Source: a virus
Virus record (IMG/VR): IMGVR_UViG_3300046692_000138
Span: 1-29,556 of that record
Direction: 5' to 3' (one strand)
DNA length: 29,556 nucleotides
A program made the position numbers and the translations under genes. The notes under the pieces were generated by a model. The model worked only from the letters and a program-made list of their open reading frames with translations. It was not told the DNA's origin and ran no database searches. Of this stretch, positions 1 to 29,556 are shown piece by piece. How positions within the stretch are numbered: position 1 is the stretch's first letter; every line of letters starts with the position of its first letter.

Positions 1-1
1 C

Positions 2-544
2 ACCTACAACCCGGCGCCGGGCCAAAGTTCGGACGTCGTTCAGTTGGGTGTGGTGGTCCAAGCCACCGAGCGCGGGCCGACCGCGAACCACGCCGTGCAC
101 AGCGCGCTTGCCGGTCACATTCAGTCGACCATTGCCAGGCTTCACCCTCAGGTGCGCGTGTTCGGCGAGTACATGTACGCCGCGCACCGCAGCGACGATA
201 TCCGCGAGGCAGCGGAGGAAGTGGTTTTCGGCATGGTCGTCTCCAAGTCCAAACGCATGACAGCGGGCAAGCGGGAGAAGCTCGAGTACGTGGTCAAAGG
301 TGTGATGCGCCGCTATCGGTACATGCACCAAGGCGGGCAATCCTCCAATGAGGACCCATTAATCAAGCCGGAAGGGTTTCGCTCGTGGCTGATGGCCGAG
401 TATGGCGTGCGTCTGGAATCCTGCAACTGGGATCGCGACTGGGAGTGCATGGTTAGGCTCACGTTCGATTGCTGCGAGGACCTGGATCGCATGGCTTTGA
501 GCCCGGTTGGAGCGGTGATTTATCAGATGAAGGAGGCCGCTTGA
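2..544 (+). CDS. Conserved phage protein in late-regulator position (5' end cut)
   Basis: The reading frame is open from base 2 to the TGA at 544, so the gene probably starts before the window; an internal TTG at 44 is the first start-like codon but has no convincing ribosome site. The visible 180 residues are soluble, with a basic stretch (near KSKRMTAGKREK) and several Cys and Trp near the C end (CNWDRDWECM, DCCEDLD). I recognise no catalytic motif. It is the last plus-strand gene before the accessory, holin and packaging genes and is followed by a terminator, which is where phages often keep a Q-like antiterminator. That role is inferred from position only; it could equally be an early-region protein of unknown function. 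Confidence 0.6.
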   Translation, partial: TYNPAPGQSSDVVQLGVVVQATERGPTANHAVHSALAGHIQSTIARLHPQVRVFGEYMYAAHRSDDIREAAEEVVFGMVVSKSKRMTAGKREKLEYVVKGVMRRYRYMHQGGQSSNEDPLIKPEGFRSWLMAEYGVRLESCNWDRDWECMVRLTFDCCEDLDRMALSPVGAVIYQMKEAA

Positions 545-611
545 CTTCCCGTGCGGCTGAGGGCATCATTTCGCTATATTGAGTATTTTGCCTACGGCAA
601 CTTGATGTAAG

Positions 612-637
612 AACCCGGCCTTAGAGTCGGGTTTTTT
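612..637 (+). terminator. Rho-independent terminator after the first gene
   Basis: AACCCG (612-617) pairs with CGGGTT (628-633), with a weaker inner G-T and C-G pair, followed by a run of T to 637. It ends the plus-strand transcript. The stop codon of the convergent minus-strand gene lies inside the T run, so the same hairpin may also serve that gene. Confidence 0.75.
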
Positions 638-1031
638 ATGGGCAGGATTGAATCTGGCCAGCATCGTTGAAGTAGCAGTTCTTCCCGCGTTCCTTGCTAT
701 ACCGAAGCCCATTTCCCAATGGCACTCCATTCCTGTCCTGAAGCTTCTCGTTCAAGCGAGTGCAGGAGGGTGTCCCGCTGTTGCCTCGAAACATCGAGGT
801 CTGTTCTTTGTCGCATTTCGCGCGAAGGTCGTCAGTAATTTCAACTGTGTGCCTGTCGTAGTCGTTGGACATCTTATCCAGTCGATCGCAAGTCGGCGTT
901 CCGTTATTGTCGCGAAACATTGAGGCGCGCTCTTTTTCGCATTTCTGCCTCATTTCTTGTACCTGCGGACTGTCTGCCGCCACCGCGACGACGGGGGCCA
1001 ACAACGCCAGGACAATTACCAGATTTCTCAT
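636..1031 (-). CDS. Secreted protein with duplicated Cys repeat
   Basis: This 131-residue protein has a signal peptide (MRNLVIVLALLAPVVAVAA, cut probably after residue 19) and is then likely periplasmic or secreted. Two copies of one unit follow at about residues 27-53 and 69-95. Each has the form K-C-x-K-E-x2-S-M-F-R-x-N-x-G-T-P-x-C-x-R-L, with cysteines exactly 17 residues apart (C31/C48 and C73/C90); a third pair is C119/C130. Three disulfide-linked loops are plausible. I chose ATG 1031 because AAGGAG lies 8 bases upstream; GTG 1040 abuts that site. It runs against all its neighbours and looks like a moron. I do not recognise the family and propose no function beyond export. Confidence 0.75.
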   Translation of the reverse strand: MRNLVIVLALLAPVVAVAADSPQVQEMRQKCEKERASMFRDNNGTPTCDRLDKMSNDYDRHTVEITDDLRAKCDKEQTSMFRGNSGTPSCTRLNEKLQDRNGVPLGNGLRYSKERGKNCYFNDAGQIQSCP

Positions 1032-1123
1032 CGACACCACTCCTTGCCGCCGCGCTGTCCTGCCTGTTTTATTTCGCTCAGGCGGCCAGCGTGTGGTTCG
1101 TATTCCGCGTGGAAAAAAGAGAG

Positions 1124-1163
1124 GGCGACTCCAGAGGGTGCTGTAACACCCAAGGGAGTCGCC
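1124..1163. repeat. 40-base two-tier inverted repeat upstream of com
   Basis: GGCGACTCC (1124-1132) is the exact inverse of GGAGTCGCC (1155-1163), and within it GGGTG (1136-1140) pairs with CACCC (1147-1151). It lies in the 222-base space between the minus-strand secreted gene and com. No T run follows on the plus strand; on the minus strand a run of six T follows a few bases later, so it could be a weak terminator in that direction. A perfect palindrome GCTCGCGCGAGC lies further on at 1205-1216. The structure is clear; its function is unknown. Confidence 0.7.
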
Positions 1164-1247
1164 AGATCGCAGACAGTACCTGCAAGCCAGCCAAGGCCCT
1201 CACTGCTCGCGCGAGCGGGGCGGAGCCTAGCAGAAAACCATAAGGCT

Positions 1248-1281
1248 TTGCAGATGTTGAAAGATTGCAGATGTGGAAAGT
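1248..1281 (+). repeat. Tandem 17-base duplication over the com start
   Basis: TTGCAGATGTTGAAAGA (1248-1264) is followed directly by TTGCAGATGTGGAAAGT (1265-1281), with 2 of 17 bases different. Each copy contains an ATG. The first (1254) opens com; the second (1271) falls in the frame of the downstream lectin, which is open from there on. Confidence 0.8.
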
Positions 1282-1439
1282 GCAAAAGACTTCTCGCCCG
1301 TATAGGTGGGATGACGGAGCTCCAGATCAAATGTTCCCGGTGCGGAACGTTGAATCATGTGAGGGCCACGAGCCCCGAGCTATCGCCTGTGAGCGACATG
1401 AAAGCGGAATCCTCCGCTCAAAATCATTCGACTCAATAG
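1254..1439 (+). CDS. com: Com-like zinc-finger translational regulator
   Basis: This 61-residue protein matches phage Mu Com in length and plan. C7-x2-C10 and C27-x2-C30 should bind one zinc ion, and a polar tail follows. Mu Com is an RNA-binding protein that opens the translation start region of mom mRNA. ATG 1254 is chosen because TAAGG lies 8 bases upstream and because the Cys pairs then sit at the family positions; the frame is open far upstream, but that part is not Com-like. The stop codon is 8 bases before the lectin ATG, so the two are probably co-transcribed and coupled. No Mom-like gene is visible, so by position the lectin is the likely target. Family call is good; target is inferred. 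Confidence 0.8.
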   Translation: MLKDCRCGKCKRLLARIGGMTELQIKCSRCGTLNHVRATSPELSPVSDMKAESSAQNHSTQ

Positions 1440-1450
1440 GTATCGAAATG
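1403..1450 (+). promoter_or_regulatory. RNA hairpins at the lectin translation start
   Basis: Two hairpins lie in the com tail and lectin leader. The first is AGCGGA (1403-1408) with TCCGCT (1413-1418) and a 4-base loop. The second is CATTCGA (1425-1431) pairing with TCGAA (1443-1447) and, after a bulged A, with the TG of the lectin ATG (1449-1450); its 11-base loop holds the com stop and the only ribosome-site-like bases (ATAGG). Such pairing would hide part of the start codon, as in Mu mom. The stem is short, so its stability is uncertain. Confidence 0.5.
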
Positions 1451-2305
1451 GCTCTGACGATCTACCCACCAATTGCTCAGAACGGCATCTCAGTCCTGCT
1501 ACCTCAAACGGAAATTAGACTGGGACAGTACCTCCAGTCGCCTAACAAGCGCTGGAAGCTTCTTTTCAAGCAAGAAGATACCGATCTGGTTCTATTCGAT
1601 GGTGATATTGCGGTCTGGTCAGCTTACTGGGCGACACCTTATTCTACGCAGGTCTACCCTCAGGTTTATTACGCAGGGGAGTATAGTCGCGTCTATATGA
1701 ACGGCAGTTTGTCGCTGATGGATCGCGAGCGCGGTCGGCTTTGGGGTGCGACTACCAGCACACCACTGGATGGCAACGGTGCCGCGGCGGCGGTACGCAC
1801 CTTCACCCAGCTCCAAGACGACGGGAACCTCGTCACTATTGATGCGATTCCTGTCTGGGCGACGAACAAATCAATCCCCGTTACGCCCGACATCGAAGCC
1901 GCCATCATTCCGCCCGGCACAAGCCTAACTCCAGGCCAGCAGATTAAGATCGGCTCCTATTTGTTCGTTTTCCAAACCGATGGGAACTTGGTTCTCTACG
2001 GCCCAAACAACTCCGTTGTATGGGCTAGCTACACTCAGGGCGGAGCCCTTGCTGCAATGCAGGAAGATGGCAACTTCGTGATCTACGACGGCAACATGAA
2101 GCCCCTCTGGTACACCGGCACTACCGCCTTCCCTGGCGCTCATGCACGCATCCAGGCAAACGGTAGCTTTTCCATCGTGGTCCACAAGGTTGTTTGGGCT
2201 CGATTTGGATATACGCCAGTGGTTAAAGCACGCCCTGTTTATTACCCTGACCACACTAAAGACGAACTTGATACGTTCTATAGCCACGTTATTTACACAT
2301 TTTAA
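1448..2305 (+). CDS. Lectin-like bacteriocin (LlpA type, two MMBL domains)
   Basis: The product has 285 residues and no signal peptide. It has the layout of pseudomonad lectin-like bacteriocins: two tandem monocot-mannose-binding-lectin domains and a short C-terminal tail. Sugar-binding motifs of the form Q-x-D-x-N-x-V-x-Y are intact in the second domain (176-184 QTDGNLVLY, 205-213 QEDGNFVIY) and decayed in the first (42-50 QEDTDLVLF, 123-131 QDDGNLVTI). Proteins of this family bind surface polysaccharide of related Pseudomonas and kill on contact through outer-membrane assembly; that activity is not shown here. The start at 1448 gives the family N terminus (GQYLQSPNKRWKLL near residue 26). 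The ribosome site is weak and may be sequestered. A terminator follows at 2404. It is probably a phage-borne fitness gene. Confidence 0.85.
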   Translation: MALTIYPPIAQNGISVLLPQTEIRLGQYLQSPNKRWKLLFKQEDTDLVLFDGDIAVWSAYWATPYSTQVYPQVYYAGEYSRVYMNGSLSLMDRERGRLWGATTSTPLDGNGAAAAVRTFTQLQDDGNLVTIDAIPVWATNKSIPVTPDIEAAIIPPGTSLTPGQQIKIGSYLFVFQTDGNLVLYGPNNSVVWASYTQGGALAAMQEDGNFVIYDGNMKPLWYTGTTAFPGAHARIQANGSFSIVVHKVVWARFGYTPVVKARPVYYPDHTKDELDTFYSHVIYTF

Positions 2306-2403
2306 CTGCGGCTGACTTCCCAGAGTGAAGACGGCCATGATGAGCAACTGTGGCCTTGGCCGTTGAGATTCCGTATTACAAAGTTGAACTGCAATGCTTG
2401 TGA

Positions 2404-2430
2404 GCCTCGGTATACACCGAGGCCTATTTT
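2404..2430 (+). terminator. Terminator after the lectin gene
   Basis: GCCTCGG (2404-2410) pairs perfectly with CCGAGGC (2417-2423) around a 6-base loop, followed by CTATTTTT. It separates the com/lectin unit from the holin genes. Confidence 0.85.
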
Positions 2431-2455
2431 TCATGCCCAGTACGGAGTCGAGCGC

Positions 2456-2785
2456 ATGGACTTTCTACAGCGCCTGTTCGATAAACTGGACTGGGCATTT
2501 GCTGGATTGCTTGGCGCCATCGCCGCGAGCTTCTGGCATCGAGATGACCTGGTAGACCGAAAGGCCTGGGCGATCTTCATTTTCTCCGGCGCTGTAAGCG
2601 CCCATTACCTGACAGGACTGATCAGCGCCTATCTCGGAGTAGTTGAACCCCGGAGTGTGGCGGGTGTTGGCTTCCTGCTAGGTACCTTCGGGGGGTCGCT
2701 CATCGCAGCGATCACCCGGGCCATTAAAGCCGCTGACCTCTGGGCACTCATTCGCCAGCGGTTCGGGGGAGGCAATCCACCATGA
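2456..2785 (+). CDS. Putative holin
   Basis: This 109-residue membrane protein has three hydrophobic segments, at about residues 13-27, 37-61 and 70-92, and a short charged C terminus, the plan of a class I (three-span) phage holin. Holins form the inner-membrane holes that release endolysin and set lysis time. ATG 2456 is preferred because GGAG lies about 8 bases upstream; the frame extends to 2363 but that part runs through the terminator. Its stop overlaps the next ATG by four bases (ATGA). It lies between the accessory cassette and the terminase genes, and no endolysin adjoins it. The membrane topology is clear; the holin call is by size, topology and position. Confidence 0.65.
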   Translation: MDFLQRLFDKLDWAFAGLLGAIAASFWHRDDLVDRKAWAIFIFSGAVSAHYLTGLISAYLGVVEPRSVAGVGFLLGTFGGSLIAAITRAIKAADLWALIRQRFGGGNPP

Positions 2786-3141
2786 ACCTTGAATTGATCA
2801 ACTCCATTGCCTGCGGCCTGATCGGGCTGTGGGCTACCTGGTGCGTGCTGAGCGGAAAGGTCCGCGACGGGATCGTCGGCAAGCTGATCTATTCGGCGAT
2901 CGCCATCAGTGGTTTCGTTGTGATGACGCGAAACCAGACACTTTTCTTCGGCCCGACCAATGCCGGGCTGACGCTTCACGCATCCCTATGTCTGGCTGGA
3001 GTACGCCACATGTTCATGGTCACCTACTGGCCTGCGGTGAAGAAATGGATCTGCTCGAAGCTGAACTGCGAGCATTGCCTACGTGATCCGCGCTTTGGTG
3101 CGCAGCCTGGTCAGGTAGATCGTCGCCGCCGGCCGCGCTGA
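2782..3141 (+). CDS. Second holin-like membrane protein
   Basis: This 119-residue protein is coupled to the preceding gene by an ATGA overlap. Hydrophobic segments lie at about residues 5-25, 31-50 and 62-84, followed by a basic tail with a Cys cluster (CSKLNCEHC) and an Arg-rich end. I associate this type with Pseudomonas phages, next to the putative holin. It may be a holin partner, an antiholin or a pinholin-like protein; the sequence does not tell which. No SAR-endolysin or Rz-like motif is present. Confidence 0.65.
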   Translation: MNLELINSIACGLIGLWATWCVLSGKVRDGIVGKLIYSAIAISGFVVMTRNQTLFFGPTNAGLTLHASLCLAGVRHMFMVTYWPAVKKWICSKLNCEHCLRDPRFGAQPGQVDRRRRPR

Positions 3142-3142
3142 T

Positions 3143-3181
3143 CCGCGCCACAAATTAAGATGCGCCCCTTTTGTGGCGCGG
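3143..3181. repeat. 12-base perfect inverted repeat
   Basis: CCGCGCCACAAA (3143-3154) and TTTGTGGCGCGG (3170-3181) are perfect inverses around a 15-base loop, just after the second membrane protein and 18 bases before the next ATG. There is no T run, so it is not a standard terminator; it may stabilise or attenuate the transcript. The core GCGCCACA/TGTGGCGC recurs at 12789-12809. Confidence 0.65.
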
Positions 3182-3199
3182 GATATTCCGGAGCAAGCC

Positions 3200-3403
3200 A
3201 TGCCCAGAAAACCTAAAGAGCAGTTGCCGCCGCCATTCCAGGAAGCGCCGCCTGCTGTGGATATTAATGCCGAGGTCGGCCATCTCGACCGAGCAATCAC
3301 GACTGCGCTGAACGCCGCAGTGGCTGGTGGACTGCCAAAAGGTTACATAGTCGCGGTGCTACACGCTCACGCTTTGAAGCAGACACAGCAGCTGTTGGGT
3401 TGA
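3200..3403 (+). CDS. Small conserved-type phage protein
   Basis: The 67-residue product has a Lys/Pro-rich N terminus and a helical C-terminal half (LDRAITTALNAAVAGGLPKG followed by an Ala/His-rich helix). It has no Cys and no membrane segment. ATG 3200 is favoured over GTG 3173 because GGAG stands 7 bases upstream and because GTG 3173 lies inside the inverted-repeat arm. It ends 4 bases before the Ntn-hydrolase gene, so the two are probably co-translated. I do not recognise the family. Confidence 0.55.
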   Translation: MPRKPKEQLPPPFQEAPPAVDINAEVGHLDRAITTALNAAVAGGLPKGYIVAVLHAHALKQTQQLLG

Positions 3404-3407
3404 GCCC

Positions 3408-3854
3408 ATGACGACCATTGCCTACAAAGACGGCGTCATAGCCTATGACTCCCTGATCTGCAGCAACAACTCGGTTACCTACGACGACTACGACAAATGC
3501 CATGAGCGCGAAGGCGTGAAGTTCGTCCTGACCGGGTACGTGTGCGATTACTCGAAACTGATTGGCGCTTGGTTCGGTGAGCCAGTTACTGGAACGGTTG
3601 AGTGCTCGGGCCTGGTGTTTGATGGCAAGACCCTGGTCTATGCCGCGTACAACGCTGAGCACGGACTGTGCAAAACACCGGTTTGGCTTGAGCGTCCATA
3701 TGTGTTGGGCAGTGGCTCCGATCACGCCATGACTGCGACGGACATGGGCGCCACTGCTGCTGAGGCGGTGGAGATGGCGAAGAAGCGGGATACTAGTACG
3801 TGCGGGCTGGTTCGAACCCTAAAACTTGCAGCATTCGCTGTCTCTAACTGCTAG
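3408..3854 (+). CDS. HslV/proteasome-like Ntn hydrolase
   Basis: The 148-residue protein begins MTTIAYKDGVIAYDS. After loss of Met it would expose Thr1 in the same TTI context as HslV, with Asp13 where proteasome-type enzymes have Asp17 and Lys29 near the place of the catalytic Lys33. Further on, GSGSDHAMTATDMGATAAEA resembles the HslV GSG-x-(Y/H)A helix, and DTSTCGLVRTL the final strands. This suggests an N-terminal-nucleophile peptidase or amidohydrolase fold. No ATPase partner (HslU type) is present. It lies between the holins and the terminase, close to a second putative peptidase (4428-5051). The tail after RTLKL looks like extra sequence. The fold call is fairly good; activity and substrate are unknown. 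Confidence 0.7.
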   Translation: MTTIAYKDGVIAYDSLICSNNSVTYDDYDKCHEREGVKFVLTGYVCDYSKLIGAWFGEPVTGTVECSGLVFDGKTLVYAAYNAEHGLCKTPVWLERPYVLGSGSDHAMTATDMGATAAEAVEMAKKRDTSTCGLVRTLKLAAFAVSNC

Positions 3855-3893
3855 TGCTATCGTTACGCCACCCTTGAAGAATGGTAGCGCATA

Positions 3894-4160
3894 ATGGCCA
3901 CAGGTATTTTGTTGAGTAACTGCGTGGACGTTCGTCTTGATAACATCTCGATGAATGGGATGGATAACGCGTTCGAGATCTATGATTCGGACGACATAAA
4001 GATGAACGACATCGATTTAAGGGCAACGCGCACAGCCGTAAAGGGAGAGCGGATTAGAAGATTGACCGCGAAATCCGTTACTCATAGCGAGGAAGGTTGG
4101 CTGCCTTGTGTAACGCCTCTGGCGATGGCTGTGCGGAGGATTGCGCATGGCGATGTTTGA
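3894..4160 (+). CDS. Short repeat protein, upstream member of a related pair
   Basis: The 88-residue protein is rich in short alternating strands (ILLSNCVDVRLDNISM, NAFEIYDSDDIKMNDIDL) of the kind seen in right-handed beta-helix rungs, but it is far too short for an enzyme of that fold. Residues 27-62 align with residues 3-38 of the next protein (shared pattern DS-D/E-DIK-x2-D ... GE-x2-(K/R)R-(I/L)-x-A-x-S). Its last 14 bases overlap the next gene in another frame. Function is unknown. It may be one half of an old duplication, and its last twenty residues may be a degraded end. Confidence 0.5.
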   Translation: MATGILLSNCVDVRLDNISMNGMDNAFEIYDSDDIKMNDIDLRATRTAVKGERIRRLTAKSVTHSEEGWLPCVTPLAMAVRRIAHGDV

Positions 4161-4407
4161 TCTGAAGGACTCCGAGGACATCAAAATCTCCGACTGCCAC
4201 ACTGATTCGTCAACGCTTGTAATTGGTGAAGGTCTGAAGCGTATTGAGGCCCACAGCTCGTCGGCAATCACTGGACCAGCGCCGGTCAGTCGGAAGCCTA
4301 GGATTTTGGGGTTCCTTATCAATCATACAGCTGCTTCGTTGGTCAGCCTGGGTATCGGTTTGCTCATTGCCTACCTTACCTACAGATTCGGCTGGACGAG
4401 TAACTAG
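4147..4407 (+). CDS. Short repeat protein with C-terminal membrane anchor
   Basis: The 86-residue product starts at ATG 4147, with GGAGG 7 bases upstream; an in-frame TTG at 4141 is less likely. The N-terminal 38 residues (MAMFDLKDSEDIKISDC and on) repeat the pattern of the preceding protein. A Pro-rich linker follows, then one membrane span at about residues 62-80 (ASLVSLGIGLLIAYLTYRFG). It could be an inner-membrane-anchored partner of the preceding protein. I do not recognise a family. Confidence 0.55.
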   Translation: MAMFDLKDSEDIKISDCHTDSSTLVIGEGLKRIEAHSSSAITGPAPVSRKPRILGFLINHTAASLVSLGIGLLIAYLTYRFGWTSN

Positions 4408-4427
4408 CTGGCAGCCAAGGGGCGGCG

Positions 4428-5051
4428 ATGAAAAGACTAGTGCCGCCCTCGTCGTTGATTGAACTGTCTGAACTCTCCGACTTCGGCATTCGCCTGACAC
4501 CTGCACCTGAAGTATGGGAATGGATTCAAGGTGAAATCCTTGCAGACTCCGGAAGCATCCATAACGAAGACCACGCTCATCTGATCGACGCAGATATCGC
4601 GGTGATGTGGGCATCAGCCAGCTTCGAGAAGCAGGGTCGCCGGGTGCTGGGCCAGGCCGAGCAAGTTGCGTTCCGCACAGGGGGTTGGCAGAAGGCTCGG
4701 ATGGAGCAGCAGATGTTCGATTGGTTCGGCGGTGTGCCGACCTTCATCATCACTCTCGCTGCTGACTACTGCTCGTCCTGCTCCGACACCGAGTTCTGCG
4801 CTCTCATCGAGCATGAGCTTTATCACCTGGCCCAAGCGACTGACAAATACGGGCAGCCTGCCTTCACGCAGGACGGCGCGCCAAAGCTGAAACTCCAGGG
4901 CCACGATGTCGAAGAGTTCGTCGGTGTCGTCCGCCGCTATGGGGCGAGCGCGCAGGTGCAGGAGATGGTCGACGCTGCACAACAGCCGCCAGAGGTGGCA
5001 AAGATCAACATTGCGAGGGCCTGCGGAACCTGTCTGCTCAAGTCCGCCTGA
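4428..5051 (+). CDS. Putative phage metallopeptidase (HExxH)
   Basis: The 207-residue protein carries HELYH at residues 129-133 followed by LAQATDKYG, a zinc-peptidase motif, in a fold known as the putative phage metallopeptidase domain. Cys residues precede it (CSSCSDTEFC, 115-124) and two stand near the C end (CGTC). There is no signal peptide, so it should act in the cytoplasm. The family is often found beside the small terminase gene, as here (30-base gap). The substrate is unknown; head maturation is possible but unproven, since a P22-like coat does not need cleavage. Confidence in the domain is good. Confidence 0.75.
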   Translation: MKRLVPPSSLIELSELSDFGIRLTPAPEVWEWIQGEILADSGSIHNEDHAHLIDADIAVMWASASFEKQGRRVLGQAEQVAFRTGGWQKARMEQQMFDWFGGVPTFIITLAADYCSSCSDTEFCALIEHELYHLAQATDKYGQPAFTQDGAPKLKLQGHDVEEFVGVVRRYGASAQVQEMVDAAQQPPEVAKINIARACGTCLLKSA

Positions 5052-5081
5052 CTTTGACAGCACTTTGACGGACGTTCCCCT

Positions 5082-5597
5082 ATGGCAGCACTCAGAGACG
5101 AGGTGAAAGCCTTTGTAGTACAGGCGCTCGCTTGCTTTGACACGCCATCTCAAGTCGTAGCATCCGTCAAAGCTGAATTCGGCCTTGATGTATCTCGCCA
5201 GCAGTGCGAAGCGTATGACCCAACGAAGTATGTTGGCCGCAATTTGCATGTGAAGTGGAAGACGTTGTTCGAGGACACTCGCAAGCGGTTTCGAGAACAG
5301 GCCGCTGAGGTGCCGATTGCCAATCGTGCGTTTCGTCTTCGTGCACTTGCTCGGATGGCTGACAAAGCCGAGACGATGCGAAATCTTCCGCTGGCGGTGC
5401 AGATCATCGAGCAGGCTGCCAAGGAGAGTGGCGACGTGTACGTCAACCGACGCACAGACCCAGATAAGTCGCTGGACGAAGAAATCAAACGTCTTGAGAT
5501 TGAGAAGCGCAAAGCGGAACTGAAGGTGATCGAGAAGGGCGGCGGCAACTCAAACGCCCAGCTGCTGGCCGATCTGATCGCGAGGCTGCCGTCATGA
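5082..5597 (+). CDS. Terminase small subunit (DUF2280 type)
   Basis: The 171-residue protein has an N-terminal helix-turn-helix-like section (residues 1-45, DTPSQVVASVKAEFGLDVSRQQCEAYDP) and a long charged helix near the C end (EEIKRLEIEKRKAELKVIEK), which fits DNA recognition plus oligomerisation. It matches DUF2280 small terminases. The small subunit recognises the packaging site on concatemeric DNA and hands it to the large subunit, whose ATG overlaps this gene's stop codon (ATGA at 5594). Confidence 0.8.
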   Translation: MAALRDEVKAFVVQALACFDTPSQVVASVKAEFGLDVSRQQCEAYDPTKYVGRNLHVKWKTLFEDTRKRFREQAAEVPIANRAFRLRALARMADKAETMRNLPLAVQIIEQAAKESGDVYVNRRTDPDKSLDEEIKRLEIEKRKAELKVIEKGGGNSNAQLLADLIARLPS

Positions 5598-6925
5598 TCG
5601 CCAGCACCGGAAACCTGTTGTTTGATCGCCAGCTGTCTCGCTGGTACGCGCTGAAAGATCACCCTGTTCAATTGGCACTTGTCGCCGCTGTCGGCAATGG
5701 AATTCGTTTCCCGTTAGTGCCTGCTGGGCGCCGTAGCGGAAAGACCGAGCGCTTCAAGCGCTTTCTTGTGAAGCAGGCCAGCGCCTACGCGGGCATGTAC
5801 TTCGCTGCGGCACCGACCCACGCCCAGGCCAAGAAGATATTCTGGGATGACCTGAAGGCCTTTACCCTGTCGTGCATGCACAGCCGGCGCCCCTCTGAGT
5901 CCGACCTGATCATCTACCTGGACAATGGTAGCGAGGTTCACGTCATCGGTCTGGATAAGCCGCAACGGATCGAGGGTATCCCTTGGACCGGCGGTGGCAT
6001 CGACGAGTTTGCCGACATCAAGTCGGATGCATGGGAGGCGAACATTCTCCCCGCGCTGAACACCGTTAACCCGACCATGCCCGACTATCGCGCCTGGTGC
6101 TGGTTGCTGGGCGTGCCAGACGGCCTGAACCACTACTACGACCTGTGCATGCAGGCCGAGACTGGGCACGACCCGAACTTTCAGGTGTTTCACTGGAAGT
6201 CAGCTGAAATTCTGCCTCCCGATGTGATGGACGCCATGAAGCGCGCCATGTCGGCCAAGCAGTTCAAGCAAGAATTCGAAGCATCGTTTGAGACGGCGAC
6301 TGGCCGAATCTACGAGGACTACAGCAAGGCCAACACCACGACAGCGACGATTGAGCCACACGAACAGCTGATGTGGATGCACGACCAGAACTTCACGCCT
6401 CTTTCGTCCGCCATTGGTGTCCGGCGCAACGGTGGAAAGGACCTCTATCTGCTTGATGAGATCGTCCTGACCAGCGCTATCTCGCGTCAGTCGGCTGTTG
6501 AGTTCGTGGAGAAGTTCAAGGATCACAAGAACAAGCACGTCATCATTTACGGTGACCCGGCGGGCAAGGCAGGAGAGAAGCACGGCCACGCATCGGACTA
6601 CACCGATATCGAGGGCGTGCTGAAGGCGAACGGCTGGCAGTACACCAGAAAGGTGAAGCCGGCCCACCCGGCCATCAAGGATCGTCAGAACGCTGTTCGG
6701 GCCAAGATCCTGACCGCATCGGGCGATATCAGCCTGTTTGTAAATCCTGTTACCGCTTCCTGGTGCCACAAGGGCTTAAGCACAGTCCAGCTTCAAGCCG
6801 GATCAAGCTTCCAGGAGGATCAGAAAAACGACTACCAGCACATCACGACGGCGATCGGTTACTGCATCGACGTCGAATGGCCATGCATCAAGCGCACTGC
6901 CTCTACCGAGACCCTGAGAATCTGA
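5594..6925 (+). CDS. terL: Terminase large subunit
   Basis: The 443-residue protein is the packaging motor and headful or site-specific nuclease. The Walker A loop is GRRSGKT (residues 45-51) and the Walker B strand with catalytic Glu is IDEFAD (136-141). Beyond residue 250 is an RNase H-like nuclease half with acidic positions in HDQNFTP, YGDPAG and DYTDIEG, and a late DYQHITTAIGY stretch. Length is normal. It is coupled to the small subunit by a four-base overlap and followed one base later by the portal gene. All key ATPase residues are present. Confidence 0.93.
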   Translation: MIASTGNLLFDRQLSRWYALKDHPVQLALVAAVGNGIRFPLVPAGRRSGKTERFKRFLVKQASAYAGMYFAAAPTHAQAKKIFWDDLKAFTLSCMHSRRPSESDLIIYLDNGSEVHVIGLDKPQRIEGIPWTGGGIDEFADIKSDAWEANILPALNTVNPTMPDYRAWCWLLGVPDGLNHYYDLCMQAETGHDPNFQVFHWKSAEILPPDVMDAMKRAMSAKQFKQEFEASFETATGRIYEDYSKANTTTATIEPHEQLMWMHDQNFTPLSSAIGVRRNGGKDLYLLDEIVLTSAISRQSAVEFVEKFKDHKNKHVIIYGDPAGKAGEKHGHASDYTDIEGVLKANGWQYTRKVKPAHPAIKDRQNAVRAKILTASGDISLFVNPVTASWCHKGLSTVQLQAGSSFQEDQKNDYQHITTAIGYCIDVEWPCIKRTASTETLRI

Positions 6926-6926
6926 T

Positions 6927-8318
6927 ATGTCCGATGACCCAAGCAAAACACTCAAAGCCGTGGACGACATGCGGGAAGAGTGGGACATCGTCGAGCCGCT
7001 CATGAGGGGGACCAGCGCGATGCGCCGGGCAGGCGAGGCGCTGCTGCCAAAATGGCCAAAAGAAGAGGATCGTGATTACAGGGTGCGACTGAAACAGTCG
7101 ACCCTGTTGCCTGCCTACAGTGAAACCGTAAAGAACAACACCGGGCGCGTGTTCGCCGAGCCAATTGTTCTTGGTGATGACGTTCCTGATGCGCTAAGGC
7201 CCTACACCGAGAATTTCGACCAGCAGGGCAATAACTTGCAGGTCTGGTCTCAGACCTTCTTCAGCACTGCTTTGGCCTATGGCTTGTGCCACGTGCTGAT
7301 CGACTACCCCAAGACAGTGGGTGCGGACGGAGCGCCAACAGTGCGCACCAAGGCGCAAGAGATCGCCGCCGGGGTTCGCCCTTACGCCATCATGGTCCGG
7401 CCTCAGCAAGTACTGGGGTGGCGCTCCACCACGAACAATGGTCAGCATGTCTTGACCCAGTTCCGCTACATGGAGATGGTCGAGGAGGATGAGGGCGAGT
7501 TTGGCACCAAGCTGATTGAGCAGATCCGCGTGCTGGTGCCTGGTGGCTGGGCAACCTACCGCAAAGCCAAGAACGGGGACAAGGAAAGCTGGGAGCAGAA
7601 CGACAAGGGCACGAACTCCCAACTCGTCATCCCGCTGGCTACGTATTACACCAACCGCACCGGCTACATGAAGGCTTCTCCACCGCTGCTTGAGTTGGCC
7701 CACCTCAACGTCAAGCATTGGCAGTCACAAAGCGATCAGGACAACATCCTGCACGTGGCGCGGGTTCCGATGCTTGCAATCTCTGGGATTGATGACGAAA
7801 CCTGGGAGCTGAAAGTCGGCACCGCCTCTGCCACGAAGCTGCCAACCGGCGGTGAGATGAAGTGGGTGGAACACACTGGTCAGGCAATCGGCGCCGGTCG
7901 AACGTCGCTGATCGACCTTGAAGACCAGATGCGTCAGGCTGGCGCCAAGCTGCTGGAGAAGGACAAGCAGGCGACCAAGACCGCGACTCAGGCCGAGGAA
8001 GAGGCTGCTCAGGAGATGAGCCCGCTTCAAACCATGGCCGAGCAACTGGAGGACGCAATCGATCAAGCGTTGCAGTTCTGCGCGGACTATATCGGCCAGC
8101 CTGACGGCGGGCATGTTCAGGTCAACGGGAACTTCGATGTCGACTTCGCGCCGGAAACCACATTGCCTTTACTGCTGAACATGGCAGCTCAGGGCCGGCT
8201 GTCTGACCAGACACTGTTCGCTGAGTACCGGCGCCGAGGCGTTGTCTCGACCGACCTGATCTGGGACGAGGAAAAGCAAAAGATTGCCGACCAAGGACCA
8301 GCACTTGGAGCGCTGTAG
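6927..8318 (+). CDS. Portal protein (DUF4055 family)
   Basis: The 463-residue protein fits the DUF4055 portal family: the opening MREEWDIVEPLMRGTSAMRRAGEALLP-like section is cut short here to MREEWDIVEPLMRG, followed by a mixed alpha/beta core and a long C-terminal helical part with AEEEAAQEMSPLQTMAEQL. The portal forms the dodecameric ring at one vertex through which DNA enters and to which the connectors bind. It stands directly between the large terminase and the minor head protein, with its TAG stop abutting the next ATG. Confidence 0.88.
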   Translation: MSDDPSKTLKAVDDMREEWDIVEPLMRGTSAMRRAGEALLPKWPKEEDRDYRVRLKQSTLLPAYSETVKNNTGRVFAEPIVLGDDVPDALRPYTENFDQQGNNLQVWSQTFFSTALAYGLCHVLIDYPKTVGADGAPTVRTKAQEIAAGVRPYAIMVRPQQVLGWRSTTNNGQHVLTQFRYMEMVEEDEGEFGTKLIEQIRVLVPGGWATYRKAKNGDKESWEQNDKGTNSQLVIPLATYYTNRTGYMKASPPLLELAHLNVKHWQSQSDQDNILHVARVPMLAISGIDDETWELKVGTASATKLPTGGEMKWVEHTGQAIGAGRTSLIDLEDQMRQAGAKLLEKDKQATKTATQAEEEAAQEMSPLQTMAEQLEDAIDQALQFCADYIGQPDGGHVQVNGNFDVDFAPETTLPLLLNMAAQGRLSDQTLFAEYRRRGVVSTDLIWDEEKQKIADQGPALGAL

Positions 8319-9431
8319 ATGCCGACCGTCAATGAACTGCTTGCCGATGAGAGCGTGGCGCACGCCGTCTCTCTGGAGAAGTACAAGGCCGGCGTGGTCC
8401 GGCGCATCATCGCGCTGCTGAACCGGTCCGATTCGCAATTGGTGGAGGAACTGGGGAGGGCGCTTGAGCGATTGCCTGCTGAATCATTCACTGTCGAGCG
8501 TCTTGAAGCCCTGCTGGATCAGGTCAAGCAGGTGAACTCTGCTGCCTACACTCAGGTGGCTCAAGCTCTTGAGGCTGATCTGACGGAGCTTTCGGGATAT
8601 GAAGTGTCGTGGCAGCAAAAGCTGTTGGATGTGACGATTCCCGAGCCGGTGCTGATTCATTTCCCGCTGGTACGCCTCAGTGCCCACCAAGTATATGCCG
8701 CGGCGATGGCCCGCCCGTTCCAAGGCCGACTGCTTCGTGATTGGTCATCGACCATTGAGGCGGATCGGATGGTGAAGGTCCGCAATGCGGTCCGCACGGG
8801 CTATCTGGAAGGCAAGACCACGGACCAGATCATTCGCAGCGTGCGTGGCACCCGAGCTGCTGGGTACGCTGACGGCTTCCTTGAGCGTCCACGGCAGGAT
8901 CTGGCGACGATCATCAGATCAGCCGTCAGCCATACCGCTGCGGTCGCTCGCGAGAACCTGTATCAGGCGAACTCAGATGTGATCGCCGCAGAGGATTGGA
9001 CCAGCACACTGGACACAAAGACCAGCGAGCCATGCCGGATTCGGGACAAGCTTCCCTACGAGGTTGGCACGCACAAACCGATTGGCCACAAGGTGCCATG
9101 GCTGCAGGGGCCTGGCCGACTGCACTTCAATTGCCGCTCCACATCTTCGCCGCGAACGAAATCGTGGCGCGAGTTCGGCATCCCAATTGACGAGATGACC
9201 GACAAGCAGCGAGCGAGCATGGACGGCGCCGTCCCGGCGGCTACGAATTACAGCCAGTGGCTGGAGCGTCAGCCCGCGGCCCGGCAGATCGAAGTGCTTG
9301 GACCGGCCCGCTACCAGATGCTCAAGGACGGCAAAAGCCTGGAAAGCTTCTACAGCCCGACAGGTGAGTGGCTGACCATAGAACAACTGAAGGAGCAGGA
9401 CGCGAAGACATTCGCTAAAATGGCCGCATGA
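8319..9431 (+). CDS. Minor head protein (SPP1 gp7 / Mu F-like)
   Basis: The 370-residue protein has the signature of the phage head morphogenesis domain at about residues 225-285: W-T-S-T-L-D-T-K-T-S-E-P-C, then GPGRLHFNCRSTSSP. In SPP1 and Mu such proteins bind the portal, are packed in few copies and help DNA delivery. The N-terminal 200 residues are mainly helical. It starts right after the portal stop codon and overlaps the next gene by four bases (ATGA at 9428). Confidence 0.88.
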   Translation: MPTVNELLADESVAHAVSLEKYKAGVVRRIIALLNRSDSQLVEELGRALERLPAESFTVERLEALLDQVKQVNSAAYTQVAQALEADLTELSGYEVSWQQKLLDVTIPEPVLIHFPLVRLSAHQVYAAAMARPFQGRLLRDWSSTIEADRMVKVRNAVRTGYLEGKTTDQIIRSVRGTRAAGYADGFLERPRQDLATIIRSAVSHTAAVARENLYQANSDVIAAEDWTSTLDTKTSEPCRIRDKLPYEVGTHKPIGHKVPWLQGPGRLHFNCRSTSSPRTKSWREFGIPIDEMTDKQRASMDGAVPAATNYSQWLERQPAARQIEVLGPARYQMLKDGKSLESFYSPTGEWLTIEQLKEQDAKTFAKMAA

Positions 9432-9679
9432 CCGACAAACCGCGCTTCCACGTCATTCACGGCACACCCGCCCCGGACACACCGGTCGAGCAGGTGCGCA
9501 AGCGTGTGCGTGCGATGGCGAAGCCGCCCGCGATGATCCAGTGCCATCGGTGCGGGGGTCGCGAAGTCATTGAAACCAAGACCGGCGTCATGCTGAAGAG
9601 TGGCAAGCCCACCGGCGGCACGAAGCAGTTGCTATGTGTAGGGTGCTTGATGAATGGTCAAAGGGTAGTGGTCTTATAG
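9428..9679 (+). CDS. Small zinc-ribbon-like phage protein
   Basis: The 83-residue protein has C39-x2-C42 and C70-x2-C73, the spacing of a zinc ribbon, between a basic N-terminal helix (EQVRKRVRAMAKPP) and a short hydrophobic end (VVVL). It overlaps the minor head gene by four bases and so is translated with it. Its role is unknown; binding of nucleic acid or of a head protein are both possible. Confidence 0.7.
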   Translation: MTDKPRFHVIHGTPAPDTPVEQVRKRVRAMAKPPAMIQCHRCGGREVIETKTGVMLKSGKPTGGTKQLLCVGCLMNGQRVVVL

Positions 9680-9757
9680 CTACTGAGCTATGATCAGGCT
9701 GTTGCTGATGCAACTACATCACGATCAACTCAGCCTGTGCGCAGGTCGGAGCTAAGA

Positions 9758-10108
9758 ATGAAACCCGAATTCAAGATCAAAGAAGTTACGCGATACATCA
9801 TCACACGCCATGACGCCAGCGGAACCCAGGCCATGGTCCAGGTTGATAACAGGCAAAACGCTGAAGAGTTGTTGGCAGCCATGCGTGAACAAGCAGATCG
9901 CATGGAAGAGCACGGAGAGATGAGCGTGCGCGAGCTCCCGATTCCGAATCAGGCGAAAGTGTGCCTCTTAGCCGAAAGCATATTGACAGTGAATCAACTC
10001 AAGGCCTATAGCTTCAACGAGATTCGCGGGCTCGCTAACATGAGCATGTCGATGGCGACGCAGATTGAAGATTCCGTTTCTGTTCACGGCGGACTTCGTA
10101 AAGAGTAA
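9758..10108 (+). CDS. Small protein of unknown function before the scaffold gene
   Basis: The 116-residue product starts at ATG 9758 with GGAG 6-7 bases upstream; in-frame codons from 9737 lack this. It is hydrophilic: an N-terminal beta-rich part (KIKEVTRYIITRHDASGTQAM cut here to KIKEVTRYIITRH) and a helical middle (AEELLAAMREQADRMEEHG). It is set apart by a 78-base gap before it and a strong terminator after it, so it may be an accessory gene inserted between minor head and scaffold. I do not recognise the family. Confidence 0.55.
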   Translation: MKPEFKIKEVTRYIITRHDASGTQAMVQVDNRQNAEELLAAMREQADRMEEHGEMSVRELPIPNQAKVCLLAESILTVNQLKAYSFNEIRGLANMSMSMATQIEDSVSVHGGLRKE

Positions 10109-10127
10109 GACAGATCGATATACAGAG

Positions 10128-10154
10128 AGCCCTGGCATCCGCCGGGGCTTTTTT
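10128..10154 (+). terminator. Terminator between the small unknown gene and the scaffold gene
   Basis: AGCCCTGGC (10128-10136) pairs with GCCGGGGCT (10141-10149), including one T-G pair, around ATCC and is followed by six T. A terminator inside the head operon implies either antitermination or a new promoter for the scaffold and coat genes; the 75 bases after it show short GC hairpins but no promoter I trust. Confidence 0.8.
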
Positions 10155-10229
10155 ATGCCTGCGATTCGGATGAATCAGGGCGAACCGCGGCGGATGCCGC
10201 TCATAACTGGGCGGACGCCCGGAGATCTC

Positions 10230-11033
10230 ATGAAACTCAAACTCGACGATCAAGGCCACGTAGTTGTTCAAGATGGCCGCCCGGTGTATGTGCACGACGA
10301 CGGCAAAGAACTCCCGTTCGATGCGGTCGCAACCGTGAACACCATCACCCGCCTGAACGGTGAGGCCAAGTCTCATCGCGAGCGTGCGGAGACTGCCGAG
10401 GGCAAGCTCAAGCTCTTTGATGGCATTGAGGATGGTGAGAAGGCGCGCGCAGCGCTGGCCACTGTCGCCAACCTCGATGCCGGGCAGCTGGTCCAGGCTG
10501 GCAAGGTCGAAGAAATCAAAGCCGCAGCCATCGCAGCGACTGAAGAGAAGTTCAAGGCGCAGGTCACCACGCTGGCCGAGCAGGTCAAGACGGTAACTGC
10601 CGAGCGCGACACCACCACGGGCATCCTGTACCAAGAAAAGATCGGTGGATCGTTCGGACGCTCGAAGTTCGTCGCCGACAAAATCGCCGTCCCTTCCGAC
10701 ATGTTGCAAAACACCTTTGGCAAGGCCTTCAAGGTCGAAGACGGCAAGGTCGTCGCGTACGGCGAGGATGGAAACAAGATTTACAGCCGCGCCCGTCCAG
10801 GCGAGCTGGCTGACTTCGATGAGGCTCTCGAAACCCTCGTCGAGCGTTACCCCTACAAGGACCACATCCTGAAAAGCTCTGGCGGCAATGGCGGGGGTGC
10901 TCCGAACAATGGCGGGAAGCCAAACACGGGCGGCAAGAGTTACAGCCGTCAACAGTTCACCGCCATGAGCCCGGCTGAACAAGCCGCCATCGGCAAGCAG
11001 GTCAGCACCGGCGAAGTCACCATCACCGACTGA
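10230..11033 (+). CDS. Scaffolding protein (DUF6651-like)
   Basis: The 267-residue protein begins at ATG 10230 (GGAG 6 bases upstream; the longer frame runs through the terminator). It has a beta-rich head (MKLKLDDQGHVVVQDGRPVY), a charged coiled-coil middle (about residues 40-130, RLNGEAKSHRERAETAEGKL) and a Gly/Asn-rich linker (GGNGGGAPNNGGKPNTGGK) before a short C-terminal helix. This is the usual build of a phage scaffold, and it lies directly upstream of the coat gene. Scaffolds direct coat assembly and leave before packaging; the basic end would contact the coat. Confidence 0.75.
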   Translation: MKLKLDDQGHVVVQDGRPVYVHDDGKELPFDAVATVNTITRLNGEAKSHRERAETAEGKLKLFDGIEDGEKARAALATVANLDAGQLVQAGKVEEIKAAAIAATEEKFKAQVTTLAEQVKTVTAERDTTTGILYQEKIGGSFGRSKFVADKIAVPSDMLQNTFGKAFKVEDGKVVAYGEDGNKIYSRARPGELADFDEALETLVERYPYKDHILKSSGGNGGGAPNNGGKPNTGGKSYSRQQFTAMSPAEQAAIGKQVSTGEVTITD

Positions 11034-11126
11034 CAGCGCCATTGAATTTCCGAAACCCGGATGGGGATCGGAGCACGGGCCGGATAGCCCACCAAAACCT
11101 TTCCCTATCCAAAGAAGGATTTCATC

Positions 11127-12293
11127 GTGTCAAACACCCTCACTGGCCTTATTGGCCCGCTGTACGAAGCGCTCGACATCGTGTCGCGCGAGCTGGTCGG
11201 CTTTACCAAAATCGCTACCCTTGACTCCACCGCCGAAACCGCGGCTGTGGGTCAGGAGGTGCGTTCCCCAGTCGTGCAGCCTGTTGGTCTGCAAGACATC
11301 ACCCCCGGCCAGACCGCGCCGAATGCTGGTGACCATGTCATCAGCAACATTCCGGTCGTCATCACCAACAGCAAGTCGTATCCGATCCGCTGGAACGGCG
11401 AGGAGCAGAAAGGACTGAACGGCCCTGCGGGTGCGGGCACCAGCACCATCATGCGCGACCAGTTCGTTCAGGCGTTCCGCACGCTGGGCAATGCTGTCGA
11501 CGCTGATCTGGCAAACGCAGCGGTGCGCGGTGCGTCCCGTGCTACCGGCACCCCAGGCACCACGCCGTTCGGTACGGCGGGTGATCTGAGTGACTTCGCT
11601 CTGGCCCGTCAGATCCTGGAAGACAACGGCGCGCCTACCACCAACCTCGCGATGGTGCTGAACTCGGCAGCCGCTGCGAACGTCCGCGGCAAACAGTCGG
11701 TGCTGTTCAAGGCAAACGAGGCGGGCACTGATGAATTGCTCCGCCAGGGCATCATCGGACGCGTTGAAGGTTTTGACGTCGGCCAGTCGGCTCAGCTGAG
11801 GCCCATCACCAAGGGCACGGGCGCTGGTTGGCTGGTAAACAGCGGCGGTCTGGTAATCGGTTCTGTGTCGATTCCTGTAGACACCGGCACCGGCACAATC
11901 CTGGCGGGCGACGCCATCACCTTTGCAGGCGATCCGAATGTCTACATGGTGACCGGTGCACTCTCGGGCGGCATTGTCACCATCGGTGGCCCAGGCCTGC
12001 TGACTCCCATCGCTGATAACACCGCGATTACGGTCGGCAACAGCTATCGCCCAAGCGTGGCGTTTGCTCGCTCCGCATTGGTTCTCGCCGCGCGTCAGCC
12101 GGCTATGCCAGTGGGGCTGGACGGTAAGGCCATCGACGCCGCTGACGACGTGATGACTGTCACCGATCCGGTGTCGGGCTTGAACTTCCAGCTGGTTCAG
12201 TACCGTCAGTATCGCCAGATCTACTGGGAGATCGCGCTGGCTTGGGGTGTGAAAGCCGTCAAGCCAGATCACATCGCGGTTCTGCGCGGTTAA
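11127..12293 (+). CDS. Major capsid protein (P22 coat-like)
   Basis: The 388-residue protein starts at GTG 11127, with AAGGA 8 bases upstream. Sequence style matches the P22 coat family: N-terminal LIGPLYEALDIVSREL, a central A-domain with many TN and GT turns, an inserted beta domain around residues 240-300 (ILAGDAITFAGDPNVYMVTG) and the C-terminal FQLVQYRQYRQIYWEIALAW strand. P22-type coats keep the HK97 fold but are not cleaved. It follows the scaffold gene after 93 bases with no clear promoter. I am fairly sure of the coat role and less sure of the exact family. Confidence 0.85.
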   Translation: MSNTLTGLIGPLYEALDIVSRELVGFTKIATLDSTAETAAVGQEVRSPVVQPVGLQDITPGQTAPNAGDHVISNIPVVITNSKSYPIRWNGEEQKGLNGPAGAGTSTIMRDQFVQAFRTLGNAVDADLANAAVRGASRATGTPGTTPFGTAGDLSDFALARQILEDNGAPTTNLAMVLNSAAAANVRGKQSVLFKANEAGTDELLRQGIIGRVEGFDVGQSAQLRPITKGTGAGWLVNSGGLVIGSVSIPVDTGTGTILAGDAITFAGDPNVYMVTGALSGGIVTIGGPGLLTPIADNTAITVGNSYRPSVAFARSALVLAARQPAMPVGLDGKAIDAADDVMTVTDPVSGLNFQLVQYRQYRQIYWEIALAWGVKAVKPDHIAVLRG

Positions 12294-12312
12294 CTTTGCC
12301 GCAATCGAGTGT

Positions 12313-12332
12313 GCAGCGGGTTCACTCGCTGC
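12313..12332 (+). other. Hairpin after the coat gene
   Basis: GCAGCG (12313-12318) pairs with CGCTGC (12327-12332) around an 8-base loop, between the coat stop and the next ribosome site. Without a T run it is not a normal terminator; it may protect the abundant coat message or dampen read-through. Confidence 0.45.
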
Positions 12333-12361
12333 CACCTGTTACACCATTCGAGGAAATGAAA

Positions 12362-12781
12362 ATGACCAAGAAGACTACTGATCAGAAAGCCGCTGATGCT
12401 CAGCAGGTTGCTGACGACCTGCAAGCGAAGGCCGACGCTACCACCGTGTCACCTGAGCAGGCCAAGGCGGATGACGCAGCACAAAAAGCCGATGACCTCC
12501 TGGCTCGGGCCCAGGAAGAAAAGGCCATCGACGAGCGCACTGCAGATGAAACGTTGGCCGGTGAAGTGAACGTCATCGATCCGAAGTTGCCTGCGGGTGA
12601 TCACGATGCGCAGGTATTCGGCAATGTGCCTCAGAATCCTGCCCCTGCCCCGGGCCTTGACCCTGCGGTCGAAACCGTTCGGATGGTCAACGACAAGCCA
12701 GACGGAAGCCAGGCCTTCGCCGATGTGCACCCGGAAATGACCGGCGACTATACCCGGGCGGGCTGGCGCCTGGCAGAGTGA
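12362..12781 (+). CDS. Ala-rich acidic phage protein
   Basis: The 139-residue protein has a helical, Ala/Asp/Lys-rich N-terminal half (ADAQQVADDLQAKADATT, AKADDAAQKADDLLARAQEE) and a Pro-containing, less regular C-terminal half ending in GDYTRAGWRLAE. ATG 12362 is chosen over ATG 12356 because GAGG is then 8 bases away instead of 2. It lies between coat and connector genes, where decoration or connector-stabilising proteins are found. I do not recognise a family. Confidence 0.6.
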   Translation: MTKKTTDQKAADAQQVADDLQAKADATTVSPEQAKADDAAQKADDLLARAQEEKAIDERTADETLAGEVNVIDPKLPAGDHDAQVFGNVPQNPAPAPGLDPAVETVRMVNDKPDGSQAFADVHPEMTGDYTRAGWRLAE

Positions 12782-12788
12782 CCAAGTG

Positions 12789-12809
12789 CGCGCCACACGC
12801 TGTGGCGCG
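12789..12809. repeat. Hairpin sharing its core with the repeat at 3143-3181
   Basis: CGCGCCACA (12789-12797) and TGTGGCGCG (12801-12809) form a perfect 9-base stem with a 3-base loop, 29 bases before the GTG of the connector gene. The same stem core GCGCCACA/TGTGGCGC occurs at 3143-3181. Confidence 0.6.
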
Positions 12810-12838
12810 GTACCCAAACAAACGAAGGGAGGCTCGCT

Positions 12839-13333
12839 GTGACCTTGATTATCGAAACGGGCAAGGGCCTGCCTGATGCCGAGAGCTTCGCCACTGCTGC
12901 GGAGCTGGCTGATTACGCCGTAAAGTTCGGAAAGATGGTGCCAGCCGATGAGGCCGCGCAAGAGGCGTTGCTTCGTCGCGCCGCGCTACAGATGGGCGCC
13001 ATTCCTTGGAAGGGTTGCGCACTGAGCCGGGATCAGGCGCTAGCGTGGCCACGGTATAACGTGCGCCGGAATGGGTGGGAGTTGGATTCCCGCACCATTC
13101 CCCCGCAGGTGAGGGCTGGGCAATTAGCGCTTGCCGCCGAGATCCACGCTGACGACCTCGTCAACCCTGACACCAAGGTCGGCGCGATCGTCTCTGAGAC
13201 GGTTGGCCCGCTGAGCACCACCTACGCTGCGGCGAAGACTTCGGCCAGCAAGCCCGCGGCGATCCGCCAGTCGTATGCGCAGTTCGCGGGGCTGGTGGAG
13301 TCTTCGGGGCAGGTCAGACTGACCCGGAGCTAA
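12839..13333 (+). CDS. Head-tail connector (DnaT-like / adaptor)
   Basis: The 164-residue protein starts at GTG 12839 with GGGAGG 6 bases upstream. The helical N-terminal part with ADYAVKFGKMVP and the block W-K-G-x7-Q-A-L-A-W-P-R resemble the 'putative DnaT-like' phage family, which by position acts as the adaptor (gp6-like) bound to the portal. No nucleotide-binding motif is present. It is the first gene of the neck module; its stop overlaps the 3' end of the antisense gene by four bases. Confidence 0.75.
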   Translation: MTLIIETGKGLPDAESFATAAELADYAVKFGKMVPADEAAQEALLRRAALQMGAIPWKGCALSRDQALAWPRYNVRRNGWELDSRTIPPQVRAGQLALAAEIHADDLVNPDTKVGAIVSETVGPLSTTYAAAKTSASKPAAIRQSYAQFAGLVESSGQVRLTRS

Positions 13334-13635
13334 CCTCCGAGAGCATACTCGAGGATCGTCCCTTTGAATTTAGCTACCGGCACGTCAGCCAGCAGCCAGT
13401 CTTCAATGTCCGAAATGAGGTTTGAATCGAAGTCGGAGAGCTTTTTTCCGATTTTGACGTGCATATTCGAAAAGTGCAGTGCAAACCGCGACTGACCGTC
13501 TCGTTGGAAGGCGAGCACGAGAGCATCGCGTAGGGCTGTGACGTGGCGAGAGATGTCATCTGTATGGGATTGCTGCAGCAGGAGCGCGACGCGCGCTGTG
13601 ATTATTCGTTTAGCCATATCGGCACGGGTAAGCAT
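13330..13635 (-). CDS. Antisense accessory gene (moron) in the neck module
   Basis: This 101-residue protein is encoded on the minus strand and fills the 333-base gap between two neck genes; without it the gap would be empty. It has a basic N terminus (MLTRADMAKRIITARVALLL), a His/Gln-rich middle and an acidic C-terminal part (DFDSNLISDIEDWLLADVP). ATG 13635 has a weak TAGG site about 8 bases upstream. A promoter of sigma-70 type (13664-13692) points at it from inside the start of the next gene. It is predicted soluble; I do not recognise it. Confidence 0.6.
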   Translation of the reverse strand: MLTRADMAKRIITARVALLLQQSHTDDISRHVTALRDALVLAFQRDGQSRFALHFSNMHVKIGKKLSDFDSNLISDIEDWLLADVPVAKFKGTILEYALGG

Positions 13636-13663
13636 ATGGAAAACCTAAAGTCTTTGGCGGTGG

Positions 13664-13692
13664 AATATGACTGATATCTACGATCGTGCCAA
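13664..13692 (-). promoter_or_regulatory. Sigma-70-like promoter for the antisense gene
   Basis: Read on the minus strand, TTGGCA (13692-13687, 5 of 6 consensus) and CATATT (13669-13664, 4 of 6) are separated by exactly 17 bases. Start of transcription would be about 20 bases upstream of the antisense ATG. It overlaps the start of the plus-strand neck gene at 13667. Confidence 0.5.
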
Positions 13693-14056
13693 GGCATCAG
13701 CCATGCGCCTTCTCTCGCCGCGATCGGCCGGCGGCAAGGGCTTGGAGCTGACCCTGAAGCGCACCACGCAGGGCGAATACGACCCAGGCACCGGCGGCAG
13801 CACTCCGACTGTTGAAGCCTTCGAGGGCTCGGGCTTTCGCGAGAACTACAAGCAGTCCGACATCGACGGCACCCGTATCAAGCAGGGCGACGTCAAGATT
13901 CTGATTTCTCCGATGCTGTTGAACGGCTCGGATATGCCAAAGCCCGAGAGCCAGGACAGCATCCTCTTCGATGGCGACATCTACACCATCCAGAACGTCG
14001 ATCCCTGGGATTACGCAGGGCTGGCGGTCGGTTACAGCGCGCAGGCCCGAAAATGA
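13667..14056 (+). CDS. Head closure / neck protein
   Basis: The 129-residue, beta-rich protein (KGLELTLKRTTQGEYDPGTGG, then KQGDVKILISPMLLNG and DGDIYTIQNVDPW) has the size, place and look of the stopper or head-completion proteins that sit under the adaptor ring. It follows the adaptor, apart from the antisense gene, and overlaps the next gene by four bases (ATGA at 14053). The assignment rests on order and style rather than on a firm family match. Confidence 0.65.
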   Translation: MTDIYDRAKASAMRLLSPRSAGGKGLELTLKRTTQGEYDPGTGGSTPTVEAFEGSGFRENYKQSDIDGTRIKQGDVKILISPMLLNGSDMPKPESQDSILFDGDIYTIQNVDPWDYAGLAVGYSAQARK

Positions 14057-14688
14057 GTTTCAGCCTTGACCTCCAAGCATTCGTAGAGAAGGCCAAGGCA
14101 AACGCCGAGACCGTGGTGAAGAAGGTGTCGCTCGACTTGGTCTACTCGGTCATTGACCGGTCGCCGGTCGGCAATCCCGAGCTGTGGGCAGCCAACCTTG
14201 CCTACCGCGAGAGGAACACCCGCGAGGCCGATGACTACGACTTCAAGGTCGCGGCACGCAATACGGTCATCAACCTGACCGAATCCAATTTCACCAAGTC
14301 CGGGAAGCTCAAGAAGGGCATCAAGTATGCCAAGCCGCTGACCAAGGCCGAGCGAGTTCAAAACTTCAACGTCAACGGGCTTGTTTCCGGCAAGGGCTAC
14401 GTCGGCGGCCGGTTTCGTGGCAATTGGCAGGTCAGCTTCGACTCTCCAGTCACGGGGCAGCTCGACCTGATCGACCCGCAAGGTACCGAAGCGAAGGGCG
14501 ACGCTTCTGCCCTCATTCAATCCTTCAGCAGCGAGGTCGGCACCATCTGGCTGATCAACAATCTGCCGTACGGCCCGCGCCTCGAGTACGAGGCCTGGTC
14601 GAAGCAGGCGCCGGCCGGAATGGTCCGCGTCTCAGTCACTGAATTCCAAACCTACATCAACAATGCCGTCTCGGGACTTGAGAAATGA
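14053..14688 (+). CDS. Tail completion / neck protein (HK97 gp10-like)
   Basis: The 211-residue protein carries the pattern of the HK97 gp10 group: an early D-R-S-P-V-G-N-P turn, then GYVGGRFRGNWQVSFDSP, and near the end LINNLPYGPRLEYEAWSKQAP followed by a final helix. Members join the tail terminator to the head. There is an unusual central insert (about residues 60-115, ATVINLTESNF-like strands and a Lys-rich stretch) that the shortest relatives lack. Overlaps of four bases on both sides tie it to its neighbours. Confidence 0.8.
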   Translation: MSFSLDLQAFVEKAKANAETVVKKVSLDLVYSVIDRSPVGNPELWAANLAYRERNTREADDYDFKVAARNTVINLTESNFTKSGKLKKGIKYAKPLTKAERVQNFNVNGLVSGKGYVGGRFRGNWQVSFDSPVTGQLDLIDPQGTEAKGDASALIQSFSSEVGTIWLINNLPYGPRLEYEAWSKQAPAGMVRVSVTEFQTYINNAVSGLEK

Positions 14689-15104
14689 GCGACAGGCTGA
14701 TTCGCGCGGCATTTGAAAGCCGCCTCAACACCTGGGCCAATGCCAGAACACCGAAGCTGCCGATCGCATTCGAGGATGTCTCGTTCACCCCGCCAACTGG
14801 TGGTGGCACGTACCTGCAAGCCTATCTGCTGCCAGCCAACGTCGACAGCACCGACCTTGAAGGGGTGCATCGACTATATCAGGGCGTGTTCCAGATCAAC
14901 GTCGTCACGGCCGCAGGCAGCGGCAGGGGTGCAGCATCTGCAATCGCTGACGAACTCAGCGCGCTGTTCTCGAACAATCTGATGATCATGCAATCAGGCC
15001 TGCCTGTTTTCGTCATGACTCCGCTTTCGACTGCAGCAGCAATTGCAGGTGATACCACCACGTCGCTACCGACATCTTTCCGGTACCGGGCCGACACCTT
15101 TTAA
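14685..15104 (+). CDS. Tail terminator protein (DUF4128-like)
   Basis: The 139-residue protein has the alpha-beta layout of lambda U-type terminators: an N-terminal helix (RLIRAAFESRLNTWANAR), strand pairs (TYLQAYLLPANV, LYQGVFQINVVT) and a helix (AASAIADELSALFS). It should cap the finished tail tube and join it to the neck. It is the last gene of the neck operon and is followed by a terminator. Confidence 0.75.
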   Translation: MSDRLIRAAFESRLNTWANARTPKLPIAFEDVSFTPPTGGGTYLQAYLLPANVDSTDLEGVHRLYQGVFQINVVTAAGSGRGAASAIADELSALFSNNLMIMQSGLPVFVMTPLSTAAAIAGDTTTSLPTSFRYRADTF

Positions 15105-15128
15105 CCCGCCCATTGGGCAAACCCTGAG

Positions 15129-15150
15129 CCTCGCCAAGTGCGGGGTTTTT
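15129..15150 (+). terminator. Terminator before the tail tube gene
   Basis: CCTCGC (15129-15134) pairs with GCGGGG (15140-15145, one T-G pair) around a 5-base loop, followed by five T. It separates the neck genes from the tail tube gene, which has its own good ribosome site (GAAGAGG) downstream. Confidence 0.65.
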
Positions 15151-15176
15151 CATTTCTGTGAAGAGGAAACAACCCT

Positions 15177-15824
15177 ATGGGCTACAAAATTCCGAACGGT
15201 GGCTACTTCCAGCACGCCGCAACCTACGACGCTGTCTTGGCTTTCAGTGCCTTGTCGAACGCCACCGAAGCTGTTGCAACTGTTACCAGTGCGTCACTGG
15301 CCGTCGGTGACATCGTCCTGCTCAGTTCTGGCTGGAGCAAGCTGGATAACAAGGTCGTACGGGTCAAGACCGCGACAGCAACCGCGATCACCCTGGAAGG
15401 GGTCGATACCAGCGACGTCACCCTGTTCCCTGCCGGCGGCGGCGTGGGCAGTATGAAAAAAGTGCTGACGTGGGTGCAGATCCCACAGGTCTCTGATTTG
15501 GCTTTTTCTGGTGGCGAACAGAACTACCTTGATGTGGTGTTTCTGGAAGACGATCAGGGCAAACAGATCCCCACTGACAAGTCTGCCGCCAGCATGACTC
15601 TCACCATTGCCGACGATCCGGCCAAGCCATTCAACGCCGTTCTTTTGAAGGCCGATGCGGGCAAGGCAGTCCAGGCCGCGCGTCTCGTCCTCCCCGGGAA
15701 CGACCAGCTGCTGTACGGCGCTTACACGTCGTTCTCCAAGCAGCCCGCTGTATCGCGCAGCAATCTCCTGACGCGCACTGTCAGCCTGGCTCTGCAGTCC
15801 GAGCCTACTCGCTACCTGTCGTAA
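15177..15824 (+). CDS. Major tail tube protein
   Basis: The 215-residue, beta-rich protein (TATATAITLEGVDTSDVTLFP, MKKVLTWVQIPQVSDLAF, NYLDVVFLEDDQGKQIP, SMTLTIADDP) has the composition of lambda V-type tube subunits, which stack as hexamers to form the tail. It lies between the tail terminator and the tail chaperones, the standard place. The strand-rich opening MGYKIPNGGYF is preceded by a strong ribosome site. No separate C-terminal Ig domain is seen. Confidence 0.8.
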   Translation: MGYKIPNGGYFQHAATYDAVLAFSALSNATEAVATVTSASLAVGDIVLLSSGWSKLDNKVVRVKTATATAITLEGVDTSDVTLFPAGGGVGSMKKVLTWVQIPQVSDLAFSGGEQNYLDVVFLEDDQGKQIPTDKSAASMTLTIADDPAKPFNAVLLKADAGKAVQAARLVLPGNDQLLYGAYTSFSKQPAVSRSNLLTRTVSLALQSEPTRYLS

Positions 15825-15833
15825 GGAGTCAGT

Positions 15834-16223
15834 ATGTCGAAGTTCAAAATTGCCCAGAATCCCACGTTCAAGGCGGACGTGGAGATCCCCCGCGTGGGCG
15901 GCGAGACGATCAAGGTTCCGTTCGTGTTCAAGTACCGCGACCGGAAGGAACTGGCCGCGCTGTTCGCCGGCTGGCAGCAATCAGCCAAGGATGAGCAGCA
16001 GCGCCTGAAGGATAAGGGCGACGACATCACTCTGATCGACATCACCGATTCGCACATCGAGCGCCAGATCGAGCAGGTTGGCGAGCTTGTCGCGGGGTGG
16101 GGATTCGACGACAAGCTGTCCTCCGAGAGCATACGCGCCCTGGTTGAAACGTCGGCCGGAGCAGGTGATGCCATCGTCGCGGCCTACCAGAACGCCTTCG
16201 CTGTGACGCGACTGGGAAACTGA
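15834..16223 (+). CDS. G: Tail assembly chaperone (G-like, zero frame)
   Basis: The 129-residue protein starts with a short beta section (KADVEIPRVGGETIKVPFVFKYRDRK) and continues as helices, the usual form of tail chaperones that coat the tape measure before tube assembly. It ends TRLGN-stop, and its last codons form a slippery heptamer (16214-16220). Most ribosomes would make this short form; some slip back one base and read on into the next frame. The order tube, chaperone, chaperone extension, tape measure is the lambda V-G-T-H order. Confidence 0.8.
   Translation: MSKFKIAQNPTFKADVEIPRVGGETIKVPFVFKYRDRKELAALFAGWQQSAKDEQQRLKDKGDDITLIDITDSHIERQIEQVGELVAGWGFDDKLSSESIRALVETSAGAGDAIVAAYQNAFAVTRLGN
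16214..16220 (+). other. Programmed -1 frameshift site GGGAAAC
   Basis: The zero-frame codons CTG GGA AAC TGA contain G-GGA-AAC, a canonical X-XXY-YYZ heptamer, with the stop codon directly after it. The -1 frame is open across the site and continues to 16543. Lambda uses the related GGGAAAG at the same place to make gpGT. Confidence 0.85.
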
Positions 16224-16543
16224 AAGAGGTGGCGCAGGCGCTGTACTCGCCCGCGGCACCGCCCGAACAGCTTGCACTCTTCGGCCTTTCCGCCATGGAT
16301 CTCGACGAGGAAGTCGAGGTGCTGCGGGACAACTGGTCAGCATTCCGCGTCATGGAGGCCATGGGTACGCAATGGCGCACCGGCATGGGCGGCGCCACCG
16401 GCCTGGATTATGCCGTCGTATCCGCTGTCATGTCGCTCGTCGGCATCCCCAAGAAAACAACCAAGCAGGTATTCCAAGACCTTCGGGTCATGGAGGCTGA
16501 AGCCTTGGCCGTGATGGCTGAAAACCGAGACACAGGCCCGTAG
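16220..16543 (+). CDS. T: Tail chaperone extension (T-like, -1 frame; DUF1799)
   Basis: This is the 107-residue extension read after slippage at 16214-16220; joined to the zero-frame part (15834-16220) it gives a fusion of about 236 residues. The extension contains PPEQLALFGL and the block MGGATGLDYAVVSAVMSLVGIPKK typical of DUF1799 proteins, which occupy the T position. A GTG at 16229 could in theory start it alone but lacks a good ribosome site. The fusion would recruit tube subunits to the tape measure. Confidence 0.8.
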   Translation: MKEVAQALYSPAAPPEQLALFGLSAMDLDEEVEVLRDNWSAFRVMEAMGTQWRTGMGGATGLDYAVVSAVMSLVGIPKKTTKQVFQDLRVMEAEALAVMAENRDTGP

Positions 16544-16563
16544 CGGCATATCAAGGTGAATCA

Positions 16564-19500
16564 ATGGATATCGCATCGCTCGGCATCAGCATTGACACGT
16601 CGGACGTTGCGAAGGCATCCACTGACCTCGACAAGTTGGTCGATGTGGGGGAGAAGGCCGAGAAAGCGGCGGATGGTGTCTCAACCGGCTTCAAGAAGAC
16701 CGCCGATGCGGCTGACAAACTGGCCGAGGCCGAAACCCGGGCCGCGCAGGCGACAGCAGATGCCAAGGCGCGCTTGCTGGAGACGGCGAACACCTCGCTC
16801 AAAAACAGCGAGTACTACCAGCGGCTGACCAATAGCGTGGCCAGCACTGCCAGCGCGATGGATGTCAGCCGCGATTCCACGGCAAGCCTGCTCGCGTTGC
16901 AGAAGCGCATGCAGGCCGAGTCCGATGCGCTGGTCGGCACGACGCAGAACAGCGCCAAGGCAGCCAAGGATGCAGCGGCGGCCACGGGTGTTCAGGCCGA
17001 GGGGCTGGATAAGCTCCTCAACAAGCTCAACCCAGCCAGGAAGGCGCAGGCTGATCTGAATGACGATCTCAAGACGCTCAGCGCAGGATTCAAGGCCGGA
17101 AAGATCGACCTTGAGCAGTACACAGCAGAGGTTGGGAAGGTCAATGCCAAGATCCAAACGCTAAACGGTAACGGATCAGCCTTCGACAAGCTGAATCTTG
17201 GAACCCGACAAGCCCAGGAAAACGTTAGTCAGCTCGCGAATGCAATCGCTACGGGCGACTTGAACAGCGGTGCTCGCGCTATCGCTCAGGTAGGTGCGGG
17301 CGCAGGCTCCTCCGCCATACAGCTTGGCAAAATGCTTCTGCCGGCCGCCGCCTTGGTCGCCGTACTTGGTTCTATCGCTCACGCATTTATCGATGCTGAG
17401 AGAGAGTCGTCTGCGTTCAACAAGGCGATTTTCGCTGGTGGCAACATTGCCGGGGTCTCATCACAACAGCTCCAGCAGATCGCCAAGGAAGCTGGAGACG
17501 TCACGCACAACTTCGCCGGCGCGAAGGATGCAGCGCTTGCTCTGGCCAGCAGCGGGAAGGTGACCCAGAGCCAACTGTTGAGCCTGACAGCAGCCGCAGC
17601 GGCAATCTCAACGCTGACCGGCAAGGGCGCTAACGAAGTAGCGACCTCTCTCGCTGGTCTTGGCTCTTCTGCATCTGAAGCGGCTGCGAAAATCAGCGAG
17701 CAGTACGGTTTGATCACATCAGACCAGTACCTAGCGATCAAGGCCGTTGAGGATAACGGCGACGCTCAGAAGGCCCTGGACGCCCTCAGTGAGGATCTAA
17801 ACCAGAATGCTCAGGAGCGGCTGAAGCAATACCGTGCATCGCTCTCTGACATAGAACTTGGTTGGGACGACATCAAGAACAGCATCACCCGCGCATACGC
17901 GGCGGTGAAATCCGAGGTGTTCCCTGATCTGGCCAAGCAGATCGAGATCGTTCAGCGCGTCCTGGACACTCGCAAGGCAGGTGGCGTGGCCGGCGCGCTC
18001 TCGAACGGCTTGAGCAGCCTAAACAGTGCGCTCGGGCTGGATGACGGCGACAACGACGATTCAACCGCGGCGCTGGAAAAGAAACTTGCCAGCCTGAAGA
18101 CTAGGCAGAAGGCTAGCCAGGACGCAGCTTCTGCCACCGGAGAAGAAAACGCTGCCAACAAGGAGTTGATCGCTGTTCAGAGGGATCTGGATCGTCAGCT
18201 TGATAACGTGAATCCGCTCGCGAAGCGCGAAGCCGCGATCAAGAAGCTTAACGATCAATTCACCCAGCTATATCAGGACGCCGCGAAGACGGGCCAAAAG
18301 TCTCCGCTTCTTTCTGGCGTGGACTTCGACGGCAAAGCTTTCTCCGGCGGTGCCTATGACAAACTTCTGGCTGGCATAAACACCAAAAACAAAGACGCAA
18401 AAGGCCCGGCCAATCAACTGAACCTGACCGGGTTCAACGACGCTCAGAACAACCTCAAGTCCATCACAGGCTATTACCAGAACCTCGAAAAGGAGCTGGA
18501 CTCAGCGCAAAAGGCCGGGCTGGTCTCGGCGGAGTCGTACAGCAGCCAGCGCGTCGCGATCGTTGAGCAGGAGAAGGGCGACCTCACCGCAGCCTACGAG
18601 GCTGAAATCGCCGCCCTGCAAGCGGTGCGAGACAAGTCGTCGACCACGGGCGAACAGCGCATCCAGCTTGACCAAAAGATTGCCGATGCGCACTCGAGTA
18701 TGGTCAAGGCGCAGAAAGACGCTGACAGCCAACTGGAGGTTCTGGCCAACAACGAAACAGGCCGGATCGACAAGCAGACCCGCTCGATCGATCAGTATGT
18801 ACAGGCGCTGGATCAGCAACAGAAGGCGCTTGAACTTGCCGGGCAGCGCGCGGTGCTGGGCGTGGGCCGCGGTGACAGGCAGAACGCACTCGATGGCCAA
18901 CTGAACAGCCAGCAAGACCGGTTTGCTCAGCAAGCGCTCGACCTGGCAAACCAGAAGTCCGACCCGTCCCGGAACATGTCGGATGAGGAGTTCGCCAAAA
19001 AGTCCCAGGCTCTTGCCGACGCCAACAAAAAGGCAACCGACCAGATCCGGCAGAACTACGCGGATGTGCAGACCGCCCAGGGCGACTGGACTAACGGAGC
19101 AACCTCCGCTTGGGAAAACTACCTCGACAGCGCCAAGGATGTGGCCGGGCAAACCAAAACACTGTTCACCAATGCCTTTTCCAACATGGAAGATGCAGTG
19201 GCGAACTTCGCTCTCACCGGCAAGCTGTCGTTTTCGGATTTCACAAAATCGGTCATTTCTGATCTTGCTCGAATCGCCACAAGACAGGCGACTTCCGGGG
19301 TGCTCAGTACCCTGTTCGGAATCGGTGCGACGGCTGCAGGCTCATACTCCGGCGGGGCTTCTACTGGCTCTGGCGCAAGTTCCGGCTTCGACTACAGCCT
19401 GGGTTCGGCATCCTCTGGACTTTCCTATGGTGGCGGTCGCGCCACTGGCGGCAATGTTGCGCCGAACTCGCTGTATCAGGTCAATGAAGTGGGTCCTGAG

Positions 19501-19794
19501 TTGTTCAATCAGGGCGGTAAGTCCTACCTGATGACCGGAGCGAATGGAGGCAGCGTCACTCCGCTGGGCTCTGGTGCGGCCTCGGTTTCTGCTGGTGCCG
19601 GCGGATCTTCGCCGATTGCGGTCTCGATCCAAATCAGCGGCGATGGCACGTCTCAGGTAAGCAGCAATACCTCCGGCATGGAGCAGTTCGGCGCCGAGAT
19701 TGGGCGATTTGTCGAGGCTCGCTACAAGCAACTGGAAGCGAAGTCGCTTGGCCCGCAAGGGAATATTCGTAAAGCCATCAATGGGAGGGCGTAA
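16564..19794 (+). CDS. H: Tail tape measure protein (lambda H-like)
   Basis: The 1076-residue protein is the longest complete gene here, and its length sets tail length. It has long Ala/Gln/Lys-rich helices, a hydrophobic segment at about residues 249-272 (KMLLPAAALVAVLGSIAHAF), many coiled-coil stretches (about 430-830), and a lambda-H-like C-terminal domain at about 845-930 (AWENYLDSAKDVAGQTKTLF and FSDFTKSVISDLARIATRQA). A Gly/Ser-rich section follows, and the protein ends in a short helix with RKAINGRA. Its TAA shares one base with the ATG of M (TAATG at 19792). No peptidoglycan hydrolase domain is seen. Confidence 0.92.
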   Translation: MDIASLGISIDTSDVAKASTDLDKLVDVGEKAEKAADGVSTGFKKTADAADKLAEAETRAAQATADAKARLLETANTSLKNSEYYQRLTNSVASTASAMDVSRDSTASLLALQKRMQAESDALVGTTQNSAKAAKDAAAATGVQAEGLDKLLNKLNPARKAQADLNDDLKTLSAGFKAGKIDLEQYTAEVGKVNAKIQTLNGNGSAFDKLNLGTRQAQENVSQLANAIATGDLNSGARAIAQVGAGAGSSAIQLGKMLLPAAALVAVLGSIAHAFIDAERESSAFNKAIFAGGNIAGVSSQQLQQIAKEAGDVTHNFAGAKDAALALASSGKVTQSQLLSLTAAAAAISTLTGKGANEVATSLAGLGSSASEAAAKISEQYGLITSDQYLAIKAVEDNGDAQKALDALSEDLNQNAQERLKQYRASLSDIELGWDDIKNSITRAYAAVKSEVFPDLAKQIEIVQRVLDTRKAGGVAGALSNGLSSLNSALGLDDGDNDDSTAALEKKLASLKTRQKASQDAASATGEENAANKELIAVQRDLDRQLDNVNPLAKREAAIKKLNDQFTQLYQDAAKTGQKSPLLSGVDFDGKAFSGGAYDKLLAGINTKNKDAKGPANQLNLTGFNDAQNNLKSITGYYQNLEKELDSAQKAGLVSAESYSSQRVAIVEQEKGDLTAAYEAEIAALQAVRDKSSTTGEQRIQLDQKIADAHSSMVKAQKDADSQLEVLANNETGRIDKQTRSIDQYVQALDQQQKALELAGQRAVLGVGRGDRQNALDGQLNSQQDRFAQQALDLANQKSDPSRNMSDEEFAKKSQALADANKKATDQIRQNYADVQTAQGDWTNGATSAWENYLDSAKDVAGQTKTLFTNAFSNMEDAVANFALTGKLSFSDFTKSVISDLARIATRQATSGVLSTLFGIGATAAGSYSGGASTGSGASSGFDYSLGSASSGLSYGGGRATGGNVAPNSLYQVNEVGPELFNQGGKSYLMTGANGGSVTPLGSGAASVSAGAGGSSPIAVSIQISGDGTSQVSSNTSGMEQFGAEIGRFVEARYKQLEAKSLGPQGNIRKAINGRA

Positions 19795-20132
19795 TGGCTG
19801 ACACATTCACCTGGCGCCCTAACAAGTCGGCGCCGGGCACATTCACGGAGCGCATCCGTTCCGCCCAGTTCGGTCAAGGCTACAAGCAGCGCGCGGCGGA
19901 CGGGATCAATAACGAAACCCAGTCATGGAACTTGACGTTTACCGGCGAGAAGGCGCGGATCGCCGCGATTCTCGCATTTCTTCGCGGCCAGAAGGGATAC
20001 AAGGCTTTCATCTGGGCTACGCCATTCGACGGCCCCCTCTATTTCACTTGTGACACCTTTGCCCCTACGGATCTGGGCGGCAAGGCGTGGTCGCTGACTG
20101 CCACGTTCGAACAGACCTACCAGGTGAGCTGA
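19794..20132 (+). CDS. M: Minor tail protein M
   Basis: This 112-residue protein of the lambda M family caps the tape-measure end of the initiator. Typical features are the early F-T-W-R-P and the FGQGYKQRAADGIN loop, followed by WNLTFTGEKARIAAI and the final TFEQTYQV strand. It overlaps the tape measure and L genes by one base each. Confidence 0.88.
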   Translation: MADTFTWRPNKSAPGTFTERIRSAQFGQGYKQRAADGINNETQSWNLTFTGEKARIAAILAFLRGQKGYKAFIWATPFDGPLYFTCDTFAPTDLGGKAWSLTATFEQTYQVS

Positions 20133-20830
20133 TGGCCGAGAGCATTTATGAAGATGTCCAGAAGCTTGAGGCCGGTCAGTACGTTGAACTGTTCGAGCTG
20201 GACCTGAGCGCGATCGCCGGCGACATCTACTACTTCCACGGTTACACGAAGCTTGGCGCCATCACTTGGCAGGGCGTTGAGTACTCGCCGTGGCCGATCA
20301 AGGTCGACGGTATGGGCATGACCGGGGAAGGGCAGCAGAGCAACCCGACACTTGCCGTAGGCAACGTCACCGGATTCATCACCGCACTGTGTGCGACGTA
20401 TCAGGACCTGGTCGACGCGAAGGTTGTTCGCCACCGGACGCTGGGACGCTACCTCGATGCTGTCAACTTCCCAGAGGGAAACCCTGAAGCGAATCCGGAC
20501 GAGCATTTCACGGATGACGTCTACACCATCGATCAGAAGCAAGCGGCGGACGCGTCGAACACGACGTTCGTTCTCAAGTCTCCGCTGATTGCGACCGATC
20601 GCAAGCTGCCAGGGCGCCAGATCGTTGCCAACTGCTGCCAGTGGTTGGTGATCGGCGGATACCGGGGCGCCTACTGCGGCTACACAGGTTCGGCCTACTT
20701 CACAGACAAGGACGTTCCGACTGACGACCCTGCCAAGGACATGTGCTCCGGCACGCTCCTTGGCTGCAAGCTGCGCTTTGGCGCGAACAACCCGCTCCGC
20801 TACGGCTCATACCCGAGCGCAGGGTACTGA
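20132..20830 (+). CDS. L: Minor tail protein L
   Basis: The 232-residue protein matches lambda L. ATG 20132 shares its A with the TGA of M. The N half includes YYFHGYTKLGAITWQGVEYSP; the C half holds a Cys set (NCCQW, AYCGYTG, DMCSG, GCKLRFG) of the kind that binds an iron-sulfur cluster in lambda L. It is part of the tail tip complex with I and J. Length and motifs are normal. Confidence 0.9.
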   Translation: MAESIYEDVQKLEAGQYVELFELDLSAIAGDIYYFHGYTKLGAITWQGVEYSPWPIKVDGMGMTGEGQQSNPTLAVGNVTGFITALCATYQDLVDAKVVRHRTLGRYLDAVNFPEGNPEANPDEHFTDDVYTIDQKQAADASNTTFVLKSPLIATDRKLPGRQIVANCCQWLVIGGYRGAYCGYTGSAYFTDKDVPTDDPAKDMCSGTLLGCKLRFGANNPLRYGSYPSAGY

Positions 20831-20838
20831 GGTGGTGG

Positions 20839-21606
20839 ATGAGGCTTTCGAAGGACACCGTCAAAGCGATCTATGACCACGCCCGGGCTTCGTCTCCCCA
20901 AGAGTGTTGCGGATTAATCATTCGCTCCGGCAGGGCGAACAAATATGTCCCGACCGCAAACTCCGCCGAGAAGCCGGAAGACGATTTCAAGATCAGCGCT
21001 GAATCATGGGCGCTTGCCGAAGACCAGGGCGAGATCATCGCCATCGTGCACAGCCATCCCGGACAGTCAGCGCGGCTCAGTCATGCAGATCGAGTATCGA
21101 TGGAAGGAACTGGACTGCCTTGGCTGATCGTTGAAGTGCGTGGGGGTGAGCCGGTCAGCCATCTAATACATGAGCCGAGTGGCTATCAGGCGCCACTGAT
21201 TGGGCGTCCATTCAGGCACGGGGTTCTCGACTGCTACTCACTGGTGCGCGATTACTACCAGCGCGAGATGGGCATCACCCTGCCGGAATACGACCGCGAA
21301 GATGGGTGGTGGAACGAAGGGAAGGACCTTTACACCGACAACTTCGAAGGTGCTGGCTTCGTCCAGGTCGGCCCGGCAGACCTGCATCAAGGCGATTTGA
21401 TCCTGATGCAGGTTCGCTCGCCAGTCCCGAATCACGCAGGCATCTACCTTGCGGATGGCATGCTCAAAACCGAGCCGGATCATCATCCGGTGCCGGGTTC
21501 GATCCTGCATCACCTGTACGGCCGTGACTCTAAACGTGATGTGTACGGCGGGTATTGGACCGAAGCAACACGCCTGACCCTCAGGCACAAAGACGCGAAA
21601 CAGTGA
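20839..21606 (+). CDS. K: Tail assembly protein K (JAMM plus NlpC/P60)
   Basis: The 255-residue protein has two enzyme domains. Residues 1-120 form a JAMM/MPN metallo-isopeptidase fold with E22 and H71-S-H73-P, then S81 and D84, all ligands present. Residues 125-250 form an NlpC/P60 fold with C132 (GVLDCYSLVRDYY) and H199 (NHAGIYL). In lambda-like phages K acts during tail tip assembly and may nick peptidoglycan at entry. ATG 20839 is used because GAGGTGG precedes it. In lambda the next gene, I, follows almost at once; here an island of 2.5 kb intervenes. Confidence 0.9.
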   Translation: MRLSKDTVKAIYDHARASSPQECCGLIIRSGRANKYVPTANSAEKPEDDFKISAESWALAEDQGEIIAIVHSHPGQSARLSHADRVSMEGTGLPWLIVEVRGGEPVSHLIHEPSGYQAPLIGRPFRHGVLDCYSLVRDYYQREMGITLPEYDREDGWWNEGKDLYTDNFEGAGFVQVGPADLHQGDLILMQVRSPVPNHAGIYLADGMLKTEPDHHPVPGSILHHLYGRDSKRDVYGGYWTEATRLTLRHKDAKQ

Positions 21607-21629
21607 GCGGCTCTGCCGCGGGAGCATCC

Positions 21630-21848
21630 ATGAATCATCAGCAGGTAGAGCAACTTGAGAAGCGGTTAACCTGCATCGAAAATCTTCTGACGCACGTTCT
21701 TCACTGCTTGCTGGGCGCCGAGCGAAGTAGGATCGAAATTTCTACAGAGCAGCGATCGGATCGAGATGCGCTGCTAGAAACGGCGATAAGAGGCATAACG
21801 ACAAGTAGGCCGCTCAGCCCAGATAGAGGCGGTAAATATCCTTCTTGA
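21630..21848 (+). CDS. Small coiled-coil protein (island gene 1)
   Basis: The 72-residue product starts at ATG 21630, with GGGAG 5 bases upstream. It opens with a heptad-like helix (MNHQQVEQLEKRLTCIENLL) and is polar throughout. The last dozen residues are encoded where the convergent protease gene overlaps by 35 bases. It is probably translated from the tail transcript because it follows K by 23 bases. Its function is unknown. Confidence 0.6.
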   Translation: MNHQQVEQLEKRLTCIENLLTHVLHCLLGAERSRIEISTEQRSDRDALLETAIRGITTSRPLSPDRGGKYPS

Positions 21849-22290
21849 AGTCCATTATCAGCACGCCATGTTGTATAACATCCATGCCTATCAGAAAGTG
21901 CTGAGTTGCCGGACTATTACGTAACGAAGCCGAATACACACCGGTCTCTATTTGGACGGCTGCCTCAGGAAAAAATACATGACCCAAGTGCAAACCTCCT
22001 TGGGTTTCACCCGCCGTCGCGCCGTGAGTCAGGGCGGAAGCTACGTACGGCCAGCCAATCGCGCTGATCACATCAGGTGGCGCATAACAGCTGTCCGCTC
22101 CTGTATCGAGCAGTGCGTACACGGGTTCAATGCCTTGAGGTGCGCGCAAGTTGGTGTGGTGGTTGGGATCATGCCGTAACACAACCAGTATTACCGGGCG
22201 GCCTGGTGGGCGTGGCGAGACCTCGCCTGCGTTGTTCATAAATTTTATTGGGGCGAATTTCAACCCCACGGGAGCCGATACATCACTCAC
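21814..22290 (-). CDS. Retropepsin-like aspartic protease (island gene 2)
   Basis: The 158-residue protein has the active-site motif ALLDTGADS (D62-T63-G64-A65) followed by a hydrophobic flap region, and near the C end HFLIGMDVIQHGVLIMDF (residues 131-148), the usual second half of a single-lobe retropepsin. Such proteases work as homodimers. There is no signal peptide or membrane span. It starts at GTG 22290 with AGGAGG about 5 bases upstream, on the minus strand, with its own strong promoter at 22458-22486. The substrate is unknown: a phage tail protein or a host protein are both possible. Confidence 0.8.
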   Translation of the reverse strand: MSDVSAPVGLKFAPIKFMNNAGEVSPRPPGRPVILVVLRHDPNHHTNLRAPQGIEPVYALLDTGADSCYAPPDVISAIGWPYVASALTHGATAGETQGGLHLGHVFFPEAAVQIETGVYSASLRNSPATQHFLIGMDVIQHGVLIMDFKKDIYRLYLG

Positions 22291-22333
22291 AATGACCTCC
22301 TAGGTCACATTGCCCCGGTCCATGGGCTTGCAG

Positions 22334-22358
22334 CCAACGGACCGAGGCGGTTCGTTGG
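22334..22358 (-). other. Hairpin in the leader of the protease gene
   Basis: CCAACGGACC (22334-22343) and GGTTCGTTGG (22349-22358) form a 10-pair stem with one G-T wobble and a 5-base loop, inside the roughly 160-base leader of the minus-strand protease transcript. No T run follows in either direction. Confidence 0.5.
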
Positions 22359-22431
22359 AGGCGAAAAGCTACTACGCCGTGTATCGGATCTGTTACTGAT
22401 CGTTTGTCCAGCGCTGGATGAGCAGACAGCC

Positions 22432-22486
22432 TTGCCGATCTCAAAGGAAAGAATATGATAATGGCCAGCTGACATTGGCCAGTCAA
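22432..22486. promoter_or_regulatory. Divergent promoters with overlapping -10 boxes
   Basis: Plus strand: TTGCCG (22432-22437), 16 bases, TATGAT (22454-22459), pointing to the DUF4236 gene. Minus strand: TTGACT (22486-22481), 17 bases, CATTAT (22463-22458), pointing to the protease gene. The two -10 boxes share bases, so one polymerase should exclude the other. TGGCCAG occurs twice (22462-22468 and 22476-22482), an operator-like arrangement between the minus-strand boxes. Confidence 0.6.
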
Positions 22487-22498
22487 AGGACATGAACT

Positions 22499-22795
22499 AT
22501 GGCACTGCGCATCCGCAAATCGTTCAAGATCGCTCCTGGCATCCGCCTGAATGTCAGCAAAACCGGACTTAGCACTTCGGTAGGCGGAAAGGGCTTCACG
22601 ACTAATCTCAGCAAAAAAGGTGCGCGCGTTACCGCGGGGATACCAGGAACAGGTATTTCGACCTCAAAGCTCTACAAAACCCAAACGCCGCGGAACGTGA
22701 AGGTTTCGGTACCAGCTTCAAAGCCAGGCTTCGGGTCCTATTTCGTGATGGCTTTAATCACCATAGGTGTGCTCTGGACCATATTTCATAAGTGA
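22499..22795 (+). CDS. DUF4236 protein with C-terminal membrane span (island gene 3)
   Basis: The 98-residue protein opens with the DUF4236 block (residues 1-57): RIRKSFKIAPGIRLNVSKTG, then STSVGGKG, followed by repeats ending in AGIPGTGISTS. A basic linker follows, then a membrane span at about residues 79-96 (SYFVMALITIGVLWTIF). DUF4236 occurs in bacteria and mobile elements; its function is unknown. It has its own promoter upstream and is followed after 99 bases by the secreted peptide gene. Confidence 0.8.
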   Translation: MALRIRKSFKIAPGIRLNVSKTGLSTSVGGKGFTTNLSKKGARVTAGIPGTGISTSKLYKTQTPRNVKVSVPASKPGFGSYFVMALITIGVLWTIFHK

Positions 22796-22894
22796 GAGTT
22801 TATGCTGGCCAACGCCGGTATCGGCCTGAAAATTCAAGCTAGTGCCTCGCACGCCGATAGCCCTGTACTGCATTCCGCAGTGCATGGAGGCGTT

Positions 22895-23026
22895 ATGAAG
22901 AAGCTCGCAATCGCTGGATTGGTGGTATTGTTATCGGTAGTTTCAGTATCTGCGTTGGCCTGTCCTAAAGGCACGCACCCAACTGGGGGAAGTGGGTCAC
23001 ACCACAAAGGTGGTACCTGTGTCTGA
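22895..23026 (+). CDS. Small secreted peptide (island gene 4)
   Basis: The 43-residue product has a signal peptide (MKKLAIAGLVVLLSVVSVSALA) that should be cut after ALA, leaving a 21-residue peptide CPKGTHPTGGSGSHHKGGTC plus Val, with two cysteines and three histidines. ATG 22895 is preferred over earlier in-frame codons because GGAGG precedes it by about 5 bases. A disulfide-closed or metal-binding periplasmic peptide is plausible. The cleavage site does not fit a good lipobox. A terminator follows at once. Confidence 0.65.
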   Translation: MKKLAIAGLVVLLSVVSVSALACPKGTHPTGGSGSHHKGGTCV

Positions 23027-23031
23027 TGATG

Positions 23032-23056
23032 AGCCCAGCCCCGCGCTGGGCTTTTT
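23032..23056 (+). terminator. Terminator after the secreted peptide gene
   Basis: AGCCCAGC (23032-23039) pairs perfectly with GCTGGGCT (23045-23052) around a 5-base loop, followed by T to 23056. It closes the DUF4236/peptide unit. Confidence 0.85.
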
Positions 23057-23086
23057 GTATCCGAGCATGACGGCAAATGGTCGACC

Positions 23087-23557
23087 CTAACGAAGACTGC
23101 GACGCGTCGGTTTTATCCTCGCGCGGAATTTAAGCAAATCGTCTACCTGTGAGGAGGCTCGCAGCCATGCAATCTCGAATCCCAATGCAGGGATCGCAGC
23201 GAACATACCGACTACAAAGGCCACGCGCGTCGACCCCATCCCTGGTGGCAATATCAAAAGCAATACTATGGTCGCGATGCCCACTACCATGAAGAGGATC
23301 AGCATCGCGTAGCTGAAGGCGATCCGTCTGTGTATGGCGACGCTGTCAAATCTAAGAGCCTTCACCCTTTTGAGGCGTTTTAGCTTCAAGGACTTGTACG
23401 CTGTTTGAATGCGTCCCTTCGTCCGCCCCATCAGCGCCCGGAAGCCTATTGTTGCCCTTCGATAAAGTGATGGAAGGGCGGCGGCCAGCAAAATACCCAT
23501 GATGGTGGAAACTGCGTTACTGAGCCACCACTGAGGGTTAGCTGCCCACTCTTCCAT
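23087..23557 (-). CDS. Membrane protein of unknown function (island gene 5)
   Basis: The 156-residue minus-strand protein has hydrophobic segments at about residues 11-30 (WLSNAVSTIMGILLAAALPS), 80-104 (FSYAMLILFMVVGIATIVLLLI) and 110-129 (RVAFVVGMFAAIPALGFEIA), with a strongly basic loop between the first two (about residues 33-70) and a basic C terminus. ATG 23557 has GGGGA about 7 bases upstream. It could be a superinfection-exclusion membrane protein, but I see no family signature. Confidence 0.6.
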   Translation of the reverse strand: MEEWAANPQWWLSNAVSTIMGILLAAALPSLYRRATIGFRALMGRTKGRIQTAYKSLKLKRLKRVKALRFDSVAIHRRIAFSYAMLILFMVVGIATIVLLLILPPGMGSTRVAFVVGMFAAIPALGFEIAWLRASSQVDDLLKFRARIKPTRRSLR

Positions 23558-23667
23558 GAGAAATCCCCGGATCAGTCAAAAGCTCTGGAGCTTACAGCAA
23601 ACCACGCGTTGTTCCAGACTCGTCGATGCAGATGCTACCCTCGGCCCTTTCTCAATGAGGGATCATC

Positions 23668-24066
23668 ATGCGAATTCTGATTGGGGCACTTGCAGTCGCC
23701 CTGCTGGCCGGGTGCTCAACATCGCCGATATCTCCGGAAGCTGCAGACCCAGTACCGGCAAAGAGGCTACATGGTTTCACGCAGCAGAGAGAATCCAAGC
23801 TGATCGTCACGCGCGACAGCGGAGCCTTTGGATCAGGGGTGAATTACAGCTTGTACATCGATGGCGCCTTGGCTGCCGAGTTTGCTTCCGCAGAGGTTGC
23901 GACATTTGGACTAGCGCCAGGTAGGCATATCCTCGGTATCAAACCGAGCACGATGTTCTCTGGGACCATGCACGAGTCAGAGATAGACGTGAAGGGCGGT
24001 GAGACCATCCGACGCCGAATTTCGCTAGATGGGGGAGGATTTTACTTAACCCCAACAGCTTACTAA
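23668..24066 (+). CDS. Lipoprotein (island gene 6)
   Basis: The 132-residue protein has a clear lipoprotein signal, MRILIGALAVALLAGC, with Cys16 as the lipid site; Ser follows, which favours the outer membrane by the enterobacterial rule. The mature part is beta-rich (SKLIVTRDSGAFGSGVNYSL, GLAPGRHILGIKPS) with a Gly-rich end. Phage lipoproteins often alter or block surface receptors after infection; that is inference. It lies just upstream of the I gene and is followed by a terminator. A 14-base near-palindrome AAGCTC-TG-GAGCTT at 23580-23592 lies in the divergent spacer before it. Confidence 0.75.
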   Translation: MRILIGALAVALLAGCSTSPISPEAADPVPAKRLHGFTQQRESKLIVTRDSGAFGSGVNYSLYIDGALAAEFASAEVATFGLAPGRHILGIKPSTMFSGTMHESEIDVKGGETIRRRISLDGGGFYLTPTAY

Positions 24067-24069
24067 CGC

Positions 24070-24093
24070 AAACCCGCCGAGGCGGGTTTTTTT
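24070..24093 (+). terminator. Terminator between the lipoprotein and I genes
   Basis: AAACCCGC pairs with GCGGGTTT around CGAG, followed by T to 24093. It closes the island; the I gene ribosome site (GGAG) lies just after it. Confidence 0.85.
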
Positions 24094-24108
24094 ACGCCTG
24101 GAGAAAAT

Positions 24109-24735
24109 ATGTCCGAACGAATCCGCACCATCCGACTTCATGGCGAACTGGGCAAAAAATTTGGGAAAGAGCACTTTTTGGCCGTTAAATCTGCAGCTGA
24201 GGCCGTTCGGGCGCTCGGCGTTCTCTTCAAGGGCTTCAACCAATTTCTGGTTGAATCAAAAGCCAGGGGCTTAGCATTCGCCGTGTTCTACGGCAAACGC
24301 AATTTAAGCGAGGAGCAGCTAGGAGATCCGCCAAGTCACAATGAAATCCGGATCGCACCGGTAGTGCAAGGCAGCAAAAACGGCGGGGGGCTGCAAACCG
24401 TCATCGGGGTTGTGCTGATTGCTGTTGCGAGCTACTTCTCCGGAGGACTAGCTGGTGGAGGCGCGGCCGGAAGCGGATTATTTGCGGGTAGTGCTGCCTG
24501 GGGAGCAGTAGGGGCCGTGGGGATATCATTGGCCTTGGGTGGCGTAGCCCAAATGATTACCGGCACGCAAACCGGAATTGATAGCACCGAGGCGGCTGAT
24601 AATCGTCCCAGCTACAACTTCTCAGGCATCAAAAACACCGTCACCCAAGGCAACCCGGTACCGCTGTGCTACGGCGAGATGACCGTGGGTTCCGCCATGA
24701 TTTCACTGGGCATCGTCGCCGAAGACGAACAGTAA
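24109..24735 (+). CDS. I: Tail assembly protein I
   Basis: The 208-residue protein matches lambda I: an N-terminal ubiquitin-like section (IRTIRLHGELGKKFGKEHFL), a Gly/Ala-rich hydrophobic middle at about residues 105-160 (TVIGVVLIAVASYFSGGLAG) and the conserved end with NTVTQGNPVPLCYGEMTVGS. It acts with K, L and J in building the tail tip. In lambda it directly follows K; here it is displaced by the island and has a fresh ribosome site after a terminator. J starts 10 bases later. Confidence 0.88.
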   Translation: MSERIRTIRLHGELGKKFGKEHFLAVKSAAEAVRALGVLFKGFNQFLVESKARGLAFAVFYGKRNLSEEQLGDPPSHNEIRIAPVVQGSKNGGGLQTVIGVVLIAVASYFSGGLAGGGAAGSGLFAGSAAWGAVGAVGISLALGGVAQMITGTQTGIDSTEAADNRPSYNFSGIKNTVTQGNPVPLCYGEMTVGSAMISLGIVAEDEQ

Positions 24736-24745
24736 GGGCTTCCCA

Positions 24746-27700
24746 ATGACCGACACCATCGTTCGCGGCTCCAAAGGCAGCGAAAGCAGCCACTCGCCCG
24801 TAGAAAGCCCGGACAGCCTGATCAACACCAGTTACGCGAACATTCTGGACGCCATCAGCGAGGGGCCAATCGTCGGCCTGGTCAACGGCGCTCGGTCCAT
24901 TTATCTGGACGAGACACCGATTCAAGGCACCGATGGGTCCATGAATTTCACCGGCGTTACCTGGGAGCAGCGGTTCGGCGAGCACGATCAGGATTACATC
25001 ACCGGCTTTCCGTCTGTAGAGACCGAGCACGCGGTCGGCGTCGAGCTGAAGGCCTCCCAGCCATGGACCCAGAGCCTGAGCAACCTGCAGTTGTCTGGCG
25101 TTCGTCTGCGCCTTGGGGCCTCCGCCCTGTATCAACAGAACAGCGACGGCGACACCGATGGCTTCACCGTGAACTACGTCGTCGAGCTTTCTACGGACGG
25201 CTCCGACTACGTGCCGATCATCACCACTGCGTTTAACGGCAAGACCACCACCGGTTATCAGCGCTCGCACCGCATCGATCTTCCAGCGGCAGAAGAAGGT
25301 TGGTCTATTCGCGTCCGCCGCACCACGCCTGACTACACCGATGCCAAGATCGGCGACACCACGACGGTAGTCAGCTACACCGAAGTCATCGACGCCAAGC
25401 TGCAATATCCCTACACCGCTTTGGTTGGGATCAAGATCGATGCGAGCCAGTTTTCGAACATTCCTGAGCGCGCTTTCCGCATCAAGGGCCGCATCATCCA
25501 GGTGCCGAGTAACTACACCCCAGAGTCGCGCACCTATTCGGGCACTTGGGACGGCACGTTCAAGCTGTCTTGGACCGACAACCCTGCGTGGATTTACCGC
25601 GACATCATCATCAATGATCGTTACGGTCTGGGCCGCTTCATCAGCAGCGACAACGTCGACAAGTGGGAGCTTTACCAGATCGCGCAGTATTGCGATGCGA
25701 TGGTCTCGGATGGCAAAGGCGGGCAGGAGCCTCGGTTCACCTGCAACCTGTACCTGCAGTCGCGCGCCGATGCGCTCCAGGTCCTGCAAGATCTGGCCAG
25801 CATCTTTCGCGGCATGGCCTATTACGCCGGGAGCGAAGTAGTCGCGTCCGCAGATATGCCAAACGACCCGGTGTACACCTACACCAATGCCAACGTCATC
25901 GAAGGCTATTTCAGCCGCCCTGGCTCGTCCGGATCCACTCGTTTCAGCGTTGCGAAAGTCAGCTGGACTGATCGCGACGACTTCGGCGCACAGAAAGTCG
26001 AGTATGTGCCGAACACGAAGGCCATCGCTCGCTACGGAATTCGCGAGACTGAAATCACGGCGTTTGGCTGCGTGTCGCAAGGTCAGGCGCAGCGCCTCGG
26101 CCATTACACGCTGCTGACCAACCAGTTGGAAACCGGCACCATTCAATTCAGCGTCGGGCTGGATGGCGTGCTCGCGCGACCAGGTCAGATTATCCGTGTT
26201 GCAGACCAGCACTACGCGGGCAAGCCAATCGGCGGCCGGGTCAAGGCTTCCACTACGAACAGCGTCACTGTTGACGACGACCTGACTGTCGCCGCCGGCG
26301 ATACGCTGGTCGTCATCCAGCCGAACGGCACCGCACAGACTCGCATCATCAAAACCGTTGCCGGCCGCGTGATCACCGTCACCGAGAACTTCAGCGCGGC
26401 TCCAGTAACCGAATCGGTCTACGCGATCGAGACCGCAGAGGTCGTGCCTGAAACCTACCGCATCCTGACCATTACCGAGAACTTCGGGGACGACAAGCTT
26501 CAATACGACGTGGTCGCGGTCCAGCATAACGCCAGCAAGTTTGCCGCCATCGACAGTGGTGCGCAGATCGTCACGCCTCCAACCACCACGCTTCCGGGCG
26601 CGGTGCAGGCAATGCCTACCAATATCCAGCTATCGACCTATGAGGCCGTGAAGCAGGGCCTGACGATCGCAACCATGCGCATTACTTGGGAGCCTGCACG
26701 CAGCGCACAGAGCTATCAGGTCTGGTGGAAGAAGGATTCGGGCGACTGGGTCTATGCCGGTATCACTTACACGTCATCGATCGAGGTGTCGGGCATCTAC
26801 ACCGGCACCTATACGGCTCGGGTTTCGGCTGTTGGCGTAAATGGCAACTCGTCCTTGTGGGCGTATTCCGAACCAACTCTGCTGAACGGCAAAGAAGGTT
26901 TGCCGCCGGCAATCACGTCGCTGACTACCGAGAGCCTGATTTTCGGTATCGGTCTGAAATGGACCTTTCCGCCAGATGCGGAAGACACCCAGCGGACAGA
27001 GCTGTGGTACAGCCAGGCGCCTGATCTGGCCACGGCCACGAAACTGGCAGATTTGGCCTACCCACAATCCGACTACACCATGCAGGGCCTCCGCGCGGGT
27101 CAGTCGTTCTTCTTCTGGGCGCGCCTCGTCGACCGCACCGGCAACGTCGGCCCATGGTTCCCGACCGCTCCCGGCTTCGTAAACGGTCAGGCGAGATCCG
27201 ATGCTGATGACATCCTCGACTATCTGGTCGGCGAGATCACCGAAAGCCAACTGGGTCAGGAGTTGCTGTCGGAGATCGGCAAGATCGGCGGTGACGGCCC
27301 GGGTTCGGTTAATGAACGCCTTGACCAGGTAAGAACCGACCTGGGCGACCAGATCACCGACGTCAGCAACACCGTGACCGAAGTGCAGAACGAGCTTCAG
27401 GCACAGATCGATCAGATTGCGGATCTGGCCGACTCGATGCCGTACAAGTCAGACGAGGCTTACACGGCTGGGCAGGGCGTGCTCGGCGCTGACGGGATCA
27501 TCTATCAGGCAACCCAGAACGTACCGAAAAACACGCCACCGCCGAACACTACCTACTGGCTCAACGTGGGTCAGGCGGTGCAGACAGCGAACGGCCTGGC
27601 CGCGCGGGTCACCACCGCTGAAACCAAGATTACCAGCATCGAGGGCGTGAACACCGCGCAGGCGAACCAGATCACCGGCCTGCAAACCTCGCTGGATGGC

Positions 27701-29556
27701 AAAGCGTCGTCCACTGCTGTCCAGAGCCTGACGACCCGCGTCACGACCGCGGAGGGCACCCTCAGCAGCCAAGGCACGGCGATCACCGGTCTGAACAGCA
27801 GCCTGACGACCACAAACCAGAACGTTACGGCAGCACAGAACGCAGCGAACGCGGCGAACACGCTGGCAGGTGGGAAGGGCAAGGTCATCGTTCAGTCGGC
27901 GGCGCCGGCGGCTGCCGATCAGTTGGCCCAGAACCTCTGGATCGACATCACCGGCAACGCGAACACCCCAAAACGCTGGACGGGGAGCGCGTGGGCGGCG
28001 GTTACAGACAAGGCCGCGACGGATGCTGCTGCGGCGGCTGCAAGCGCTCTGGCGCAGGTGGCAACCAAGGCCGAGGCAGCAACTGTCCAGGCCTTGAGCA
28101 ACACGGTTACCCAGCAGGGGACTGACCTGACGGCGGCCGGGAATGCGATCACCAACATCACCGCGAATCTGTCGAGCGTGGGCGGCGAGAACCTGATCTT
28201 CAACCCGTCTTTTGATCGGGTCACCTCGCCAGCCACCACCGCGGATGGCTGGCTGATCAGTTCCACTGCAGGGGTTACCGCTACGCCTAGCTTGGTCGCT
28301 TCGGCGCTTGACCCGGCTGGTCTCGCCCAGCGAATCGTCATATCTGGCTTGTCGAACAGTCCTGCCACGCTCTACACCGACTTAACGCCGATCGCCACAA
28401 AAGCGGTCTCAGTATCTGAAGGTCAGGTGATGACCTATTCGGCTTACGTGAGAGGGACTGCCGGGCTCGCCGTGGTTCTGCTGATTCAGGCCCGGAACTC
28501 CGGGAATACAGGCATCGCGACCGTTACCGGAAACCTAGTGGTTCTTACTGGCTCGTGGCAGAGAGTGACGCTGACCTCGACTGCGCTTCCAGCCGCAACG
28601 ACAAAAGCACAGCTCTATTTCCGAGTGCGCGCCGGTGCGCAGACGGCAGGTTTTGTTGAAGTGGATAGGGCTCAGGCTGAAATTTCTGCCGTTGCTACCG
28701 GATGGAAAGATAACGGACAGGTATCGGCAGCTGATATCAGTACTCAGGCGGCGGCAACCACAGCGCTGACCGCGCGCGTAACCCAGACTGAAACCGGTTT
28801 GACGAGCGTTAGCGGTCAGCTCACCCAATTGAATAACAGTGTCGGCAGCATGGGTGGCGACAACCTCTTGCCGAACAGTTCGTTTGATCAGCTGACGGCA
28901 GACGGCACCCGTCCAGCTTGGTGGCGCTCCGATGCAAGCACCGCAGGAACAAACGTAGTCACGCAGGTCGACTCGCCGTTAGCATTGAGCGCCAAGGCGG
29001 TGCGCTGCGCTGTGGCTACACTTGCGAACGGTGGTTACATGGGGCTTACGTTCCAGATCGCTGACGGAGATCGCCCAAAAGTCACTGCGGGGCAGAGCTA
29101 TACGATGAGCGTTTATGCTCGCCTGTCCAGCGCGTCTGCAAGATTTGCGATGTATGTGCAATGGATCAATGATGCCGGCACTGTAATTTCAACATCGCAG
29201 TTGGCAGAGACCGCAGTAGGAACCACTTTTACCCGGTTAAGCTTTACGGCTACAGCGCCGGCAGGTGCTGTACGTGCGCAAGTTTTCCCGGCTCGCTGCA
29301 TCAATCGATCCGGCGCTACTGCTGACATGTGGGTGGAGTTAGACAACGTACAACTGCAAGAGGGTTCAACCCTCACGGCTTATTCGGCATCGGTTCAGGC
29401 CACCGCAACGCAAGCTGCTGCAACCTCTGCCGCTGTCGATTCTCTTACATCCAGCGTGACCCAGCAGGGCACGACCTTGACTAGCGTCGCTGCACGCACC
29501 ACGACGCTTGAGAACGCCGTAAACAGCACCGCTGATGGACTCGCAACCAAGGCCAG
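24746..29556 (+). CDS. J: Tail tip / host specificity protein J (3' end cut)
   Basis: The frame is open from ATG 24746 to the window end, giving at least 1603 residues. The first 600 or so are J-like (opening with ILDAISEGPIVGLVNG, then NPAWIYRDIIINDRYGLGRF). Two fibronectin-III-like domains follow at about 624-711 and 720-810, then a short possible carbohydrate-binding unit at about 900-945 (AYTAGQGVLGADGIIYQAT, YWLNVG). Ala/Thr-rich coiled-coil repeats alternate with two carbohydrate-binding-like beta domains, starting GGENLIFNPSFD (about 1147) and GGDNLLPNSSFD (about 1371). The late repeats probably form the receptor-binding extension. Confidence 0.92.
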   Translation, partial: MTDTIVRGSKGSESSHSPVESPDSLINTSYANILDAISEGPIVGLVNGARSIYLDETPIQGTDGSMNFTGVTWEQRFGEHDQDYITGFPSVETEHAVGVELKASQPWTQSLSNLQLSGVRLRLGASALYQQNSDGDTDGFTVNYVVELSTDGSDYVPIITTAFNGKTTTGYQRSHRIDLPAAEEGWSIRVRRTTPDYTDAKIGDTTTVVSYTEVIDAKLQYPYTALVGIKIDASQFSNIPERAFRIKGRIIQVPSNYTPESRTYSGTWDGTFKLSWTDNPAWIYRDIIINDRYGLGRFISSDNVDKWELYQIAQYCDAMVSDGKGGQEPRFTCNLYLQSRADALQVLQDLASIFRGMAYYAGSEVVASADMPNDPVYTYTNANVIEGYFSRPGSSGSTRFSVAKVSWTDRDDFGAQKVEYVPNTKAIARYGIRETEITAFGCVSQGQAQRLGHYTLLTNQLETGTIQFSVGLDGVLARPGQIIRVADQHYAGKPIGGRVKASTTNSVTVDDDLTVAAGDTLVVIQPNGTAQTRIIKTVAGRVITVTENFSAAPVTESVYAIETAEVVPETYRILTITENFGDDKLQYDVVAVQHNASKFAAIDSGAQIVTPPTTTLPGAVQAMPTNIQLSTYEAVKQGLTIATMRITWEPARSAQSYQVWWKKDSGDWVYAGITYTSSIEVSGIYTGTYTARVSAVGVNGNSSLWAYSEPTLLNGKEGLPPAITSLTTESLIFGIGLKWTFPPDAEDTQRTELWYSQAPDLATATKLADLAYPQSDYTMQGLRAGQSFFFWARLVDRTGNVGPWFPTAPGFVNGQARSDADDILDYLVGEITESQLGQELLSEIGKIGGDGPGSVNERLDQVRTDLGDQITDVSNTVTEVQNELQAQIDQIADLADSMPYKSDEAYTAGQGVLGADGIIYQATQNVPKNTPPPNTTYWLNVGQAVQTANGLAARVTTAETKITSIEGVNTAQANQITGLQTSLDGKASSTAVQSLTTRVTTAEGTLSSQGTAITGLNSSLTTTNQNVTAAQNAANAANTLAGGKGKVIVQSAAPAAADQLAQNLWIDITGNANTPKRWTGSAWAAVTDKAATDAAAAAASALAQVATKAEAATVQALSNTVTQQGTDLTAAGNAITNITANLSSVGGENLIFNPSFDRVTSPATTADGWLISSTAGVTATPSLVASALDPAGLAQRIVISGLSNSPATLYTDLTPIATKAVSVSEGQVMTYSAYVRGTAGLAVVLLIQARNSGNTGIATVTGNLVVLTGSWQRVTLTSTALPAATTKAQLYFRVRAGAQTAGFVEVDRAQAEISAVATGWKDNGQVSAADISTQAAATTALTARVTQTETGLTSVSGQLTQLNNSVGSMGGDNLLPNSSFDQLTADGTRPAWWRSDASTAGTNVVTQVDSPLALSAKAVRCAVATLANGGYMGLTFQIADGDRPKVTAGQSYTMSVYARLSSASARFAMYVQWINDAGTVISTSQLAETAVGTTFTRLSFTATAPAGAVRAQVFPARCINRSGATADMWVELDNVQLQEGSTLTAYSASVQATATQAAATSAAVDSLTSSVTQQGTTLTSVAARTTTLENAVNSTADGLATKA

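What the first reader, a model, noticed from the sequence alone, without database searches (positions are those of the whole stretch)
21814..22290. Phage-borne retropepsin-like protease
A single-lobe aspartic protease with intact DTGA (62-65) and a matching C-terminal IGMDVIQHG block is unusual within a phage tail module. It lies antisense with a promoter of its own and so is probably expressed apart from the tail genes. Its target is unknown.
Basis: partly seen in the sequence, partly recalled or inferred. Interest (0 to 1): 0.55.

Follow-up and report, generated by a model that had tools for sequence, protein, structure and literature searches.

The report
Prophage protease paired with late partner
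A virus of bacteria carries, backwards inside its tail-building genes, a small protein with the fold of the HIV protease; relatives in other phages show that it is a recurring two-gene cassette that probably protects a lysogenic cell and is cancelled when the phage itself wakes up.

Summary
The ORF at 21814-22290(-) is real: a 158-aa single-domain retropepsin-like protein. DTG is kept in 34 of 34 distinct relatives, and the AlphaFold2 model (pLDDT 84) matches Rickettsia, FIV and HIV proteases and Ddi1. It is antisense to the lambda-like late genes; so are 53 of 59 loci, none co-directional, 6 lacking markers. It fills a 'reverse moron' slot. Enterobacter-type relatives share the upstream element of the annotated HK97/HK022 morons. 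The window has another conserved promoter-like element (CAGTAAC-N15-CGTAGTAGC) that heads many different antisense genes (65 antisense, 0 co-directional, 7 unscored). A second partner family, searched for by itself, lies beside a retropepsin in 19 of 19 loci, 10 of them new. Best guess, by analogy with phi80 Tai/Ati: a lysogen-expressed interference protease with a late-expressed antagonist. Activity, target, expression and partner function are not shown.

The parts
21814..22290 (-). Retropepsin-like protein, 158 aa, GTG start; DTG at residues 62-64, LIGM at 133-136
21630..21848 (+). Convergent late-strand partner ORF (type A, 72 aa), starting 24 nt after gene K; its last 35 nt overlap the 3' end of the protease gene
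21814..21848 (.). 35-nt antisense overlap of the two 3' ends; the same overlap in 9 further distinct relatives (L002, L005-L010, L014, L236)
22355..22430 (-). Conserved promoter-like element (core CAGTAAC-N15-CGTAGTAGC at 22368-22398); outer limits approximate
22313..22347 (-). Leader hairpin 1 (CCTCGGTCC...GGACCGGGG)
22294..22306 (-). Leader hairpin 2, GACCT-AGG-AGGTC, which contains the ribosome-binding site
20743..21606 (+). Late gene K (JAB + NlpC/P60 minor tail protein), upstream neighbour on the late strand
24109..24735 (+). Late gene I (lambda tail assembly protein I), next core tail gene on the late strand

Best explanation
A retropepsin-type aspartic protease carried as the reverse gene of a convergent moron pair in a lambda-like prophage. 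Step 1 (shown by sequence and predicted fold): it has the retropepsin domain with intact DTG; by analogy it would act as a homodimer. Step 2 (shown by comparison): it recurs in different late-gene slots, antisense wherever markers could be scored, mostly with a conserved upstream element and an overlapping convergent late-strand gene. Step 3 (inferred): the element drives the protease in the lysogen, while the late operon, silent in the lysogen, encodes the partner. Step 4 (inferred): the protease cuts a component of an incoming phage, or a host protein that phages need, and so protects the lysogen; on induction late transcription runs against the protease gene and makes the partner, which blocks the protease so that the phage can make its own virions. 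This is the logic of the Tai/Ati noncontiguous operon of phi80. My confidence: step 1 about 0.95 for the fold and 0.8 for proteolytic competence, step 2 about 0.9, step 3 about 0.65, step 4 about 0.35. The figure given is for the whole chain.
For: Fold and motif. Antisense in 53 of 59 loci, 0 co-directional, 6 without markers. Several insertion sites: K-I, M-L, after I, lysis/packaging side, upstream of the tape measure gene. The upstream element of an Enterobacter-type relative is 82-87% identical, over 62-88% of its length, to that of HK97, HK022 and ES18, whose GenBank records call the gene behind it 'reverse moron product' (HK97), 'moron gene product' (HK022) or 'possible moron' (ES18), convergent with a forward moron. 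Pseudomonas-type element: 72 distinct matches with both flanks, of which 65 antisense, 0 co-directional, 7 without markers. Partner B is coding: pN/pS 0.23 in frame against 1.37 and 1.35 out of frame. Partner B lies beside a retropepsin in 19 of 19 loci; 8 of these supplied query rows and 1 duplicates one of them, so 10 are new, and 10 of 10 hold it. It joins two far-apart protease clades. Precedent: Tai/Ati (PMC11364771; section 13 read, other passages seen). A second, looser precedent: in P. aeruginosa phage Fc02 an exclusion gene made in the lysogen lies opposite a lytic-cycle gene (PMC9936078, passages).
Against: No expression, cleavage, target or protein contact was measured. Partner A, the window's own type, rests on 5 sequences, two nearly identical, with a weaker coding signal (pN/pS 0.46 in frame, 0.74 and 1.62 out of frame, 4 sequences used). 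3'-overlapping genes are inherited together, so linkage alone could explain the pairing; 92 of 194 other genes also have some antisense ORF of 45 aa or more ending there. L012, L013, L015, L016 and L073 lack a partner of type A, B or the Enterobacter type. The Enterobacter-type partner resembles the forward gene of SPN3UB, whose reverse gene is not a retropepsin, against strict specificity. Partner B gave no confident model (pLDDT 54). The partners tested have no Pfam match above cut-off and no PADLOC match. In phi80 itself TaiEcA stayed at the same level after mitomycin C and fell only when Q was overproduced, so a transcriptional switch-off is not well supported even there. One relative (L004) is disrupted near its N-terminus, so the gene is dispensable to that element.
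Confidence: 0.35

Rival explanations
1. Ordinary lysogenic-conversion moron: an active protease that trims a host protein (surface or stress related) for the lysogen's benefit, with the partner an unrelated forward moron or hitchhiker.
For: Bacterial retropepsins with host roles are known (RloA of P. aeruginosa, PMC12239564, passages; RimB and APRc, listings with the start of the abstract only). The Enterobacter-type partner resembles the forward gene of SPN3UB, whose reverse gene is no protease.
Against: Partner B lies beside a retropepsin in 19 of 19 loci, 10 of them new, and is shared by two distant protease clades.
Confidence: 0.35
2. Virion or tail-maturation protease that processes a tail protein during assembly.
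For: It lies among tail genes, and K is the nearest marker on its 3' side in 23 of 59 loci.
Against: Antisense wherever markers could be scored; also found beside lysis/packaging genes and upstream of the tape measure gene; no match to the window protein or an Enterobacter relative in 50,697 phage records at E up to 0.01, although some of these have such tails.
Confidence: 0.04
3. The antisense transcript, not the protein, matters: RNA running into the partner or K acts as a superinfection-exclusion antisense RNA, as STnc6030 does in BTP1.
For: A prophage antisense RNA with exclusion activity has been described (PMC7067206, passages), and the 3' ends overlap.
Against: Amino-acid conservation between distant relatives, dN/dS 0.06-0.17 in the unsaturated protease pairs, DTG 34 of 34.
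Confidence: 0.06
4. Catalytically idle retropepsin fold used for binding only.
For: No activity data; window protein below Pfam cut-offs.
Against: Catalytic triplet and hydrophobic-hydrophobic-Gly motif each found in 34 of 34.
Confidence: 0.1

Closest known systems
APRc (RC1339) of Rickettsia conorii and other cellular retropepsin-like enzymes (RloA, RimB, Ddi1)
   Same: Single retropepsin domain with one DTG per chain; the R. conorii enzyme is the top fold match (5c9f: Foldseek E 3.4e-5; VIA Z 10.6, rmsd 2.9 over 119 residues); Ddi1 is the best sequence-profile match.
   Different: About 15% identity; RloA has a signal peptide and APRc is linked to surface proteins (passages and abstract start); here the gene is a phage gene, and no signal-peptide predictor was run.
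Reverse moron pairs of HK97 (gp23/gp22) and HK022 (srb/gp22)
   Same: Reverse gene antisense in the I-J interval with a convergent, overlapping forward moron; upstream element shared with the Enterobacter-type retropepsin cassettes.
   Different: Reverse products there are 86 and 73 aa proteins without a DTG; the window's own upstream element is a different, Pseudomonas-type sequence.
Tai/Ati immune and counter-defence pair of phi80
   Same: Defence gene antisense within the Q-controlled late operon and made in the lysogen; antagonist encoded with the late genes (PMC11364771, section 13).
   Different: TaiEcA is 26.1 kDa and acts on tail assembly; the word protease does not occur in the paper's main text. 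Homology was not tested, and the two ORFs were not located in the 30,000 of 46,150 bases of phi80 that I opened.
RefSeq 'retropepsin-like aspartic protease' WP_023330226.1 (Enterobacter)
   Same: A direct relative (29% identity), already named as such in the record.
   Different: Only a database name; my paper searches (listed in Tried and rejected) showed no function, partner or context for it.

Membership tests
Retropepsin-like aspartic protease (fold level) | Catalytic D-T/S-G motif, one per chain | tested here: met
   DTG in 34 of 34 distinct relatives; one copy in the 158 aa
Retropepsin-like aspartic protease (fold level) | Retropepsin fold | tested here: met
   AF2 pLDDT 84.2, pTM 0.79; 5c9f Z 10.6, EIAV 10.5, Ddi1 10.2, HIV-1 10.2
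Retropepsin-like aspartic protease (fold level) | Hydrophobic-hydrophobic-Gly motif in the C-terminal half | tested here: met
   LIGM, VFGM, ILGM and the like in 34 of 34
Retropepsin-like aspartic protease (fold level) | Flap beta-hairpin over the active site | tested here: inconclusive
   Strands 82-89 and 95-107 in the model; residues 91-100 average pLDDT 75 and no dimer was modelled
Retropepsin-like aspartic protease (fold level) | Homodimer and proteolytic activity | not testable with these tools
   Only single chains could be predicted; no assay
Pfam PF13650 / PF13975 | Score above the curated cut-off | tested here: not met
   Window protein 18.4 of 24.3 and 18.3 of 28.2 bits; 14 and 13 of 19 members match at E up to 0.1, best 5.8e-7
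Moron (phage accessory element) | Inserted between genes that are adjacent in related phages | tested here: met
   K and I adjoin in phi80 but are separated here; other sites in relatives
Moron (phage accessory element) | Own promoter and terminator | tested here: inconclusive
   Conserved promoter-like element; terminator-like site at the 3' end no better than chance
Moron (phage accessory element) | Expressed in the lysogen | not testable with these tools
   No RNA data for these phages
HK97/HK022-type reverse moron | Antisense gene in the late operon, convergent with an overlapping forward moron | tested here: met
HK97/HK022-type reverse moron | Same upstream element as HK97/HK022 | tested here: not met
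   Found for an Enterobacter-type relative; the window has the Pseudomonas-type element instead
Tai/Ati | Homology to Tai or Ati proteins | not tested
   Used as an analogy of logic only

The most novel reading that the evidence does not exclude
The CAGTAAC-N15-CGTAGTAGC element is a dedicated promoter (not an obvious sigma70 consensus) of a large, undescribed set of Pseudomonas-type prophage genes. It heads dozens of antisense cargo genes, several with their own recurring late-strand partner, that form 'on in the lysogen, cancelled late' defence/antidote pairs; the retropepsin/partner pair is a proteolytic member in which a small late protein inhibits, or is cut by, the protease.
Probability: 0.25. 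Interest if true: 0.8.

Novelty: new variant of a known kind. Interest (0 to 1): 0.55.

Why it matters
It would add proteolysis to the means by which prophages guard their hosts, with a built-in late antagonist that could show how a retropepsin is restrained. The shared upstream element also gives a sequence handle for collecting unknown antisense prophage genes, some probably anti-phage, by one motif search, and makes the 'lysogen on, late off' model testable across different cargo genes.

Tried and rejected
Tail-maturation protease: rejected on orientation, variable sites and rarity. Chance ORF: rejected on homology and fold. Convergent ORF as evidence by itself: rejected after the control on 13 loci (92 of 194 other genes have one; 14 of 194 with one of the exact overlap lengths seen); only homology and coding constraint were used. 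The sigma70-like site was not relied on. Rfam: nothing at gathering scores in the window; one chance-level snoRNA match below it. PADLOC: no hit for the window protein; PDC-M08B weakly in 5 of 19 relatives, best E 0.003, PDC-M14B in 1; not used as evidence; a paper search for 'PDC-M08' found 0 occurrences. PHROGs: no match at E up to 0.1 for the window protein; up to E 1 only weak ones (portal protein 0.59 for the window, best 0.036 among relatives). NCBIfam: none for the window protein. LexA-box and ECF-sigma readings of the element came from memory and were not tested. First leader structure string was misregistered; the corrected one used 15 leaders that I picked from 36. Partner B structure: no usable model. 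Genome surveys: core element in 7 of 248 genomes of one family, 5 with the full element and 2 without it, 0 of 56 in one genus, 1 of 369 in the class sample, without the flanks; protease 0 of 248 at E up to 1e-6, an empty answer without a positive control. Class-wide profile hits: 7 of 369, one strong (the Pluralibacter genome itself) and six weak, not followed. Genome-contig scans: none with the single protein; 3 loci with the profile, of which the Nitrospirales and Methanoperedens matches are short and were not followed. Paper searches; from the listings seen none describes a phage retropepsin moron or the Pseudomonas element, in an open-access library only; phrase 'reverse moron' 0 papers.

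Full report
WHAT IS THERE. The window is a 29,556-base virus record holding the late region of a lambda-like siphophage: tape measure 16564-19794, M 19794-20132 (by position), L 20087-20830, K 20743-21606 (JAB + NlpC/P60), I 24109-24735. The nearest annotated phage DNA is mostly from Pseudomonas phages (127 of 133 matching records). Between K and I lies a block of small genes. ORF 21814-22290 runs antisense: 158 aa, GTG start with AGGAGGT before it, DTGAD at 62-66, LIGMDVI at 133-139.

IDENTITY. The window protein is under the Pfam cut-offs for aspartyl protease families, but a profile of 19 relatives reaches yeast Ddi1 at E 0.003. The AlphaFold2 model (pLDDT 84.2, pTM 0.79) matches the Rickettsia conorii retropepsin (Foldseek E 3.4e-5; Z 10.6), EIAV, FIV and HIV-1 protease, and Ddi1. 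Among predicted viral structures the matches include tailed-phage entries labelled aspartic or aspartyl protease, so a retropepsin in a phage is not new in itself. DTG and the hydrophobic-hydrophobic-Gly motif are found in 34 of 34 distinct relatives. Pairwise dN/dS among unsaturated protease pairs is 0.06-0.17.

RELATIVES. Scans of viral contigs and of plasmid records found relatives; in the 19-row alignment they are 26-64% identical to the window protein. The window protein and one Enterobacter relative had no match in 50,697 phage records. The Enterobacter relative is already called 'retropepsin-like aspartic protease' in its record. Of 59 loci examined (34 distinct proteins by their last 120 aa; loci not thinned by organism), 53 have the gene antisense to every recognised late gene, 0 co-directional, 6 had no marker. 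K is the nearest marker on the 3' side in 23 loci; others sit between M and L, after I, beside lysis or packaging genes, or upstream of the tape measure gene. The gene moves between late-region slots but keeps its orientation. In one plasmid record (L004) the frame is disrupted near the N-terminus.

THE PARTNER. The late strand carries a small gene that starts 24 nt after K (21630-21848) and overlaps the protease 3' end by 35 nt. Relatives show a few fixed overlaps: 35 nt (window clade and others), 45 nt (most of a second clade), 18 nt (Enterobacter type), 33, 42 or 48 nt in single cases. An antisense ORF at a gene end is common by chance here (92 of 194 control genes), so I tested coding. Partner B (68-90 aa; outside the overlap; 9 sequences, 36 pairs) has pN/pS 0.23 in frame against 1.37 and 1.35 in shifted frames. 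Partner A, the window's type (4 sequences, 6 pairs), has 0.46 against 0.74 and 1.62. Searching for partner B alone gave 19 loci, and 19 of 19 hold a convergent retropepsin. Eight of them had supplied query rows and one duplicates another; the 10 others are new, and 10 of 10 hold it. Partner A gave 4 loci, each already known as a protease locus. On a tree of the 34 proteases (partner labels put on by me from the sequences and the BLAST hits) partner B falls in two clades separated by long branches, plus one row (L236). The partner itself is 68-76% identical between L226 of the second clade and four rows of the first, far more than the proteases are. So the partner seems to have stayed with retropepsins through at least one exchange. 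The number of independent exchanges is small, and co-inheritance of overlapping genes is not excluded. Against strict specificity: L012, L013, L015, L016 and L073 lack these partners, and the Enterobacter-type partner resembles the forward gene of Salmonella phage SPN3UB, whose reverse gene is not a protease.

THE SLOT. The DNA upstream of an Enterobacter-type retropepsin (L020) matches 26 phage records. I opened six (HK97, HK022, ES18, HK633, Oslo, SPN3UB). In 6 of 6 another small gene begins just behind the element, antisense to the neighbouring genes; five of the six products were translated and hold no DTG, and Oslo's is annotated as similar to that of ES18. GenBank calls it 'reverse moron product' in HK97, with a convergent overlapping 'moron product' and putative terminators; HK022 has the same arrangement. 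The retropepsin is thus one of several cargos in a known slot.

THE PSEUDOMONAS-TYPE ELEMENT. The window has a different element: core CAGTAAC-N15-CGTAGTAGC at 22368-22398(-), the only match in the window with up to 3 mismatches (0.10 expected). 72 have both flanking blocks, 13 the upstream one only, 15 neither. Of the 72, 65 point against every late marker, 0 with them, 7 had none; of the 15 without flanks, 0 against and 1 with. A cruder earlier count by ORF majority gave 60 antisense, 1 co-directional and 14 mixed of 75. The spacer varies in sequence and is 15 bases long in most rows of the 14-16 searched (the 77 rows were pre-selected by core and flank patterns, so those columns are biased). 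That is what a promoter would show; no start site was measured. Behind it are genes that look unrelated by eye: an 82-88 aa protein with SGIYRC..CGDEITSN, other proteins of about 60-120 aa, and retropepsins. In 248 genomes of one family, probably Pseudomonadaceae, the core occurs in 7, each once; 5 have the full element. So it does not look like a host-wide regulon. 36 of 91 elements are followed by a leader with one or both of two hairpins, the second enclosing the ribosome site (16 with the exact palindrome). In 15 of these 36, picked by me for alignment, 97.6% of cells pair, with 3 compensatory cells in 2 pairs (2 of 500 and 24 of 500 shuffles as high): moderate support only. The window leader folds better than all but 2 of 200 shuffles. 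No Rfam family matches.

HOW IT MOST LIKELY WORKS. Prophage genes antisense to lytic genes with their own promoter are described as typical of accessory loci (PMC7067206, passages). In phi80 the antisense taiEcA gene interrupts the Q-controlled late operon, is made in the lysogen and blocks other phages, and the counter-defence gene lies in the late operon; overproduced Q lowers TaiEcA, though its level stayed the same after mitomycin C (PMC11364771, section 13). In P. aeruginosa phage Fc02 an exclusion gene active in the lysogen lies opposite a lytic-cycle gene (PMC9936078, passages). The retropepsin/partner cassette has a comparable layout. I therefore favour a lysogen-expressed interference protease with a late-expressed antagonist. 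The fold is predicted; the antisense slot and the reality of partner B are shown by comparison, that of partner A less firmly; expression timing, cleavage, target and antagonism are inferred. The nearest rival is an ordinary host-benefit moron whose partner is incidental.

NOVELTY. The parts are known kinds: retropepsin fold, moron, reverse-moron pair. New, as far as the listings of ten paper searches in an open-access library show, are the protease as cargo of this slot, its linked partner families, and the Pseudomonas-type element that heads many antisense cargo genes.

Noticed in passing
L092, L095, L106, L117, L128, L142, L166, L181 and others (downstream of the element): A recurrent 82-88 aa antisense cargo protein with a conserved SGIYRCxGCGxEITSNxxxxFPPQNxHQH block, perhaps a zinc ribbon by its cysteines (recalled pattern).
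   Followed up: no
L112, L133, L136, L171, L179, L209 (element cargo): Another cargo family (W...WGV/WAV...) is repeatedly next to its own convergent small gene (..YxLTIxxLF..), so cargo-specific partner pairs may be common.
   Followed up: partly
window 22294-22347(-): Leader shared by different cargo genes: hairpin CCTCGGTCC..GGACCGGGG and a palindrome GACCTAGGAGGTC around the ribosome site; possible translational control.
   Followed up: partly
window 23087-23557(-): A second antisense ORF (156 aa) in the same block; a 30%-identical stretch lies beside the retropepsin on the same strand in L013. No confident family.
   Followed up: no
window 22499-22795(+): DUF4236 protein on the late strand in the K-I block.
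   Followed up: no
L003 11983-13584: In an Enterobacter plasmid record with a P22-like capsid gene the retropepsin lies near a second antisense gene annotated as an ATP-dependent Clp protease proteolytic subunit.
   Followed up: no
L004 11300-11866: The Enterobacter asburiae copy is annotated without its N-terminal part; the reading frame is disrupted there.
   Followed up: no
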